This document shows positions 1-64,000 of a stretch of 64,000 nt of DNA, piece by piece. The notes below the pieces were generated by a model that worked only from the letters and a program-made list of their open reading frames with translations, searched no databases and was not told the origin of the DNA. The translations under genes and the position numbers were made by a program. The number at the start of each line of letters is the position of its first letter. Position 1 is the first letter of the stretch. This DNA comes from Shimia gijangensis (lineage in GTDB: Bacteria > Pseudomonadota > Alphaproteobacteria > Rhodobacterales > Rhodobacteraceae), in assembly GCF_900142085.1 (NCBI RefSeq), contig NZ_FQZQ01000015.1, positions 1 through 64,000 of the forward strand. The letters run 5' to 3'.

Positions 1-78
1 GACCTCGGGTAGCCCTTGTTTTGCTGGAGCTACCAGCTGAAGTGACGCCTGCAGCGGGAACACAAGCCGCACCACTAA

Positions 79-162
79 CCGTGTGGGGGCACCATCACGT
101 CAGCTAACTCATTGGTATCGCTTCAGCTTTTAGCCCTTGCTAGGAGCCGTAGACCATGTCGG
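79..162. repeat. Left arm of 84-bp perfect inverted repeat
   Basis: This stretch is the exact reverse complement of 1737-1820, 84 of 84 bases by my reading. It carries the last 16 bases of the tRNA-Thr gene including the encoded CCA, then the sequence between that tRNA and the integrase, and stops just after the integrase start codon. Only the tRNA tail is present here, with no other tRNA arm. Identity ends abruptly at 78/79 and 162/163. Positions 1-78 and 163-285 hold no gene I recognise. The arm probably holds an attachment site and may duplicate the integrase promoter. Confidence 0.9.
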
Positions 163-248
163 CACGTAGCTTTGCAACAGTCACGACTTTAGTGCCGGAA
201 TTAACCCCCACCATTGATGACAGAAACGCTGTCTCCCTTTCGCCTTAG
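156..248 (+). pseudogene. Thirty-codon open frame sharing the integrase start
   Basis: The left repeat arm ends inside the duplicated integrase start codon region, so an ATG-TCG start runs on the plus strand into unrelated sequence for 30 codons and stops at 246-248. After the second codon it no longer resembles the integrase. It is most simply a by-product of the inverted duplication and probably not a functional gene. Confidence 0.2.
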
Positions 249-285
249 TTAGGGCGAAGGCCTCCTCCAGCACAAAGGAAACAAA

Positions 286-504
286 ATGACTGAACAACTC
301 AATCAAACCCAAATCGACGCGATCCTGGCCAGGCACGAGAGTATGACTTCCATAATTGCGGATTTGCGGATGGAAGATGACCATTTGGAGCAGCTCGAAC
401 TGCTTATCGACGTATTCGGCGCGGACACGACATTCGGTGAAGCAATAAAGCGCCAAGCGACCACTATTAGTGCGCTCGAAGAAAGGCTTATTGAAACAGA
501 ATGA
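286..504 (+). CDS. Small acidic hypothetical protein, 72 residues
   Basis: A short frame begins with ATG preceded by AAAGGA, a good ribosome-binding site six bases upstream. The protein is acidic, probably largely helical, and ends in a likely coiled segment (ISALEERLIETE). I recognise no family and no helix-turn-helix, so calling it an excisionase would be a guess based only on its position beside the integrase. It converges on the integrase gene, with a hairpin between the two. The duplicated repeat arm upstream could supply its promoter. Confidence 0.5.
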   Translation: MTEQLNQTQIDAILARHESMTSIIADLRMEDDHLEQLELLIDVFGADTTFGEAIKRQATTISALEERLIETE

Positions 505-515
505 TACGTGATCGC

Positions 516-536
516 GGGAGGGCTATTGGCCCTTCC
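516..536. terminator. Hairpin between convergent small ORF and integrase
   Basis: An eight-base stem (GGGAGGGC with GCCCTTCC, one G-T pair) and a five-base loop lie between the convergent gene ends at 504 and 565. There is no T-run on either side, so intrinsic termination is plausible but weakly supported. Confidence 0.4.
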
Positions 537-564
537 TCAACCGGCATTTTCGGCTAAACGATCC

Positions 565-1743
565 TTACATAGTCTTCGACAACCACTTTCGAAGCACCTC
601 CAGCGGGTAGCCTGAGCCATATCCGTGCCCCACTCCGTCTGTCTGCCAGCCCCCTATCTGGTCAACGATGTCGGCAGGACACTCAACGGCTCTGAGCCTA
701 TCACGCATCGAGTGACGGAAGCTATGCATCGAACATCCTGCAGGTACGTGTTCCTTCATCCATTTGTTCAGTGCGGCACTTGCTGCGTTGGCGTTCGTGG
801 TGTCGGTCTTGTTGTACCGAGGGAAGGCAAACTGAGAGGAGGTCTGCTGATCGAGGATGCGTTGTGCTGCCCATCGCGCCTCGCCTTCTAGCGGGACGTC
901 CCGTTCACTGCCCTTCGTCTTGAGGCGACGCCAAGGATGAGGGCGGACCCGAGCGTACAAGGACCCATCCTCGCCTTGAACCAAGTCCTCTCTGGTCATC
1001 CCTGCAGCTTCAGCTAGGCGCATCCCCGTGTCGGAAACAAGCGCAACCAGCCAGCGTAGATCGTCATCAAGCTCCCGACACTTGCCCTGAACCACAGCCA
1101 GAGCTTCGGCAGGAACAGAGGTTCGATCCGAGACGCCTGCCGACCTATCATAGTAGACGCCAGCGAAGGGGTTGTTCAGGGTGAGACCCTGTTCGCTTGC
1201 GGCGAAGTTCGTCACGGCCCGGACGGTACCAAAGACCCGCGTCATACTGCTCCCAGCGAGACCACGGGCTATCAGCGCATCACGAAAGGCGTTGGCGTCG
1301 GCTTTGGTGTAGGCGTCGAGGTGCTTGTCCCCACAGGCGTCGATCACGTAGCCACAGGACCTCTCAGCGGCTCTTTGGAAAGTCACAGGGCGGCCTTTGC
1401 CCTTCAGCTGCAGATAAATCCCCACGGCCTCTGACAAAAGAACAGATGACGAGGAGACAACAAGCGGAAGATCAGAACTGTTGGCTCCCGACGTCCTTTG
1501 CAGCCTCAGCATGTGCTTTCCCGGCAGCTCTGCGTCACGACATCTCAGGTGATACCAGTACTCATCAAGCTGATCGGCAGCTCTTCTGGCTCTCACTTCG
1601 GCGATCTTCGGCGATTTCGTGCGCAGCGAATACGCAATCCGAGATGAAGTGTAGTGCTCCTTCAGTTCTCTCGGGATTCGACGGCTGAAGTAAAAAACAC
1701 CATCTTTGACGAAGGTGAATGGGCGTGAAATGGTCTCCGACAT
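565..1743 (-). CDS. int: Tyrosine-family site-specific integrase
   Basis: A 392-residue recombinase. Residues about 5-65 form the N-terminal segment seen in phage-like integrases (FVKDGVFYFSRRIP). The catalytic half shows Arg242 in DTGMRLAEA, a Lys near 278 in TKGSERDVPL, the His340-x-x-Arg343 box in SMHSFRHS, and a Tyr nucleophile at 375 or 379 in GHGYGSGY. All catalytic positions are present, so it looks intact. It starts 62 bases beyond the 3' end of a tRNA-Thr gene in the same orientation, the classic arrangement for an integrase that uses the tRNA tail as attachment site. Its start codon lies inside the 84-bp inverted repeat. Confidence 0.9.
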   Translation of the reverse strand: MSETISRPFTFVKDGVFYFSRRIPRELKEHYTSSRIAYSLRTKSPKIAEVRARRAADQLDEYWYHLRCRDAELPGKHMLRLQRTSGANSSDLPLVVSSSSVLLSEAVGIYLQLKGKGRPVTFQRAAERSCGYVIDACGDKHLDAYTKADANAFRDALIARGLAGSSMTRVFGTVRAVTNFAASEQGLTLNNPFAGVYYDRSAGVSDRTSVPAEALAVVQGKCRELDDDLRWLVALVSDTGMRLAEAAGMTREDLVQGEDGSLYARVRPHPWRRLKTKGSERDVPLEGEARWAAQRILDQQTSSQFAFPRYNKTDTTNANAASAALNKWMKEHVPAGCSMHSFRHSMRDRLRAVECPADIVDQIGGWQTDGVGHGYGSGYPLEVLRKWLSKTM

Positions 1744-1820
1744 GGTCTACGGCTCCTAGCAAGGGCTAAAAGCTGAAGCGATACCAATGAGTTAGCTGAC
1801 GTGATGGTGCCCCCACACGG
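1737..1820. repeat. Right arm of 84-bp perfect inverted repeat
   Basis: Reverse complement of 79-162. It spans the first codons of the integrase, its upstream region and the 3' tail of tRNA-Thr. The arms enclose the integrase and the small ORF. Direct repeats would be expected from normal tRNA-site integration, so the inverted arrangement is unusual. Confidence 0.9.
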
Positions 1821-1880
1821 ACTCGAACCGCGGACCTACTGATTACAAATCAGTTGCTCTACCAGCTGAGCTATAGGGGC
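1805..1880 (-). tRNA. tRNA-Thr (anticodon TGT)
   Basis: The minus strand folds as a full cloverleaf: acceptor GCCCCTA paired with TGGGGGC, D arm with AGCTCAGCTGGTAGAGC, anticodon stem ACTGA/TCAGT around loop TTTGTAA (anticodon TGT, reads ACA and related Thr codons), and T loop GTTCGAGTC. The discriminator A and a genomically encoded CCA follow. The final 16 bases recur inverted at 79-94, marking the 3' end as the likely integration target. Confidence 0.95.
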
Positions 1881-1928
1881 ACTGGGCGTTCGTTTAAGCC
1901 GAAATCCACGGTGTCGCAAGTGCTAATT

Positions 1929-3587
1929 TCAACGATTTGCGCGTGCCAGAAGTCCAACAGCAATCATTCCCACCGCAACAATTAAGATGGCGCCGGGGCT
2001 CGCGTCTCCGAGGTTTTCTAAGGAGGCCTGATCGTGCACGCGTGTGGCCAGCGTATCAAAGTTAAAAGGGCGCAAAAGCATGGTCGCGGGCAACTCTTTT
2101 ACGCAATCCACAAAGACCAACAACAAGGCGGACCCGACCGAGGCGCGGATCAGAGGGAAATAAACCTCAATGAGCGTTTGGCCACGCGTGCGCCCCAAAG
2201 ATCGCGCTGCCAAAGGTAAGCTGGGCGACACCCGCCCCATCGCGCCATCCGCAGCACCCTGTGCAATTGCAAAGAATCGCACGCAATAAGCCAACACCAA
2301 TGCAAAGGCGGACCCGGTCAGCAGTAGTCCTGCATCCCGACCGGTCACGGCCTCGATGAAATCTGCCAGACGGTGGTCAATCACGGCGAGAGGGATGAGG
2401 ATCCCAACGGCCAGCACTGCCCCCGGTGCTGCATAACCAATGGTTGTCAATGGCAACAACAGTTTGGGCAAGGTTCGCCCCGACAGGCGCACGCCATAGA
2501 CAAGGAATACACCCGCCAAAACCGTGACAATCGCTGCAATACCACCCACCATTAAAGTGTTGAACAAAGCCCGAATGAGAGCCGGGTCGCTCCAACGGTC
2601 TGCATTATCAAGCGCGTGTGTCAGAATCACGCTTACTGGCAGGACAAACCCAACCGTGAATGGAATGAGACATGCCACGGCGGCGACCCACCCCCATCCA
2701 GTAGCCAGCTGCGTGCGTGTCGGTGGGCGATGGCGGGTTGCAAGGTTGAAAAACTGAAGCTTTCGCCGGCTTGTCTTTTCCAAAGTCACCAAAAAGATAA
2801 CCAGCATCAGCACCACACAGGCCAATTGGGCAGCCCCGCCGGCATTGTTGCTTTCCAGCCAGACGCTAAAAATTCCAGTTGTCAGCGTCTGGACCGCAAA
2901 ATAATCCACAGTACCGAAATCGTTGACCGTCTCCATCATGACGATGGCGGTTCCGGCAGCGATGGCGGGGCGTGCCAATGGCAGGCCCACACGACGGAAC
3001 CGCTGAAAGGCCCCTGCCCCAAGCGATTGCGCCACTTCTTCACCTGCACCAGATTGTTCGCGGAATGCAGCGCGTGCCAGAATATAGACGTAAGGATAGA
3101 GTGCTGCGGACAGGACGATGATGGCCGCCCCCATTGAGCGTATTTCAGGAAACCAGTAATCCCGCGCATTTTGCCATCCAAATATCGCGCGCATGCCAGT
3201 TTGGATCGGGCCTGCGTATTCTAGAAAGTCTACAAGAGCATAAGCACCGACATAAGCCGGAATGGCCAGGGGCAGCAAAAGTGCCCACTGCAGCCAGCGC
3301 AATCCCGGAAAATTGTACCGACTGACCAACCACGCTGCACCGGTTCCGATGCTTGCTGACAACACACCAACCGACACCATCAAGACAACGGTATTGCGCA
3401 GATATCTAGGCAGCGTGGTGGACAGCAAATGCCCCCAAATATTCTCGGTGGGATTAAGCGCCATCCAAAAGACCGCGACGATCGGCGCAACTACAATTGC
3501 GCAAATGAAAACGGCGCCAACGGACCACGGGCTAAGTCCGCGCCGTGTTTTCCGGGTTCGGGGTGTGACGGTTTGCGTCTGATTCAT
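1929..3587 (-). CDS. fbpB: Iron(III)-type ABC transporter permease
   Basis: A 552-residue inner-membrane permease with two fused permease modules. Each ends in an EAA-type coupling loop (EVAQSLGAGAFQRFRRVGLPLARP and AARSLGRTRGQTLIEVYFPLIR), the layout of FbpB/SfuB/ThiP proteins. The family moves Fe3+ delivered by a periplasmic binding protein. I chose the ATG at 3587, preceded by AGAAGG, over an upstream start that adds 37 residues with no support. No binding protein or ATPase gene is adjacent, so partners must lie elsewhere. It is transcribed divergently from the gene at 3671. The ligand (iron or thiamine) is not certain. Confidence 0.85.
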   Translation of the reverse strand: MNQTQTVTPRTRKTRRGLSPWSVGAVFICAIVVAPIVAVFWMALNPTENIWGHLLSTTLPRYLRNTVVLMVSVGVLSASIGTGAAWLVSRYNFPGLRWLQWALLLPLAIPAYVGAYALVDFLEYAGPIQTGMRAIFGWQNARDYWFPEIRSMGAAIIVLSAALYPYVYILARAAFREQSGAGEEVAQSLGAGAFQRFRRVGLPLARPAIAAGTAIVMMETVNDFGTVDYFAVQTLTTGIFSVWLESNNAGGAAQLACVVLMLVIFLVTLEKTSRRKLQFFNLATRHRPPTRTQLATGWGWVAAVACLIPFTVGFVLPVSVILTHALDNADRWSDPALIRALFNTLMVGGIAAIVTVLAGVFLVYGVRLSGRTLPKLLLPLTTIGYAAPGAVLAVGILIPLAVIDHRLADFIEAVTGRDAGLLLTGSAFALVLAYCVRFFAIAQGAADGAMGRVSPSLPLAARSLGRTRGQTLIEVYFPLIRASVGSALLLVFVDCVKELPATMLLRPFNFDTLATRVHDQASLENLGDASPGAILIVAVGMIAVGLLARANR

Positions 3588-3670
3588 GACCTTCTGTTGC
3601 CTGAATCTTGTTCCACTGTCCAGAAAGCAAGATATAATGTTCAAACCAAAGCCAACCGATCCGGGGACCA

Positions 3671-4552
3671 ATGCAAGTAGCCTTACATACAGGAGCACAT
3701 TTTACAGATGATGATCGGCTTCTGAAATCCCTTGGTAAAAACCGTGATATGCTGGCAGAACGTGGTGTGTTCTTACCCAAACCCAGAAGCTATCGCCGAC
3801 AGGTGCGGGATTTATTGAATGACGCACGCTCAGCACCGCTCAGTCATAGTTCGCGTGATAGTATTCTGTCTGGTCTCAAAGGCGTTGAGATCGTAGATCC
3901 TGACCGGATTATCATGTCCAATAGCAATTTTTTCGGGGTTCCACGCCTGGCCGTAAGCGACAACAAGTACTATCCCACAGCCGAATCGCGCCTTCAGGAT
4001 TTCTGTAGTGTTTTTGCCGAAGAAGAAATTGACGTGTTTCTGGCTATCCGCAATCCGGCAACGTTTTTACCTGCTTTGCTGGCGGGTTGCCCGGAAGACA
4101 CCATTGATCAGGTCACTGATTCATCAGCCCCCACAGCGTTGCGGTGGTCAGAGCTGGTAATGCGTCTGCGTCAGTCCCTTCCGAACGTTTCTTTCACAGT
4201 ATGGTGCAACGAAGACACCCCCCTTATCTGGGAGCAATTGCTACGCGAACTGTCGACAGTTGAAGCCACTTTACCAATGGAAGGTGGCAGCGATCTGCTC
4301 GGCGAAATCATGTCTGAATCAGGGATGAAACGATACGGTGAATACCTCCAAACTCATCCGGGCATGACCGAAATTCAGAAACGCCGCGTCATGGCGGCGT
4401 TTCTGGATAAGTTTGCATTGGAAGACGAAGTCGAAGAAGAACTCGACATGCCTGGATGGACTGAGGAATATGTCGATGCGCTGACCGAAATCTACGACGA
4501 AGATGTCTATGAAATCTCGCGTATTGAAGGCGTGTCTCTGATTTCCCCCTAG
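3671..4552 (+). CDS. Conserved hypothetical protein, 293 residues
   Basis: A soluble protein with no signal peptide and no clear membrane segment. It opens with a strand-like stretch, VALHTGAHFTDDDRLLKSL, followed by KNRDMLAERGVFLPKP, reminiscent of the start of sulfotransferase-like P-loop proteins but without a clear nucleotide motif. The C-terminus is strongly acidic. Proteins of this kind seem common beside iron transporter genes in roseobacters, but I cannot assign a function. It is divergent from fbpB, with 83 bases between the two starts. Confidence 0.7.
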   Translation: MQVALHTGAHFTDDDRLLKSLGKNRDMLAERGVFLPKPRSYRRQVRDLLNDARSAPLSHSSRDSILSGLKGVEIVDPDRIIMSNSNFFGVPRLAVSDNKYYPTAESRLQDFCSVFAEEEIDVFLAIRNPATFLPALLAGCPEDTIDQVTDSSAPTALRWSELVMRLRQSLPNVSFTVWCNEDTPLIWEQLLRELSTVEATLPMEGGSDLLGEIMSESGMKRYGEYLQTHPGMTEIQKRRVMAAFLDKFALEDEVEEELDMPGWTEEYVDALTEIYDEDVYEISRIEGVSLISP

Positions 4553-4720
4553 CGCCTTAACCCATTCCCAAGGCTTCTTTAATATGGAGTAGCTTTGGGC
4601 ATAGATGCTTGTTTTTTTAGTCCCGTAACATTTTGACCTATTTTGCATCTGGAACGTGCCCGTTTCCTCCACTGAAATCATCGTTGGAGACCGAACAACA
4701 GGCTATCACCTTTTTGGAGC
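4553..4720. other. Non-coding stretch before insertion-sequence remnants
   Basis: No convincing gene is visible here on either strand. It lies between the hypothetical gene ending at 4552 and transposase remnants starting near 4721. Together with 4721-5262 it forms a 710-base stretch without an intact gene. Confidence 0.5.
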
Positions 4721-4804
4721 TGTCCTGCCCCCCGAAACTTCCCTCAGTTTGATGTAGAGTTTGTTCAATCTTTCGAAGGAGCAAACGAATGCGAAAGAGC
4801 CAAT
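4721..4804 (+). pseudogene. Remnant of IS3-family left end and orfA start
   Basis: The stretch TGTCCTGCCCCCCGAAAC, then GAAGGAGCAAACGA before an ATG, then codons for M-R-K-S, resemble the left end and orfA start of IS407-group IS3 elements, whose OrfA commonly begins MRKSRF. The match breaks off after four or five codons and runs into a different transposase remnant. The assignment rests on memory of the family and is tentative. Confidence 0.4.
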
Positions 4805-5067
4805 TTCCCGCCTGCGGTGCGCAAAAGCATCTTCACAACGAATGCCATCGAGAGCCCGAACAGAGTGACCCGCAAAACCACCAAAACTACAGGCAGCCCC
4901 CCCTCTCATGCATGTAAACATACACCGCGGAGCAGCGGATGATGCCGCAACCAAACTGGTCTATCTGGCGATCCGCAGTTTCGAGAAGGCAGGTCGATGC
5001 GTCAGAGAATGGGTTGCTGCAAGGAATCAGTTCGCTATTCTTTTCCTAGAACGGTTCAACAGATGTT
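4805..5067 (+). pseudogene. C-terminal fragment of IS256-family transposase
   Basis: One frame reads FPPAVRKSIFTTNAIES followed by a basic stretch. After a frame change near 4890-4930 another reads DDAATKLVYLAIRSFEKAG and REWVAARNQFAILF. These are hallmark C-terminal segments of IS256 (mutator) transposases (TTNAIESLNR, KLLYLAIRN, ARNQFAI). The N-terminal two thirds are absent and the frame is broken, so this is a dead fragment, fused to the IS3-like remnant upstream. Confidence 0.75.
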
Positions 5068-5143
5068 CCGCTTCAACGGCATGGGCTAAACCGCATACAG
5101 AGAGTTGCAGATACTCCCACGCATCAAGTTCAAATTTCGGCAT
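5027..5143 (-). CDS. Possible small protein, 38 residues
   Basis: The minus strand has AGGAGA seven bases before an ATG and an open frame beginning MPKFELDAWEYLQLS. It overlaps the end of the IS256 fragment on the other strand. The ribosome-binding site is good and the sequence looks protein-like, but it is short, has no recognised family and sits in degraded DNA. Confidence 0.3.
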   Translation of the reverse strand: MPKFELDAWEYLQLSVCGLAHAVEAEHLLNRSRKRIAN

Positions 5144-5262
5144 GGCTTTCTCCTATCATCGAACCCGGTGTTCTGCGTTCCCTGAATCGAGGCTCTTCGC
5201 CATACTCATCACCGTTAAGTTTAGACAACTTAAAACTCACAGTTCACAGTACGCGCACAAGC

Positions 5263-7095
5263 TTACATCAAAGCACCTGGTTCCAGATGACACTCAATAG
5301 TGTGACCAGTCCCGACCCGCATTCGGGGAGGGGCGACAAGATCGCATTTGCCAGCAACGCTTTGTGGACAGCGCGCGAAAAATGGGCAGCCAACGTCCGT
5401 CAATTCCACGGCTCCGGCGATACCAGCTTGCGCTTCCTGGGATTGTATTGCGCCTTCCAGCCAACCTATCCGTGGTTCAGGTACGGAAGAAACCAATAGC
5501 CTGGTGTAGGGATGGAATGGCGGAGTAAGGACTTTGTCGGTCTCACCCTGCTCAGCGACCCGCCCTGCATACAGCACCACGATCTCATCTGCAAAGGACG
5601 CGACCGTTGACAGATCATGGCTGATGAACACGAACGAAACGCCAGTTTCCTTCTGAAGCCGGGTCAACAGGTCGATCACATTCGCACCCACAATAGTGTC
5701 AAGCGCAGACGTGACCTCGTCACACAGCACAACTTCCGGTTCGGCCGCCAGTGCGCGGGCAAGGTTAACGCGCTGCTTTTGGCCTCCGGACAACTCGTGT
5801 GGGAAACGATCAGCAAACTGTGTTGGCAATTCGACCAGCCGTAAAAGCTCTTCTACACGAGCGCGTTTTTTGGCGCCCTTTAAGCCCCGGTAAAACTCAA
5901 CCGGGCGGCCCAGAATATCGCGTATTCTCTGATGAGGGTTCAGCGCTGTTTCAGCCATCTGATAAACGAACTGAACTTTACGCAGTTGTTCCCGTGTACG
6001 CTTTTCCAGTTGGGGGTGCAGCACTTGGCCATCCAACCGGATCTCGCCATCACATGCTGGCAGCAGCCCTGCCATCACTCGGGCAAGTGTTGATTTTCCG
6101 CAACCGGATTCACCAATGATTCCAACGGTCTTGCCCCGCTCAATTGCAACATTGATGTCACGCAGAACCATTACATTGGGTTTTCCTCCTGAGCCTGTGC
6201 CGTAGCCCGCGTCAATGTTGCTAACCTCCAGAGCAGCGTCATCGCGCAAGTGCTCATCCGAGGATATCTCTCCCTGCCCTGCTTCTGGAAGTGGTCTTAT
6301 CGCCGCCATCAATCGCTTGGTGTAGGGGTGGGCGGGCGCATTGATGATTGTATCAACCGGCCCTGCTTCTTTCACTTCGCCATTGTAAAGCACCACAATA
6401 TGATCCGCGATCTGAGCAACGACCGCTAGGTCGTGAGTCACATAAATTGCCGCGGCACCCTGATCCTGGATCACCGATTTAAAGGCCTTCAGAACTTCGA
6501 TCTGGGTTGTCACATCAAGTGCCGTCGTTGGTTCATCCAGAACCAACAGATCCGGATCGCCACACAACGCCATCGCAGCCATGAGCCTTTGCAACTGGCC
6601 ACCGGACACCTGATGGGGATAACGGCTGCCGATGTTTTCCGGATCGGGAAGTTCCAGCGCTTTGTACAGCTCAAGGGCTTTGGCATTAGCCTCGGCCTGC
6701 GTTTTGGTGCCGTGTAAAACCGGGGCTTCGGTCACCTGTTCGTTAATGCGGATTGATGGATTGAACGTGGCCGCGGCACTTTGCGCCAGATAAGCAACAT
6801 TTTCACCGCGCGCAGGCCGCAACTCATCTGTGGTTTTCCCGGTCACATCCTCGCCTAGCAGAATCGCCTGGCCACCCGCGAACTTCAAGCCGGGTTTGCA
6901 ATATCCCAGGGCGGACAAAGAAATTGTGGTTTTACCGGAACCGGATTCACCAATGAGCGCCACAACCTCTCCACGCTTGACCTGAAAGTTCACGCTTTTG
7001 ACAATTTGAAGTTCGCTGCCATCTTCGCTCTCTGCGCTAATGACAAGATCTTTCGCCTCGAAAATTACATCATTTGCCTGTGTATCTTTGGGCAC
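5263..7095 (-). CDS. Peptide-type ABC importer, fused double ATPase
   Basis: A 610-residue cytoplasmic ATPase with two complete nucleotide-binding domains, equivalent to DppD plus DppF in one chain. Half 1 has Walker A GESGSGKTT, signature VSGGQLQR and Walker B LLVLDEP. Half 2 has GESGCGKST, LSGGQKQR and VVLCDEV. Each half ends with the oligopeptide-transporter C-terminal segment, the second having clustered cysteines (CPFFARCP). The start appears to be GTG four bases after the upstream stop. It is the last gene of the operon and powers the permeases at 7099 and 8019. Confidence 0.92.
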   Translation of the reverse strand: MPKDTQANDVIFEAKDLVISAESEDGSELQIVKSVNFQVKRGEVVALIGESGSGKTTISLSALGYCKPGLKFAGGQAILLGEDVTGKTTDELRPARGENVAYLAQSAAATFNPSIRINEQVTEAPVLHGTKTQAEANAKALELYKALELPDPENIGSRYPHQVSGGQLQRLMAAMALCGDPDLLVLDEPTTALDVTTQIEVLKAFKSVIQDQGAAAIYVTHDLAVVAQIADHIVVLYNGEVKEAGPVDTIINAPAHPYTKRLMAAIRPLPEAGQGEISSDEHLRDDAALEVSNIDAGYGTGSGGKPNVMVLRDINVAIERGKTVGIIGESGCGKSTLARVMAGLLPACDGEIRLDGQVLHPQLEKRTREQLRKVQFVYQMAETALNPHQRIRDILGRPVEFYRGLKGAKKRARVEELLRLVELPTQFADRFPHELSGGQKQRVNLARALAAEPEVVLCDEVTSALDTIVGANVIDLLTRLQKETGVSFVFISHDLSTVASFADEIVVLYAGRVAEQGETDKVLTPPFHPYTRLLVSSVPEPRIGWLEGAIQSQEAQAGIAGAVELTDVGCPFFARCPQSVAGKCDLVAPPRMRVGTGHTIECHLEPGALM

Positions 7096-7098
7096 TTC

Positions 7099-8022
7099 TT
7101 ACATCCTTTTCGAAAGCTTGCCACCGCCATGGGCAGAGACGTCGTCGACGATCAGATTGATTCCGACTGTTAGCGAAGCAATGGCGAGGGCTGGTGCAAC
7201 AACAGAAATGATTGAGCCGCCATATTGAAGCGCGCCGAGATTATCACGCACCATGGAGCCCCAGTCGGCCTTAGGTGGTTGCACACCAAGACCGAGAAAG
7301 CTGAGACTGGAGATGAACAGGATCACGTAAATAAGCCGCAACCCAAAATCCGTAATAAGCGGCATCCGGGCGTTCGGCCAGATTTCACGGGTAATGATCC
7401 ACCAACGCCCCTCACCGCGCACCTTTGCCGCCTCGACAAAATCCATCACCATGATCTCCATGCCGATTGCCCGCGACAAGCGAAACACGACACTGGCATA
7501 GATCAGTCCCGCGGTCACAATCAGGACCGGGATCGAAGACCCCACGGCAGCGACAACAACAAGGCCAAGCATGATGGTTGGCAGGCTTAAAAACGCGTCA
7601 TTGATCCGGCTCATGGCCATATCAACACGGGGCCCTGACACGGCGGCACCAATACCCAGTACGACGCCCGTCAGATACGCCAGCAAAGTTGCAGACAGTG
7701 AAATGCCGATGGTCCGACCGGCTCCAAACATAATGCGCGACAGGACATCGCGATCCTCAACGTCAGTGCCCAGCCAAGCACCCGATCTTGGTGACTGAAA
7801 CTCTGAATATGCATCGGGAAAAGGAAGGGCGTTTTCACCATAAGGGGCAATAAACGGCCCAATCAATGCAACGGCCAACCAGAAAACCGCAACGGTGATC
7901 CCGATCCAGCCCATGATGGAAGGGCGATACCCGGTTGTAGGCGGTGCATCAGGCAATTCATCAAAGCTAACGCTATCATCATACGGTGCAACGAAGTGCT
8001 CAAGCGGGTCAGAATTGCTCAT
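7099..8022 (-). CDS. Peptide-type ABC importer permease (DppC-like)
   Basis: A 307-residue membrane protein with an N-terminal cytoplasmic tail of about 35 residues, one early membrane helix, then the BPD permease domain with EAA-like loop EAAKVRGEGRWWIITREIWPNA. This is the DppC/OppC layout. Its ATG overlaps the stop of the upstream permease by four bases (ATGA), so translation is coupled. It pairs with the 8019 permease to form the channel. Confidence 0.92.
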   Translation of the reverse strand: MSNSDPLEHFVAPYDDSVSFDELPDAPPTTGYRPSIMGWIGITVAVFWLAVALIGPFIAPYGENALPFPDAYSEFQSPRSGAWLGTDVEDRDVLSRIMFGAGRTIGISLSATLLAYLTGVVLGIGAAVSGPRVDMAMSRINDAFLSLPTIMLGLVVVAAVGSSIPVLIVTAGLIYASVVFRLSRAIGMEIMVMDFVEAAKVRGEGRWWIITREIWPNARMPLITDFGLRLIYVILFISSLSFLGLGVQPPKADWGSMVRDNLGALQYGGSIISVVAPALAIASLTVGINLIVDDVSAHGGGKLSKRM

Positions 8023-8969
8023 TTCGGGTGCCTCAGGCGGGGGTTAGATGCAAATGATGCGACGTCAGCGGCCAGCATCAGGATGACGTATGTCAGGCAG
8101 AAAATCATGCCCAGTCCCTGAACAAGGACAAAGTCGCGTGTCTGAACGCCTTGCACGATCAGCGTCGCAAGACCTGGGTAGCCAAAATAAACTTCGACCA
8201 CGACAACGCCAGTCACCAGATAGGCCAGGTTAAGCGCCACGACGTTAACGATTGGCCCGATTGCATTCAGCAATGCGTGGCGCAAAATGATCCTGCGGCG
8301 CGGAACGCCTTTGAGAATTGCCATTTCGATGTAAGGTGAACTCATCACATTCAGCACTGCGGCCCGGCTCATCCGGATCAACTGAGAGGCAATCACGAAA
8401 CTTAGCGTGGCTATCGGCAGTGCGAAATGAGCATACATGCTAAACAGCCCTTTGCCATCAGGGCTACCGACAACAACTGCATTTCCCAGATCGAGCGCAA
8501 AGACAAACAGCAGCACCAAAAGCGTTGCCGTGAAAAACTCTGGCGCGGCCACAAGCGTCACCGAAACCAGCGTTAGGATGCGGTCGTAATAGCTGCCGGG
8601 AAACATTGCGGCCAGAATGCCAAGCGCCAGCGAGACCGGCACCGCGACGATCGACGTCAGAACGCTCACATACACCGTATTCTGGTAGCGGTCTGCAATG
8701 AGGTCTGTAATCGGGACATCGCTGGCCAGAGAAATTCCTAAATTGCCAGACAAAAAGTTACCAAGCCACGTCACATATTGCATGACATAGGATTTATCGA
8801 GCCCCATGCGTTCGCGCATCGCAGCCATGTTGGCCTCGGTCGCCTCCTGACCCAACCGGATTTGTGCCGCGTCGCCGGGCAAAATCTTGGTTCCAAAGAA
8901 AATGATGATCGACACCGCAAGCGCTGTGATCATACCAATGCCAATTCGTTTGAGGATCAAAGATGTCAT
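8019..8969 (-). CDS. Peptide-type ABC importer permease (DppB-like)
   Basis: A DppB/OppB-family membrane protein of 316 residues, with first helix IGMITALAVSIIIFFGTKILPG and the typical GQEATEANMAAMRERMGLD segment after it. The EAA loop is AILKGVPRRRIILRHALLNA. I use the ATG at 8969, preceded by GAAAGG, because the longer frame would begin inside the intercistronic hairpin. It lies between the binding-protein gene and the second permease. Confidence 0.92.
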   Translation of the reverse strand: MTSLILKRIGIGMITALAVSIIIFFGTKILPGDAAQIRLGQEATEANMAAMRERMGLDKSYVMQYVTWLGNFLSGNLGISLASDVPITDLIADRYQNTVYVSVLTSIVAVPVSLALGILAAMFPGSYYDRILTLVSVTLVAAPEFFTATLLVLLFVFALDLGNAVVVGSPDGKGLFSMYAHFALPIATLSFVIASQLIRMSRAAVLNVMSSPYIEMAILKGVPRRRIILRHALLNAIGPIVNVVALNLAYLVTGVVVVEVYFGYPGLATLIVQGVQTRDFVLVQGLGMIFCLTYVILMLAADVASFASNPRLRHPK

Positions 8970-9000
8970 CTGAGCCTTTCGCAGTATTCGAAAAAGGGAG

Positions 9001-9025
9001 TGGCCCCGCAACGCGTGCGGGGCCA
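9001..9025 (-). terminator. Hairpin after the binding-protein gene
   Basis: A perfect ten-base GC-rich stem (TGGCCCCGCA with TGCGGGGCCA) and five-base loop sit 18 bases downstream of the binding-protein stop and before the permease start. There is no T-run, so it more likely protects the upstream message or partly attenuates than fully terminates. Confidence 0.7.
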
Positions 9026-9042
9026 TCGTGGTGGATTACACC

Positions 9043-10671
9043 TTAGGAGTCACGCCACAGCGAAACCGGAGATTCTGATCCACCAAAGTTGTTCAGCGGC
9101 ACATGGGTGCGGCCTTTGACATGCGATGCTGCCGCATCAACGTAGTTCCGGTGCACCGGAATAACCATGCCGTTCTCTTCATGAATCATGGTCTGAAGGT
9201 CGCCGTACATCTGCTTGCGTTTAGCCGCATCAGTGACACCGCGAACTTCGACCAGAGTCTGATCGAACTGCTCATTGTGCCAACGGGTTTCGTTCCACTT
9301 GGCATCGCTCTTGAACAGCAGTGACATCAGAATGTTGGCAGTTGGCCGCATGTTTACCACGGCAACGGCAATCGGTTCTTTCAACCAAACAGCACCCCAG
9401 TAGCCGTCTGTTGTCACCTTTTTGACGTCAATGTTCATGCCAATCTTGGCACCTTCACGCTGCAGGTAGAGGCATTGCTCGACGGTTCCGGGCGACAGGT
9501 CGGCGGTCACAATTGGAATTGTTGTCGATCTGAGGCCGGACTTTTCAAAGTGGTACTTGGCTTTTTCCGGATCCAGCATGCGCTGCGGAATATCCGGGTT
9601 GTGATCGAAATAGGCCGAGCTGATTGGCTGGTCGTTGCCCAGAGATGCCTGGCCTTTGTAAACGCCTTTTACCAGACGCTGGCGGTCCATCAGGTGTTGC
9701 AATGCTTTGTGCAGGTGCTTGTTTGACGACTGTGCCATATCCAGACGTGGCGCGATGTTGATGTATGCACCTGATTCAATCGACCAGACGTCTCTGCCTT
9801 CTGCGGCTTCGACCTGCTCAATGGCTTTGGGTGGCAGGTTCACCATAGCGTCGACATCGCCCGCCATAAATGCGTTCAGGCGCGCGACACTGTCACCGAT
9901 GCCATAATGCTCCAGCTCGTCCAGATAGCCGCCTTCGCCCCAGTAGTTTTCAAACCGTGCACCGACCGCGCGCACACCAGGTTTGAACTCTTTGACCCTG
10001 TAAGGTCCGGTGCCGATCGCGGTCGAGAAATCCGTGGTTCCTTCTTGCACAATTTTGAAATGGAAGGTTCCCAAGGCAATGGCCAGGTCAGCATTTGGTG
10101 AGCTTAGAACCGCGCGCACCTCATAGTCGCTTACCTTTTCCCAACGATCGACCATTGCCACCAACGAGGCCGCTTTTGAGACGCTGTCTGCGCCCATATG
10201 CCGGTTCATCGAGTAAATGACATCATCCGCCGTCAGCGTTTTGCCGTCGTGGAATTCAACGCCTTTACGGATTTTGAATGTCCATACGGTTGCGTCCGGG
10301 TTCGAAATGACCTCTTCGGCCAATTCAGGCTCGTAGCCCAGTGAATCCGTCAGCCGGGTCAATGACCCATAATACATCCTGCCACGGAAATAGTCGGCGC
10401 CAGACGCGAACAGCGCCGGGTCAAGCGTGTCATTGGGGCCATGCTGGTCAGCCGCCATGACCAAACGGCCACCTCTCTTGGGCGTATCGGCAAAGGCTTT
10501 GGTTGCACTGCCAAACAGCAAACTGGACGAGGCAGCAGTCGCCCCGGCAGCCATAAACCACTGCATAACCTGACGGCGGGTCGCGCCGCGCTTGATCATG
10601 TTGTACAGCTGTTCGTCATCTGCATGGTTGAGGTGACCATACCGTGGGTCGTTCTTTCTGAATTCGGTCAT
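9043..10671 (-). CDS. Peptide-type ABC importer, substrate-binding protein
   Basis: A 542-residue family 5 extracellular solute-binding protein. The N-terminus carries a twin-arginine-like signal (ATRRQVMQWFMAAGA) with likely cleavage after AFA near residue 61. The mature part opens with KRGGRLVMAAD and contains the family hallmark VWTFKIRKGVEFHDGKTLTADDV. It is periplasmic and delivers substrate to the permeases downstream. Peptide-family binding proteins also carry opines, glycosides and small amines, so the name does not fix the ligand. The upstream methyltransferase suggests a methylated amine compound. Confidence 0.92.
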   Translation of the reverse strand: MTEFRKNDPRYGHLNHADDEQLYNMIKRGATRRQVMQWFMAAGATAASSSLLFGSATKAFADTPKRGGRLVMAADQHGPNDTLDPALFASGADYFRGRMYYGSLTRLTDSLGYEPELAEEVISNPDATVWTFKIRKGVEFHDGKTLTADDVIYSMNRHMGADSVSKAASLVAMVDRWEKVSDYEVRAVLSSPNADLAIALGTFHFKIVQEGTTDFSTAIGTGPYRVKEFKPGVRAVGARFENYWGEGGYLDELEHYGIGDSVARLNAFMAGDVDAMVNLPPKAIEQVEAAEGRDVWSIESGAYINIAPRLDMAQSSNKHLHKALQHLMDRQRLVKGVYKGQASLGNDQPISSAYFDHNPDIPQRMLDPEKAKYHFEKSGLRSTTIPIVTADLSPGTVEQCLYLQREGAKIGMNIDVKKVTTDGYWGAVWLKEPIAVAVVNMRPTANILMSLLFKSDAKWNETRWHNEQFDQTLVEVRGVTDAAKRKQMYGDLQTMIHEENGMVIPVHRNYVDAAASHVKGRTHVPLNNFGGSESPVSLWRDS

Positions 10672-10731
10672 GTTACTTCCTTCTGTTGGGTGTTCACCGC
10701 GTTTTTCTTGCGAGTGGAACGGATTGCCCGG

Positions 10732-12306
10732 TCAGGGGTTGGTCGATATCAGATGATGGGTTTCCAACTGCTCTAAGCAGTGCTCGATTTGTTTTTGTTT
10801 TTCATCATCTGACCATTGCATCGCGCCGGCGACGGCTTCTGCAGCCTTGGATACTGTCTCGGAATTCAGCTCCCCGCTCCAAAGCGCACCGGATCGCCGC
10901 AGCAGGATATCCGCGAGAGCAACTGGCATTTCCTCGCGCGCAAGATCTTCCAGATGAGACAATCGAACCGAGGGGTCACTTTCAAACAAGGGGGGAGAAT
11001 TGGTATTCTCACGCGGTTGCCGCGATCTGAGATCCGGTGTTTGTGGTGCGCGGCTTGGGCGCAAACCCTTGGTCGCAATCTCGGCGGCCTTACGACCTGT
11101 GAAACGATGCGTCATAAGTGCGCCACCGGGAACTGACAGAACGTCCGGATAGCCATCACTGTCATGCGTATTGTACTCAGGCAAAAGATTTTGCTTGCCC
11201 GTATATCCCTCAATATGTGGCATGGGGCGAACGCCAGCCCAAGAGTAAAGCACGTCATCGCGCGAAAGCGGTATCCCCGGAAGCATCCGGTTCGCCTCAA
11301 AAACGAGCCAGTCGAGATCCTCATCGGTGACGCGCACATCAGAAGGGTTACCTTCAAAGGGCGTTTCGCTTGCGCCTATGACATGGTGGTCACGCATCGG
11401 CAGAAAGTAGAACGGGTATCTGCCGGTTGTGAAATGCGCAAAGGATTGCCCTTTGTACTTTTCCGGCAACTGGATGACCGCGTGAGCCCCTTTTGTCGCT
11501 GCAATCTGGCGGGTTGCGTTCAAGCCGGAGTCACCCAAAACCAGATCGATCCATGCCCCGGCTGTGTTGACCACGCGTTTGGCGCGGACAGACACAATTG
11601 CGTTGGTCTCTGCATCCTCAAGGGTCAGAGCGATGTCACCTTCCTTGGCGCGCTCCATCTTGTTTAGGCGGGTGTAGTTACGACACACGGCCCCCATGCG
11701 CACCGCATCCAGCATATAGTCGGCAACCAGCCGTTCAGGCCAATCATAGCGATGTTCGGTGATGGCAAAAACCGCTTGCAGTTGATCGCGGTCGCGCGCA
11801 TCGGCCACAAAAGGTGTGGTGTCCATTTCTGACCTGGACAGGCGACGCCACTCGGCTGGTGTGCTGCATCGTGAAATCGCATTCATCAACCGCAGGCCCA
11901 TTTCGATTTGCCACGGTGCAACAAAATCTTCCTTATAGATGGGCACATACATCGTATAGGGGATCAGGCGCTCGGGCATGTCGCGCACAAGCTCGGCACG
12001 GTGTCGCATCGTATCCCGGGCGCGTTTGCATTGAAGGATGAACCAGGCGGGATTTTTGATGTAGTTCCAGATCGGCTCGCCGCGATCAAGATATCGCAAT
12101 CCAAAATGCATCATCTTTGCAGATCTGCTGCTGGCGCCCGAAGCAAAATCCTGTGCTTCGACAAGCAGAACGCTATACCCTTTTGCCGCCAGACTCTGCG
12201 CCGTGCCAGCCCCGTTAATTCCACCGCCAATGACAGCAACATCATAGCTTTGGCCATCCAAATCGGCCAGATCAGGGCGTTTCAAGGCCTTTGATTGCAT
12301 GTTCAT
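10732..12306 (-). CDS. GlpD-like FAD-dependent oxidoreductase
   Basis: About 524 residues. The N-terminus has the FAD dinucleotide-binding motif VAVIGGGINGAGTAQSLAAKG and the GlpD-type block FASGASSRSAKMMHFGLRYLD. True glycerol-3-phosphate dehydrogenases usually have HGGLRYLE there, so the active-site region has diverged and the substrate may not be glycerol 3-phosphate. The C-terminal 100 residues look like the GlpD cap. The ATG overlaps the mttB stop (TGATG), implying coupled translation; a GTG one codon earlier is possible. Confidence 0.85.
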   Translation of the reverse strand: MNMQSKALKRPDLADLDGQSYDVAVIGGGINGAGTAQSLAAKGYSVLLVEAQDFASGASSRSAKMMHFGLRYLDRGEPIWNYIKNPAWFILQCKRARDTMRHRAELVRDMPERLIPYTMYVPIYKEDFVAPWQIEMGLRLMNAISRCSTPAEWRRLSRSEMDTTPFVADARDRDQLQAVFAITEHRYDWPERLVADYMLDAVRMGAVCRNYTRLNKMERAKEGDIALTLEDAETNAIVSVRAKRVVNTAGAWIDLVLGDSGLNATRQIAATKGAHAVIQLPEKYKGQSFAHFTTGRYPFYFLPMRDHHVIGASETPFEGNPSDVRVTDEDLDWLVFEANRMLPGIPLSRDDVLYSWAGVRPMPHIEGYTGKQNLLPEYNTHDSDGYPDVLSVPGGALMTHRFTGRKAAEIATKGLRPSRAPQTPDLRSRQPRENTNSPPLFESDPSVRLSHLEDLAREEMPVALADILLRRSGALWSGELNSETVSKAAEAVAGAMQWSDDEKQKQIEHCLEQLETHHLISTNP

Positions 12307-13829
12307 CACGCCGCTTTCATCGTTTCAATTTCTGCTTTGCGCTTTGCCACATAGGCATGGATTGCCTCGCGGCGGTCTTCCTCGAGGGGCGGTGGAGTGT
12401 ATTCCTGCAAGAGCTGCTTCCAGACCGCATTGGCCCGCTGCGTGGCGTCCAGACCTCCGGACTCGTTCCAATTCTCAAAGTTGTTCCAGTCGGACACCAT
12501 GGGCGCATGGAACGCATTGCGGTAACGGGCCAATGTATGGGCCGTTCCGAAAAAGTGCCCTCCGGGGCCCACTTCGTCCACGACCTCGACGGCCAGGTTT
12601 TCTGCAGAAAACGACAAAGGCTTCATCGCCGCTGTCATCATTTGCAACATTTCGGAATCGATGACCAACTTTTCAAAAGACGTCGTCAGCCCCGACTCGA
12701 GCCAGCCATGACCATGAAAAAAGACGTTTACGCCACCAAGAAAAGCCCCCCAGATCGACATCTGGGATTCGTATGTGGCCTGCGCATCAACGACGTTTGA
12801 AGAGTTGATATTGCTGGATCTGTACGGCAGGCCATACCGCCGGGCCAGTTGCCCCGAGATAATCGCACATTTGTTGTATTCGGGCGTGCCAAATGCTGGC
12901 GAGCCGGTTTTCATGTCCACATTTGACGAGAATGCGCCATAAACGACAGGGGCCCCGGGGCGCACAATTTGAGTCAGCACAATCCCCGACAGAACTTCGG
13001 CATTCTGCTGGGCCAGAGCGCCTTCCATTGTCACCGGAGACGTTGCACCTGCCAGCGTAAACGGCGAGACGATGACCGCTTGCCCCATCTCGGACATCTC
13101 AATCAGACTATCAGACATTGTGTCGTCAAAAGTGAGCGGCGAATTGATGTTGACGTTGATGAGCAGACTTGGCTCATTTTTCAGCTGCTCACGCGAAATA
13201 CCCCGCGCAATACAGATCATTTCGAGACCGTCCTTGACCGCATCCGGAGTTGTTCCATACGGCCGCCAGACTTTGTCGGTCAGCTCAATGAACGCCGCGT
13301 AGCAATCGAGATGTCGGGTCGGAACCGGCAGGTCTTGTGGCTCAACCGGATAACCGGTCATGGCATGCACGGTGTTCAGACTTTGGCACAAGCGCAGCAA
13401 ATCAGACATGTCCTGGAAATTTCCGGTCCGCCTGCCGCGATCAATGTCAGAGCAGTATGGCGGCGTTGCCGCTGTGAGAAAGGTAAGATTCTTTCCACCG
13501 ATTTCCAGATTTCGATCCGGGTTCCGGGCGTGAAGCGTAAACTGGGAAGGCGCTGAGGCAAGGCAAGCCTTTACCATGTCGCGACCAAGGCGAACCCGGT
13601 TGTTGCTATAGTCAACCTTGGCGCCCGCGGCTTCATACAGCCGCAACGCTTTTTCGGACAACACGTACAAGCCGGTGTTTTCCAACAATTCCATCGAGGC
13701 ATCGTGAAGTGCCTCAATCTCTTCTGCGGCCGCAAAAGTGATTGGGCCAAACCGATTTATGGGTTGCCCCCAGGGTGATTGGGCAAGTTTGCCCGACCCT
13801 TTCACAACATTTCTTCCGCGGCGCGCCAT
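12306..13829 (-). CDS. Trimethylamine methyltransferase (MttB) family protein
   Basis: A 507-residue MttB-superfamily protein, a TIM-barrel enzyme that transfers a methyl group from a quaternary or tertiary amine to a corrinoid protein. Recognisable segments are HDASMELLENTGLYV near the start, TAATPPYCSD, and GPGGHFFGTAHTLARYRNAF near the C-terminus. No in-frame amber codon is present, so it is of the non-pyrrolysine type typical of glycine-betaine and similar demethylases. ATG at 13829 has AAAGGA seven bases upstream; the longer frame needs a TTG start. No corrinoid-protein gene is in the operon. It is the promoter-proximal gene. Confidence 0.88.
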   Translation of the reverse strand: MARRGRNVVKGSGKLAQSPWGQPINRFGPITFAAAEEIEALHDASMELLENTGLYVLSEKALRLYEAAGAKVDYSNNRVRLGRDMVKACLASAPSQFTLHARNPDRNLEIGGKNLTFLTAATPPYCSDIDRGRRTGNFQDMSDLLRLCQSLNTVHAMTGYPVEPQDLPVPTRHLDCYAAFIELTDKVWRPYGTTPDAVKDGLEMICIARGISREQLKNEPSLLINVNINSPLTFDDTMSDSLIEMSEMGQAVIVSPFTLAGATSPVTMEGALAQQNAEVLSGIVLTQIVRPGAPVVYGAFSSNVDMKTGSPAFGTPEYNKCAIISGQLARRYGLPYRSSNINSSNVVDAQATYESQMSIWGAFLGGVNVFFHGHGWLESGLTTSFEKLVIDSEMLQMMTAAMKPLSFSAENLAVEVVDEVGPGGHFFGTAHTLARYRNAFHAPMVSDWNNFENWNESGGLDATQRANAVWKQLLQEYTPPPLEEDRREAIHAYVAKRKAEIETMKAA

Positions 13830-13960
13830 CTCATCATCCTTTAGAGAATTCAATAAAGGTGAGAGTTTATCATCTGATTTGTAAAGTATAGTGAAACGTT
13901 CTCATCATAGGTTGAGCCGTTTTCAGCAGTTGGTGCAAAACAGGTCGGGAAATCCGTACT

Positions 13961-14851
13961 TCAGCCCCTTTTAGACTGGCTCACGATCCAGTCTCGAAAG
14001 GCAGAAACTCTGGCTATGGACAGTCGCTCTGGCGTCGAAATGAAGTAGTATGATTTACTGTCAGAAGCAGACACTCCGAATGGTGCAATGACCCGCCTGG
14101 TGGTCAGTTCTTCGTCAATCAGAGGATGGCGCGCCAGGGCCACTCCCAAACCTGCAGCCGCTGCGTCAATCGCTGTATCACGTGAGTTTACTCTGTGATC
14201 GCGTGCTGAAAAGTTACCCTTTACCCCAGCTTTTTCTCTCCACCAGTCCCATTCCTCGGGGTGCAGCAGGTTGTGAATGCGGTTCAAATTGTTCAAAGCA
14301 TTCGGATCGGTGGGGCGCCCTGAGGCGATATGAAACTGCTCACTGCAAATCGCCACGACTTCTTCGCTCAGCAGCTTTACGCATTCATAGTTGTCGATTG
14401 GCCGTTTGGTGTATTCGATCGCAATGTCAGTATCGGAAGACGAAAAATCGAATGGACTAGTGGTAATGACCAGGTCCATTTCGATATCGGGATAGCGGCT
14501 GGTAAAACTTTCCAGCCGGGGAATCAGCCATCGATGTGCAAACGTAGGATATAGACGAATCTTTAGCGGTCCCGACAACCCTTGATGCCGAATTTGGTCG
14601 CCTGCGATGCTGATCTGATCCAGGCCGGAACGCACCCCCGCAAGATAGGTCTTGCCAGCGTGTGTCAGAGACAGGCCGCGGCCCTTCGGCTCAAACAAAG
14701 CTATATCCAAACGGCTTTCCAGGGCAGAAATCCGGTGGCTGATGGCCGAGGGTGTCAGGTTTAGCTCCTCAGCTGCAGCTTTCAGACTGCCCAGCCGCCC
14801 AGCGGCCTCAAATGCTTGCAACATGCTAAGCTGCGGCATGGCCGTCGACAT
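13961..14851 (-). CDS. LysR-family transcriptional regulator (GcvA-like)
   Basis: A 296-residue regulator. Residues 5-65 form the winged helix (MLQAFEAAGRLGSLKAAAEELNLTPSAISHRI), followed by a ligand-binding domain of GcvA type (IRLYPTFAHRWLIPRL). It reads in the same direction as the mttB operon, 131 bases upstream of it. That placement makes it the likely regulator of the operon, with the methylated substrate or a product as a plausible effector, which is inference. Confidence 0.9.
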   Translation of the reverse strand: MSTAMPQLSMLQAFEAAGRLGSLKAAAEELNLTPSAISHRISALESRLDIALFEPKGRGLSLTHAGKTYLAGVRSGLDQISIAGDQIRHQGLSGPLKIRLYPTFAHRWLIPRLESFTSRYPDIEMDLVITTSPFDFSSSDTDIAIEYTKRPIDNYECVKLLSEEVVAICSEQFHIASGRPTDPNALNNLNRIHNLLHPEEWDWWREKAGVKGNFSARDHRVNSRDTAIDAAAAGLGVALARHPLIDEELTTRRVIAPFGVSASDSKSYYFISTPERLSIARVSAFRDWIVSQSKRG

Positions 14852-15245
14852 AGCTGTGTACTCCCCGATGAGTAAAAATGGTGCATCGTCTGTAAGACTG
14901 TATGTTCAAAGCCTGCAAGAATGAAATGGGCTTTGTTATGTAGTATGTCGCAAACATCTGGCTTTGGGTCCTTCTGGTCGAATGTCGCCAGCAGCGGAAA
15001 CGCCGAGCCCCGGTTCATGCGCATTTTAGATATTGCACAGCAATCAAGGTGCATTATCAAATAATGGCAATTTGGCCTTTACCCTTCGGCATATCGAGTT
15101 AATCAGGTTGATTTGATTATTATTGCCAATAAAGGACGCAGCTCTCATTGTCCTTGTTTTCAAGAAGAATAGGAGGGTTTGGCCCGAACTGGGGGTCACC
15201 CTACTCGAGACGCGAAATAGATCGGATTCACAAGATCGAACTGAG
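14852..15245. other. Intergenic region upstream of the LysR gene
   Basis: This 394-base stretch between the LysR start and the insertion sequence holds no gene I can support. It must include the LysR promoter. AT-rich sequence around 15095-15135 is the most promoter-like part. The GAG at 15243-15245 is the left copy of the IS3 target duplication. Confidence 0.5.
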
Positions 15246-15284
15246 TGAACCGCGCCGGGTCTGCCGGAGGCTGATTTGCCTTAT

Positions 15285-16225
15285 TTACGCGGCCATGTCT
15301 GATCTTTCCAGAGCAGCGTAGAAGTTTGTTTCTGCTTCAGCTGGTGGGGTGTTCCCGATGGGTTCGAGAAGACGGCGGTTGTTGAACCAGTCGACCCATT
15401 CGGGGGGGGCATATTCGACGGCATCAAAGCTACGCCAAGGGCCACAGCGAAGAATGACTTCTGCCTTGAACAAGCCGTTGATCGTCTCGGTCAAGGCATT
15501 GTCATAGGAATCCCCGACACTCCCAACCGACGGCGCGACCTTCGCCTCCGCCAGTCGTTCGGTGTACTTGATCGACAAGTATTGCGACCCGCGGTCCGAA
15601 TGATGCACGAGTTGATCCTGTTCTGGCCTACGTTGATGAACGGCCTGTTCCAAAGCATCTAAGACGAAACCCGCATTGGCTGTGCGGCTGGCCCGCCACC
15701 CCACGATCCGCCGCGCAAATACGTCGATGAGCGAGCGATTGACGGCGCCATTGGTTCGAGCCCAATGGCGAGCCGCCACATATACGAACCCTTGCCACGT
15801 CGCGACATAGGTAAAGTCACTGACCCAGAGCACGTTCGGTGCTGGTGCATGGAACTGCCGGTTCACGCGCTCCAACGGGCAAGGTAGCGCCTTGCCAAGC
15901 ACCGTTGTCTTTGGTTTTTTGCCGCGAATGACACCTTCAATGCCAATGTCCTTCATCAATCTGGCAACGGTGCAGCGTAAAATGTAAAAGCCTTCTCGGC
16001 GCATTTGGTGCCAGATTGTACGCACGCCATAAACCTTGAGGTTCTCCTCAAAGACCGGTTCAATCTCGGGCTTGAATTCTGCGTCACGTTTGGCGCGATC
16101 TGAAAGATGTGAAGGGTTGGCGCGGATAGCCAAATGATCGTAGAACGGTGCAGGGGCAATCGGCAAAACACGGCAGATTGGCTCGCCCCATGATCATCAC
16201 GGTGATCTTCGATGAACTGGATCAT
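15285..16225 (-). pseudogene. IS3 transposase OrfB, frameshifted
   Basis: OrfB supplies the DDE integrase core: first Asp in VLWVSDFTYVAT, second in HHSDRGSQY, Glu in ETINGLFKAE. It should start at 16225 ([13 protein letters not shown]), overlapping the orfA stop. The frame shifts near 16184-16187, where GGG-GC-GAG seems to have lost one base relative to the expected G-V-E-P-I-C reading. The rest continues in another frame to 15285. In addition, where IS3 transposases read AFVIDVFAR, this copy reads AARHWARTNGAVNRSLIDVFAR, about 13 extra residues. Both changes should inactivate it. Confidence 0.85.
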
Positions 16226-16548
16226 CGTTTGAATGGGCGGTCGAGCTCCGCCTGGGCAAAATATGCGGACGCTTTGCAAAGGATCTCGTTGGCTTGCTTG
16301 AGCTCGCACACTTCGCGCTCCAAGGCCTTCATCTTCTCGGCCTGTTCGGTCGTGATACCGCCTCGCTGGCCAGTATCGACTTCGACCTTCTTGACCCATT
16401 CGTTTAGCGTCTGAGGCGCACAGCCGATCTTCGACGCAATCGACACAATGGCCGGCCAACGGCTCTCATGCCGTTCTGCGCCGTCCAAAACCATCCGCAC
16501 GGCACGTTCGCGCACTTCAGGTGAATATTTGTGCGTTGTCTTGTTCAT
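16222..16548 (-). CDS. IS3 transposase OrfA
   Basis: A 108-residue OrfA with a helix-turn-helix ([13 protein letters not shown] to [14 protein letters not shown], residues about 9-55) that binds the terminal repeats, followed by a leucine-zipper-like coil ([20 protein letters not shown], about 70-90). In IS3 elements OrfA is fused to OrfB by programmed minus-one frameshifting; here the stop overlaps the OrfB start. The OrfA frame itself is intact. Confidence 0.9.
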
Positions 16549-16601
16549 GATGCTCCATCCTACTCATGAGCTGGAGCCTCCGGCAAACCCGACGCGGTTC
16601 A

Positions 16602-16898
16602 GAGTGACCAAGAACCCTTTCTAAAGTGGCCAGAGTAATAACGGATTGTCTCTTTCCGAACACCCTTCCATGTTTAGCCCGTGCTTCCGATTTTTCACTC
16701 ACATCAATAACGTGCGATTAGCTTTTCTTGTTCCTTTTTAGCATGCTTCACTGCTATACGAAGCCTTGGGTAGTGGTGTTCATGATCAAAACAGCATGCG
16801 GTTCAACAAGATTTTAGCGCGCATTTGTAGGGCGGAATTAGGTTAAGTGACTGATTTTCAAATATTTCCCGTAGCTGCTAGCCCGACCACTCAAAACC
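16602..16898. other. Intergenic region between the IS and dcd
   Basis: About 300 bases with no supportable gene. It is AT-rich from 16690 to 16880 and should contain the promoter for the transcript that meets the terminator at 16899-16929 and continues into dcd. It includes GCATGC repeats at 16741 and 16793 that I could not connect to a known site. Confidence 0.45.
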
Positions 16899-16929
16899 GC
16901 CCGTGCGCCGCAAGGCCCGGGCGTTTTTT
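16899..16929 (+). terminator. Rho-independent terminator just upstream of dcd
   Basis: GCCCG pairs with CGGGC and GCC with GGC around a GCAA tetraloop, followed directly by six T residues. This is a good intrinsic terminator on the plus strand, ending 18 bases before the dcd start. No plus-strand gene precedes it within the visible DNA except across the IS, so it is either a leader attenuator for dcd or the end of an unseen small transcript. Confidence 0.65.
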
Positions 16930-16947
16930 GCATTCTGGGGAACGACG

Positions 16948-18024
16948 ATGACAGGTGTATTGCCTAGCCAAACTATTGAAAACATGTTGGACTCTGGTCA
17001 GATCGTAACAGATCTTCCGGCTGTCGATGGGCAAGTGCAGCCTGCCAGTCTGGACCTGCGACTTGGCACCGTCGCGTACCGCGTGCGCGCTTCGTTCCTG
17101 GCGGGAAATGGTCGCAGCGTCAAGGATCGTCTGGAAGAGTTTGAGATGCATCGCATCGATCTCACAGGAAGTGCGGTTCTGGAAAAGGGCTGCGTCTATG
17201 TTGTGCCCTTGATGGAAAGCCTGAACCTGCCGGACGATGTTCAGGCCGTGGCAAACGCCAAAAGTTCGACCGGACGGCTTGATCTTTTGACCCGTACGAT
17301 CACGGATGGTGGCACAGAATTTGACCGTATTTCTCAGGGGTATAGCGGTCCGCTGTATGCCGAGATTTGCCCACGATCCTTCTCGGTTCTGGTGCGCCCC
17401 GGGATGCGGCTGAACCAAATTCGGTTCCGTCAGGGGCAAAGCATTCTAAGCGACGCTGACTTGCGTGTTCTGCACGAGCGCTCTCCGCTTGTGGATGGAG
17501 ATGCCGTCATTGACGAAGGCCTGGGTTTTTCGGTCGATCTCAAACCCGACAGCGGAACACTAGTTGGATACCGGGCCAAACCACATACCGGCGTGATTGA
17601 TCTGGAAAACATCGGCCATTACGAGCCGTCGGAATATTGGGAAGAACTGCACTCATCAGATGGGCAGATCATCCTTGATCCCGGTGCGTTTTATATCCTT
17701 GTGAGCCGCGAAGCTGTGCACATCCCCCCTGCCTATGCCGCCGAGATGGCGCCGTTTTTGGCCATGGTGGGCGAGTTCCGTGTGCATTATGCGGGCTTTT
17801 TTGACCCCGGATTTGGTCATGATGCGGCTGGCGGCACCGGATCACGCGGTGTGCTTGAGGTACGCTGTCACGAGGCGCCTTTTGTGCTGGAACACGGGCA
17901 GGTCGTCGGGCGTTTGGTGTACGAGCGCATGGCCGACGTGCCAGATCAGCTCTATGGCTCTGGAATCGCGTCGAATTATCAGGGTCAGGGCCTGAAGTTA
18001 TCCAAGCATTTTCGCATGAAGTAG
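16948..18024 (+). CDS. dcd: dCTP deaminase, double-length form
   Basis: A 358-residue protein of the Dcd/DUT trimeric family that converts dCTP to dUTP for thymidylate synthesis. The N-terminal half has NAKSSTGRLDL (about 103-113), matching the SS-x-GR nucleotide loop, and Glu139 in GYSGPLYAEICPR, the likely catalytic acid. The C-terminal half repeats the fold with divergent sequence (FRVHYAGFFDPGFGHDAAGGTGSRGVLEVR). Ordinary Dcd is about 190 residues; this duplicated form is common in alphaproteobacteria. I use the ATG at 16948 because the longer frame begins inside the terminator stem. Confidence 0.85.
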   Translation: MTGVLPSQTIENMLDSGQIVTDLPAVDGQVQPASLDLRLGTVAYRVRASFLAGNGRSVKDRLEEFEMHRIDLTGSAVLEKGCVYVVPLMESLNLPDDVQAVANAKSSTGRLDLLTRTITDGGTEFDRISQGYSGPLYAEICPRSFSVLVRPGMRLNQIRFRQGQSILSDADLRVLHERSPLVDGDAVIDEGLGFSVDLKPDSGTLVGYRAKPHTGVIDLENIGHYEPSEYWEELHSSDGQIILDPGAFYILVSREAVHIPPAYAAEMAPFLAMVGEFRVHYAGFFDPGFGHDAAGGTGSRGVLEVRCHEAPFVLEHGQVVGRLVYERMADVPDQLYGSGIASNYQGQGLKLSKHFRMK

Positions 18025-18027
18025 ACC

Positions 18028-18564
18028 CTATTTGATGTTGGTGCCTTGCGACAATTCAGGGGTAACACCGACCTGAACACCGCGCTCCAGATGGGTTGAA
18101 AGCACCACATAGGTGCGTGTGCTGCGCACACCGGGCATGTCGTAAATCCGCCAAAGAAACCCCTCCATCGCTTCGGGGCAATCCATGCGCACTTTGAGAA
18201 TCAACCCGGTGTCACCGGTGACGGCATGGACTTCTTCCACTTCCGGAAGGTCAGCCAGTTCCAAAATGCCTTCGGTTTTGCCCCAGCCGGCGGCCTCAAC
18301 ATGCACAAAAGCCAGAAAATCTTTGCCGAGCGATGGCCCATTCAAATCAGCGCTGGTGCGTTTGATCACCCCAGTGGCGCGCAGACGCTTGACCCGCTCA
18401 TGAACGGCAGGGGCGGAAAGCCCGACATCACGCCCCAGATCGGCGTAGGATCGGGTCGCGTCCTGAGACAGCGCAGCCAGGATTTTTCGGTCAAAAGCGT
18501 CGAGAGCCTTGGACTTGGGGGCTGTTTGCCGAAGATTGTCTGTTTCTTCACTGCGGTTGTTCAT
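18028..18564 (-). CDS. Lrp/AsnC-family transcriptional regulator
   Basis: A 178-residue regulator. The helix-turn-helix spans about 22-75 (AFDRKILAALSQDATRSYADLGRDVGLS), followed by the RAM ligand-binding domain. It has a 20-residue N-terminal extension relative to most Lrp proteins. It converges on dcd with three bases between stops. The target and effector amino acid cannot be told from sequence. Confidence 0.9.
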   Translation of the reverse strand: MNNRSEETDNLRQTAPKSKALDAFDRKILAALSQDATRSYADLGRDVGLSAPAVHERVKRLRATGVIKRTSADLNGPSLGKDFLAFVHVEAAGWGKTEGILELADLPEVEEVHAVTGDTGLILKVRMDCPEAMEGFLWRIYDMPGVRSTRTYVVLSTHLERGVQVGVTPELSQGTNIK

Positions 18565-18852
18565 CGGGGTATCCCCTGAATGCCATCTGGATCACACCCG
18601 AAGTATCGAACCCCATTCACTGTTTCAAGGGCCCTACCGATGATCCTTTTGCGGATGGTATCTGTTGGCGGGATGAATGACAGCGCGCCGGGGCGGTCTG
18701 CGATTGCTGCTCTCAAGTGTGTTTGGCACAAAACCGTAGCTCAACTCAGTTTTTCAGACGAAACGACCGAGTCGGTGCAAATGGGGTTACGTCATTCAAT
18801 CGGTTTGGTGCTCGAGGCAACCTAAGACATCAAGCATTGGCAAGGCAAAGGC

Positions 18853-19065
18853 TCAGAAACGGGTCATCTTTTTTGTGATGCGCATCGCCTGACGGGTGTG
18901 TTGGGCGTCTGGTTGAGTCATTTTCCCGCTGCGCTGGTCTTGCGGGGTCGCACGTCCGGCACTTTCTTCGGATGAAAGAGCCTTGGTTCCGGCTTTCATG
19001 CCAAAACGCATCGCTTTGCGCACAAATATTCGCAATACCATATTAATTAGTTGGTTCGAGTTCAT
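18853..19065 (-). CDS. Small basic conserved protein, 70 residues
   Basis: Begins MNSNQLINMVLRIFVRKAM, a pattern I associate with short roseobacter proteins near scp and tat genes, and ends in a basic tail rich in Arg and Lys (RQAMRITKKMTRF). It is preceded by an A/G-rich ribosome-binding site. The first helix is amphipathic and could touch the membrane. It follows scpB on the same strand after 90 bases. Function unknown. Confidence 0.65.
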   Translation of the reverse strand: MNSNQLINMVLRIFVRKAMRFGMKAGTKALSSEESAGRATPQDQRSGKMTQPDAQHTRQAMRITKKMTRF

Positions 19066-19155
19066 AATACTGTCTTCTTTTTAAATCTGCCTTTGACGTA
19101 AAATAGCGTCAAATTGTGAAAACTGTAAGGCAGTCGGCAATAATTGGCGCAAAGG

Positions 19156-19815
19156 TCAGTCTTCGAACAATTCTGACTGGCCTTCTGTGGCCTCTTCTTC
19201 GGCGTCCTCGTCTTCGCCCAGTTTGGGCATGGAGCCCGGTGGTGGACGGTTTTCCAAAAGGCCTGCAGAGCGCAACTCCTTGAGTCCGGGCAAGTCACGC
19301 GCGTTTTCCAGACCGAACTGATCCAGAAACTCTGGTGTGACCACAAAAGTGACTGGGCGACCCGGAGTCATTTTGCGCCGTCCAAAGCGAATCCACTCCA
19401 TCTCGAGCAGTTGATCTACGGTACCGCGGCTCACGCTCACACCGCGAATTTCTTCGATTTCGGCACGCGTAACGGGCTGGTGATAGGCAATGATCGCAAG
19501 CGTTTCGATGGCGGCGCGCGACAGTTTGCGGGTTTCGACCATCTCTTTTTGCATGAGAAACCCAAGGTCCGGCGCCGTCCGCATGGCCCAGGCATCGCCA
19601 ACTTTTGTGACCCGCACACCGCGACCTTCATAGCGTTTGCGCAGATGTGCCAGCGCCTCGGCCGCGTCGCAGCCATGCGGCATCCGGTCATTCAGCTCTT
19701 TGACTGACACAGGTTCAGCACTGGCAAAAAGAATGGCTTCACACATCCGTTCCTGCTCGGCGATGGGCGGAGCCTCGAACAGGCTTTCTTCTTTGCTTTC
19801 AATTTCTTCAGGCAT
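19156..19815 (-). CDS. scpB: Segregation and condensation protein B
   Basis: About 219 residues. ScpB is the paired winged-helix kleisin partner that joins ScpA and SMC for chromosome compaction. Recognisable are EAILFASAEPVSVKEL, ETLAIIAYHQPVTRAEIEEIRGVS and TPGRPVTFVVTPEFLDQFGLE. The C-terminus is a long acidic tail. The ATG at 19815 overlaps the end of scpA; another in-frame ATG three codons upstream (19824) is also possible, and neither has a strong ribosome-binding site, which fits coupling to scpA. Confidence 0.92.
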   Translation of the reverse strand: MPEEIESKEESLFEAPPIAEQERMCEAILFASAEPVSVKELNDRMPHGCDAAEALAHLRKRYEGRGVRVTKVGDAWAMRTAPDLGFLMQKEMVETRKLSRAAIETLAIIAYHQPVTRAEIEEIRGVSVSRGTVDQLLEMEWIRFGRRKMTPGRPVTFVVTPEFLDQFGLENARDLPGLKELRSAGLLENRPPPGSMPKLGEDEDAEEEATEGQSELFED

Positions 19816-20605
19816 GATTTTCATCTTTTTTGCGCAGTTGAATTGGTGCGAAAATCTCGGTTTGCCGGATCTCAACTTTGCCCTCTTTGGCAAGTTCCAA
19901 CGAAGCGGCGAAGGTGGCAGCAGTGGCAGAGCGGCGCTTTTTGGGGTCGTTTTCCCAGCCAATCGGCAGGTAGCTCAGGATATCCGTCCACTGCCCCGCA
20001 TAGCCAATCATGCCTCGCATGCGCTCGAGCGCTTCTTCCATCGTGAAAACGGACTCCCGATCCATGGTGAAGGGGCGGAAATCATCACGGGTGCGAATGC
20101 GTGCATAGCCCTGCATCAGATCCAACAACGTTGCGGTATAGGTGACACTGCGAATGCGGGTCACGTCTTCGGGAATGCCACGGGCAAAAAATTCGCGCCC
20201 CAAACGGTCACGGGCCATCAGTTTGGCCGCCGCATCCCGCATGGCCTGCAACCGCTCAAGCTGAAACGCCAGATGCGCAGCCAGTTCTTCGCCAGACGGG
20301 CCCTCTTCGGTGGGATCAGGTGGCAGCAGCAACCGTGATTTCAGGAACGCCAGCCAGGCCGCCATAACAAGGTAATCGGCAGCCAATTCAAGCCGCAATT
20401 GTTTGGCCTTCTCGACAAAGGCCAGATATTGCTGGGCCAAGTGCAGGATCGATATTTTGCGCAGATCAACTTTTTGAGTGCGTGACAGGGTCAGCAGAAG
20501 GTCCAAAGGGCCTTCGAATCCATCCACATCCACGATCAGTGCTTCGGCGGCCAGACGTGCTGCCACTGCTTCTGTTTGGATTTCGCCTGAGAATTTCTCA
20601 GTCAT
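19808..20605 (-). CDS. scpA: Segregation and condensation protein A
   Basis: About 265 residues. ScpA is the kleisin that bridges SMC heads. The signature FEGPLDLLLTLSRTQKVDLRKISI lies near the N-terminus and the C-terminal winged helix near ATFAASLELAKEGKVEIRQ. I prefer ATG at 20605, preceded by GGCAGGGG, over a TTG five codons upstream that overlaps the nagZ stop. It sits between nagZ and scpB in the conserved rhodobacterial order. Confidence 0.92.
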   Translation of the reverse strand: MTEKFSGEIQTEAVAARLAAEALIVDVDGFEGPLDLLLTLSRTQKVDLRKISILHLAQQYLAFVEKAKQLRLELAADYLVMAAWLAFLKSRLLLPPDPTEEGPSGEELAAHLAFQLERLQAMRDAAAKLMARDRLGREFFARGIPEDVTRIRSVTYTATLLDLMQGYARIRTRDDFRPFTMDRESVFTMEEALERMRGMIGYAGQWTDILSYLPIGWENDPKKRRSATAATFAASLELAKEGKVEIRQTEIFAPIQLRKKDENHA

Positions 20606-20616
20606 GCCCCTGCCCG

Positions 20617-21603
20617 TCAAATAAGGGTCTCAAGTTCGGCAGTGAGCGCAGAAATGTCAAGCGTTACAGGTATTTTGCGGGCATCAAGAACCGCTTGAGC
20701 CCTTACCTGTGCGACCTGTGTCATTTCACCAGCGGCTTCGACCACTTCGGCCATCTCTTGCAGATCGCCATTGCAGTGCAAAACCACGTCGCATCCTGCG
20801 TCAATTGATGCCGAGGAGCGCTGTGACAATGGCCCTGATAAGGCCTTCATGGAAATGTCGTCGGTCATGATCAGACCATCAAAGCCAATTTTATCGCGGA
20901 TCAATTGCATCACTATTGGTGAGGTCGTCGCGGGAGCCGCGTCCAGAGCATCGTAGACCAAATGCGCTGTCATTCCCATGGGCAGATCATTCAACGCCCG
21001 AAACGGCGCGAAATCGCGTTTAAGTTCGTCTGCATTTGCCGAGACAAGTGGAAGATCCAGATGACTGTCGGCCTGTGCGCGGCCGTGACCCGGAATGTGT
21101 TTCAAAACCGGTAATACGCCACCGTCCGCCAGACCATCCGCCACCGCACGCCCAAGCGTCGACACGTGCGTGACGTCCGAACCATAGCAGCGATTTTTCA
21201 AAAACGGATGGGTGACGTCACAAGCCACATCCACCATCGGCGCACAATTTGCGTCAATCCCGACAGATCGCAATTCAAGCGCCGTGATCAGGTACCGCAA
21301 ATACATCGCACGTTCGGCATTTCGACCCGCAGCAGTGACAAAGTCCAAAGGGGGAGTCCATTCAGTGGCCAATGGCGGCCGCAGTCGCTGAACGCGCCCG
21401 CCTTCCTGATCAATCAGGATCGGGGCTTCGTGATCGACACAAGACCTTAGATCATCACAGAGGGCCCGAATTTGCTCAGAGGTGTCGATATTTCGGGCAA
21501 AAAGGATAAAGCCAAAGGGGCGTGCATTGCGAAAAAATGTTTTTTTCCCGGAAGTTAGCCGAAGTCCTTCACAGCCCAGAATGGTGGCACCAATATAGCT
21601 CAC
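20617..21603 (-). CDS. nagZ: Beta-N-acetylhexosaminidase (NagZ)
   Basis: A glycoside hydrolase family 3 enzyme of about 328 residues that removes N-acetylglucosamine from 1,6-anhydro-muropeptides in cytoplasmic cell-wall recycling. It shows the binding segment LIDQEGGRVQRLRPP, the flexible-loop motif KHIPGHGRAQADSHLDLP with the catalytic His-Asp pair, and the nucleophile segment GLIMTDDISMKAL. I use GTG at 21603, which overlaps the stop of the SPOR gene (GTGA); the longer frame lies entirely inside that gene. Confidence 0.92.
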   Translation of the reverse strand: MSYIGATILGCEGLRLTSGKKTFFRNARPFGFILFARNIDTSEQIRALCDDLRSCVDHEAPILIDQEGGRVQRLRPPLATEWTPPLDFVTAAGRNAERAMYLRYLITALELRSVGIDANCAPMVDVACDVTHPFLKNRCYGSDVTHVSTLGRAVADGLADGGVLPVLKHIPGHGRAQADSHLDLPLVSANADELKRDFAPFRALNDLPMGMTAHLVYDALDAAPATTSPIVMQLIRDKIGFDGLIMTDDISMKALSGPLSQRSSASIDAGCDVVLHCNGDLQEMAEVVEAAGEMTQVAQVRAQAVLDARKIPVTLDISALTAELETLI

Positions 21604-22628
21604 CTCACAGTAACCGGGATGCAATCTGCCCGCTCGGCCTTGAGCGCGGAACACATCCGCCGCGCATCGCTGAGATCAGCAAACCCCATGGCACGCAGGC
21701 GATAAAACACGCGTCCACCACTTTGGGCCTCCTGAATGACCTGAGTTTTGTCGCCCAGATAGTCGCTGAACCGAGCACTGAGCCGGGTCCATTCTTCGGC
21801 CGCCATTTCAGAGCTGGCATAAGCGCCAAGCTGCACCAGGTGGGTTCCCACAGGGATCGACGCGGCGTCGACAACAGACGCGGGCGCATCAGCGGTCGCC
21901 GTAGCGGAGGCCACTTTTTCGGTTTTCCCCAATCCCTCGGGTCGCAAATGCGGACGCAGGGAATGGCTGACACCGTTGGTAAACTTTACTTTCGGGGTAC
22001 TGGGTTCCGGTTTCGCCTCAGGTTCTGAAACCTCGACATCCCCCAGTGATACTTTGACCGGATCGGTATCTGCCGGGCCAGATTGGCTGAGAGGTTCCAC
22101 ATCATTGGCAATCTGCTGAGCAAAGGCTTCGATAGCTTCGATTTTCCCACTGGCCAGCGGTGGTGGCGCGACGATATCGCTTTGGTCGGTTTTGCGAGCT
22201 TCTTTTGCCGTCGTTGTCTCACCCCCTGGCAGGCTGGCATTCTGAATCTTGGCATCTTCGTTGCTCAGATCGATCGGCGCTGGCGCGAGTGTAAGCCGGT
22301 CTGCCGGGGCCGCAGCCGATCCATCGGCGGCAACGCTGTTCACTGACAGTCCCTGATGGGCAGCTTGCCGCCCGCCGGGTTCTTCGGGTTGAACACGCAT
22401 CGGACCCTCAACCGAACGCACCACCGGCACACCGCTGACGTCGCGCATCAAAAGTTTGTAGCTCCACACACCCGTGCCGACCACCAAAGCCAGACTGGTA
22501 AGCGCGCCAGCCCAGTTGACAAGCGGCCCCAAAGAGCGCGCCTTATCAGGTACAACCTGTTGTTCCGAAATCGGAATCTCTACCATCATCGCCTCACTGC
22601 CACGACGATGCATTGTCGTCGGGGTCAT
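21600..22628 (-). CDS. SPOR-domain membrane protein
   Basis: A 342-residue bitopic protein: short cytoplasmic N-terminus, one membrane helix at about 36-56 (VNWAGALTSLALVVGTGVWSY), a long disordered Pro/Ala/Ser-rich periplasmic linker, and a SPOR domain at about 262-340 (THLVQLGAYASSEMAAEEW). SPOR domains bind denuded septal peptidoglycan, so a role in cell division is likely. It lies between argS and nagZ, with nagZ translation coupled. Confidence 0.88.
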   Translation of the reverse strand: MTPTTMHRRGSEAMMVEIPISEQQVVPDKARSLGPLVNWAGALTSLALVVGTGVWSYKLLMRDVSGVPVVRSVEGPMRVQPEEPGGRQAAHQGLSVNSVAADGSAAAPADRLTLAPAPIDLSNEDAKIQNASLPGGETTTAKEARKTDQSDIVAPPPLASGKIEAIEAFAQQIANDVEPLSQSGPADTDPVKVSLGDVEVSEPEAKPEPSTPKVKFTNGVSHSLRPHLRPEGLGKTEKVASATATADAPASVVDAASIPVGTHLVQLGAYASSEMAAEEWTRLSARFSDYLGDKTQVIQEAQSGGRVFYRLRAMGFADLSDARRMCSALKAERADCIPVTVR

Positions 22629-22666
22629 CTTGCCTTTGCCTCAACCCCGCGACATGTGCAGCTTGG

Positions 22667-24412
22667 TTACCGCATCTCCTGCGCAGGAGTTACGCCAAGA
22701 ATACCAAGACCGGCAGAAATAACAACGGCTACGGCACGTGCGAGTGCGATTTTCGCCTGAGATGTGGCTGCATCACCCTCTTGGATGAAGCGCAAGGACA
22801 CGTCGTCGTTGCCTTTGTTCCAAAAGGCATGCAGTTCGCTGGCCAGTTCATAGAGGTAAAACGCCACGCGGTGGGGTTCATTGGTGCGCCCTGCAATCTC
22901 AACCAGACGGGGCCATTCGGCGATCTTTTTGGCAACGGTGATTTCTGCGTCGCTGTCCAGTTTCGACAGGTCCGCCGCCATCAACGTGGCGTCATCCGCC
23001 GCAATCCCGGCCTCGGCAGCTTTGCGCAGAACCGAACAGACCCGCGCATGGGCGTATTGCACATAAAAAACCGGATTGTCCTTGGACTGTTCCAGCACCT
23101 TGTCGAAATCAAAGTCCAGCGGTGCGTCGTTTTTGCGGGTCAGCATGTGGAACCGGGTCACATCCGCGCCAACCTGATCGACAACGTCGCGCAAGGTAAT
23201 GAACGTACCTGCCCGTTTGGACATTTTGAACGGCTCACCGTCTTTCCACAGTTTCACCAGCTGGGTCAGTTTGATGTCGAGCGGCACCTTGCCGTCACTC
23301 AGCGCAGAAACCGCTGCCTTCATGCGTTTGACATAGCCACCATGGTCAGCCCCGAACACATCAATAAGAGCGTCGAAGCCTCTGGAAACTTTATCATAAT
23401 GATAGGCGATGTCTGGTGCGAAATAGGTCCATCCGCCGTCTGATTTTTTGACGGGGCGATCCACGTCATCGCCGTGTTCAGTCGACTTGAACAAGGTTTG
23501 TTCGCGCGGCTCCCAGTCTTCGGGCTTTTTGCCCTTGGGTGGTTCAAGCACGCCTTCATAGATCAGACCCTTGTCATCAAGTGCCTGTAGTGCGGCTTCG
23601 ATCCGGCCTGTGCCGTAAAGCGATTTTTCGGAATAAAACAGATCCATCTCAACGCCCAGAGCTTTGAGATCAGCCCGGATCAGGTCCATCATCGCCTCGG
23701 TCGCGTATTCGCGGATTTCGATAAGCCAGACGTCTTCGGGTTGATCGACGTAAGCATCGCCGACTTTGTCTTTTAGTGCCTGACCAACCGGGATCAGATA
23801 GTCACCGGGATAGGTGCCATCCTCAAACGCGACCTCTTTGCCAAAGGCTTCGAGGTAACGCAGGTATACCGAACGTGCCAACACATCGACCTGCGCACCG
23901 CCGTCATTGATGTAATACTCACGGGTGACGTTGTAGCCGACAAAATCCAGCAGGGACGCCAGAGCATCACCAAACACCGCCCCACGGGTGTGACCAACGT
24001 GCAGTGGCCCGGTGGGGTTGGCGGAAACATATTCGACATTGACCTTGAGCCCCTGCCCCATGGACGAGCGGCCAAAGTCAGCGCCGCCCTGAACGGCGTC
24101 TTTGACCAGTCCTTGCCACAACGTGGGTGCCAGGCGCAGGTTCAAAAACCCCGGACCGGCAACTTCGGCGCTGATAATGCGGGCGTCTTCGGCCAGTTTG
24201 GCGGCCAGCACGTCAGCAATATCACGTGGTTTCATCCTGGCAGGCTTGGCCAACACCATCGCGGCATTGGTCGCCATATCGCCATGTGCGGCGTCGCGCG
24301 GAGGCTCAACCGCCACATTGGCAAAGTCCAGACCTTCAGGCAGCACGCCTTCGGAAGTCATCTGTTCCAGCGCGCCGATCACCAGCGTGCGAATATCGGT
24401 GAAAAGGTTCAT
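22667..24412 (-). CDS. argS: Arginyl-tRNA synthetase
   Basis: A 581-residue class I synthetase that charges tRNA-Arg. The HIGH-type motif is HVGHTRG after SANPTGPL, and the KMSKS-type motif reads KMSKRAG. The N-terminal additional domain spans about 1-110 and the C-terminal anticodon-binding domain begins near [11 protein letters not shown]. Length is normal. It follows dgt after 70 bases in the same operon. Confidence 0.96.
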
Positions 24413-24482
24413 GAGACCCGTCCTAAATGATTTGGGCCGGGTTTATCACCGTGGGCGGTCAGGTCAACCGATCAGACCCGGT

Positions 24483-25625
24483 TCAGACCGATCCAAACAG
24501 CCGCGCATGTTCCTGTAAGGCATAGCGATCGGTCATACCGGCAAGATAGTCTGACACGATCCGTGCCACATGGGTTTTATCAGGGGCATGCGCCAGATCC
24601 GCCTGCCAGTTTTCGGGCAACAGAGCGGTATTGCCCATAAACAACGGGAACAAATCCTCGACAATTTTGGTCACCTCGGCCCGTTTCATCATCACCGATG
24701 GCGCCCGGTACATGCGGGTGAACAAAAAGTGGCGGATTTCTTGCAGATCAGACCAAAGCGCGGTGGAAAATTGGATCACGGGTGCTTTGTTGGCGCGAAT
24801 TTCCTCAACGCTTTGCGCACCACTGGCTTGCAGCAGGTCCCGCGAGGTGTCGATCACGTCGCCGACCATCACGCCGAACACTTGTCGCAACGCCTCGTGG
24901 CGACGACGGTTGGCATCCAGCCCCGGATGCAATCGATCAACTCCGTCGTAAGCCTCTGAAATGATGGGCAGGTTCAGAATATCTGCTTCTGTGAACAGCC
25001 CGGCCCGCAAGCCATCATGCAGATCGTGATTGTTATAGGCAATATCGTCTGCAAGGGCGGCCACCTGGGCCTCAGCACTGGCGTATGTGTGCAGCTCAAG
25101 GTCATGCACAGCGTTGTAGTCAGCCAGCGCATAAGGCAAATTGCCCACAACCGGCCCGTTGTGCTTGGCAATGCCCTCGAGCGTTTCCCACGTCAGATTG
25201 AGCCCATCAAACCCGGCATAATGACGTTCGAGCGAGGTTACGATACGAATGGCTTGCGCATTGTGGTCAAACCCACCGTAGGGTTGCATCAAAAGGTGCA
25301 GCGCGTCTTCACCAGTGTGGCCAAAGGGCGTGTGTCCAAGATCATGGGCCAGCGCCACGGCCTCGGTCAGCTCAGCATTTAGCCCCAAAGCCCCGGAAAT
25401 GGTGCGTGCAACTTGCGCCACCTCAATGGAATGGGTCAGACGTGTGCGATAATAATCGCCCTCGTGTTCAACAAACACCTGGGTTTTGTGCTTCAGTCGC
25501 CGAAAGGCGCTAGAGTGGATGATCCGGTCGCGATCCCGCTGAAAGCAGGAGCGAAAAGTGCTTTCCTCTTCCCTGACACGCCGTCCCCTGGCGGTACTGG
25601 GATCCGAGGCATATGACGCTCTCAT
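24483..25625 (-). CDS. dgt: Deoxyguanosinetriphosphate triphosphohydrolase-like protein
   Basis: A 380-residue HD-domain protein. The metal site is visible as His in RLTHSIEVAQ, the HD pair in VALAHDLGHTPFGHTGE, and a later Asp in LADDIAYNNHD. The N-terminal RLKHKTQVF motif is typical of bacterial dGTPase-like proteins. Such enzymes cleave dNTPs to nucleoside and tripolyphosphate; the preferred substrate of this type-2 branch is uncertain. It is the first gene of the minus-strand dgt-argS cluster and is divergent from erpA. Confidence 0.92.
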   Translation of the reverse strand: MRASYASDPSTARGRRVREEESTFRSCFQRDRDRIIHSSAFRRLKHKTQVFVEHEGDYYRTRLTHSIEVAQVARTISGALGLNAELTEAVALAHDLGHTPFGHTGEDALHLLMQPYGGFDHNAQAIRIVTSLERHYAGFDGLNLTWETLEGIAKHNGPVVGNLPYALADYNAVHDLELHTYASAEAQVAALADDIAYNNHDLHDGLRAGLFTEADILNLPIISEAYDGVDRLHPGLDANRRRHEALRQVFGVMVGDVIDTSRDLLQASGAQSVEEIRANKAPVIQFSTALWSDLQEIRHFLFTRMYRAPSVMMKRAEVTKIVEDLFPLFMGNTALLPENWQADLAHAPDKTHVARIVSDYLAGMTDRYALQEHARLFGSV

Positions 25626-25739
25626 CGATCTGGTCCTTGTGGCCTGTCCCTTAGGTTTCTATATTGCAGGGTGGCTGCCTTGGAAACCGGCCAAATTCCC
25701 GCGAACCTGTAACCTGTTCAGCCTGTCAGGAGAGACACA

Positions 25740-26063
25740 ATGAACCTTCCGCCCAAAGTGACCGACCGAGCCTATGAACGTCTTGCCGAAATTGGTGCGG
25801 CAGATCAGGGTCAGGCCTTGCGTGTTGCCGTCGAAGGTGGGGGATGTTCCGGGTTTCAATACGAGATCAAGCTGGACACGCCGGCCGAGGATGACATGGT
25901 TCTGGAAAGCAACGGCGAAAAGGTCATTGTGGATTCCGTGTCAATGCCATTTCTGGCCAATGCCGTCATCGATTTCAGCGAAGAACTGATTGGGGCACGG
26001 TTTGTAATCGACAACCCCAACGCGTCAAGCTCGTGCGGATGCGGAACCAGTTTTTCGATCTAA
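25740..26063 (+). CDS. erpA: A-type iron-sulfur cluster carrier (ErpA/IscA)
   Basis: A 107-residue HesB/IscA-family protein that delivers Fe-S clusters to apo-enzymes. The three conserved cysteines are visible: one in GGGCSGFQY and two in the C-terminal SSCGCGTSF. The ATG follows GGAGAGACACA. It is divergent from dgt and converges on the DMT transporter gene, with nine bases between stops. The exact paralogue (ErpA or IscA) cannot be settled by eye. Confidence 0.93.
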   Translation: MNLPPKVTDRAYERLAEIGAADQGQALRVAVEGGGCSGFQYEIKLDTPAEDDMVLESNGEKVIVDSVSMPFLANAVIDFSEELIGARFVIDNPNASSSCGCGTSFSI

Positions 26064-26072
26064 ATCAGAATT

Positions 26073-27026
26073 TTACCTGACGATCTTCGTGTATCTTCTG
26101 GGCTGCCACAGGCGCAGGCTGAAGCGTTGTGACAAAGGGATGGCCACCGCCTTGTCTTTGGTGGGTTGCATCTGATCCCAGATCAGGAACACGCCCGACC
26201 CGATGACGATGGCCACACCAAGATAGATGTTGGAGGCAGGCACTTCGCCAAAGAACACAGCGCCCAGGACAACCATCCAGACAAATTGCAGATTCATCAA
26301 AGGTGTGACGGCATAGGCAGCAAGCAAGCGCAGTGACACCACCAGCAGCCAGCGCGCGGCAAACAAAAACACGGCATAAGCCCCGACCCATCCCAGATCC
26401 CCAAGGGGCATCGGTTTGTACACAAAAGGCAAAACCATCGCCATCGCCACACAAAGCGCGGCATTGGGAAAGAACACCTGAGCGAGCGAATTGGCCTCAT
26501 ACCGACCGATGAAGCGCGCCAACACCATGGACAGCGTGCCACAGAGACAGGCAAACAGTGCCACCAGATGGCCAAAGGAAACCGAAGCAATCCCGCCCGG
26601 AAACAGGCACAACACGCCAATGAAGCCCGCAGCAAGCGCCGCCCATGCCACGGGGCGCACGTACTCGCCCAAGATGGGGGCGGAAAACAATCCGGCAAAG
26701 ATGGGCATCATGCCAATGAAAACAAAGACTTCCGCAAAGGGCAGAAAGCGAAAGGCGTAAAAGAAGGCCACCGATCCGATAACGGTAAGCAAGGCCCGCA
26801 GCGCCATGGCGCGCGGACAAGAGGTGCGCAAAGACTGGGTTTCACCGCTGGCGCGCGCGGACACCCAGCTGAGCCCCACCACGATGGCCCCGGAAAACGC
26901 AAAAAGCTGGGGGGCGGCATATCCGGCAGCGATGAATTTCGTGATCGCATCGGCCGAAGAAATTGCCAGCGTGTAGAGAAGAACCAATCCGGTTCCCGCA
27001 AGCGCGCCTTTGTTCCAGAGGGCCAT
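26073..27026 (-). CDS. DMT-superfamily (EamA) transporter
   Basis: About 317 residues with ten hydrophobic helices in two EamA repeats (second repeat around RFIGRYEANSLAQVFFPNA to IYLGVAIVIGSGVFLIWDQM). Members mostly export amino acids, metabolites or drugs. Its ATG overlaps the stop of the 27026 gene (ATGTGATG), so the two are translationally coupled, tying this transporter to the FTSGL-repeat peptide operon. A role in exporting a product of that operon is inference; the DMT family has no established peptide-export role that I know of. Confidence 0.85.
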   Translation of the reverse strand: MALWNKGALAGTGLVLLYTLAISSADAITKFIAAGYAAPQLFAFSGAIVVGLSWVSARASGETQSLRTSCPRAMALRALLTVIGSVAFFYAFRFLPFAEVFVFIGMMPIFAGLFSAPILGEYVRPVAWAALAAGFIGVLCLFPGGIASVSFGHLVALFACLCGTLSMVLARFIGRYEANSLAQVFFPNAALCVAMAMVLPFVYKPMPLGDLGWVGAYAVFLFAARWLLVVSLRLLAAYAVTPLMNLQFVWMVVLGAVFFGEVPASNIYLGVAIVIGSGVFLIWDQMQPTKDKAVAIPLSQRFSLRLWQPRRYTKIVR

Positions 27027-28099
27027 CACATCACCGCCAACGCACGACCAGTGCGGGCAAAGCCTTGGAAAAAGGCGCTAAATTTGTCCGAGGAGGTTTC
27101 TGCCCAGGACATAACGGCCTGTGCGTCTTCGGACAGGTGGTCCAGAACCACCGGGCGCATTGTCTCCCAATCGTCGCTGCGGTCCGTGAGCTTGAACATA
27201 CATTCCGAAAGCTCGCGTAGTGGGCCAGACACTCCATCGGGGCGGAAAAAGGCCATGCGTTCCGATTTCAACGTTTTGGCAAAGGGTTGATGACCGGTGA
27301 CAGACAGCATCCAGTTACAAACCAAAAATTCGTGGTAATCATCATTTGGGGTGGTTTTCTGATCGGTTTGCACATCGAAGCGATGTGTGTGGCGCAAAAG
27401 CCAGGTCTCCCAGACCTCGGGCACATCAAAGCCGCCAAAACGCAGTGCGATGCAAATCTCGGCCAGCAAGTCAGCGTTTTGTTCGATGAAGGCCAGAAGA
27501 CCGGTAAATTCAAGCGAGGTCCGCGTTTCAGCGTCCAGCATGGGGTCTTTGCGGCCATATTCGGACAGATAGAACACCGCGTGGGTCAGCTCGTATGCAG
27601 CCTTTTTGTTGGGCATCGAAAAGGTGGCAGAGCGCGCGATAAAGCTGCGCATCCGATCCTCAAGGCCGGTATCCCCCGCCAGAGGATCAACCCCGCGCCG
27701 CGCCATCAGGCGGCGGGCCTCGAGGCGTTGGAGGTCAGACAGCTCAGCCTGAGCAAATCCTTGATCTGCAACCCATTTTACCAAAGCAGCCCCCTTGTCA
27801 CCCGGTATTCCAAGGTCTTCAAGGTCAAGGCAGATCGACAGTAAAAAGCGATAGTATTGGGGGAAAAACTGCAGGCGGTTTTCGACCTTGTCATAAAACC
27901 CAGCAAAGGCGGTCAATGCGTCGTCGTCGACCTGCGCACCTGTGCATTCCAGGATATTCAGCAGCTCGGCATTTTCTTTGAGCCAGAACACATCGTCCCC
28001 AAAGCGACGAAAGCTGGCAAAACTGTGCATGAGAGCGCCGTGGCGCTCGGATGCGGGTTGCCGCCGGGACGGGACGTTGAGTTGAACAATGTTAGTCAT
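27026..28099 (-). CDS. Unrecognised 357-residue protein in repeat-peptide operon
   Basis: A soluble, mostly helical protein with no signal peptide or membrane segment. I recognise no catalytic domain with confidence. Eye-catching are YELTHAVFYLSEYGR (about 188-202), RHTHRFDV, NDDYHEFLVCNWML and TGHQPF, whose spaced His, Glu and Asp residues could form a metal or active site. It may correspond to a domain of unknown function found in Rhodobacteraceae. AGGGAG precedes its ATG. It lies 60 bases after the repeat-peptide gene and overlaps the downstream exporter start. A modifying enzyme or chaperone for the repeat peptide is a hypothesis. Confidence 0.75.
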   Translation of the reverse strand: MTNIVQLNVPSRRQPASERHGALMHSFASFRRFGDDVFWLKENAELLNILECTGAQVDDDALTAFAGFYDKVENRLQFFPQYYRFLLSICLDLEDLGIPGDKGAALVKWVADQGFAQAELSDLQRLEARRLMARRGVDPLAGDTGLEDRMRSFIARSATFSMPNKKAAYELTHAVFYLSEYGRKDPMLDAETRTSLEFTGLLAFIEQNADLLAEICIALRFGGFDVPEVWETWLLRHTHRFDVQTDQKTTPNDDYHEFLVCNWMLSVTGHQPFAKTLKSERMAFFRPDGVSGPLRELSECMFKLTDRSDDWETMRPVVLDHLSEDAQAVMSWAETSSDKFSAFFQGFARTGRALAVM

Positions 28100-28119
28100 G
28101 TCAGTCTCCCTGGTGACAG

Positions 28120-28139
28120 GGGGCGCGACCCCGCGCCCC
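28120..28139 (-). terminator. Strong hairpin after the repeat-peptide gene
   Basis: An eight-base all-GC stem (GGGGCGCG with CGCGCCCC) and a four-base loop lie between the repeat-peptide stop and the next start. No T-run follows. Such hairpins raise expression of the first gene relative to the rest by stabilising its message or by partial attenuation, as is usual where a peptide precursor must outnumber its partners. Confidence 0.65.
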
Positions 28140-28159
28140 GTTCCGGTAAGCAGTTGGGC

Positions 28160-28723
28160 TTAAAGACCTGAGGTGAACAGGTCGGCACCTTCTCCGGCGT
28201 CCGCCCGAGCAGTGGTTGTGGGCGCAAGGCCCGAAGTGAACATCTGAACCAGACCTGAAGTGAACATCTCGGTGGCGTCACCCGCATCCGCAGAGGTGCC
28301 ACTGGCCGCAAGGCCCGAGGTGAACATTTCCAGGCCTTCACCTGATGTTGTTTGTGCCGTTGCACTTGGGGCAAGACCCGAAGTGAACATTTGCACGAGA
28401 CCGGATGTGAACATTTCTGTTGCATCCCCGACCTCTGTCGACGTGCCGCTTGCGCTGAGGCCTGATGTAAACATCTCAAGCCCCTCACCTGCGGTCGTTT
28501 CTGCCGTAGCACTGGGCGCAAGGCCCGAGGTGAACATCTGGACCAAACCAGATGTAAACATCTCGGCACCATCACCAGCCATTGCGTCCGAGGCCATCTC
28601 GGGTGACAATCCCGATGTGAACAGTTCGGTGTTCAGGCCGTCATGCATGCTTGTTCCCGAGCGATGTTGCGCACGGTTTGCAAACGTTTCGTTAACCATT
28701 TCGACAGATTTTTGAGCGAGCAT
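28160..28723 (-). CDS. Peptide with ten FTSGL repeats, possible multi-core precursor
   Basis: A 187-residue protein in two parts. Residues 1-31 are a non-repetitive leader with no classical signal peptide. From 32 to 187 the octet x-x-M/L-F-T-S-G-L occurs ten times, at 32, 53, 61, 82, 102, 110, 131, 151, 159 and 180, and the protein ends exactly on the tenth GL. Spacers are Ala/Ser/Thr/Gly-rich and either 12-13 residues or absent. A 49-residue superunit repeats twice and begins a third time. GGAGGG precedes the ATG. It heads an operon with an unknown protein and an exporter. The layout suggests a leader plus repeated core peptide; a structural or surface role is equally open. Confidence 0.8.
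   Translation of the reverse strand: MLAQKSVEMVNETFANRAQHRSGTSMHDGLNTELFTSGLSPEMASDAMAGDGAEMFTSGLVQMFTSGLAPSATAETTAGEGLEMFTSGLSASGTSTEVGDATEMFTSGLVQMFTSGLAPSATAQTTSGEGLEMFTSGLAASGTSADAGDATEMFTSGLVQMFTSGLAPTTTARADAGEGADLFTSGL
28163..28630 (-). repeat. Tandem repeats coding FTSGL units (147-bp superunit)
   Basis: Within the gene at 28160 the DNA repeats with a 147-bp period (28543-28397 and 28396-28250, then a partial third copy to 28163), each with three FTSGL boxes. Codon use varies between copies (for example GGCCTGAGG, GGTCTGG and GGGCTTGCC stretches), so the peptide motif seems to be conserved better than the DNA. The period should make copy number prone to change between strains. Confidence 0.85.
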
Positions 28724-29097
28724 TGGTAACCCTCCAGGTTGAAGTTTTGAGCACCATCACGCTTGCACGTTAAGCGGGTTTTGCAAATCATTTTTTCTCG
28801 TTTTTGGTGCGCAAGGTTTGAGAGCGATTAAAGATGAAACAATCTATCCAATTGATATTATGACCTTTTTAGTCTCTTTTTGCTGCCTCATTTTTGACGC
28901 AATTTAGCCCACTTTTTGCCACACTTTACCAAAGTACCGCTTAAGTTGAATCCAAATCAATGCCCTTCCATGGCGAATCCCCCCTCGCAGTGCGACTCGA
29001 TTCCGTGTTTGGGTTTGCGGATTTTCTCTGCCACAGCCCCCTTGCCAGCCATCACCATGTGCGGGATACAAGGACCACGCCGGGCAAGGAGACCTCA
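28724..29097. other. Divergent promoter region, repeat peptide and xth
   Basis: This 374-base gap between divergent starts holds no gene I support. It is AT-rich around 28780-28920 (TTTTTTCTCG, TTGATATTATGACC, TTTTGACGC), unlike the GC-rich surroundings, and should carry promoters for both the FTSGL operon and xth. I could not identify a specific operator. Confidence 0.5.
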
Positions 29098-29877
29098 ATG
29101 AAAGTCGCGACATTCAACATCAACGGCATCAAAGCCCGGATTAATGCGCTGCCACAGTGGCTCGACGAGGCCCAACCGGACGTCGCCCTGCTGCAGGAAA
29201 TCAAATCCGTTGATGAGGCTTTTCCGCGCGAAATCTTTGAAGATCGTGGTTATCAGGTCGAAACCCACGGGCAAAAGTCGTTCAACGGTGTGGCGATCCT
29301 GTCCAAGCTGCCCCTTGAGGATGTCACGCGCGGTCTGCCCGGCGACGCCGAAGACGAGCAGGCGCGCTGGATCGAGGCCACGGTGATGGGCGACACAGCC
29401 ATTCGGGTTTGCGGGCTCTATCTGCCCAACGGCAACCCCTGCCCCGGCCCTAAATATGACTATAAACTGAGCTGGATGGAGCGTCTGCACGCGCGCGCGC
29501 AGGAATTGTTGTCTGCAGAAGAACCGTTTTTGATGGCGGGTGACTACAATATCATCCCGCAGGACGAAGATGCCCGCAGCCCCGAAGTCTGGCAGGAAGA
29601 CGCGCTGGCCCGCCCAGAAAGTCGCGCGGCGTTCCGCCGGTTGATGAACCTTGGCTTTACCGAAGCATTCCGCGCCCGCACTCAAGGACCCGAGCATTAT
29701 TCGTTCTGGGATTATCAGGCCGGCGCATGGAACCGTGACAATGGTATTCGTATCGACCACTTCTTGCTGAGCCCCCAGTGCGCCGACCTGTTGCTGGACT
29801 GTCAGATCGACAAGGAAATCCGTGGCCGAGAGAAGCCTTCGGATCACGTGCCGGTATGGGTGGACTTAGCGGTGTAA
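29098..29877 (+). CDS. xth: Exodeoxyribonuclease III
   Basis: A 259-residue ExoIII/AP-endonuclease of base-excision repair. Visible family blocks are ATFNINGIKAR with the metal-site Asn, LLQEIKSVDEAFP with the metal Glu, GLYLPNGNPCPG, LMAGDYNIIPQDED with the catalytic Asp and Asn, and the C-terminal RIDHFLLS and SDHVPVW with Asp-His. I use the ATG at 29098, which matches the family N-terminus; the longer frame adds unsupported residues. It is cytoplasmic and monocistronic here. Confidence 0.95.
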   Translation: MKVATFNINGIKARINALPQWLDEAQPDVALLQEIKSVDEAFPREIFEDRGYQVETHGQKSFNGVAILSKLPLEDVTRGLPGDAEDEQARWIEATVMGDTAIRVCGLYLPNGNPCPGPKYDYKLSWMERLHARAQELLSAEEPFLMAGDYNIIPQDEDARSPEVWQEDALARPESRAAFRRLMNLGFTEAFRARTQGPEHYSFWDYQAGAWNRDNGIRIDHFLLSPQCADLLLDCQIDKEIRGREKPSDHVPVWVDLAV

Positions 29878-30297
29878 GATCAGTCAGTTGATCAAGACCT
29901 AGAAACAGACGTTCTGAAAAAGGCTTCCGCAATATCCAAATGCCCGCTTTGAGCCCCTTTTTTTTGACCGAAAGCACAGCCGCAGAAAATTGTCGATCCA
30001 GGTGGAAGCCGATCAATTTCTTCCTCAAAAATTCCGCGCTTTCTGAGCGACCAATGCCGGACACATTGCATGTACGCCACCGGCCACTCGTAGCAAATTT
30101 TGACACAAATTTGGATTTCTACAGAGGTCGGGCCGTTTTTAAATTTGAGAGCGCTCCAAGGACGGCGCAATGCCGAATTAGTGTAGCGATCTCTTTTACC
30201 ACCATGGAGAAACGACCGGCAAACGTGCACAAATAGATCGCATGGCCGCAGATGACTTATCACAGACGAGCAATGGCGAAGGCGACACGCTGCAGCT
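29878..30297. other. Convergent intergenic region after xth
   Basis: This 420-base gap between convergent gene ends holds no gene I can support. A T-run preceded by CCGCTTTGAGCCCC (29942-29967) might end the xth transcript, but the stem is weak. Open frames here look like chance and lack ribosome-binding sites. Confidence 0.45.
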
Positions 30298-31917
30298 TCA
30301 CCTCTCTTGTGCCCGACCGTTCAAGACGGTCGTCAACCAATTCGGATCCATTTGAGGGACTGAACTTAACAATAGCTCGGTATAATCTGGATGTGGTGGG
30401 GCAAAGATGTCTTCCCGCGACCCCATTTCTACAAGTGCTCCGTCTTTCATTACGATCACATCATCCGCAATCGCGCGCACGGTGGCCAGGTCATGGGTGA
30501 TGAACATATAAGTGAGGTCCAGGTCACCTTGCAGTTTTTGCAACAGACGCAGGATGCCCTCGGCCACAAGCTGATCCAACGCCGAAGTGACCTCGTCACA
30601 GATAATGAAGCTGGGCTCAGCCGCCAAAGCGCGGGCAATACCGATGCGCTGTTTTTGACCACCTGACAGCTCAGACGGGTAACGGTCGATAAACTGATCC
30701 GGCTCCAGTTCGATCTGAAACAACAGATCGCGCACCCGCTCACGTGCCGCTTTGCCTTTGAGATCAAGGTAGTATTCCGCAGGGCGACCAATGATTTCGC
30801 TGATCTTCTGTTTGGGGTTCAGCGCCGTGTCGGCCATCTGATAGATCATCTGAACCTGTTGCAACTGGGCCTTGCTACGCTGTTTAAAATGCGTGGGAAA
30901 GGCTTCACCGCCGATCAGAACCTGCCCCTCGCTGGGTGGCAAGAGCCCGGCGATAACCCGCGCGGCAGTGGATTTCCCCGACCCGGATTCTCCCACAACA
31001 GCGACCGTGCGCCCTTTGTGGATATCAAAGCTCACGTCATGCAGCACCGGGACTTTGCCGTAGGCGGCTGTCACTCCCTGTACCTGTATCAAGGGAACAT
31101 CGCCTTTGGCTGGCGCTGGTTTTATCGGTGACTTGAGGCTGCGAACGGCCCAAAGAGATTTGGTGTATTCCTCTTGTGGGGCGTCCAGCATCTCGGCGGT
31201 GGGGGCCTCTTCGACCTGATCACCCTTGAGCAGAATTTTGATCCTGTCGGCCATCTGGGCCACCACGGCCAGATCATGGGTGATGTATATCGCGGCTGTG
31301 TTGAACTCGTCGACGATGTTGCGAATCGCCGACAAAACTTCGATCTGAGTCGTCACATCCAGCGCCGTTGTCGGCTCGTCAAAGATAATGAGGTCCGGTT
31401 TACAGGACATGGCCATGACCGTCATGGCGCGTTGCAGTTGCCCCCCCGAGACCTGATGCGGATAGCGAAATCCAATGGTGTGCGGATTGGGAAGTTGCAG
31501 CTTCTCAAACAGAACCTCAGCTTCTTTCTTCGCCTCTGTTCGGCCTTTGACTTTGTGCACCACGGGGCCTTCTGTGTACTGGTCAATAATTCGGTGCGCC
31601 GGATTAAAACTGGCCGCCGCAGATTGCGCAACATAGGCAATCCGCTTGCCGCGCAGACCCCGGCTTTGAGCAGACGACAGGTTCAGCAAATCAATCCCGT
31701 CGAAATTGACCGACCCACCAGAAATGCGGCAACCGTCGTGGGCATAGCCCATCGCCGCAAGGCCCAGAGTCGATTTGCCGGCACCGGATTCGCCAATCAG
31801 GCCAATCACCTCACCTCGGTTCAGGGTCAGGTCGACCCCGTTTATGATCTGCTGCCATGTGTCGGCGGATTTGCCTTCGACTTTTAGCCCTTTGATATCC
31901 AAAAGAATGTCTGACAT
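30298..31917 (-). CDS. Peptide-type ABC importer, fused double ATPase (system 2)
   Basis: A 539-residue fused DppD-DppF-type ATPase. First half: Walker A GESGAGKST, signature VSGGQLQR, Walker B LIIFDEPT. Second half: GESGSGKST, LSGGQKQR, FIICDEVT. It resembles the protein at 5263 throughout but lacks that protein's cysteine-rich tail. It is the last gene of the second operon and energises the permeases at 31928 and 32754. Confidence 0.93.
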   Translation of the reverse strand: MSDILLDIKGLKVEGKSADTWQQIINGVDLTLNRGEVIGLIGESGAGKSTLGLAAMGYAHDGCRISGGSVNFDGIDLLNLSSAQSRGLRGKRIAYVAQSAAASFNPAHRIIDQYTEGPVVHKVKGRTEAKKEAEVLFEKLQLPNPHTIGFRYPHQVSGGQLQRAMTVMAMSCKPDLIIFDEPTTALDVTTQIEVLSAIRNIVDEFNTAAIYITHDLAVVAQMADRIKILLKGDQVEEAPTAEMLDAPQEEYTKSLWAVRSLKSPIKPAPAKGDVPLIQVQGVTAAYGKVPVLHDVSFDIHKGRTVAVVGESGSGKSTAARVIAGLLPPSEGQVLIGGEAFPTHFKQRSKAQLQQVQMIYQMADTALNPKQKISEIIGRPAEYYLDLKGKAARERVRDLLFQIELEPDQFIDRYPSELSGGQKQRIGIARALAAEPSFIICDEVTSALDQLVAEGILRLLQKLQGDLDLTYMFITHDLATVRAIADDVIVMKDGALVEMGSREDIFAPPHPDYTELLLSSVPQMDPNWLTTVLNGRAQER

Positions 31918-31927
31918 GTCTTGTTCC

Positions 31928-32746
31928 TCAGGATTTCAGGCCGGAAGCCTGGTGAAGTTTCCAGTCGACCACAAAGTTGACGGCGATGGTCAGCCAGGCG
32001 ATGGCGGCGGCGGGCAACAAGGGCGTCACTTCGCCAAAAGTGATCAGTGTCGCGTTGTCGCGCACCATCGACCCCCAGTCTGCGGTCGGGGGCTGAATGC
32101 CCAATCCCAGGAACGACAGGGCCGAGATCACAAGAAACACGAAACAGAACCGCAGGCCGAATTCCGCGATCAGGGGTGGCATGACATTGGGCAGAATCTC
32201 ACGCCGGATTTGCCACAACAGGCCTTCTCCGCGCAGCTGTGCCGCTTCAAAGAAATCCATCACGATGACGTCCATCGCCACGGCGCGCGCCAGCCGGAAC
32301 ACGCGCGTTGAATCCAGGATGGCAATCACCAAAACAAGGCTGACCACATTGGTGCCAAAGATCGTCAACAGCAGCAGGGCAAAGATCAGCATGGGGATCG
32401 ACATCAGCACATCAACAAGCCGCGAGATCAGCTGATCCAGCCAGCCCCCAAGCGTTGCTGCCATCAGGCCCATGAACACCCCAAGCGCAAAGGTGATCAT
32501 CGTGGTCACCAACGCAATGCTGACCGTGTTCCGCGCGCCGTAAATCAGACGGGACAGCATATCGCGGCCCAGATTGTCCGTGCCCAAAAGAAACTCGGCC
32601 CCCCAGGGTTCGAACTTGCGTCCAACAATCGACGTTTCATCAAACGGCGCCAGAACATCGGCAAAGATAATCAGCACAATGTAAAAGGCGATTGTGACGA
32701 TGCCAAACCAGGCGGTCAGTGGGGCTTTTTTCAGGTCATTCCACAT
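31928..32746 (-). CDS. Peptide-type ABC importer permease, DppC-like (system 2)
   Basis: A 272-residue permease with the BPD domain and EAA-like loop EAAQLRGEGLLWQIRREILPNV. The N-terminal cytoplasmic tail is much shorter than that of the paralogue at 7099. It lies seven bases after the 32754 permease and ten before the ATPase, so it is clearly cotranscribed. Confidence 0.92.
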   Translation of the reverse strand: MWNDLKKAPLTAWFGIVTIAFYIVLIIFADVLAPFDETSIVGRKFEPWGAEFLLGTDNLGRDMLSRLIYGARNTVSIALVTTMITFALGVFMGLMAATLGGWLDQLISRLVDVLMSIPMLIFALLLLTIFGTNVVSLVLVIAILDSTRVFRLARAVAMDVIVMDFFEAAQLRGEGLLWQIRREILPNVMPPLIAEFGLRFCFVFLVISALSFLGLGIQPPTADWGSMVRDNATLITFGEVTPLLPAAAIAWLTIAVNFVVDWKLHQASGLKS

Positions 32747-32753
32747 GCGTCAC

Positions 32754-33710
32754 CTATTTCTTATGCATCAGGCGCGGGTTGGTCACGATCGACAGAACAT
32801 CCGCAGTGAGATTCAATATGATGTAGACCGAGGCGAAGATCAGACAGGCGGCCTGAACAACTGTGACATCCCGTTTTGAGACGCTGTCGACAAGCAATTG
32901 CCCCAGTCCCGGGTAGACAAACACCACTTCGACCAGCACCACGCCGGTGATCAAATAGGCCATGTTCAGGGCGATCACATTGATGATCGGGGCCAGTGCA
33001 TTTGGCAGAGCGTGTTTCAGGATGATCCGACGGCGCGGCATACCCTTGAGATCGGCCATCTCGATATAGGGGCGTGCCAGAAGATTGATGATCGCAGCCC
33101 GCGTCATCCGCATCATGTGGGCGGTGATCACCAGAGTCAGCGTCAGCGCGGGCAGGAAGGTTTTGTATAGGAACTCAAAGAACCCGACATCCCCGCGAAT
33201 GTTCGAAATCCCCGGAAACCAGCCCAGCTTGGACGACAGGAACAGGATCAGGATGTAGCCGACAAAAAACTCAGGGAACGAGATTGTGATCAGGGTTGTG
33301 ACATTCACCATGCGGTCAAAGATCGAATTTCGATAAAGAGCTGCGGCAAGTCCAAGGCTGATCGCGACCGGCACTGCAATGGACGCGGTGTAGGCTGCCA
33401 GCAACAGGGTGTTGATAAACCGCTCACCGATAAGGTCCTGAATGGCGCGGCCATTGGCCAGCGACACCCCGAAATCTCCACGCAACGCACCGCCAAGCCA
33501 TGAGACATAGCGTTCGATCAATGGCCGGTCCAACCCCAGATCCCGGCGCATGGCGGCCACGGATTCCTCGGTGGCACGCTGGCCCAGTATTTCCTGCGCC
33601 AGATCCCCCGGCAAAAGCTCGACCGACAAAAAGATCACCGCCGACACGATCAGCAGGGTCAGCAACCCCAATGCCACGCGTGACAGGATCAGTTGGATCA
33701 AGGCAATCAT
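32754..33710 (-). CDS. Peptide-type ABC importer permease, DppB-like (system 2)
   Basis: A 318-residue DppB-family permease with first helix VALGLLTLLIVSAVIFLSVELLPG, the GQRATEESVAAMRRDLGLDRP segment and EAA-like loop LKGMPRRRIILKHALPNA. Its ATG overlaps the amidase stop (ATGA), so enzyme and transporter are translated together. Confidence 0.92.
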   Translation of the reverse strand: MIALIQLILSRVALGLLTLLIVSAVIFLSVELLPGDLAQEILGQRATEESVAAMRRDLGLDRPLIERYVSWLGGALRGDFGVSLANGRAIQDLIGERFINTLLLAAYTASIAVPVAISLGLAAALYRNSIFDRMVNVTTLITISFPEFFVGYILILFLSSKLGWFPGISNIRGDVGFFEFLYKTFLPALTLTLVITAHMMRMTRAAIINLLARPYIEMADLKGMPRRRIILKHALPNALAPIINVIALNMAYLITGVVLVEVVFVYPGLGQLLVDSVSKRDVTVVQAACLIFASVYIILNLTADVLSIVTNPRLMHKK

Positions 33711-35179
33711 GTCATGTCTCCGTTGCTAGACAGGGGTTTTGTCACATGCACCGGGGGCGTTTTACCAGCCCAGGGAAAGGCCTGTTCAAACTGCCGGGAT
33801 ATCTGCAAAAGTCTGGCCTCATCGCCAAATGGTGCGGCAATCTGAACACCCATAGGCATTCCGGTTTCATCATAGTGCAGGGGCAATGAAATGGCCGGAT
33901 TGCCAGAAACGTTAAACACACCTGCAAACACATCATTGGCATAAACGCTGTTGTGCCATTGTGCAAAATCAATCTCCGCGCCGGGCTCTGGGTCATAAAA
34001 GCTGACCGGCGGTGCGGACCGCGGGGTCATGGGCAAAACCAAGAGATCATAAGTTTCAAACAGAGATCCGATGGCGGCAGTAACCTCCTGAAATACCATC
34101 AAAGACCGGATATATGTCTCGGCTGAAATCTCACAGCCACGTTCAAAAAAGCGGGCTGTGCTGCTCAGGACATGATCGGATATGTTCGGGCGATCAAACC
34201 GTTCGGCCAATGACTTGAGGTTCACAACAAGTCCTGCGCTCCAGACATTCAGCGCCGCGTTAATAAAGGCCTGATAATCAATTTGGGGTCCGTCCTGCAC
34301 CACCTCGTGGCCTTCCTGCCGCAGGAAGTCGACGGTTTTCATGACGCTCGCATGGGCGGCGGCATTTGTGTCGTAGCCATACCAAGACTCGGTCAGATAG
34401 GCGACTTTCAAGGGACCGGTGTTGTCCTGCCAGGACGTTTGGAAAGGCGCACCCGGTAGTGGCATGCGATAAGGATCGCCTGCATGACCAACGCTGAGAC
34501 AGTCCAGCAGAACAGCACAATCACGCACGCTGCGCGTCAGTGCGAAGGGGGTGGATATCCCGACATGGGCATCAGATCTGGCAGGGCCTTGCGAAATGCG
34601 CCCTCGCGATGGTTTCAGGCCAACAATGCCGCAGTAAGCGGCTGGCACCCGGATGGAACCGCCCGCGTCACCCCCACTGGCCAGTGGCACGGCCCCTGCA
34701 GCGACCATGGCGGCCGATCCACCGCTAGATCCGCCCGGTGTGCAATTTGTGTCCCAGGGGTTGCGGGTGATCCCGGTGGCACGGTTCTCGGTGATCCCCA
34801 AAAGACCGTACTCTGCCGTTGTCGCGCGGCCCAAATTGAAGAAACCAGCCTTTCGAAACTGCGAAAAGACCAGACTATCTTCCTGCATGACCCGTCCCTT
34901 GGCCAAAGGGCTGCCCATTTCCTCAAGGCATCCGGCTTCGCCTGCTGAAAGGTCTTTGTTCAACATCGGCACGCCGTGGAAGGGGCCGTCGGGCAATGTC
35001 TGATCAAACCCGTTGTCCAAACGATCCTGATAAAACTCGACAATGGCGTTAAGCGCTGGGTTTACCCGTTCGACACCCTTTGCAGCCAGCTGGGCCAATT
35101 CCTTTGGGGTGACGTCCCCCTTTTGAACCAGTTCTGCCAACCCGCAGGCATCATATTGAGAGTATTCGTCGAGGTTCAT
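33707..35179 (-). CDS. Amidase signature family hydrolase
   Basis: About 490 residues. The amidase signature is clear: the Gly/Ser stretch GGSSGGSAAMVAAG with downstream GGDAGGSIRVPAAYCGIVGLKP supplies the Ser-cisSer-Lys triad, the Lys lying earlier near MLNKDLSAGE. No signal peptide is seen after the ATG at 35179, so it is probably cytoplasmic and hydrolyses an amide imported by the surrounding ABC system. The longer frame adds 35 residues without support. It sits between the binding protein and permease genes, an unusual place for an enzyme. Confidence 0.88.
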   Translation of the reverse strand: MNLDEYSQYDACGLAELVQKGDVTPKELAQLAAKGVERVNPALNAIVEFYQDRLDNGFDQTLPDGPFHGVPMLNKDLSAGEAGCLEEMGSPLAKGRVMQEDSLVFSQFRKAGFFNLGRATTAEYGLLGITENRATGITRNPWDTNCTPGGSSGGSAAMVAAGAVPLASGGDAGGSIRVPAAYCGIVGLKPSRGRISQGPARSDAHVGISTPFALTRSVRDCAVLLDCLSVGHAGDPYRMPLPGAPFQTSWQDNTGPLKVAYLTESWYGYDTNAAAHASVMKTVDFLRQEGHEVVQDGPQIDYQAFINAALNVWSAGLVVNLKSLAERFDRPNISDHVLSSTARFFERGCEISAETYIRSLMVFQEVTAAIGSLFETYDLLVLPMTPRSAPPVSFYDPEPGAEIDFAQWHNSVYANDVFAGVFNVSGNPAISLPLHYDETGMPMGVQIAAPFGDEARLLQISRQFEQAFPWAGKTPPVHVTKPLSSNGDMT

Positions 35180-35275
35180 ACTGTTACACGCGCTTTCGTG
35201 GAAAGGGTCGATGAGCCGTCCGAACACTAAAGGCATCGCGCCCGGGAACACGAAACAGGCACACCAGGAAAAAGT

Positions 35276-35305
35276 GGGCTGCACGCATCAGAGATGATGC
35301 AGCCC
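35276..35305 (-). terminator. Hairpin after the binding-protein gene (system 2)
   Basis: GGGCTGCA and TGCAGCCC are complementary, with an inner GCATCA/TGATGC alternative pairing, between the binding-protein stop at 35370 and the amidase start. There is no T-run. It is positioned like the hairpin of system 1 and probably favours binding-protein expression. Confidence 0.6.
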
Positions 35306-35369
35306 TGGGGAGAGCGAAAACCACACAAAGGGGAGTCTGGTGATTTCCACTATGGCGCGATGGCGCTGT

Positions 35370-36947
35370 TTAGGCGTGCCACCAGCGTTCTGCGCAACGG
35401 CGGGTGTCCAGCGCCCAGCGAGGCTCTAGCTCGCCATGCTGAATGCCATCGGAAATCGCATAAACATTGCTGGCAAACATCGGGATGATTACGCTGCCTT
35501 CTTCGCTGATCAGGCGCTGCATTTCGCCGTACATTTCTTTGCGCTTGGCTTCGTTCAGCTCTGCCCGCGCTGTAACCAAGAGTTGGTCAAACTTATCGTT
35601 TTTCCAGAACCCTTCGTTCCACGAAGACTCACTCTGGAAGGCCTGGCTCATGGCCAGATCGGCTGTGGGTTGGCCACCCCAATAAGACGCTGACCACGAT
35701 TTCTGCATCCATACTTTGGACCAGTAGCCGTCATTCGGATGGCGATTGACCTTCAGATCAATCCCAGCCGCCTTGGCGTGTTCGCTGAACAGAACGGCGG
35801 TGTCGACCGCCCCTGCATAAGCCGCGTCGGCCACGTCAATCTCAACTGACAGATTCGAAACACCCGCTTTATCAAGGTAGAACTTGGCCTTGTCGGGGTC
35901 ATAGGTGTGCTGCTCAAGTTCAGCGTTGTAATACTTATGTGTTGGGGCCAGAGGCTGGTCATTGGCGACCGAGCCGTACCCACTCAGGATTGTGTCAACA
36001 ATTGCCTGACGGTCCACGGCGTACTTCAAAGCCAATCGCACGTTCACATCGTCAAACGGTGCGGCAGTTGCGTTCATTGGCAGAGTGTAATGGGTGCCAC
36101 CATTGGTTTCGATCACTTTGACGTTGCCGCTGCGTTTCATCAGATCGACGGTGTTCAGATCAACCCGGTCAATGGCATCAACCACTCCAGTGACCAGCGC
36201 ATTGGTCCGCGCAGCCTGATCCGCAATGGTCAGAATCTCGACTTCGTCAAAATGTGCGCGGTCCGACTTCCAGTAGTTCGGATTGCGGGCGCAGTTTGCA
36301 CTGACACCGGGATCAAAGTCTTTCAACATGTAGGCACCGGCCCCAACGCCGTTCTTCCAGTCTACACCCTCACCCTCTGCCGGCAGGATCGGCAGACGGA
36401 AGTCGGCCATGATGTAGGGCAGGTCGGCGTTGCCGCCCGCAAGAGTTATGACCACGTTGTCCCCGTCAATGGCCACATCCGTGATGCTGGACAGAACCGG
36501 CTTCAGCGAGGATTTGGTATCTTCGCGACGGTGAATGTTGATCGAGTTCAGCACATCTTTGGGCATGACCGAACGGCCATCATGAAATTCAACACCCTTG
36601 CGGATTTTGAATGTCCATACCTTCGCATCTGACGAGGCTTCCCAGCTTTCAGCAAGCTCAGGAATAGCGTTGCCTTTGTAATCCGTCTCAACAAGAAAGT
36701 TGTGGATCGTAAACCCAAGGGTCGCGTGAAAACCGGTGCCAGTGTTCAGTTCCGGGTCAAGCGTGTCGGTGGTTGACCCATGGCCGAGAGCCACTGTGAA
36801 CTTGCCGCCCTTCTTGGGCGTTGATGCATTGGCAAACGACGGGGCCAGGCCCGCGCCCAACAGACCGGTGACACCCAGAGCGGCAGAGCCTTTCAGAATG
36901 TCGCGGCGCTTGAGCATGCCTGACTTGGTGAAACGAGATTGTGTCAT
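35370..36947 (-). CDS. Peptide-type substrate-binding protein (system 2)
   Basis: A 525-residue family 5 solute-binding protein. The N-terminus has a twin-arginine-like signal (LKRRDILKGSAALGVTGLLGAG) with cleavage likely after FANA. The mature region opens PKKGGKFTVALGHG and carries VWTFKIRKGVEFHDGRSV. ATG at 36947 has GGAGGAA upstream. It is the first gene of the operon. Sequence similarity to the binding protein at 9043 is visible across the whole length, so the two systems are paralogues. Confidence 0.92.
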   Translation of the reverse strand: MTQSRFTKSGMLKRRDILKGSAALGVTGLLGAGLAPSFANASTPKKGGKFTVALGHGSTTDTLDPELNTGTGFHATLGFTIHNFLVETDYKGNAIPELAESWEASSDAKVWTFKIRKGVEFHDGRSVMPKDVLNSINIHRREDTKSSLKPVLSSITDVAIDGDNVVITLAGGNADLPYIMADFRLPILPAEGEGVDWKNGVGAGAYMLKDFDPGVSANCARNPNYWKSDRAHFDEVEILTIADQAARTNALVTGVVDAIDRVDLNTVDLMKRSGNVKVIETNGGTHYTLPMNATAAPFDDVNVRLALKYAVDRQAIVDTILSGYGSVANDQPLAPTHKYYNAELEQHTYDPDKAKFYLDKAGVSNLSVEIDVADAAYAGAVDTAVLFSEHAKAAGIDLKVNRHPNDGYWSKVWMQKSWSASYWGGQPTADLAMSQAFQSESSWNEGFWKNDKFDQLLVTARAELNEAKRKEMYGEMQRLISEEGSVIIPMFASNVYAISDGIQHGELEPRWALDTRRCAERWWHA

Positions 36948-37081
36948 TCTATTCCTCCCAGAATGGTTGCCGCTGTTTCTCCGGATGAGAACACAGCAAC
37001 GAATTCTCGAACAGGTTAGAAACCGGGGCACGTCACCACAATTTCGCTAATGAAATTGTTGTTGCTCCTCATTGACGGGCA

Positions 37082-37106
37082 AATGTGCGTCAAGTAGCGT
37101 CACATT
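37082..37106. promoter_or_regulatory. Imperfect palindrome between divergent genes
   Basis: AATGTG and CACATT flank a centre with repeated GCGTCA/GCGTCA-like boxes (TGCGTCA and AGCGTCA). It lies between the divergent starts of the system 2 binding-protein gene and the HTH regulator, where an operator for that regulator is expected. Supported only by position and symmetry. Confidence 0.35.
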
Positions 37107-37182
37107 CACTTGGTAGCAGCCTGAAACCTGGTAATTTTGGCAACCCTGCTGCTTTTGACCTCACTTAGCGGATTCATGACCC

Positions 37183-38004
37183 ATGCAAGAACACCCAAAC
37201 GATTTGTCAGAGAATCTAAAGCTGCTTTGCGCATCTTACCCTTCGGTTGCCGAAATTTGCAGGCAAATGGGCATGAATCGCCAGCAGTTCAACAAATATC
37301 TTTCCGGCTCGGCGCATCCCTCTCGGCGCAACCTGATGCGGATTTGCACTTTCTTTGAGATCGCGGCAGACGATCTTGACCTGCCGCACCGCGAGTTTCT
37401 GCGGCTCAGCCAACTCAGAAAACATCCATTGTTGTTAGCCGGTAAAAAAATCGATGGCCAGTACAACCCTGATTCACAGAGCAAATCCGACCTACAGCGG
37501 TATTGTGGTTACTATCACACCTATCAAAAACTACCTCACGCCAAAAACAGCGTGGTGATCGGATTATGTCGGATCAAGCAATCAGGCAGCCACTATCTCA
37601 GCGACTATGTGGAATTGTTGCAGGGCGATATCCGCAAAGAAATCAGCCAAAAGAAATCAAAGATGCACGGGTTGGTGACGCTTGAGGGCGGGTTTATTTA
37701 CATCCTCGACCACAAGGCAGGCAACAATCCAAGCTATGCGATGACCGTTCTGTTTCCCAGCCGCAGCCCTAAAATGGAGATGATTACGGGCATGACACTG
37801 GGTGTTTCGCATCACCTTAGCGGCTCACCTTATGCCGCAAACATCGTCTACAAGAAGCTGCCTGATGATCTGAACCTCAGGCAGGCGATACGGCACACAG
37901 GACAATACGCCAGCGATACAGTGGATATCGCTGAGGACATTCTGCACATTATCTCCAACCAAATCCGCCCGGACCAACACGTTCTTTCGCATGGTTTTTT
38001 GTAA
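37183..38004 (+). CDS. HTH (XRE-type) transcriptional regulator, 273 residues
   Basis: Residues about 17-62 form a Cro/C1-like helix-turn-helix (SVAEICRQMGMNRQQFNKYLSGSAHPSRRNLMRIC split across helices). The remaining 200 residues form an unrecognised domain, probably ligand-sensing, rich in beta strands (HGLVTLEGGFIYILDH). It is divergent from the amidase/ABC operon with 235 bases between starts and is its most likely regulator. The sensing domain does not resemble cupins or common effector domains that I know. Confidence 0.8.
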   Translation: MQEHPNDLSENLKLLCASYPSVAEICRQMGMNRQQFNKYLSGSAHPSRRNLMRICTFFEIAADDLDLPHREFLRLSQLRKHPLLLAGKKIDGQYNPDSQSKSDLQRYCGYYHTYQKLPHAKNSVVIGLCRIKQSGSHYLSDYVELLQGDIRKEISQKKSKMHGLVTLEGGFIYILDHKAGNNPSYAMTVLFPSRSPKMEMITGMTLGVSHHLSGSPYAANIVYKKLPDDLNLRQAIRHTGQYASDTVDIAEDILHIISNQIRPDQHVLSHGFL

Positions 38005-38269
38005 GGTATTGTCAACTGACTAATGTTGAACCTGTCCAATAAGTGGGGCAAGGTACAAAGCTGACATTTACCGCAAATACCACTACATGCATTGTGCGTT
38101 CACTCCAGCCTTTCGTCACAAAATGCACCAAGGTCAGCAATGAGTTGGAAGTACAAGGTGGGTGTCATCTTTCGAGCGGATTTGACAGGATCCAAGGACT
38201 GGCCATTATGAATGCAGGCCTCGCGCGTCTTAAACACGCTGGCCAAGCGTTTTGATTTATAGGAAAACC

Positions 38270-38956
38270 ATGACCTTTGCATCACTTCTCCGCGCCCTTC
38301 CAGTTCTGCTTGTTTTGGCGACACCTGCCATGGCGCAGCAAGCCCAAAGCGGCGTTCAGTTCAATCTATTCGAGTTTGAAGGGGCTTATGTAGACCGTAT
38401 CTACAATTTCGATGAGGCATACACGGCCAAACATGGCATCCCAGTACCAACGCCCTTTTCGATCTCGGTTCCAATTCGCAAGGATGTGAAAATGATTGCC
38501 GACGGCAAACCCGAAGGTGGGGCCTTTGCCAAATTCACCTTTGCCATCGAGAACGCGGATAAACTGGTGCTCTTGGAAAACATCCAAATCATTCGCGGCG
38601 CATTCCCTATTCCGACGGATACAGAAGATCCAGAAGCCCTCCGACTGCAAATCGCCGCCAATGTCTTAAAGGAACAGGTCTTCCCCAGCGCAGTTCAGGG
38701 CTTTCAGTCGCCTCAGATACTGGCACTTGAAAAATATAAGTTTGACCATTCCAGCGGCGTGCAACTGGTTGGTCGTTATGTTGACCCAACCATCGGGCCG
38801 ATGTTGCTGCGCCTGACAGTGAATTTGCACCCCAATCAGCCTGAAAGCTACTTCACAGTGGCCAACATCAATCTGGCCTTCGTGCCTGTCAGCGATGGTG
38901 AAACACTACGGCAAACGATCTCAGGGCGCGTCGCGAATAGTCTGTCTTATCCCTAG
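38270..38956 (+). CDS. Secreted hypothetical protein, 228 residues
   Basis: A Sec signal peptide is obvious: short basic start, hydrophobic core LLRALPVLLVLATPAMA, and AMA-Q cleavage. The mature protein begins QQAQSGVQFNLFEFEG and contains no repeated or catalytic motif I recognise. ATG at 38270 follows AGGAAA. Upstream bases 38005-38269 hold no clear gene. It converges on the monooxygenase gene, overlapping its end by four bases. Location periplasmic or secreted; function unknown. Confidence 0.7.
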   Translation: MTFASLLRALPVLLVLATPAMAQQAQSGVQFNLFEFEGAYVDRIYNFDEAYTAKHGIPVPTPFSISVPIRKDVKMIADGKPEGGAFAKFTFAIENADKLVLLENIQIIRGAFPIPTDTEDPEALRLQIAANVLKEQVFPSAVQGFQSPQILALEKYKFDHSSGVQLVGRYVDPTIGPMLLRLTVNLHPNQPESYFTVANINLAFVPVSDGETLRQTISGRVANSLSYP

Positions 38957-40140
38957 GACATATCGCTGTCAGACCGTGTCACATCGTGGCGGTAGATCCA
39001 ATCGAACTGTTGCAACAGTTTTTTGGGTGCCAGCGTGGACAGCATTTTCAATCCCAAATGCGCGCCAAAACGGGAGGGTGGGAAGGACAGATGGTATTTC
39101 CACGCATTGCCGCTGGCGGTGTCGATGACTTTGCTGGCGCGCGCATGGCGTCGGGATTGGTAGGCGACTAACCCCTCGGCAGTTGTTTCTGCCTTGTCCA
39201 GCGCGTCAGCCAGAACCCAGGCATCTTCCATAGCCATAACTGCGCCCTGTGCCATAAACGGCAGAGTTGGATGGGCCGCATCGCCAAGGATGGCGACATT
39301 CTCGCCGACCCATCTGGGGGCAACGGGATGACGGAAAAGACCCCACAAGCCAACATCCGTGACCTGAGCCAGCATTTTGGCCGCATCCCCGCCAAAATCC
39401 GAGAAAGCCGCGCGCAGGTTGTCAGGATCATCAGTATGGACCCAGCCTTCGTCGGCCCAATCCATACGCTCCTGCACCATGACAAGATTGATAAGTTCTC
39501 CACCGCGCAACGGATAGCTTACCATGTGGCGTTTTGGGGCCATGTGAACACGCGCAACGGCGGGATGGTTCAAATCATTCGGGATCGTCGCGCGCCAGGC
39601 CACTTGCCGGGTGAAAAACGGCGCGACTTTGCCATTCAGGACTGGGCGCAACTTTGAATGCAGCCCATCGGCGCCCACGACCAAGTCTGAGTTGACCACC
39701 GCACCATTGGCCAGATGCACTTTGGGCGACGGGCCGGGATCAATGGTCTCTGCCTGTTGCAGGAGGCGTACTTTGACCCCTGCGTCGCGCACCGCATCGG
39801 CCAGCGCATCAATCAGATCAGCGCGGTGGATAAAGAAATAAGGCTGATCGGCGGGCAACAACCCAAGATCCAACCGGGCGACTAAGGTGCTTTTGCGGTA
39901 GTCGCGCAACTCAACCGCCTGTCCCTGAACCGCGCGGGCCTGAAAAGCCTTACCCAACCCCAACGCACGCAGGACGCAGAACCCATTTGGGCTAATCTGA
40001 AGGCCGGCCCCCACTTCGGAAATGGACCCGGCTTGTTCAAGCACTGTGACGTCAGCACCACGCGCTTGCAGCGCCAGCGCGGCGGTTAAGCCGCCAATGC
40101 CGGCCCCAATCACAGTCACTTTTTTGTTCAACAGACTCAT
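38953..40140 (-). CDS. FAD-dependent aromatic monooxygenase (salicylate hydroxylase-like)
   Basis: A 395-residue class A flavin monooxygenase. The three fingerprint motifs are present: GAGIGGLTAALALQARG at the N-terminus, the DG motif in LVVGADGLHSKLR, and the GD motif in NVAILGDAAHPTLPFMAQGA. The family hydroxylates aromatic rings using NAD(P)H and oxygen. No pathway partner lies beside it; its upstream neighbour is dksA, separated by a terminator. Confidence 0.88.
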   Translation of the reverse strand: MSLLNKKVTVIGAGIGGLTAALALQARGADVTVLEQAGSISEVGAGLQISPNGFCVLRALGLGKAFQARAVQGQAVELRDYRKSTLVARLDLGLLPADQPYFFIHRADLIDALADAVRDAGVKVRLLQQAETIDPGPSPKVHLANGAVVNSDLVVGADGLHSKLRPVLNGKVAPFFTRQVAWRATIPNDLNHPAVARVHMAPKRHMVSYPLRGGELINLVMVQERMDWADEGWVHTDDPDNLRAAFSDFGGDAAKMLAQVTDVGLWGLFRHPVAPRWVGENVAILGDAAHPTLPFMAQGAVMAMEDAWVLADALDKAETTAEGLVAYQSRRHARASKVIDTASGNAWKYHLSFPPSRFGAHLGLKMLSTLAPKKLLQQFDWIYRHDVTRSDSDMS

Positions 40141-40161
40141 GCTGCAACTCTGGAACGAAAA

Positions 40162-40193
40162 ACGCCGGGGAAAAACCCCCGGCGTCTTTTTTC
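40162..40193. terminator. Bidirectional terminator after dksA
   Basis: A near-perfect stem (ACGCCGGGG with CCCCCGGCGT) around AAAAA, with T-rich tracts on both strands (GTTTTT on the minus side, TCTTTTTT on the plus side). It separates dksA from the monooxygenase gene. Confidence 0.85.
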
Positions 40194-40212
40194 TTACCGT
40201 TTTGAGACGCGG

Positions 40213-40686
40213 TTAGTCGTCGCGGTGGACTTTTTCGCGCCGCTCGTGCCGTTCCTGTGCCTCAAGGCTCATTGTGGCAATCGGTCGGGCGTCCAAACGT
40301 TTCAGCGAAATCGGCTCTCCGGTGACTTCACAATAACCGTATTCACCTTCATCAATCCGGCGCATGGCCGAATCAATTTTGGCAACCAGCTTGCGCTGAC
40401 GGTCACGTGTGCGCAGCTCAAGTGCGCGGTCTGTTTCTTCGCTGGCACGATCAGCCACGTCCGGAATACTACGTGTACCTTCCTGAAGTGCTTCGATCGT
40501 GTCGCGACTGTCGTCCAAAAGCTCAACGCGCCAATCACTCAGCTTACGGCGGAAATACTCGACTTGGCGGTCGTTCATGAACGGTTCGTCTTCTGCGGGA
40601 CGATAATCGTCGGGCAGGAAGTTCTCAGCTTTCATATCTGCTCCCTCGATGCGGCTCGTGTCCGTCGCGGTCGTTCCTTCAGACAT
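40213..40686 (-). CDS. dksA: DksA/TraR-family RNA polymerase-binding factor
   Basis: A 157-residue DksA, which binds the RNA polymerase secondary channel and works with ppGpp in the stringent response. The coiled-coil spans about 40-105, with the Asp-x-x-x-Asp-like tip at PDVADRASEETDR. The C-terminal finger keeps one cysteine (YGYCEVTGEPI) and lacks the other three expected, reading LDARPIAT where a CxxC pair is usual. Reduced-cysteine DksA forms are known in alphaproteobacteria. Expressed alone, divergent from the MoxR gene. Confidence 0.93.
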   Translation of the reverse strand: MSEGTTATDTSRIEGADMKAENFLPDDYRPAEDEPFMNDRQVEYFRRKLSDWRVELLDDSRDTIEALQEGTRSIPDVADRASEETDRALELRTRDRQRKLVAKIDSAMRRIDEGEYGYCEVTGEPISLKRLDARPIATMSLEAQERHERREKVHRDD

Positions 40687-40822
40687 CAGGCCCCCCTTTA
40701 ACTATGGGCAGGGATTACCCCACCATTTGGGGATTGTCACTACCTGTTAACACTGCATTGCGGTGAAAATTTGTTCACGTTAGTGTGCGGCGAAATTTGA
40801 ACGCTCGCGCAAGGAAATCCGC

Positions 40823-41662
40823 ATGAAATTCGAAGGCACCAAAAGCTATGTGGCGACCGAGGATCTGAACGTCGCAGTGAACGCTGCTGTGGCTCTGGAA
40901 CGTCCTTTGCTGGTCAAAGGTGAACCGGGCACCGGCAAGACCGAATTAGCCAAGCAAATTGCCGAAGGTCTTGGGTTGCGGATGATCGAGTGGAACATCA
41001 AATCCACCACCAAAGCACAACAGGGTCTTTATGAATACGACGCCGTCAGCCGCCTGCGGGATTCGCAACTGGGTGAAGAGCGCGTGCATGATGTCAGCAA
41101 CTACATCAAAAAGGGCAAACTCTGGGAAGCATTTGAAACTGACGAAAAAGTGGTTTTGTTGATTGATGAGATCGACAAAGCCGATATCGAATTTCCCAAC
41201 GACCTTTTGCAAGAGCTCGATAAGATGGAGTTCCACGTTTACGAGACGGGCGAAACCATCAAGGCTAAGAACCGTCCGATCATGATCATCACGTCGAACA
41301 ATGAAAAAGAATTGCCCGACGCCTTTTTGCGCCGATGTTTTTTCCACTACATTCGTTTTCCCGATCACGACACCCTGCGCGAGATCGTGGGTGTGCATCA
41401 TCCGGACATCAAGGACACTCTTTTGGCCACCGCGCTGACACAATTTTTTGAAATTCGTGACACGCCTGGCCTCAAAAAAAAGCCGTCCACATCCGAAGTG
41501 CTGGACTGGCTGAAACTATTGCTGGCCGAAGACCTGGACGCCGAAGATCTGGCGCGCGATGGCGCAAATGCCTTGCCTAAGTTGCACGGCGCGCTGTTAA
41601 AGAACGAACAGGACGTGCATTTGTTTGAACGTCTTGCCTTTATGGCCCGCTCGGGCCGGTAA
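40823..41662 (+). CDS. MoxR-family AAA ATPase
   Basis: A 279-residue AAA+ ATPase: Walker A GEPGTGKTELAKQ near 35, Walker B VVLLIDEIDKAD near 112, sensor 1 PIMIITSNNEKELPDAFLRRC. MoxR ATPases act as chaperones together with von Willebrand A-domain proteins; the matching VWA gene lies at 43813. In roseobacters this protein is often mislabelled as a cobalt-chelatase subunit. Starts 136 bases from the divergent dksA. Confidence 0.9.
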   Translation: MKFEGTKSYVATEDLNVAVNAAVALERPLLVKGEPGTGKTELAKQIAEGLGLRMIEWNIKSTTKAQQGLYEYDAVSRLRDSQLGEERVHDVSNYIKKGKLWEAFETDEKVVLLIDEIDKADIEFPNDLLQELDKMEFHVYETGETIKAKNRPIMIITSNNEKELPDAFLRRCFFHYIRFPDHDTLREIVGVHHPDIKDTLLATALTQFFEIRDTPGLKKKPSTSEVLDWLKLLLAEDLDAEDLARDGANALPKLHGALLKNEQDVHLFERLAFMARSGR

Positions 41663-41815
41663 GAGTATTTAAGGCATCCCGAAAAAGTTGGGAGGCGAAC
41701 GTATTGATGACTCTTGGTTGGCTGAAATCCCTTTTCGGGCCATAATGTTGACCAAGACCCGAGCTAATTTATGCAAGCCCGGGCACAACGGGCCGCAAAG
41801 AATCGGAGGCAGCTC

Positions 41816-42274
41816 ATGTCGAGCGCGAATCACAACTTAAGCATCCGCCCCTTGCGGGCGGAGGACGAGGCCCAGTGGCGTGAGCTTTGGACCGGATATC
41901 TTGAGTATTACGAGACCTCTGTGCCTGAAGAAGTTTATCAGACCACGTTTGCAAGGCTACTGGGGGATGATCCGCAGGATTTTACCTGCCTTGTGGCCGA
42001 ACTTAATGGTCAGATGATCGGCCTGACCCATTACCTGTTTCACCGTCACGCTTGGAAGGTTGAAAACATCTGCTATTTGCAAGACCTCTACTCTGCACCC
42101 GAAGCCCGTGGCACAGGTGTTGGGCGTGCGCTGATCGAAGCCGTTTATGCCGCGGCAGACGACTCAGGTGCAGGTGGCGTTTACTGGCTGACCCAGGATT
42201 TCAACGAAACCGCCCGAAAACTATATGATCGCCTCGGCAAGCTGACCCCGTTTATCCGGTATCAACGTCCCTGA
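41816..42274 (+). CDS. GNAT-family N-acetyltransferase
   Basis: A 152-residue acetyltransferase with the acetyl-CoA loop EARGTGVGRALIEAV at about 96-110 and C-terminal LYDRLGKLTPFIRYQ. ATG at 41816 has CGGAGG upstream. Its stop overlaps the start of the DUF2927 gene (TGATG), so it belongs to this MoxR/VWA gene cluster. Substrate unknown. Confidence 0.88.
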   Translation: MSSANHNLSIRPLRAEDEAQWRELWTGYLEYYETSVPEEVYQTTFARLLGDDPQDFTCLVAELNGQMIGLTHYLFHRHAWKVENICYLQDLYSAPEARGTGVGRALIEAVYAAADDSGAGGVYWLTQDFNETARKLYDRLGKLTPFIRYQRP

Positions 42275-43635
42275 TGCGCCGTTTCTTGATCCCTCTTTGC
42301 CTGACATTGGGCGCCTGTATGCCGGCCACGAACACCGAGGCCCCGACCCGTGGGGCCATTGCGGATTCGTCCTTGCCGCCGATGAAAATCTTCGCGGTGC
42401 CCTCACCCACGCCGCCTGCCCGCTCGAACCGTGATATTGCCCGCGATTTTGCCGATCTGGCCTTCACGATGGAAAGTGGACGTGAGTTGCCCGTCATGAC
42501 CCGGTTTGAGGGGCCAATCACCGTGCGGGTCACAGGCAAGCCTCCGGCCGGCCTCAGCCCGGACCTCACCCGATTGCTGTATCGTCTGCGCACCGAAGCG
42601 GGCATCGATATCACCCAAACCAAAGACAAATCCGCCAATATCACGATCGAGGCGGTTTCGCGCAATGACATCCGACGCAATCTGCCTCAGGCCGCCTGTT
42701 TTGTAGCGCCCAACATTTCGTCTCTGTCGCAGTACCGATCAGCCCGCCGCACATCAAAAACCAACTGGGCGTTGATGGAGAGCCGCGAAAAAATCGCGAT
42801 CTTCCTTCCCAATGACACCAGCCCTCAAGAAGTGCGCGATTGTTTGCATGAAGAACTGGCTCAGGCCTTGGGCCCTCTCAATGATCTTTATCGCCTGTCC
42901 GACAGCGTCTTTAATGACGACAATGTTCACGCTGTTCTGACCGGCTTTGATATGACCATTTTGCGGGCCTACTATGACCCTGCTTTGGCCAACGGCATGT
43001 CTCGTGACCAAGTTTCGGCGCGGTTACCATCGGTTCTGGCCCGCATAAATCCGCGCGGACAGAACAGATCGCCGCATTATGCCAAAAGCACGTCCCGAGA
43101 TTGGATCAGTGCCATTCAAACGGCTTTGGGTCCCGGCGCGGGTCCTGTCGTGCGCCGCAATGCCGCCAACCAGGCGCTGGCCATTGCGCAACGCGAGGGA
43201 TGGAACGATCACCGGCTTGGTTTTAGCTATTTTGCGCTTGGACGATTGATGCAATCGGTTGATGCAGACAAAGCTCATACCTATTTTCTTTATGCGGACC
43301 GCGCCTATCGTCAAAGTCCGAATACGGCCCCACATCGCGCATTTGTCGCCACACAGTTGGCCGCATACGCCGTTTCTGCGGGCCGTGGGCAAGAAGCCCA
43401 AAACCTGATTTCCCCACATCTGTCTGTGGCGGCGCGTCATGAAAATGCAGTTCTTTTGTCGACGCTCATGCTATTGCGCGCAGAATCGCTCGACTTGCTC
43501 GAACGCTCGACCGAGGCCTCCCAGGTGCGTCTGGACAGTCTCGGCTGGGCGCGCTACGGCTTTGGTCCGGATTGGGCCGTTCGCGCCAAACTGCGGGAAA
43601 TTGCGGCACTCAACCCACTCAACGGGAGATACTAA
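42274..43635 (+). CDS. DUF2927-type lipoprotein
   Basis: A 453-residue protein with a lipoprotein signal (RFLIPLCLTLGAC, lipobox Cys at about 15). The DUF2927 core follows and includes DCLHEELAQALGPLNDLY, a His-Glu pair that may form a metalloprotease-like site, and NDDNVHAVLTGFD. The C-terminal third is helical with TPR-like spacing. It is anchored at the membrane, facing the periplasm. Substrate unknown; the cluster suggests a role in envelope or complex assembly. Confidence 0.8.
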   Translation: MRRFLIPLCLTLGACMPATNTEAPTRGAIADSSLPPMKIFAVPSPTPPARSNRDIARDFADLAFTMESGRELPVMTRFEGPITVRVTGKPPAGLSPDLTRLLYRLRTEAGIDITQTKDKSANITIEAVSRNDIRRNLPQAACFVAPNISSLSQYRSARRTSKTNWALMESREKIAIFLPNDTSPQEVRDCLHEELAQALGPLNDLYRLSDSVFNDDNVHAVLTGFDMTILRAYYDPALANGMSRDQVSARLPSVLARINPRGQNRSPHYAKSTSRDWISAIQTALGPGAGPVVRRNAANQALAIAQREGWNDHRLGFSYFALGRLMQSVDADKAHTYFLYADRAYRQSPNTAPHRAFVATQLAAYAVSAGRGQEAQNLISPHLSVAARHENAVLLSTLMLLRAESLDLLERSTEASQVRLDSLGWARYGFGPDWAVRAKLREIAALNPLNGRY

Positions 43636-43640
43636 GCCAA

Positions 43641-43808
43641 ATGTTCGTTCTAGGCGGTGCCCTATTGGGCTTGATCATCGGCGCGATGATCGCGAAAAAA
43701 CGCAAAGGTGGCCGGTTGGACATCCTGCAATATGCCATAGTTTATGCAATAGCCTTTGCACTTTTGGGCCTATTCGTCACCATCGGCGTTCATCGGTTTT
43801 CGGTCTGA
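43641..43808 (+). CDS. Tiny membrane protein, 55 residues
   Basis: Two hydrophobic helices (LGGALLGLIIGAMIA and ILQYAIVYAIAFALLGLFVTIGV) joined by a basic loop KKRKGG, giving a hairpin in the inner membrane with a cytoplasmic loop. It fits exactly between the DUF2927 and VWA genes, five bases after one and four bases before the other. The tight spacing supports it as a true gene. Function unknown. Confidence 0.75.
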   Translation: MFVLGGALLGLIIGAMIAKKRKGGRLDILQYAIVYAIAFALLGLFVTIGVHRFSV

Positions 43809-43812
43809 TCTG

Positions 43813-44997
43813 ATGTTTCTTCCTTTTTTCGAAAATCTCAGAGACGGCGGCGTGCCGGTCAGCTTGCGCGAATATCTGAGCTTTCTCGAAGGGGTCAAAG
43901 TCGAACTTGCCACCTATGATATAGATGCGTTTTACTATCTTGCTCGTGTTGTCATGGTCAAAGATGAACGCAACCTCGACAAGTTTGACCGCGCTTTTGC
44001 GGCCACCTTTAGCGGCATGGAAAACATCAGCCTGCAGGATGTTCTAGAAGCCGTCGAAGTGCCCGAGGAATGGCTGCGCAAAATGGCGGAAAAGCATCTG
44101 TCACCCGAAGAAATGGCCGAGATCGAAAGCCTGGGTGGCTTTGACAAGCTGATGGAGACGCTGAAAGAGCGCCTTAAGGAACAAGAAGGACGTCACCAGG
44201 GCGGCAGCAAGTGGATTGGCACGGCAGGCACTTCACCCTTTGGGGCCTATGGCTATAATCCCGAAGGCGTGCGCATCGGCCAGAAAGAAAGCCGTCATCA
44301 GCGGGCTGTCAAAGTCTGGGACAAACGAGAATTCAAAAACCTCGATGACAGCATTGAACTGGGCACCCGCAACATCAAAGTGGCGCTGAAACGTCTGCGC
44401 CGCTGGGCCCGTGATGGCGCCCATGAAGAGCTGGATCTGGACGGCACCATCCGTGCCACGGCCGAACATGGCTATCTGGACGTGCAAACCCGCCCCGAAC
44501 GGCGCAATGCGGTTAAGGTGTTGTTGTTCCTCGATATTGGCGGATCAATGGATCCCCATATCCGGATTGTCGAAGAGCTGTTTTCGGCCGCCAGCACCGA
44601 ATTCAAACACATGGAACACTTTTACTTCCACAACTGCCTTTATGAAGGTGTGTGGAAAGACAATCGCCGTCGCTGGGATGCGCAAACTTCAACCCACGAA
44701 ATCATGCGCACCTATGGGTCGGATTACAAATGCATCTTTGTCGGCGACGCGTCGATGTCACCTTACGAGATCGCCTATCCCGGTGGTGCCAACGAACACT
44801 GGAACGCAGAGGCCGGGCAAGTCTGGCTGGAACGCGCACGTGATCAATGGCAGTCAAACCTCTGGATCAACCCGGTCCCGGAAAAATACTGGCCGCATAC
44901 CCATTCGATCAAGATGATCCGCGAGATCTTTGAAGACCGTATGGTGCCGATGACCCTCCAGGGGATTGAACAAGGCATGAAAGATCTGACGCGGTAA
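43813..44997 (+). CDS. VWA-domain protein (CoxE-like)
   Basis: A 394-residue cytoplasmic protein. The C-terminal half is a CoxE-type von Willebrand A domain with MIDAS motif FLDIGGSMD at about 237-245, and GDASMSPYEI supplying later metal ligands. The N-terminal half is helical (VPVSLREYLSFLEGVKVE). CoxE proteins pair with MoxR ATPases, here at 40823, to remodel or insert metals into target complexes. No target complex is encoded nearby. Confidence 0.88.
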   Translation: MFLPFFENLRDGGVPVSLREYLSFLEGVKVELATYDIDAFYYLARVVMVKDERNLDKFDRAFAATFSGMENISLQDVLEAVEVPEEWLRKMAEKHLSPEEMAEIESLGGFDKLMETLKERLKEQEGRHQGGSKWIGTAGTSPFGAYGYNPEGVRIGQKESRHQRAVKVWDKREFKNLDDSIELGTRNIKVALKRLRRWARDGAHEELDLDGTIRATAEHGYLDVQTRPERRNAVKVLLFLDIGGSMDPHIRIVEELFSAASTEFKHMEHFYFHNCLYEGVWKDNRRRWDAQTSTHEIMRTYGSDYKCIFVGDASMSPYEIAYPGGANEHWNAEAGQVWLERARDQWQSNLWINPVPEKYWPHTHSIKMIREIFEDRMVPMTLQGIEQGMKDLTR

Positions 44998-45076
44998 CGG
45001 GTTGGCGCCGGCGCCTTGCGAAAAAATACTGACATTGTGAGGTCTCTTTCTTATCCTGTTATCAGGGAGAGAACAG

Positions 45077-45469
45077 ATGAACGAAAGACTTGTTGGGGGC
45101 TGCAAATGCGGCGCGGTGCGATACAGCGGAAGCCGCGCGGATGTCCCGATGTTTCGCTGTCACTGCCGCGATTGCCAACAGCTTACCGGGTCAGGTCATT
45201 CGGACATGGTGCCACTGGATGCGGCAAGTTTTTCCATGAGCGACGGCAGTAAAACCTATGAAATGGCCGGGGGGTCGGGGCGCTCGACCTTTAGCGGCTT
45301 TTGCCCCAATTGCGGCGCGCAACTGACCCGTCGCAGCGAAAGATCACCTGATCGCATCTATGTACATGCGGCCTCGTTGGATGACCCAAGCGTCTATAAA
45401 CCTGCCAAATCCATTTATGCCGACTGCGCCCAACCCTGGGATAATGCAGTCGTCGCCACCAGAGATTAA
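45077..45469 (+). CDS. GFA/CENP-V family zinc protein
   Basis: A 130-residue protein with the GFA zinc-cysteine pattern: GGCKCGAVRY, then FRCHCRDCQQLTGS, then GFCPNCGAQL. The family includes glutathione-dependent formaldehyde-activating enzyme and other carbon-sulfur lyase-like proteins. The cysteines for two zinc sites are present. Specific reaction not established; an RBS (GGAGAGA) precedes the ATG. Confidence 0.88.
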   Translation: MNERLVGGCKCGAVRYSGSRADVPMFRCHCRDCQQLTGSGHSDMVPLDAASFSMSDGSKTYEMAGGSGRSTFSGFCPNCGAQLTRRSERSPDRIYVHAASLDDPSVYKPAKSIYADCAQPWDNAVVATRD

Positions 45470-45572
45470 CGCCCGCCACGCAGAGACGTTGAGAGGGCGC
45501 ACGAAACCTTGACGGGGTTGTCATGCTTCTGTCATGGCTTTGACCAAGGATTCAGCAAACCGGGGCAACTTC

Positions 45573-46169
45573 ATGAGCGACTGGCTAACCCAAGCATTGT
45601 TGACCTATGGCCCACTTTTGCTGGGGCTTTCCACCTTTGCCTGTTGTCTGATCGTGCCGATCCCGGCCTCTTGGCTGATGCTGGCGGCAGGTGCGCTGGC
45701 CTCAACCGGGGCGATGTCCCTGCCGGTCTTGTTGGTGGTCGCCTATGTCGGCGCGGTGTTGGGGGATCAATTGGGTTATTTCACCGGCGTAGCGATCCAT
45801 GATCGGGTGCAGGCAATAGCCGGGCGTCACCGACGCAGCGCACAATTGTTTCAAAACGCCCAAGATCTGACCGCGTCGCGCGGGGGGCTTGGCGTGTTTC
45901 TCAGCCGGTGGCTGTTGTCGCCACTTGGGCCTTATGTCAACATAATCTCTGGCGCAGCCGAGATGACATGGGCGCGCTTCACTCTATGGGCGTCTTTGGG
46001 CAAACTGGTCTGGGTCGGCCTTTATTGTGGGGTGGGCTTTGTCTTTGCACAGAACCTGCCACGGGTGGCGCGCATGCTGGGCGGGCTGACATGGGCGCTG
46101 ACCGGGGTCGCGATACTCACGGCGATAATAGCAATATACTGGCAAAGGCGCCGCAAGCGCAAAGCGTGA
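45573..46169 (+). CDS. DedA/SNARE-associated family membrane protein
   Basis: A 198-residue inner-membrane protein with four to five helices and the DedA motifs GDQLGYFTG and a basic-rich SRWLLSPLGPYVN segment, where DedA proteins usually have FxGRFxPxxR. DedA proteins are lipid flippases or scramblases important for envelope homeostasis. I use the ATG at 45573; another in-frame start at 45534 would add 13 residues. The C-terminus is very basic. Confidence 0.82.
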   Translation: MSDWLTQALLTYGPLLLGLSTFACCLIVPIPASWLMLAAGALASTGAMSLPVLLVVAYVGAVLGDQLGYFTGVAIHDRVQAIAGRHRRSAQLFQNAQDLTASRGGLGVFLSRWLLSPLGPYVNIISGAAEMTWARFTLWASLGKLVWVGLYCGVGFVFAQNLPRVARMLGGLTWALTGVAILTAIIAIYWQRRRKRKA

Positions 46170-46205
46170 CTTGCTCTTGCGCGCGCCCTGCCCCATATCT
46201 GAACC

Positions 46206-46898
46206 ATGTTACGCCTGACCCCGATCCTTCTGGCCCTGGCCTATGGTATTATTCTCTATCGGTTTTCCGCATGGCGGACCTCGCGAGAGCTGGACGCGCG
46301 CTCAACCGAGCTGATGGATCCTTTGCTTGTCCCCTTGATCCGTAAGATGGCCGCAGCACTGGATCTGCCAAGGATCAAAGTGCACATCTATGAGATTGAG
46401 CCCGTAAATGGCCTTGCCGCACCGGATGGGCGCATCTTTATCACCCGTGGGTTCTACAACCGCTACAAAGCAGGCGAAGTCAGCGCAGAAGAAATCTCAA
46501 GCGTCATCGCCCATGAACTGGGCCATGTCGCACTGGGGCATTCGCGCCGTCGTATGATCGACTTTTCCGGCCAAAACGCCCTGCGCACAGCTTTGGCAAT
46601 GGTGCTGGGCCGCCTGATCCCCGGCGTAGGCGTGTGGCTGGCCAATCTCGCCACCTCAACATTGGCCGCACGCCTGTCGCGCAACGACGAATACGAGGCC
46701 GATTCTTATGCCGCCGCTCTGCTCACGAAAGCGGGCATCGGCACGGCGCCTCAAAAATCCCTGTTCCACAAACTGGAAAACCTCAGCAATTCAAAAGGTG
46801 GCATCACGCCCGCCTGGCTGCTCAGCCACCCCAAAACCCCCGATCGGATCAAGGCGATCGAAGATCTTGAAACCAAGTGGGGCGTCTCAAAGACCTGA
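46206..46898 (+). CDS. M48-family metallopeptidase
   Basis: A 230-residue zinc protease. HELGH at about 103-107 gives two zinc His and the catalytic Glu, and NDEYEADSYA near 158 gives the third ligand. The first 20 residues are a membrane anchor or signal. Members such as LoiP/BepA-like and HtpX-like enzymes act on envelope proteins. It is shorter than HtpX and lacks the multiple helices, so it is likely a bitopic periplasmic or cytoplasmic-face protease. Confidence 0.88.
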   Translation: MLRLTPILLALAYGIILYRFSAWRTSRELDARSTELMDPLLVPLIRKMAAALDLPRIKVHIYEIEPVNGLAAPDGRIFITRGFYNRYKAGEVSAEEISSVIAHELGHVALGHSRRRMIDFSGQNALRTALAMVLGRLIPGVGVWLANLATSTLAARLSRNDEYEADSYAAALLTKAGIGTAPQKSLFHKLENLSNSKGGITPAWLLSHPKTPDRIKAIEDLETKWGVSKT

Positions 46899-46973
46899 TT
46901 TCGCTATTTAAGAAATTCTTTGGGGTGAACGTTGTCTTAGCGACGCAAGGGCGACGTGAGGCACAGCGCTAGC

Positions 46974-47516
46974 CTACGCCAGCGCCTTGGCAAGCCTCGG
47001 TAGTCGGGCTTTTTTGAGCAATCCGCGCATATCCCAGTCCCGCCCTGACAAGCGCTCAGCCTCAAGCCGTACAGAGTCAGCAACCTGTTCTACCAACTCT
47101 GGTTGGCTCTCCCAGATACTGCGCAACAAACCGTCCGGATCAATGCGTAGCAACCCTTCTTCCGCCAGTATTCCACGTGGGAAGTCCTTGGCATTCATCG
47201 TGACAATTGCATCCGCTGACCCGGCAATTGCTGCCGCCAGAACATGTTCATCCGCCGCATCCGGCAGATAAAGGCGATCTTCGAGCGATGGCTTCCAGGT
47301 GACTTCAGCTTTGGGCCAATTGGCGCGCAGCAGCGCAATTTCTCCGCGCGCCTGAGGTTCACCCGCCGGGCCCAGTTTCCGCGCGGCCCGCGCCCATTCT
47401 TCCAAAATTCGCGCCGACCAAAGCGGTTCAAACGCGCCGGCCGTGGCCACACCCAACAACATCTCACGCATCACCGTGGGATAAATCACGCATGTATCCA
47501 GAAGATACCGCTTCAC
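46974..47516 (-). CDS. PIN-domain protein
   Basis: A 180-residue PIN-fold ribonuclease-like protein: LLDTCVIYPTVM with the first Asp, EEWARAARKLG with Glu, DAADEHVLAAA and IVTMNAKDFP with later acidic residues. PIN proteins are often toxins, but no antitoxin gene adjoins. Instead its start overlaps the end of rlmI by four bases, suggesting joint expression. At 180 residues it is longer than VapC toxins (about 130), with an extra C-terminal helical segment. Confidence 0.82.
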   Translation of the reverse strand: MKRYLLDTCVIYPTVMREMLLGVATAGAFEPLWSARILEEWARAARKLGPAGEPQARGEIALLRANWPKAEVTWKPSLEDRLYLPDAADEHVLAAAIAGSADAIVTMNAKDFPRGILAEEGLLRIDPDGLLRSIWESQPELVEQVADSVRLEAERLSGRDWDMRGLLKKARLPRLAKALA

Positions 47517-48709
47517 AGGCGGAAGAACAGCGCTTTGAGGTAGCCGCTTTCGGCCAGTTGCGGCATCAGCGGATGATCTGGACCGGCGTATCCGGTGTGG
47601 ATCAGCTGAGCCTGTCGCCCTGCCCGACCAATGCCGCGCACCGATGCACCGCGAAATCTGGCCAGATCAGCTGCATGCGAACAGGAACACAACCCCAAAT
47701 AGCCACCTTCCCGCACCAAAGGTGCCGCAAGACGCGCAACGCGCTCATAGGCACGCAGACCTTTCTCTAACGCAGGTTTGGAAGGCGCAAAGGCTGGTGG
47801 GTCGCAAATCACCACATCAAAGGTCTCGCCCTCATCCGCCAAAGCGGTCAGCACGTCAAACGCATCGCCCTTGCGCGTGCCAAAACGGGCTTCAAAACCT
47901 GACGCGCCTGCGCCGTCTTCAGCCAGCGATAAGGCCGCAGCCGAACCATCCACACAAAGGGCCGAGGCCGCGCCAGACGCCAAAGCCGCCAGACCAAAAC
48001 CGCCGACATGGGAAAACACGTCCAGAACCCTTGCATCTTTGCAGAGTCTGGCCGCAAATTCCTGATTGGCACGTTGATCAAAGAAAAGTCCGGTTTTCTG
48101 CCCGCCCATCAGGTCGGCCATATAAGTGGCCCCGTTCATCGTCACAGGTACCGCCGCGTCAGGGGCCTGCCCCACCATCACGCAGCTTACATCATCAAGA
48201 CCTTCCAGCGCGCGCGCGCGCCCTGAGCCACTCTTTAAAACAGTGGTCACGCCGGTGACCTCGATCAATGCTGCGACCAGAGCATCCAGCAAGCGATCCG
48301 CCCAGGCGGCGTTTGGCTGGATCACAGCCACATCGCCAAAGCGGTCAATCACCACGCCCGGAAGACCATCGGCTTCGGCATGGATCAATCTGTAAAAGGG
48401 CGCTTCATAAAGCCGGGTGCGCATATCGTAAGCGCGCGTCAGCTTGGCCGCCAGCCACACCTGGTCAATCGACGCCTCCAGATTGCGATCCAGCATTCGA
48501 CAGGTGATGCGCGAATTTGGATTGACCTCGACAAGGCCCAGCGGATTGCGTTCATTGTCTTGCAGAACAGCAATCGTACCCGGTTCAATGTTGCGGGTGC
48601 GCCGGTCTACGACCAGTTCATTATCATAAATCCAAGGAAAGCCATGGCGAATTGCCTGTGGCTTGGTTTTGGGTTTCAGGCGGACAATAGGAAAAGAGGA
48701 CGACATCAT
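47513..48709 (-). CDS. rlmI: 23S rRNA m5C methyltransferase (RlmI-like)
   Basis: A 398-residue class I methyltransferase. The N-terminus is a PUA domain (GFPWIYDNELVV), then the SAM site VLDVFSHVGGFGLAALASG, catalytic segments VVICDPPAF and GLCSCSHAAD. RlmI methylates C1962 of 23S rRNA in E. coli; the same target here is inference. RBS AGGAGG precedes two adjacent ATGs, so the exact start may be one codon later. Confidence 0.9.
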   Translation of the reverse strand: MMSSSFPIVRLKPKTKPQAIRHGFPWIYDNELVVDRRTRNIEPGTIAVLQDNERNPLGLVEVNPNSRITCRMLDRNLEASIDQVWLAAKLTRAYDMRTRLYEAPFYRLIHAEADGLPGVVIDRFGDVAVIQPNAAWADRLLDALVAALIEVTGVTTVLKSGSGRARALEGLDDVSCVMVGQAPDAAVPVTMNGATYMADLMGGQKTGLFFDQRANQEFAARLCKDARVLDVFSHVGGFGLAALASGAASALCVDGSAAALSLAEDGAGASGFEARFGTRKGDAFDVLTALADEGETFDVVICDPPAFAPSKPALEKGLRAYERVARLAAPLVREGGYLGLCSCSHAADLARFRGASVRGIGRAGRQAQLIHTGYAGPDHPLMPQLAESGYLKALFFRL

Positions 48710-48750
48710 GTCGTCCTCCTAAAGATTTCCATCGCTGGTGAAAAGGCCGA

Positions 48751-49422
48751 TTACGACCCGATCTGTTTCACCGGGGTCATCGGAACGATCGAAGCGGTTG
48801 TTCCGCCTTTTGGAGGCACCCAACCGGTCGCCAGTGTCATTTCATCCTGAATGACGCGCGCCAGGTGGTTGGTGATGCGATATTTCTGGGTCAACCCACG
48901 GGCTTCGGCCTGAAGGGCTTTGCTGCCGCCATACCCAACAAGGTCTGCCTTGATCTCACGTGGGCCCCGCACAACAGCACCTGTCTGTGCGTCTCGGATG
49001 GTCATCACGAATTCGATCGAGTGGATACCCCCGACGGAGTAACGTGTTTTTTCGGTCAGGGCATGAAAGCGCTTGAGTTCGATATCAACCACAACATCCA
49101 TAGCACCAGTCAGATTGCCCGCGCCCAGTTGGATTGAATCCTCAAGGATCGCACCAACTTGCTTATAGCGATCACCATAGGGATCACCGCGCCAAACAAT
49201 GTCACCGCTTGGGCGGTAGCTGTTGGCTTCGGATACTTTCAAAGTGGTCGGGACGTTTACGGAAAACCCTGCCAATGCAAAAGACGGCGCCGGAGCGGCC
49301 ATTTCTGCCGGGATTTGCTCCAGAGGAGCGTTACGGGTTGCGGTGTCTACGGACGCACAAGCCGAAAGGCCGAGTCCGAGTACCGTCATCATCACTGTCA
49401 TTCGAACATGTTTCATGTTCAT
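48751..49422 (-). CDS. Putative lipoprotein
   Basis: A 223-residue protein with a lipoprotein signal: MTVMMTVLGLGLSACAS with the lipobox Cys at about 19. The mature part has beta-rich segments such as SFALAGFSVNVPTTLKVSE and WRGDPYGDRYKQVG. It belongs to a family of roseobacter lipoproteins of unknown function. ATG at 49422 has AAGGAG five bases upstream. It precedes rlmI on the same strand, 41 bases away. Confidence 0.78.
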   Translation of the reverse strand: MNMKHVRMTVMMTVLGLGLSACASVDTATRNAPLEQIPAEMAAPAPSFALAGFSVNVPTTLKVSEANSYRPSGDIVWRGDPYGDRYKQVGAILEDSIQLGAGNLTGAMDVVVDIELKRFHALTEKTRYSVGGIHSIEFVMTIRDAQTGAVVRGPREIKADLVGYGGSKALQAEARGLTQKYRITNHLARVIQDEMTLATGWVPPKGGTTASIVPMTPVKQIGS

Positions 49423-49566
49423 TCTCCTTGGACCCCCAGGTCCATATACACTGCCGCTAAGTTGCGCGCGAAATGAGGCGAGAATGAGACAATTTGAGTT
49501 CAATTCAGTGGAATTTGTACCGAAATAACCAGCAAGAATTTATCTTAAGCTACTGGCAAATCACGT

Positions 49567-49836
49567 CTAATTTCTGTTCCGAGATCGCCAACCACCACGC
49601 CGTTTTGGATTGACCATCTGAACGCGCCCTTGCTCCAGGATGCTGGTCATGGGGTGGTCAGCCGGTTGAGATTGATTGCGAATGAGAAGCGCTTCGATCG
49701 CCACCTTGGCCTCAATGGTTCCGGGCAGGGACAAAGCCCAATCCAAAAAAATCGAACGGCATTGGTCCTCGGTGATACCTTCAATCTTATAAGATTCCCG
49801 GATCAACCCCTTTGGATCGAGATCTTTTTCATCCAT
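49567..49836 (-). CDS. Small conserved hypothetical protein downstream of glnE
   Basis: An 89-residue acidic protein with a basic C-terminal tail (KRRGGWRSRNRN). It follows the glnE stop by three bases with AAAAGGG just upstream, so it is cotranscribed with glnE. Its middle part (GLIRESYKIEGITEDQCRSIFLDW) matches a family I have seen in roseobacters next to glnE, without a function assigned. Confidence 0.75.
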   Translation of the reverse strand: MDEKDLDPKGLIRESYKIEGITEDQCRSIFLDWALSLPGTIEAKVAIEALLIRNQSQPADHPMTSILEQGRVQMVNPKRRGGWRSRNRN

Positions 49837-49839
49837 CAC

Positions 49840-52623
49840 CTAGCCCTTTTGTGGTGCGCGCGTCAAAGCGGACTGAATACAACTGCCGACTTGCTCGACT
49901 GCTGTGCCCAGAAGATCCGCCAAGTCAGCCATTGTCTTGGTTCCGGTTTCTCGCAGTACAAAGGCTGCACCACCTTCTCCGATGACATCTGCTGACAGAT
50001 CCTGTTCGCTCAACAGTTTGGAAACAACCTGCACCTTCCAGAAAAGGTCGTAAGCGTCCCCAAGCGCTATACGATCTGCGGCACTGAACCAACCAATCGC
50101 GACACCGGCGTCTAACCCGTCAGCCACAGAGCGGCCCGAGGTCCCCGCCAAAAGCGCAGCAGCCTGCGATAACAGCTCAATATCTTGCAGACGCCCGGGA
50201 CCGATCTTGGCATCCCAAATACCGGTCGGGGATTTTGCGGCGGCGATCCTGTCGCGCATTTCGCTAACGTCACCCCGGATTTTGGCCTCATCTGCGGGCT
50301 TTGACAAAACTTCTTGGCGAAACGCTTCTACTTCTTCCATCAATTCCGCCGTTCCGGCGATAGGGCGCGCGCGCGTCAGAGCCAGATGTTCCCAGGTCCA
50401 GGCCTCGTTTTTCTGATACTCCTTAAAAGACGCCATCGATGTCGCAACCGGCCCCTGTGATCCAGACGGACGCAGGCGCATATCCACCTCGTAAAGGCGC
50501 CCCTGAGCCGTCTGCGCCGTCACAGCGGTGACCATGGCTTGGGTCAGGCGAGCGTAATAAGCGCGCGATGCCAGCGGACGTCGGCCTTCCGAGAAATCCA
50601 CACCGTCCGCATCGTAGATCACAATCAGGTCCAGATCTGACGCCGCATTCAGGTGGCCTGCCCCCATGGATCCCATACCCAAAACCATGGCGCCACGTCC
50701 GGGCATTTCGCCGTGTTTCTCGGCAAATTTCTCAACCACCACCGGCCAGAGTGCCGCCAGACTAGCACTGGCCAGATCGGCATAATGTGCACCGGCTTCG
50801 CGCGCAGAAATCAAACCCCGCAGATGATGCACGCCTACTCGGAAATGCCATTCCTTGGCCCAGCGGCGTGCCGTGTCCAGTTTGTCTTCGTAGTCGTCCC
50901 CTTCGCGGGCAAGAGCATCAGTCAGGTCTTGCTGCAATCCATCCTGATTGGGCCAGTCCGTAAAGAAAGAGCCACCAATCACCGCGTCGAACACCCCGGA
51001 ATTACGCGACAAATGCCGCCCCAACGCAGGGGCCGTTCCCACAATATCCACCAAGAGGTCAATCAGTTGTGTGTTGGCATCAAACAACGAAAACAGCTGC
51101 ACCCCGGCAGGTAATCCTGACAGGAACCCATCCAAGGCCAGCAACGCCTGATTAGGGTGGGCGGTATGCGACAGCCGGTCCAGTATCTCGGGCTTCAGCC
51201 GGTTGAAAATCTTCACCGCCCGCTCTGAACGCAAGGCCGGATAGGTCTGCCAGCGTTCGATGACGTCGGTGTCAAATTCATGCGCTTTTTCCCCTACCCC
51301 GGCGTCCGGTGCAAAGAACCCTTCGGTCAGCTCGTGCACCTCGGTCAGCCGGTGCGAGATGTTCTTTTTCATCTCGTCCAGATCACGCCCCATCAGGCAG
51401 GCAATACGTTGCATACCATCTGCGGACTTTGGCATGTCGTGGGTTTGGGCATCATTCACCATCTGAATGCGGTGCTCAACTTCGCGGTGCGCGCGATAGT
51501 GATTGCCCAGAATTTCCGCGGTCTCAGGTGGTACCCAGCCCTTTTCCGCCAGCTTGGCCAAGGCAGGCACGGTTCGGTTATCGCGCAAGTAAGGATCACG
51601 ACCGCCGGAAATAAGCTGTCGGGTCTGGGTGAAAAACTCGATCTCGCGAATACCACCGCGCCCCAGTTTCATATTGTGACCAGCCAGAGTGATATCGCCC
51701 CCCAAACCTTTGTGTTCGCGAATACGCAGGCGCATGTCGTGCGCATCCTGAATGGCGGTAAAATCCAAATGCTTTCGCCAAACAAACGGTGTCAGAGCCG
51801 TCAAAAACCGCGCGCCTGCCTCCAGATCCCCCGCCGAGGGGCGCGCCTTGATGTAAGCGGCACGTTCCCAGGTCCGCCCAAGACTTTCATAGTACCGCTC
51901 AGCCGCTTCCATTGCGAGGCACACTGGCGTGACAGCCGGATCCGGGCGCAAGCGCAGGTCGGTGCGAAACACATAACCTTCGCCAGTCAAATCATTGAGC
52001 ATCGCCGACATTTTGCGCGTGGCACGCACGAAACTGGCCCGCGCATCATAGAAATCATCGGGATCAAAGCGTGTTTCATCAAACAAACAAATCAGGTCGA
52101 TGTCCGAACTGTAGTTCAACTCATGCGCCCCCATCTTACCCATCGCCAACGTCACCATTCCGCCAGCCGTGGCCACATCATCTTCGGTTTGCCCGGGCAA
52201 TTTTTTGCGACGGATTTCGTTTCCGATGGCGGCCTTGAGCGCCAGATCACTGGCCAGATCAGCAAAATCCGTCAGCTCACCCGTGACTTGTTCCAACTGC
52301 CACACGCCGGCAAGATCAGCCAATGCCGTCATCAACGCCACACGGCGTTTGCCCTGGCGCAACGCGTCGGCCAACCTGTCCGGGGCCACTTCTGCAAGGT
52401 CGGAAAACACCCTTTGCAACGCCGCTTCGGGGTCATCAAACGCCGTTGGCAACCACGCCTTTTCTTTCTCAATCAGGGATTTGAGGTACGGGCTACTGCC
52501 AGCGGTGCCTTTGATCAATTTGACAAGATCGCCAGTCAGGTCCGGCACAGAGGCCAGGGCATCGTTGCCAAGATTGGCGTCAAAAGCGGTCGGAAGGCGG
52601 GTGATACGGTCTGCAAAATTCAT
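49840..52623 (-). CDS. glnE: Glutamine synthetase adenylyltransferase/adenylyl-removing enzyme
   Basis: A 927-residue bifunctional GlnE that inactivates glutamine synthetase by adenylylation and reverses it. Two nucleotidyltransferase domains are visible: GKMGAHELNYSSDIDLICLF in the N-terminal half, which removes AMP, and GSMGAGHLNAASDLDLIVIY in the C-terminal half, which adds it. The regulatory PII-binding middle lies between. Full length. I use ATG at 52623 (MNFADRI), matching the family start; the frame extends 16 codons further upstream. Confidence 0.95.
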   Translation of the reverse strand: MNFADRITRLPTAFDANLGNDALASVPDLTGDLVKLIKGTAGSSPYLKSLIEKEKAWLPTAFDDPEAALQRVFSDLAEVAPDRLADALRQGKRRVALMTALADLAGVWQLEQVTGELTDFADLASDLALKAAIGNEIRRKKLPGQTEDDVATAGGMVTLAMGKMGAHELNYSSDIDLICLFDETRFDPDDFYDARASFVRATRKMSAMLNDLTGEGYVFRTDLRLRPDPAVTPVCLAMEAAERYYESLGRTWERAAYIKARPSAGDLEAGARFLTALTPFVWRKHLDFTAIQDAHDMRLRIREHKGLGGDITLAGHNMKLGRGGIREIEFFTQTRQLISGGRDPYLRDNRTVPALAKLAEKGWVPPETAEILGNHYRAHREVEHRIQMVNDAQTHDMPKSADGMQRIACLMGRDLDEMKKNISHRLTEVHELTEGFFAPDAGVGEKAHEFDTDVIERWQTYPALRSERAVKIFNRLKPEILDRLSHTAHPNQALLALDGFLSGLPAGVQLFSLFDANTQLIDLLVDIVGTAPALGRHLSRNSGVFDAVIGGSFFTDWPNQDGLQQDLTDALAREGDDYEDKLDTARRWAKEWHFRVGVHHLRGLISAREAGAHYADLASASLAALWPVVVEKFAEKHGEMPGRGAMVLGMGSMGAGHLNAASDLDLIVIYDADGVDFSEGRRPLASRAYYARLTQAMVTAVTAQTAQGRLYEVDMRLRPSGSQGPVATSMASFKEYQKNEAWTWEHLALTRARPIAGTAELMEEVEAFRQEVLSKPADEAKIRGDVSEMRDRIAAAKSPTGIWDAKIGPGRLQDIELLSQAAALLAGTSGRSVADGLDAGVAIGWFSAADRIALGDAYDLFWKVQVVSKLLSEQDLSADVIGEGGAAFVLRETGTKTMADLADLLGTAVEQVGSCIQSALTRAPQKG

Positions 52624-52692
52624 GGGGCGAAGATGCGGCTCTGGAGCAAGATGGTCAATGATCTGGCGCAAGGCATTGGCGTTGCCGCCACC

Positions 52693-53067
52693 TTAGGCCG
52701 CAGGGGTGTCTTGGGAAAAGCTGTTGAGCCACTCATTATCCCTATGTTCCCAGATTGACGAGATATACATGGCATCCCATTTCACCGCATCAACAGCCCG
52801 GTAAGCCGCATGATAGGCCAGTAAAACCCGCCCCTCTCCAAGCGGCACAAGGCGCGCTTGGGACAATCTGTATTCAGCCATGGTTGGGCCCTGATCCAAT
52901 TGCCCGGTGTGCCCGACCTTGTTTGAAAAGCCGCTGGGATAGACACCCAGAAAATCTGACGTCAACATCGCGCCATCTGCGACAGGGTCGCCATCTATCA
53001 GGGCCTGCCAGACTTGCTTTTCAAGGATCAGGATGTCGTCGAGAGTCGGGGGGTATGTCTGTGTCAT
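52693..53067 (-). CDS. SnoaL/NTF2-like (DUF4440) protein
   Basis: A 124-residue cone-fold protein with the DUF4440 pattern: LEKQVWQALIDGDP at the first helix, DFLGVYPSGFSNKVG, then paired strands ending VKWDAMYISSIWEHRDNEW. Such domains bind or isomerise small molecules; the substrate is unknown. It ends 70 bases before the glnE start and reads the same way. Confidence 0.75.
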   Translation of the reverse strand: MTQTYPPTLDDILILEKQVWQALIDGDPVADGAMLTSDFLGVYPSGFSNKVGHTGQLDQGPTMAEYRLSQARLVPLGEGRVLLAYHAAYRAVDAVKWDAMYISSIWEHRDNEWLNSFSQDTPAA

Positions 53068-53160
53068 TCGCCAATCTTGGGCCGCTCTGACCGCGCGGTC
53101 AACGCCTCTTTACAACCCCAAACCAGACAGCTTTTAATGACCAGAACTGGAGAAAACATC

Positions 53161-53628
53161 ATGAGCAAAAGCCTGAAACGCGTGCGCGCAGCTTTGGAGG
53201 CCGCGGGCCTGCCTTCGGATGTCCGTGAAACCGATGGCGCCCGGACGGCACAGATGGCTGCGGACGCGGTGGGTTGTGCGTTGGACCAGATCACCAAATC
53301 TATCATCTTCCGGGGAGAAACCAGCGGTCAGGCCATTTTGTTTCTGACCGCAGGTGGCAACCAGGTTGACCCGGCAAAGGCGAGCGCGCTTGCTGGCGAG
53401 CCGTTGGGCAAGGCTGATGCAGCCTTGGTGCGCAACCAAACAGGGTTTGCCATTGGCGGCGTGAGCCCCGTGGGCCATCTGAACCCGATCCGCGCCTTTA
53501 TCGACAAGCGCCTGATGGCCTTTGACATTGTGTGGGCAGCCGCAGGGACCCCAAACCATGTTTTTCACATTGATCCACATGATTTACCTGGCTTAACCGG
53601 GGCATCCGAGGCCGAATTCACTGCATAA
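53161..53628 (+). CDS. YbaK/ProX-type aminoacyl-tRNA deacylase
   Basis: A 155-residue editing-domain protein. Recognisable are ALDQITKSIIFRGE, KADAALVRNQTGFAIGGVSPVGH and IDKRLMAFDIVWAAAGTPNHVF. YbaK and related trans-editing enzymes hydrolyse mischarged tRNA (Cys-tRNA-Pro or Ala-tRNA-Pro). The family's invariant Lys lies in the TKSIIF strand. An ATG eight codons upstream is possible but less likely. Confidence 0.88.
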   Translation: MSKSLKRVRAALEAAGLPSDVRETDGARTAQMAADAVGCALDQITKSIIFRGETSGQAILFLTAGGNQVDPAKASALAGEPLGKADAALVRNQTGFAIGGVSPVGHLNPIRAFIDKRLMAFDIVWAAAGTPNHVFHIDPHDLPGLTGASEAEFTA

Positions 53629-53638
53629 GTTCAGAAAT

Positions 53639-53663
53639 TTCACCTAATTTGGGAAGGTGATAT
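53639..53663 (+). terminator. Weak hairpin after the YbaK-type gene
   Basis: TCACC and GGTGA can pair around a ten-base loop, followed by an AT-rich stretch (TATTTGTTTATTTTC). Position right after the gene suggests a terminator, but the stem is only five bases. Confidence 0.35.
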
Positions 53664-53790
53664 TTGTTTATTTTCAATCGCATAAATCAATAATGTAAAA
53701 AACATTCACATACAGTCTTGCAATCCGCCCCCAACACTCCGATCTTGAGAATGTAAAGACGATTTACATTGCAAGGAACGGAGAGACAAA

Positions 53791-54222
53791 ATGACAGCGA
53801 CTGCCACCAACGCAACCGGTCCAACCGGATGGTTTTCAAAGAGTGAAGCCTGGCTAGACAGCAAAGGCAAAGGCGCCTGGATTGTCGCCATGGTGCTGGG
53901 CTTTATCTTCTTTTGGCCAATCGGTTTGGCCCTCGTTCTCTATATCACTTACACCAACCGCTGGAGCAAAAACATGTTTTCAAAATCTTGCCGTCGTAGC
54001 CACCACCGCAGTCACGGTATGCGAATGTCGCCCACCGGCAACCGCGCCTTTGACAGCTACCGCGAAGACACGCTGCGCCGTCTAGAAGATGAACAGGCCA
54101 ACTTTGAAGCCTTCCTGGAACGCCTGCGCGAAGCCAAGGACAAGTCCGAGTTCGACCAGTTCATGGCGGATCGTGCCTCAGCGGCCGCAACCGAGACGCC
54201 CGAGCCACGCGCTGACGCCTGA
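53791..54222 (+). CDS. DUF2852 membrane protein
   Basis: A 143-residue protein with one or two hydrophobic helices near the N-terminus (WIVAMVLGFIFFWPIGLALVLY) and a hydrophilic coiled C-terminus (FDSYREDTLRRLEDEQANFEAFLERLREAKDKSEF, read in parts). This matches DUF2852 proteins of Rhodobacteraceae. Location inner membrane; function unknown. A strong hairpin terminator follows at 54234. Confidence 0.82.
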   Translation: MTATATNATGPTGWFSKSEAWLDSKGKGAWIVAMVLGFIFFWPIGLALVLYITYTNRWSKNMFSKSCRRSHHRSHGMRMSPTGNRAFDSYREDTLRRLEDEQANFEAFLERLREAKDKSEFDQFMADRASAAATETPEPRADA

Positions 54223-54233
54223 TAAACAAACAA

Positions 54234-54258
54234 CGCGGCCCCGATCTGTGGGGCCGCG
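54234..54258. terminator. Hairpin terminator after the DUF2852 gene
   Basis: CGCGGCCCC pairs perfectly with GGGGCCGCG around a seven-base loop twelve bases after the stop. A short T-tract (CTTTTC) follows at 54264. Confidence 0.75.
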
Positions 54259-54299
54259 CTGACGCTTTTCCCCTATCCCGTATTGGAATTTCACCTCCT

Positions 54300-54758
54300 A
54301 TGACCCATATGGCCCAGATGGACTATAGTCTTCCCAACCCCGACACTCAGCCCGAGTTTTATGCGGATGTCCCCACCAAACGGTTGGTGGCCTGGTTCTT
54401 TGATCTGATCGTCATTGTCGCAATCAGCGCTCTGATCGTGCCCTTCACCGCCTTTGTTGGCCTGTTCTTTTTTGGCTTTTTGATGCTGGTCACTGGGTTC
54501 ATCTATCGGACTGTGACGCTTGCCACCGGATCTGCAACTTGGGGCATGCGGTTGGTGTCTATTGAATTTCGCGATCGCACGGGTCAGAAATTCGATCTTG
54601 GCAGCGCCTTTTTACACACGCTGGGATACCACATCTCGATTTCGATCTTCCCCGCGCAAATCGTCTCTATCATTTTGATGCTGACGTCGTCACGTGCCCA
54701 AGGTTTGACCGATCATGTGATGGGTTCGGTCGCGATCAACCGAGCCGCGCGGTTCTAA
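54300..54758 (+). CDS. RDD-family membrane protein
   Basis: A 152-residue protein of the RDD family, with the defining Arg-Asp-Asp-like pattern in KRLVAWFFDLIVIV and RDRTGQKF, and a C-terminal DHVMGSVAI. Three hydrophobic segments span residues 30-65 and 105-130. Some RDD proteins act as sodium-proton antiporters, but most are uncharacterised. First ATG chosen; nearby in-frame ATGs at codons 4 and 7 are possible. Confidence 0.82.
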   Translation: MTHMAQMDYSLPNPDTQPEFYADVPTKRLVAWFFDLIVIVAISALIVPFTAFVGLFFFGFLMLVTGFIYRTVTLATGSATWGMRLVSIEFRDRTGQKFDLGSAFLHTLGYHISISIFPAQIVSIILMLTSSRAQGLTDHVMGSVAINRAARF

Positions 54759-54866
54759 GGGCAACGCACCCTCTGCGCCATTCATGTAAAAGCCTGACAA
54801 TTTAGAGGCTTGGCGCGCGCGAAAACCATTGCTATCGTCCTTTGCGAACAGTCGTAAAAGGACGAT

Positions 54867-55688
54867 ATGCGCCACACGCTTCCTCTTGCTCCGCAGTTCT
54901 ATGTGACTGCACCTCAGCCCTGCCCTTATCTTGAGGGGCGGATGGAACGCAAATTGTTCACGTCACTGCAGGGCGAACACGCCACCGAGTTAAACAATTC
55001 ATTGTCCCGACAGGGCTTTCGCCGATCGCAAAACGTCTTGTATCGCCCATCGTGTTCGGACTGTTCCGCCTGCCTTTCGGCGCGGATTAATGTGGCGAAT
55101 TTCACCCCATCCAAAAGCCAGAAACGGATCAGCAAACGCAACATCCGTTTGAAACGCCGCGCGACATCTCCTTGGGCAACCGAAGATCAGTTTGATCTGT
55201 TTCGGGTCTATCTGGACAGCCGCCATGCTGATGGCGGCATGGCCGATATGGATGTGTTTGAATTTGCCGCCATGATCGAGGAAACCCCGATCCGCAGCCG
55301 CGTTATTGAATACACCGATGAAGACAGCCAGGAATTAATCGGCGTCTCTCTGACAGACGTGCTCGAGGACGGGTTGAGCATGGTTTATTCATTTTACACA
55401 CCGGACCTGCCACGCCAAAGCCTTGGCACCTATCTGATCCTCGACCATATCGACATCGCACGCGAAGCAGGTCTGCCTTATGTCTATCTGGGCTATTGGG
55501 TCCCTGGCAGTGCCAAGATGGGGTACAAAAGCAATTTCTCGGGCCTTGAGATCTATTCCAAAGGCAATTGGCAGGAAATCGGCGACCCGGAACGCTTTGC
55601 CTCCGAGCTGCATCCTTTGTCCACTGATCCGATTGCCGAGCAAGTCGCCAACCTGTCTTTGCCTGACATCCGCGCGCCAAAAATCTAA
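54867..55688 (+). CDS. bpt: Aspartate/glutamate leucyltransferase
   Basis: A 273-residue Bpt, which transfers Leu from tRNA to proteins with N-terminal Asp or Glu, marking them for ClpAP degradation via the N-end rule. The ATE-type N-domain has [14 protein letters not shown] and the cysteine-containing [13 protein letters not shown]. The C-domain shows [17 protein letters not shown] and [16 protein letters not shown]. Full length and typical. A strong terminator follows. Confidence 0.93.
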
Positions 55689-55777
55689 ACATCTGCTTCG
55701 GCGCGGCTTCACTTTTCACTGTTCGCTTTTTCGAAAACACTCGCGCCGCAGGCACAGGAACGCGTCCCGTTCAAATG

Positions 55778-55805
55778 AAAACGGGGGCCCGAAGGCCCCC
55801 GTTTT
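55778..55805. terminator. Bidirectional terminator between bpt and dctM
   Basis: AAAACGGGGGCC pairs exactly with GGCCCCCGTTTT around a CGAA tetraloop between convergent genes. The flanking A and T tracts serve both strands. Confidence 0.9.
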
Positions 55806-55828
55806 ATTGCGCTACCTGATGCGTCAGA

Positions 55829-58183
55829 TCAATTCGGGATCAACGCAGGCAGGATGGTCACGATGGATGGGAAGAACCACAGGATTCCCAGACCAACCAC
55901 CTGGATCAACACAAACGGGATCACCCCTTTGTAGATATGGGCTGTTGTCACCTCTTTGGGGGCAACCCCGCGCAGGTAGAACAACGCGAACCCAAAGGGT
56001 GGCGTCAGGAACGATGTCTGCAGGTTCACCGCAATCATGATGGTGACCCATTTGGGATCAAACGTACCGCCATAGATCACCGGCCCAACAATCGGGATCA
56101 CGATGTAGATGATCTCGAGGAAGTCGAGCACGAAACCCAAGACGAACAGAACCAACATCACAATCAAGAACACTGTGAATTCGTTGTCAAACGACTTCAG
56201 AAAACCTTGGATGTAATGCTCTCCACCAAAGGAAATCACCACAAGGTTCAGCAGCTGAGATCCGATCAGGATGGTGAACACCATAGATGTCACCTTGGCT
56301 GTCTCTCGCACAATCGGCGTCAGCACATGGCCCCGGAACAATACCCAGCACCCATAAAGGATACCAAAGATTGCAAACAAATAAGTGATCTTGGCGACGC
56401 CAAATGCGATCCAGTTTTCAACCGTCACCGTGGACTGATTGACACGCAGGTCAAAGTTCACACCAACAAGGATCATCACAATGATAGAGAAGGTCGCCCA
56501 GATGATAATCCGGCCCGACTTTTCCTGATCTTGCAGCTTGCGATAAGCCGCCAACATAATCGCCCCACCAGCCCCAAGTGCCGCAGCCGGCGTTGGGTTG
56601 GTGATACCGCCAAGGATCGAACCGAGCACCGCAATGATCAGCACCAAAGGCGGGAACACCACGCGCAACAGTTCGTTTTGCCCCAGTAATCCAGCCGCAT
56701 AACGGCAACTGTACAGTACCAGAACGAGCGGAATGGCGATGATTAGAACGGTAAAGCCCGGCGACGTAATTGGTGAGATGAATAAAGCATCCGCCAACAA
56801 GCCAAGTGCAATACCTGCCATTCCGATCAGTAGCGGCCTGGTGTTTGCGGTTGGCGACACACCGCGCGCCGTGGTCAAAACCAATGCCAGCATCAGAAAG
56901 CCAATGGCCAATCCCGATCCAATCACAGGGGCAGAGGCCATTTTCACCTGAAACGCGGCTTCGCGCTCTTCTGGTGTCAGCTTGCGAGCTTCCTGAACAC
57001 CGCCTGCGGCGTCGATTTCTTCTTGTTCCGCTTTGGCAGCATCCCAAGCCTCTTGCCCGTGCAGCTCGATCATCGAGGCTTCACAAGACTCGCTGACCTT
57101 GGTGCGCAAAGAGGCTGTTTGCCCCGCATCCGAGAAGCTGTCGACAATCACATTCTGACTGCCCACAATGCCGACCGAATTCAGGCCGATCAATCCAACG
57201 ACCAACAAGGCTGGTACACCTAAGAACCATGTCAGGCCGTGGTTGCGACCAATGGCTTCGCTGTTGGATGCCCCCAATTGCACAGCCGGCGCCTTGGTCG
57301 GGTTGAACAGAGCATAGCCAAAGGCATAAAGCCCGTACAGAATTGCCAACATAATGCCCGGTATAAGAGCCGCCTGAAACAAAGTGCCGACGGACACCAC
57401 GGCGGGTTCGCCCAGATAGGTCAGCGCATCAGAACACCCAGCCACTTGCGCGCGGGTTTCTTGTGCGGCCGAATAAAGGTCTCCGGCCAATGTTCCCAAA
57501 AGAACAATCACAATTGACGGCGGAATGATCTGCCCCAACGTCCCCGAGGCGGCAATCACACCGGTGGCCAGTTGCGGCGAATACCCGTTACGCAACATCG
57601 TTGGCAGCGACAGCAGCCCCATGGTGACAACAGTGGCCCCCACGATCCCGGTCGAGGCGGCAAGAAACGCCCCCACAACCACAACCGACACAGCCAAACC
57701 ACCTGGCAGCGGGCCAAAGACTCGGGCCATTGTGGTCAACAGTTCGTTGGCAATTTTAGACCGCTCCAGCGTGATGCCCATCAGAACGAACATCAGCACC
57801 GCCAATAGCGTTTCGATTGATGCACCGGCCAGAACACGTTCGTTCATGCGGTTCACAATAAACGACAGATTGCGATCCAACGCCCGTTCCCAACCGCCCG
57901 CGAACACAGGTTCCGCGAGCCTTGGTAAATCAGGGTATCGGAAGACCGAAATTGTGTCCGATTTGATGCCCTGAGCAATCAGATCGGCGTACATGCCTGA
58001 CGACGTATCAATCGCTTGGTGAATAAGAATTCCTGCACTGTCCAAAGCGGCGATGATCCCGAATGAGATCACCCCTGCCCCACCAATGGCAAAGGCCACC
58101 GGAAAACCCGAGAGAATGCCCCCGAACAGGCAGAGAAAGACGACAATCAGGCCAAATTCGACCCCATCAAGTCCAAATAACAT
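55829..58183 (-). CDS. dctM: TRAP transporter large permease (DctM), extended form
   Basis: A 784-residue DctM, the sodium-driven importer subunit of a tripartite ATP-independent periplasmic system. Both halves of the conserved core are present (N-terminal VEFGLIVVFLCLFGGILSGFPVAFAIGG split by helices; GAFLAASTGIVGATVVTMGLLSLP; C-terminal TPPFGFALFYLRGVAP). A region of about 280 residues is inserted between core helices, with both soluble (EAWDAAKAEQEEID) and hydrophobic parts. Ordinary DctM is about 430 residues; long forms belong to TakP-type systems for 2-oxo acids and similar. Confidence 0.92.
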   Translation of the reverse strand: MLFGLDGVEFGLIVVFLCLFGGILSGFPVAFAIGGAGVISFGIIAALDSAGILIHQAIDTSSGMYADLIAQGIKSDTISVFRYPDLPRLAEPVFAGGWERALDRNLSFIVNRMNERVLAGASIETLLAVLMFVLMGITLERSKIANELLTTMARVFGPLPGGLAVSVVVVGAFLAASTGIVGATVVTMGLLSLPTMLRNGYSPQLATGVIAASGTLGQIIPPSIVIVLLGTLAGDLYSAAQETRAQVAGCSDALTYLGEPAVVSVGTLFQAALIPGIMLAILYGLYAFGYALFNPTKAPAVQLGASNSEAIGRNHGLTWFLGVPALLVVGLIGLNSVGIVGSQNVIVDSFSDAGQTASLRTKVSESCEASMIELHGQEAWDAAKAEQEEIDAAGGVQEARKLTPEEREAAFQVKMASAPVIGSGLAIGFLMLALVLTTARGVSPTANTRPLLIGMAGIALGLLADALFISPITSPGFTVLIIAIPLVLVLYSCRYAAGLLGQNELLRVVFPPLVLIIAVLGSILGGITNPTPAAALGAGGAIMLAAYRKLQDQEKSGRIIIWATFSIIVMILVGVNFDLRVNQSTVTVENWIAFGVAKITYLFAIFGILYGCWVLFRGHVLTPIVRETAKVTSMVFTILIGSQLLNLVVISFGGEHYIQGFLKSFDNEFTVFLIVMLVLFVLGFVLDFLEIIYIVIPIVGPVIYGGTFDPKWVTIMIAVNLQTSFLTPPFGFALFYLRGVAPKEVTTAHIYKGVIPFVLIQVVGLGILWFFPSIVTILPALIPN

Positions 58184-58200
58184 TGTGTCTGCCCCTTAAC

Positions 58201-59115
58201 TCAGTGTGTGCCTTCATAGGCTTCTTCACCTTCGCCCAGCGTATCGCGGTCGAGGTATTTGCCTTCGCTGGCCAGCCCTTCTTTACGCTCAAGATACGAG
58301 CGGAAGAAGAAGGCGATAGAATGGAGGAAAACCATTCCAGCAAAGCAGATAAGAAGCACTTTGAAGAGGAAATAGGCGTTAAAGCCGTTGGGCGAAAAAC
58401 CGATGGTCTCAACATTCCATTTCAGAATGCGCGCCTTTTTCAGCATCAGTTCGATTTTGTCACTGGCCGACACTTTGGGCGTCATCAGATGGCGCCACAT
58501 AAAGAACCAGCCATACATCCAGGTCAGAACCGCTGCCGGCATCATAAAGACCATGGACCCGAACATATCGATGGTCTTTTTGGCGCGGTAAGACACGACA
58601 GAATAGACCAGATCAACCCGCACGTGGCTGCCTTGCACAAACGTGTAGGTCGCACAAAGTGTTACGATCATCGCATTGTAAAGCTTGAGTTCTTCGGCCC
58701 ACCAGCTGACATCATGGGTCAGGAAACCGACGTTGTAGATCAACGAGATTTCCGCAACCGTAAAGATCCGCTGCATAAACACGATGATGATCTGCTGTAG
58801 CACCATCAACAGGCCTGCCCAGGCAAAAAACCGTCCAACCGTGTTAGCAAAACCTTCCAGTACCCGAACACAGCCCCACATGAAGCTGTTGCGCCACAGG
58901 CCAACGCCCAGAACGATCAGGAAAGTTGTGAAAGCCACAAAGAAAAATTCGGTTGAGCCACCATAGTAGACGAACCGCATCAGCGATTGCTTGTCTTCCA
59001 CGGTCTCAAGTCCACCGATCCATGCCAGCCAGAGCGACGGATGCGTGATCGCATATCCGAAGTTCACAAAGGCTTGGCCAATATTGGTTAAGAACCAGAC
59101 GAGTGCGTCTAGCAT
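58201..59115 (-). CDS. dctQ: TRAP transporter small permease (DctQ)
   Basis: A 304-residue DctQ, longer than the usual 160-200, with extra C-terminal helices (FNAYFLFKVLLICFAGMVFLH). The core signature reads ETVEDKQSLMRFVYYGG and the DctQ block HVRVDLVYSVVSYRAKKTIDMFG. It associates with DctM 17 bases downstream. The extension matches the large DctM, as expected for the long-form TRAP group. Confidence 0.9.
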   Translation of the reverse strand: MLDALVWFLTNIGQAFVNFGYAITHPSLWLAWIGGLETVEDKQSLMRFVYYGGSTEFFFVAFTTFLIVLGVGLWRNSFMWGCVRVLEGFANTVGRFFAWAGLLMVLQQIIIVFMQRIFTVAEISLIYNVGFLTHDVSWWAEELKLYNAMIVTLCATYTFVQGSHVRVDLVYSVVSYRAKKTIDMFGSMVFMMPAAVLTWMYGWFFMWRHLMTPKVSASDKIELMLKKARILKWNVETIGFSPNGFNAYFLFKVLLICFAGMVFLHSIAFFFRSYLERKEGLASEGKYLDRDTLGEGEEAYEGTH

Positions 59116-59174
59116 TGTCCCCCATCCCCTTATTGTTTTTTCATGGGATGCGCGCGCGAGCGCGACTTTTTAAA

Positions 59175-59206
59175 AAGGCCTCCCGAGTGTCTCGGAAGGC
59201 CTTGTT
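59175..59206 (-). terminator. Terminator-like hairpin after dctP
   Basis: Reading the minus strand, AAGGCCTTCCGAG pairs with CTCGGGAGGCCTT around ACA (one mismatch), followed by TTTTTAAAAAG. It lies between the dctP stop and dctQ and would cut much transcription after dctP. This suits the excess of binding protein over permease found in TRAP systems. Confidence 0.75.
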
Positions 59207-59222
59207 TTCTTGGCTCTTGGCC

Positions 59223-60305
59223 TTAGCCCAGAACGCGGTCGCGTTGGGCGCGATACGCGCCTTCAGACTTTTGAATCCACCCCGAAGAAGCAGCCATCGA
59301 CGCTGTGTAGCTGTCGTAGATGTTCTTGTAGATTTCATCGCCCATGTTCTCGGCGTGTACTTCTGCCGAAGCTTTGCCGAAGGCATCCCAGACAGCGTCA
59401 GGGAATTGCAGTGTTTTCACGCCAGCCGACTGCAGTCGCAAGAGAGCTGCACCGTTGTTGTTGAGGAATTGCGCCAGGTTCCACTGGTGTGTTTCAGCAG
59501 ACGCGATTTCAACGATTTTCTGGTGTGCAGGCGACAGCGAGTTAAAGACTTCGCGGTTACAAGCAACCGAAAGGCCCGCACCCGGCTCGTGGAAACCAGC
59601 GGTGTAGTAGAACTTGGTGATTTCCTGGAAGCCAGCTTTTTCGTCAGCCCATGGGCCGATCCACTCGGTGCCGTCGATAGCGCCCGATGCCAGCGCTTGG
59701 TACACTTCGGAACCTGGAAGGTTCTGTACCGATGCGCCCAGTTTACCCAATGCTTTACCGCCAAGGCCCGGCATACGGAACTTCAGACCGTTAAAGTCTT
59801 CTGGACCGTTGATTTCTTTGGCGAACCAGCCACCCGCTTGGGCACCAGTGTTACCACCAAGGAACGATTTCAGACCAAAGATCTCACCCAGCTCGTCGTG
59901 CATTTTCATGCCGTCGCCGTGGTAGTACCAGTTGGCCAGTTCCTGAGCGGACATGCCAAATGGAACCGATGTGAAGAAGGCGTAACCAGGGTGCTGACCA
60001 ACGAAGTAGTAATCAGCGGCGTGATACATGTCAGCCTGACCGGCGGTCACAGCGTCAAACACTTCGAATGCGCCAACCAGCTCGCCGGCGGCTTTTACGT
60101 CGACGGTCAGCATGCCATCAGACATGGCGGTGATGCTGTCGGCCGTGCGCTGAGCAGCGTCAAACACGCCTGCCAGTCCGCGGCCCCATGTCGTAACCAT
60201 GGTCAGGGTGCGCTTGCCGGTGGCATAAGCCGGTGCAGCAAGAGTGGTTGCTGCAGCAGCGGTGCCGCCCAAAGCAGAAGTCTTTAGAAAAGAACGACGA
60301 TCCAT
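59223..60305 (-). CDS. dctP: TRAP transporter substrate-binding protein (TakP-like)
   Basis: A 360-residue periplasmic binding protein. A twin-arginine-type signal (MDRRSFLKTSALGG) ends near APAYA at residue 28. The mature part matches TakP: GGNTGAQAGGWFAKEIN, LKFRMPGLGGKALGKLG and DGTEWIGPWADEKAGF, whose Arg (in KFRMPG) is the carboxylate-binding arginine of the family. TakP binds 2-oxo acids such as pyruvate with sodium; the ligand here is likely a monocarboxylate, but that is inference. First gene of the TRAP operon. Confidence 0.92.
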   Translation of the reverse strand: MDRRSFLKTSALGGTAAAATTLAAPAYATGKRTLTMVTTWGRGLAGVFDAAQRTADSITAMSDGMLTVDVKAAGELVGAFEVFDAVTAGQADMYHAADYYFVGQHPGYAFFTSVPFGMSAQELANWYYHGDGMKMHDELGEIFGLKSFLGGNTGAQAGGWFAKEINGPEDFNGLKFRMPGLGGKALGKLGASVQNLPGSEVYQALASGAIDGTEWIGPWADEKAGFQEITKFYYTAGFHEPGAGLSVACNREVFNSLSPAHQKIVEIASAETHQWNLAQFLNNNGAALLRLQSAGVKTLQFPDAVWDAFGKASAEVHAENMGDEIYKNIYDSYTASMAASSGWIQKSEGAYRAQRDRVLG

Positions 60306-60389
60306 ACGGATATTCCTCCCAGAAATTGTTCAGTCCACGTGTTCATTGACAGGCAGACGGGTCGTTGCAAGTAGACCGACACTAGCCTT

Positions 60390-60434
60390 AGCCATGTGAT
60401 CTTGGAATACCTACTACTACGTATTCTCATGGCT
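60390..60434. promoter_or_regulatory. Nested palindrome between TRAP operon and kinase
   Basis: AGCCAT and ATGGCT form an outer inverted pair, and GAATAC and GTATTC an inner pair around CTACTACTAC. It sits 85 bases upstream of dctP and 117 upstream of the histidine kinase gene. NarL/FixJ regulators often bind such short inverted sites, so it is a candidate operator for the regulator at 61972. Supported by symmetry and position only. Confidence 0.5.
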
Positions 60435-60550
60435 TCTGGCAGATTTTCTGACCAGTTTGCTCCGTATAACTTGGTATTTTGCGCTGTTTTACCGGGTTTC
60501 TGCACACTGGACGCTATGATTCCCAAGCAAATCCAATTAACGAATCAACT

Positions 60551-61975
60551 ATGCGCCGCCTGTTTACGCATTTTCGTCTGTCCTATGGCCACAAGCTGTT
60601 CCTGCTGGCCACTGTTCCGCTGATTCTGGCGGTCGCGGCAATTTATGCGCTTGTCGCCAACCAGTCGCGCCAATTGGCAGAACGGGAAATCAAGGCGCTG
60701 GAAGTGCAGCTGATCGAAGCCAAAAAGGCCGAGTTGAAGAATTACCTGTCCATCGCCCGAACGGCTTTCATCAACACTTACGGGCGCGCGGCCCCAAATG
60801 ATGAAGCCGCCAAACTGGAAGTCACCCAAGTTCTGTCATCCATGATCTATGGGCAAGAAGGGTACTTCTTTGTCTTTGACTATGAGGGCACAAATCTGGT
60901 CAGCCCACGCCAAACCTATCTGATTGGCAAAAACTGGACGGGTCTTGAGGATCTGAACGGAACATCCATCACGGACGAGTTGATCCGCATCGCGCGTCAG
61001 GGTGGCGGCTATCACACCTATGACTGGCCCAAGCCCACAAACCGCGAGACCGCCCGCATGGTGACTTATGTGGTAGGACTTCAGGATTGGCGTTGGGCGA
61101 TTGGAACAGGCGTGTTTATTGACGACGTACTGGAGACTGTCGCTTTGGCCCGCGCCGAGGTTGAGGCCCGTGTTCAACGTATGTCGATGTATATTTTGGC
61201 GATCACTGTCACCGCGCTTTTGATGGTGTTCCTGTCAGGGTTTTTTATCACCATTCGTGAACGCCGACTGGCCGACGCCAAACTGAAAGAACTGACACAG
61301 CGGGTATTTGATGCCCAAGAAGAAGAACGAGGGCGCGTCGCACGGGAATTACACGATGGCATAAGCCAGTTGTTGGTTGGAGTGCGTTACGCGCTAGATA
61401 GTGCGCGCCGCCGTCTGATTTCCGGGGACGCGCGTGCATCGGAAACACTAGATAAAGGCATTGATCATCTGTCAGGTGCCATTCAGGAAGTACGACGCAT
61501 CAGCCGCGACCTGCGCCCCGGCGTGCTGGATGACCTTGGCTTGGGCCCTGCCCTCAAGGCGTTAACTGACGACTTTGCCAGCCGCACCGAAATAGAAACC
61601 GAATTTGATACTGTTGTATTTCGCAATCGCCTGGATCAGGACGCCAAAATTGCCCTCTACCGGATTGCCCAAGAAGCGCTGACCAATATCGAGCGACACG
61701 CAGGCGCGACCCAGGTCAGAATAGATGTGCGCGGCCATAAGAAAGGCGCAACCCTGCGAATAGCTGACAATGGGCGCGGCATTGGTCCCGACGATCATTC
61801 AAAACCCGGATCCGGCCTTGGGCTTCGCAATATGCAGGAACGTGTGGACCAGTTGGGAGGAACGCTGCGAATTCTCTCGAGTAAGACAGGAACCATAATT
61901 GTAGTAGAAGTGCCTCTTACACATATGCTGCAACCACAGGAAAACTCCCCGGACAACCGAAAGGCCCGCGCATGA
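60551..61975 (+). CDS. Cache-domain sensor histidine kinase
   Basis: A 474-residue NarL-group kinase. Helix 1 spans about 15-35, a single Cache sensor domain follows (GYFFVFDYEGTNLVSP, near 104-119, to WRWAIGTGVFIDDV), helix 2 is at 212-234, then a HisKA_3 domain with phospho-acceptor His268 in VARELHDGISQ and an ATPase domain with N-box EALTNIERHA and G-boxes DNGRGIGP and GLGLRNM. Single Cache domains with this YFF pattern are known to bind carboxylates. ATG at 60551 chosen by the family start. It overlaps the regulator gene by four bases. Confidence 0.92.
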   Translation: MRRLFTHFRLSYGHKLFLLATVPLILAVAAIYALVANQSRQLAEREIKALEVQLIEAKKAELKNYLSIARTAFINTYGRAAPNDEAAKLEVTQVLSSMIYGQEGYFFVFDYEGTNLVSPRQTYLIGKNWTGLEDLNGTSITDELIRIARQGGGYHTYDWPKPTNRETARMVTYVVGLQDWRWAIGTGVFIDDVLETVALARAEVEARVQRMSMYILAITVTALLMVFLSGFFITIRERRLADAKLKELTQRVFDAQEEERGRVARELHDGISQLLVGVRYALDSARRRLISGDARASETLDKGIDHLSGAIQEVRRISRDLRPGVLDDLGLGPALKALTDDFASRTEIETEFDTVVFRNRLDQDAKIALYRIAQEALTNIERHAGATQVRIDVRGHKKGATLRIADNGRGIGPDDHSKPGSGLGLRNMQERVDQLGGTLRILSSKTGTIIVVEVPLTHMLQPQENSPDNRKARA

Positions 61976-62616
61976 TCGATCAAATCTCAGTTGTGATTGT
62001 TGACGACCATCCCATGGTCGCCGAGGGCATTCAGTCCATTTTGGAAAGCTATGACGATATTTCAGTCCTTGCGACACTGTCCAATGGACGTGAAGCCGTT
62101 GACCAGATGAGCGCGCTCGCCCCGGATGTCGTGCTGATGGACCTGAACATGCCGGAAATCGGTGGGTTAACGGCCACTGAAATGTTGCTTGAAGCCAATC
62201 CGGATACGCGCATCCTGATCCTGTCGATGCATGACAGCCCTGAATACATCTCAACCGCCCTAAGCCACGGTGCGATGGGATACATCCTGAAAGACGTTCC
62301 GACCGACGAGATCAAAACGGCCATCGACACGGTGATGAAGGGTGAACGTTACCTGTGTACTGGGGCCAAAGGGTCACTGGAGCCGCCCGAAGGAGGCAGC
62401 CGCGAAAGCCTGACCAGTCGCGAACAGACGGTTTTGCTGCAACTGGCGCAAGGTAAATCCAACAAAGAAGTGGCCAGCGTGCTGAATATCTCGGTGCGCA
62501 CGGTGGAAACGCATCGCAAGAACATCAAACGCAAGCTGGGCATCAGCTCAACTGCAGGCCTCACCCGCTATGCCATGGAACATGGTGTTTTGCAGGGCAC
62601 CAGCGTCAGTTTTTAA
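61972..62616 (+). CDS. NarL/LuxR-family response regulator
   Basis: A 214-residue regulator. The receiver domain (1-120) has acidic pocket DDH at 11-13, phospho-acceptor Asp57 in VVLMDLNMP and Lys106-like residue in YILKDVP. The LuxR-type HTH is at about 145-205 (LTSREQTVLLQLAQGKSNKEVASVLNIS). It is the partner of the upstream kinase. The pair is divergent from the TRAP genes and probably controls them in response to the transported acid. Confidence 0.93.
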   Translation: MIDQISVVIVDDHPMVAEGIQSILESYDDISVLATLSNGREAVDQMSALAPDVVLMDLNMPEIGGLTATEMLLEANPDTRILILSMHDSPEYISTALSHGAMGYILKDVPTDEIKTAIDTVMKGERYLCTGAKGSLEPPEGGSRESLTSREQTVLLQLAQGKSNKEVASVLNISVRTVETHRKNIKRKLGISSTAGLTRYAMEHGVLQGTSVSF

Positions 62617-62891
62617 CCTTGATTTTTCAGGGGTGCTGCCTCTCGCGCTGCCTTTGCATGCAAAGGCCCCCCTCACCCCGGGGCATTTTCGAAAAAGAAA
62701 AGCCTTTGACGCCTGCCTGAGGTGCGACATTTTTCACTAAAAACCCCTGAAAGCCAATTTTGCGCAACTTTTGCAAAGATTTTCTGCCACAAGGGACACT
62801 TTTGTTGATTTTTTCATGCGGCAGTGCAGATTTCTTTGTTGACGGCCCCGCAAAGCGCTCATAATGTCGCCCACGCATGAAGGAGCCCAAG
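62617..62891. other. Intergenic region before the ilv leader
   Basis: No gene is supported here. An 18-base perfect palindrome, GCCTTTGCATGCAAAGGC (62650-62667), lies 34 bases after the regulator stop and may act as its terminator, though no T-run follows. A promoter for the ilv leader transcript should lie in the AT-rich part from 62740 to 62860. Confidence 0.45.
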
Positions 62892-62939
62892 ATGGCGAAG
62901 CTAGTGATAATTGTGGGAAACAAGCGCATGGGCCGGTAA
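62892..62939 (+). CDS. ilv leader peptide (attenuation)
   Basis: A 15-codon frame, M-A-K-L-V-I-I-V-G-N-K-R-M-G-R, has AAGGAG placed six bases before its ATG. Five consecutive codons specify Leu, Val, Ile, Ile and Val, and two are rare types (CTA, ATA). This matches leader peptides that sense charged tRNA for branched-chain amino acids upstream of acetolactate synthase operons. The peptide itself probably has no function; its translation controls the downstream terminator. Confidence 0.8.
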   Translation: MAKLVIIVGNKRMGR

Positions 62940-62993
62940 CGGACACCCTAACGGTACCCCATGCGCCCCCGCTCGATGATCGGGGGCTTTTTT
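62924..62993 (+). promoter_or_regulatory. ilv transcription attenuator
   Basis: The end of the leader (GCGCATGGG, 62924-62932) is complementary to CCCATGCGC (62958-62966), with inner GGTA/TACC. The second arm overlaps the 5' base of a terminator stem GCCCCCG/CGGGGGC (62965-62971 with 62981-62987) followed by six T residues. A ribosome stalled at Leu/Val/Ile codons leaves the first pairing free, which blocks the terminator; a ribosome reaching the stop covers it and lets the terminator form. This mechanism is inferred from the visible pairings. Confidence 0.75.
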
Positions 62994-63031
62994 ATGCGAA
63001 TGATTTTATGACGATGTAAACGGAGAGACAG

Positions 63032-64000
63032 ATGACACGTCAGATGACCGGAGCGAGAATGGTAGTTCAGGCCCTGAAGGATCAGGGTGTGGACACGGTG
63101 TTCGGATATCCCGGCGGGGCTGTCCTACCGATTTATGACGAGGTTTTTCAGCAGAATGACATCCAACACATTCTGGTGCGCCACGAACAGGGTGCAGTTC
63201 ATGCCGCCGAAGGCTATGCGCGTTCGACCGGCAAAGTGGGTGTTGCGCTTGTGACCTCGGGGCCTGGTGCGACCAATGCGGTGACCGGGTTGACGGATGC
63301 ATTGCTGGATTCGATCCCGATTGTGGTTCTGTCGGGTCAGGTGCCGACATTTATGATCGGATCGGATGCGTTTCAGGAAGCCGACACTGTGGGCATTACG
63401 CGCCCCTGCACGAAGCACAACTGGTTGGTCAAAGACACCGCAACTTTGTCCGGTACCATTCATCAGGCATTTCATGTGGCGCGTTCGGGCCGCCCCGGCC
63501 CCGTTCTGGTCGACATTCCAAAAGATGTTCAGTTTGCCAGCGCCAGTTACACGGCCCCGCAAGCCGTAAACACATCGACCTATCAGCCGCAGCTGAAAGG
63601 CGACGTCGCCTCGATCACAGAGCTGGTTGAAGCCATCGAAAAGGCCGAACGCCCGATATTCTATACAGGTGGAGGTGTGATCAACTCGGGTCCTGCCGCC
63701 GCGCAGTTGTTGCGCGAACTGGTCGACACCACGGGCATTCCGATCACCTCGACCCTGATGGGCCTTGGGGCCTATCCTGCAAGCGGCAAGAACTGGTTGG
63801 GCATGTTGGGCATGCACGGGCTGTATGAAGCCAACATGGCGATGCACGGCTGTGATTTGATGATCAACATCGGTGCGCGTTTTGACGACCGCATCACCGG
63901 TGTAATCGAAGCATTCTCACCAAAGTCAAAAAAAGCCCACATCGATATCGATCCGTCGTCGATCAACAAGGTGATCAAGACTGACATTCCGATTGTGGGG
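63032..64000 (+). CDS. ilvB: Acetolactate synthase large subunit (partial)
   Basis: The first 323 residues of the thiamine-diphosphate enzyme that makes acetolactate in valine, leucine and isoleucine synthesis; the frame is open at the window edge. The N-terminal domain has GARMVVQALKDQGVDTVFGYPGG and the catalytic Glu in VRHEQGAVHAAEGYARS. GLTDALLDSIPIVVLSGQVP and RPGPVLVDIPKDVQ follow. ATG at 63032 has GGAGAGA upstream. It is under the leader attenuator at 62892-62993; a small subunit gene is expected downstream outside the window. Confidence 0.95.
   Translation, partial: MTRQMTGARMVVQALKDQGVDTVFGYPGGAVLPIYDEVFQQNDIQHILVRHEQGAVHAAEGYARSTGKVGVALVTSGPGATNAVTGLTDALLDSIPIVVLSGQVPTFMIGSDAFQEADTVGITRPCTKHNWLVKDTATLSGTIHQAFHVARSGRPGPVLVDIPKDVQFASASYTAPQAVNTSTYQPQLKGDVASITELVEAIEKAERPIFYTGGGVINSGPAAAQLLRELVDTTGIPITSTLMGLGAYPASGKNWLGMLGMHGLYEANMAMHGCDLMINIGARFDDRITGVIEAFSPKSKKAHIDIDPSSINKVIKTDIPIVG

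Follow-up and report, generated by a model that had tools for sequence, protein, structure and literature searches.

A multi-core precursor gene inherited together with a DUF6902 gene in Shimia and related bacteria suggests a type of gene-encoded peptide not described before

A locus of the marine bacterium Shimia gijangensis (Rhodobacteraceae) encodes a single ribosomal precursor protein in which a leader is followed by several near-identical short cores, the arrangement that defines multi-core RiPPs, and the adjacent gene, which is inherited together with the precursor gene, encodes a protein of the family DUF6902. We favour the reading, with a probability of roughly 0.55, that the locus forms a RiPP-type system with a multi-core precursor whose cores are modified by the DUF6902 protein, most likely by L-to-D epimerisation; its product would be of a gene-encoded peptide type not described so far. 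The window analysed is a stretch of 64,000 nucleotides (positions 1 to 64,000 of contig NZ_FQZQ01000015.1, assembly GCF_900142085.1), and all coordinates refer to it. The three genes of the locus lie on the minus strand. The precursor CDS (187 aa; 28160..28723), with a GGAGGG motif upstream of its ATG (28730..28735, minus strand) that is likely its ribosome-binding site, is followed by the gene of the DUF6902 protein, the proposed core-modifying enzyme (357 aa; 27026..28099), and by that of an EamA/DMT transporter, a putative accessory partner (318 aa, GTG start; 26073..27029). The start of the latter overlaps the DUF6902 ORF by 4 nt, in agreement with the coupled DMT-type gene of the earlier note. 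Three conserved flanking genes lie outside the system, an Exo_endo_phos (exonuclease III-like) gene (28960..29877, plus strand), a Fe-S biosynthesis (ErpA-like) gene (25740..26063, plus strand) and an HD-domain (Dgt-like) gene (24483..25625, minus strand).

The leader comprises 31 residues at the N-terminus of the precursor (28631..28723, minus strand), and its residues M1, L2, S6, E12, T13, D28 and G29 are invariant in the ten sequences compared. The first octet, TELFTSGL, follows directly. The ten FTSGL cores start at residues 35, 56, 64, 85, 105, 113, 134, 154, 162 and 183 and are encoded on the minus strand at 28607..28621 (core 1), 28544..28558 (core 2), 28520..28534 (core 3), 28457..28471 (core 4), 28397..28411 (core 5), 28373..28387 (core 6), 28310..28324 (core 7), 28250..28264 (core 8), 28226..28240 (core 9) and 28163..28177 (core 10), the last being the exact C-terminus. 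Leader, copy number and C-terminal position are thus as described in the earlier note, which had also spoken of an octet repeat; the ten copies do end in FTSGL, but the core-to-core spacing is 21/8/21/20/8/21/20/8/21 and only cores 3, 6 and 9 follow their predecessors at 8 residues. In 20,000 rounds of shuffling the precursor residues the maximum was one FTSGL copy, compared to ten observed, and codon usage varies among the ten copies. The AlphaFold2 model of the precursor has a mean pLDDT of 35 without an ordered fold, as would be expected of a substrate rather than of a protein with a regular repeat structure. Searches of precursors against Pfam, NCBIfam and PHROGs gave only matches that look low-complexity and no known family. 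The strongest of them, a Herpes_UL35 match on one precursor (L122; 7.2e-10), lies above the whole-protein cut-off with no passing stretch and was taken as compositional, and DUF6749, considered as a family for such repeat proteins, is absent from the Pfam matches of 12 precursors.

The same architecture is found in related precursors. In 104 precursors evaluated by script, the arrays contain 2–20 cores with a median of 8, and the core is identical throughout the array in 73, varies in its first residue alone in 17 and is scored as not uniform in 14, these being mixed arrays or ones misread by the script. The last core forms the exact C-terminus in 83/104 and lies at most 8 residues from the end in 100/104. 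Most arrays have a period of 20–21 residues, and one (L143) consists mostly of octets. The core type varies by lineage (FSSGS, FTSGS, FTSGL, FTSWS, FTCGL, FTSSM and others) while being identical or nearly identical inside most arrays, and it switches array-wide, with five types within one clade of 11. Cys-bearing variants occur (FTCGL, MMCCS, FGCY); most consensus cores contain neither Cys nor His. The consensus reads G-[DE]-x-x-[EQ]-[ML]-F-[TS]-S-[GS]-x, and most internal cores, unlike the last, are followed by A-P. Position +2 is Ser, Thr or Cys in all 795 tallied, consensus-chosen cores and position 0 is Phe in 755 of them, whereas positions +1, +3 and +4 differ between species; the only exceptions at +2, N and A, are found in two arrays outside this tally (L036 and L061).

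Selection on the cores is seen at the codon level. For 100 arrays, pN/pS is 0.05–0.18 at core positions, a range biased downward by picking cores for their likeness to the consensus, and 0.67–0.94 at most spacer positions, with pS at about 0.5–0.8. The G at –6 (pN/pS 0.12) and the P at +6 (0.23), which were not used in choosing the cores and are free of that bias, are constrained as well. The low core pN/pS at high pS suggests that each copy is separately constrained; the spacers drift almost neutrally while the cores stay conserved as peptides.

Precursor and DUF6902 are inherited as a pair. The precursor profile was found in 50 of 198 genomes of the same family, all 50 of them among the 55 DUF6902-positive genomes, and of the 25 genomes of the window's genus, the same 15 carry both genes. 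Moreover, in three genomes inspected, the two are jointly absent from an otherwise intact locus. The repeat protein was therefore not met apart from its neighbour in the genomes sampled, and this complete co-occurrence, together with the conserved cores and the variable copy number, supports the multi-core peptide system proposed earlier, of which the product itself is inferred. The modifying gene and exporter of that proposal fared differently: DUF6902 is co-inherited, but 14 of the 55 DUF6902 genomes yielded no EamA orthologue, and three of the ten genomes of the genus that lack the pair keep the transporter alone, so that the transporter is frequent but separable and not obligatory. At the same locus, one DUF6902 relative of 26% identity (L062) is not accompanied by a precursor. 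Furthermore, precursor, DUF6902 and EamA occur in the same order in what is inferred to be another proteobacterial class, with FGCY cores at a period of 19–20 residues and C kept at +2. The pair is found widely: DUF6902 relatives are encoded in 356 pattern-matched stretches of a one-genome-per-species collection, and the titles of the best 80 of these are all of the Rhodobacter group or more broadly alphaproteobacterial. No DUF6902 relative was confirmed in viral contigs and none was found in plasmids at 1e-5. An origin from phage or defence systems was considered and rejected: PADLOC gave nothing at E up to 0.1, and the PHROG matches were weak and confined to the low-complexity precursor.

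The 357-residue protein, which had been called unrecognised, belongs to the described Pfam family DUF6902 (PF21843; E 6.7e-167, 555 bits, cut-off 27), whose function is uncharacterised. It also matches the profile of the distantly related DUF6895 (PF21836; E 1.5e-27, 97.1 bits, cut-off 23.8; profile-profile 6e-10), and both families have E45, H173, G182, D210, E214, Y255 and H256 in common. Six of these seven (E45, H173, D210, E214, Y255 and H256) are invariant in 48 aligned DUF6902 rows and identical in all 21 proteins of a further alignment. The model of the protein is mainly alpha-helical (pLDDT 93.4) and matches no PDB fold at E up to 0.001; by sequence, the solved structures include no DUF6902 relative, the two matches having E values of 0.4 and 1. 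No cofactor- or nucleotide-binding family in NCBIfam or Pfam matches it. The term DUF6902 occurs in no paper of the open-access literature searched, and none of the titles and abstracts listed there dealt with this precursor, both of which are weak evidence of absence.

Cyanobactins, dikaritins and multi-core graspetides are made from a leader and repeated cores with spacers, encoded next to a modifying enzyme, and their hallmark enzymes are an ATP-grasp ligase, YcaO, the PatA/PatG proteases and UstYa. The system described here has the same leader, spaced repeated cores and adjacent proposed modifying enzyme; however, none of these hallmark enzymes was found among the nine neighbours scanned and none matches DUF6902. 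Similarly, the nine larger ORFs near the locus (20.6 to 35.3 kb) belong to other Pfam families, without the leader peptidase, recognition element, macrolactam synthetase or any other lasso enzyme.

A close likeness is also seen with DUF6895, which is homologous, has the seven conserved residues and likewise adjoins a precursor-like ORF. A short leader-plus-core ORF lies directly upstream of the DUF6895 gene in seven of nine loci, all nine of which pass the Pfam cut-off; Pfam also confirmed six DUF6895 proteins from plasmids, and there is one fusion of a DUF6895 domain to an M55 D-aminopeptidase. The precursors of DUF6895 contain one or two cores behind a leader of the form L..SG[IL].N...T..QL, compared to arrays of 2–20 cores for DUF6902, and their cores (GPWF/Y, VLAW..YVLV) are quite unlike the DUF6902-linked ones. 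Among six more distant DUF6895 matches (L196–L201), no precursor was found at five, L197 being outside the count, which shows that the superfamily is not only precursor-linked. DUF6895 is named a lasso-peptide epimerase family in the title of Shi et al. (ACS Catal 2026), as cited in the reference list of PMC13352647; neither this nor the uncharacterised family DUF6902 gives the 357-residue protein an unrelated known function. According to PMC10406935, the lasso-peptide C-terminal epimerase MslH uses His/Asp acid-base chemistry on the C-terminus of a ribosomal precursor and has a calcineurin-like fold with Ca(II). The modelled DUF6902 protein, being mainly alpha-helical, lacks the calcineurin-like fold of that description, and MslH may serve as an analogy of chemistry.

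Following the preferred reading, one probably disordered protein would carry the leader and many short cores, and DUF6902 would recognise this precursor and modify the cores. The modification would most likely be an L-to-D epimerisation at one residue of the core, cofactor-free and by a two-base mechanism in which the invariant histidines H173 and H256 act with D210 and E214. Epimerisation is our best guess on the grounds of the DUF6895 homology, the invariant His, Asp and Glu residues common to both families and the fusion of DUF6895 to a D-aminopeptidase. The array would then probably be cut, plausibly before the A-P behind the cores, yielding many like short peptides, and in species with a DMT-type transporter the latter may carry the product or portions of it.

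The preferred reading is weakened by the L062 relative, by the five DUF6895 matches without a precursor and by the 14 non-uniform arrays. The constant Ser, Thr or Cys at +2 counts against epimerisation, which would not need such a residue as a side-chain chemistry would. DUF6902 might follow the same multi-core logic and perform a different reaction on this residue or on the Phe (such as dehydration, cyclisation or side-chain transfer), with only its DUF6895 cousins epimerising. The near-constant Phe at 0, the retention of C at +2 in FGCY cores and the different look of the DUF6895 cores agree with this. On the other hand, no family match suggests a cofactor or nucleotide for such chemistry, and the invariant polar residues are those common to DUF6895; since chemistry usually, if not always, follows family, we regard this alternative as a serious contender that is nevertheless rather unlikely.

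Explanations without a processed peptide fit less well. That the repeat protein is a standing low-complexity protein (a scaffold, an adhesin-like or a stress protein) with DUF6902 as chaperone or binding partner could be argued from the 20–21-residue period of most arrays, which might suit a regular structure, and from the genes scanned, among which no maturation protease was matched. We consider it improbable given the interspersed spacings of 8 and the mostly octet array, the near-neutral spacers and absence of a fold in the model, the mostly C-terminal last core and the whole-array core changes. Least probable, and by a wide measure unlikely, is that the repeat protein binds a metal or ligand in the cytoplasm, with Ser, Thr or Cys of the cores as ligands and EamA as ligand transporter: the Cys-containing cores would suit it, but the scarcity of Cys and His in the consensus cores, the variation at +1, +3 and +4 and the genomes without a transporter orthologue speak against it.

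If the multi-core reading applies and DUF6902 modifies each core, one enzyme and one encoded array would form a compact tool for introducing repeated D-residues or other changes. A more far-reaching version, which we put forward as a tentative possibility, would see DUF6902 as a stand-alone, cofactor-free, all-alpha epimerase iteratively writing D-residues into 2–20 cores, constituting a new multi-core D-peptide RiPP class with whole-array product differences between close species that resemble the pherotypes of a signalling or competition system, and with DUF6895 (Actinomycetota, Bacillota, Pseudomonadota, perhaps Gemmatimonadota) as its single- or double-core arm. That sister species differ in the core throughout the array suggests that the product diversifies, which makes an ecological role directly testable in genera such as Shimia, Marivita and Roseovarius; signalling, competition or host interaction are guesses at this role.

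Finally, the region between the precursor and DUF6902 genes contains a hairpin with a perfect, G+C-rich 8-bp stem and a 4-nt loop without a T-run (28120..28139, minus strand). The stem of the strong hairpin noted earlier is confirmed, but taken as a whole the intergenic region has an ordinary folding energy (z +0.3 in the window, median z –0.28), and the hairpin is weak evidence. A role as terminator was rejected, as it lacks a T-run, is not called by a terminator scan and lies in a region that as a whole folds no more strongly than shuffles. The only RNA families at gathering threshold in the window, tRNA and an ALIL pseudoknot, lie elsewhere. Two of 100 base-composition shuffles of this region equalled the 8-bp stem. 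Among 104 such intergenic regions, which are related and hence not independent, 38 contain a stem of at least 6 bp, compared to 7.8 expected.

The genes lie on the minus strand of the window in the order precursor (28160-28723), 357-residue protein (27026-28099) and EamA/DMT transporter (26073-27029). As described in the earlier note, the 187-residue precursor ORF consists of a 31-residue leader followed by ten FTSGL cores, the tenth being the exact C-terminus; synonymous codons vary among the cores, and GGAGGG stands 5' of the ATG on the minus strand. The overlap of the transporter start with the 357-residue gene was also recovered; the transporter begins with GTG, and the two ORFs share 4 nt. 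The 357-residue protein was regarded as unrecognised, but it matches Pfam DUF6902 (E 6.7e-167) and also lies over the cut-off of the family DUF6895 (E 1.5e-27); it is nearest to Shimia records, with at most 79% identity among the matches listed (best 80 of 356 relatives). The hairpin between the precursor and the DUF6902 gene, which the same note called strong, is present as an 8-bp stem with no T-run, and stems of at least 6 bp occur in 38 of 104 such intergenic regions versus 7.8 expected from composition shuffles. However, since the folding energy of the whole intergenic region is not unusual, the hairpin is given little weight as evidence.

Genes on either side of the three-gene set match Exo_endo_phos (exonuclease III-like), Fe-S biosynthesis (ErpA-like), HD (Dgt-like) and arginyl-tRNA synthetase families. 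The locus was compared using tblastn with the window proteins at 118 relatives' loci (the best 80 of 356 confirmed DUF6902 relatives and 38 of 40 loci from other searches), some genomes being represented twice and some stretches ending at contig ends. The exonuclease gene was found at 113, ErpA at 104 and Dgt at 103 of the 118 loci, and all three together at 98. EamA was found at 88; among the 30 loci where it was not, two are truncated directly after DUF6902 (L053, L131). At the same chromosomal locus, L062:3831-4928 encodes a divergent DUF6902 relative (26% identity) with no adjoining precursor.

Whether the precursor and DUF6902 always co-occur, as the earlier note had asked, was addressed in 198 Rhodobacteraceae genomes, one per genus. 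DUF6902 is found in 55, the precursor profile (E ≤1e-5) in 50 and an EamA orthologue (E ≤1e-50) in 41, and all precursor and EamA genomes fall within the 55; the Fisher values for this co-occurrence take no account of phylogeny. By eye, three of the five DUF6902 genomes without a profile match (G039, G041, G099, G139, G174) carry short two-copy arrays of the types AYIAGL, MMCCS and TTSC, one is a contig-end fragment, and G039 has a 26%-identical DUF6902 relative at the same locus with no adjoining precursor. Among 25 genomes of the window's genus, DUF6902 and precursor occur in the identical 15. EamA occurs in 18, and in the three of these without the pair it sits by itself, with the exonuclease gene on one side and ErpA on the other. 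Precursor and DUF6902 are thus an inherited unit, and EamA is an accessory able to outlast the pair.

From the 118 loci 113 upstream ORFs were kept, five being removed by hand; 105 are distinct, and a script found a core in 104. The copy number varies while the core is kept, as the earlier note had wondered: precursors hold 2-20 copies (median 8; a few counts hold a spurious match), and in 73 of 104 arrays all cores are the same, in 17 they vary at their first residue alone (e.g., Y in place of F), and the other 14 are mixed or were misread by the script. The final core is the exact C-terminus in 83 and lies at most eight residues from the end in 100; by eye, the remaining four (L041, L047, L052, L102) finish in a variant core. 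The consensus pentapeptides, whose register is shifted by at least one residue in a few arrays, are FSSGS (22), FTSGS (19), FTSGL (13), FTSWS (6), FTSSL (6) and 27 rarer ones. Cores are mainly spaced 20-21 residues apart; FTSGL arrays also contain spacings of 8, which make up most of one further array (L143).

For 100 arrays of at least three copies, pN/pS was calculated from copy pairs within each array. Silent sites are highly diverged (pS about 0.5-0.8), and pN/pS is 0.05-0.18 at the five core positions, values biased downward as these positions were chosen by consensus likeness, against 0.67-0.94 for the spacer residues at -12 to -7, +7 and +8. Constraint is also seen at the unselected positions G -6 (0.12), D/E -5 (0.31) and P +6 (0.23). 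Counting the first core residue as 0, F occupies this position in 755 of 795 tallied cores, and all 795 have S, T or C at +2; N and A at +2 occur beyond the tally only (L036, L061). When the 15 core types are mapped on a phylogeny of 69 DUF6902 proteins, they require 20 changes (minimum 14, shuffled mean 44.8). One fully supported clade of 11, comprising ten Marivita and one MAG, contains five core types (FTSGS, FTCGL, FTSAS, IMSAS, FTSGL), each array being uniform or nearly so, the exceptions being L158 and L163, where one or two copies have Y in place of F; in the tblastn table, read by eye, EamA was not found at any of these 11 loci, L164 included. As whole arrays change core while their silent sites are highly diverged, the comparison implies selection for uniformity or array turnover.

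Outside the family, 369 genomes of another Pseudomonadota class, which appears to be Gammaproteobacteria, and four genomes of one order within it were searched. Three genomes of one genus encode DUF6902 (A1 profile E 8.0e-98 to 1.3e-104; Pfam E 2.3e-102 and 9e-95 in two of them), and the fourth genome of the order gave no DUF6902 match. Two carry a precursor of about 76 residues followed by DUF6902 and EamA, with three cores each (ELFGCYTL/ELLGCYTQ/ELYGCYTA and ELFGCYA/ELYGCYN/ELFGCYK) at a period of 19-20 residues, the protein stopping two residues past the last GCY; the third has DUF6902 and a DMT-like ORF, its upstream side being lost at a contig end. This recurrence of the gene order with a very different core strongly supports that precursor, DUF6902 and EamA belong together. 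We consider a multi-core precursor/enzyme relation of the repeat protein and DUF6902 probable (about 0.85).

Profile-profile comparison relates DUF6902 to DUF6895 (6e-10). Nine DUF6895 loci (L181-L189), three from genomes and six from plasmid records (Streptomyces, Kitasatospora, Pseudalkalibacillus, Gemmatirosa), all pass the Pfam cut-off. At seven, the DUF6895 gene is immediately preceded by a short ORF. These ORFs share the leader L..SG[IL].N...T..QL and carry an aromatic core, for example GPWYAY or VLAWDKYVLVV; two of the seven are double. The Gemmatirosa locus has a candidate ORF. The genes listed around the plasmid loci include no annotated RiPP enzyme. DUF6895 and these leader-aromatic-core ORFs, found in several phyla, are possibly a separate RiPP class so far unrecognised. 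On a Streptomyces chartreusis plasmid (L186:4661-6903), two DUF6895-like genes stand in tandem and no precursor was recognised. Long DUF6895 proteins of 577 and 584 residues with an extra C-terminal half (L187:5941-7674, L188:5743-7497) adjoin precursors with a VLAW[ED][RK]YVLV core. Of six weaker matches (L196-L201), the five inspected, all but L197, showed no precursor. In L200:184-1875 (+), Pfam detects a partial DUF6895 domain (1.1e-8) fused to an M55 D-aminopeptidase (8.9e-41), and by eye L201 (minus strand, ORF 55-1881 of the reverse complement) is similar; this fusion is a possible tie of the superfamily to D-residue peptides.

E45, H173, G182, D210, E214, Y255 and H256 are identical across 10 DUF6895 and 11 DUF6902 proteins (alignment without L200) and invariant in 48 aligned DUF6902 rows. 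The title of a 2026 paper cited in PMC13352647 describes an epimerase of the DUF6895 family as taking part in lasso-peptide modification. In the unrelated lasso epimerase MslH, two His/Asp pairs are described as flanking the alpha-carbon (PMC10406935). DUF6902 might act by two-base epimerisation via its two invariant histidines and invariant acids, residues that would fit such a mechanism. That DUF6902 epimerises the cores is favoured by a narrow margin at best, and is doubted chiefly because of the S/T/C rule at core position +2. The predicted structure of DUF6902 is mainly alpha-helical (pLDDT 93.4, pTM 0.91), with no PDB match at E ≤0.001, and the precursor is predicted to be disordered (pLDDT 35). 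Multi-core RiPPs and D-residue RiPPs are already known; the new element would be the pairing of a multi-core precursor with DUF6902 as sole candidate enzyme, which did not turn up among the titles and abstracts listed by searches of open-access papers.

Other genes flanking the three-gene set match the families glycosyl hydrolase 3, SPOR, ABC-transport and amidase. An ALIL pseudoknot, an element that usually serves as the frameshift signal of IS3-family transposases, lies at 16152-16267 (-) (Rfam RF01497, 105.8 bits), with ORFs at 15285-16166 and 16222-16548 (-) on either side.
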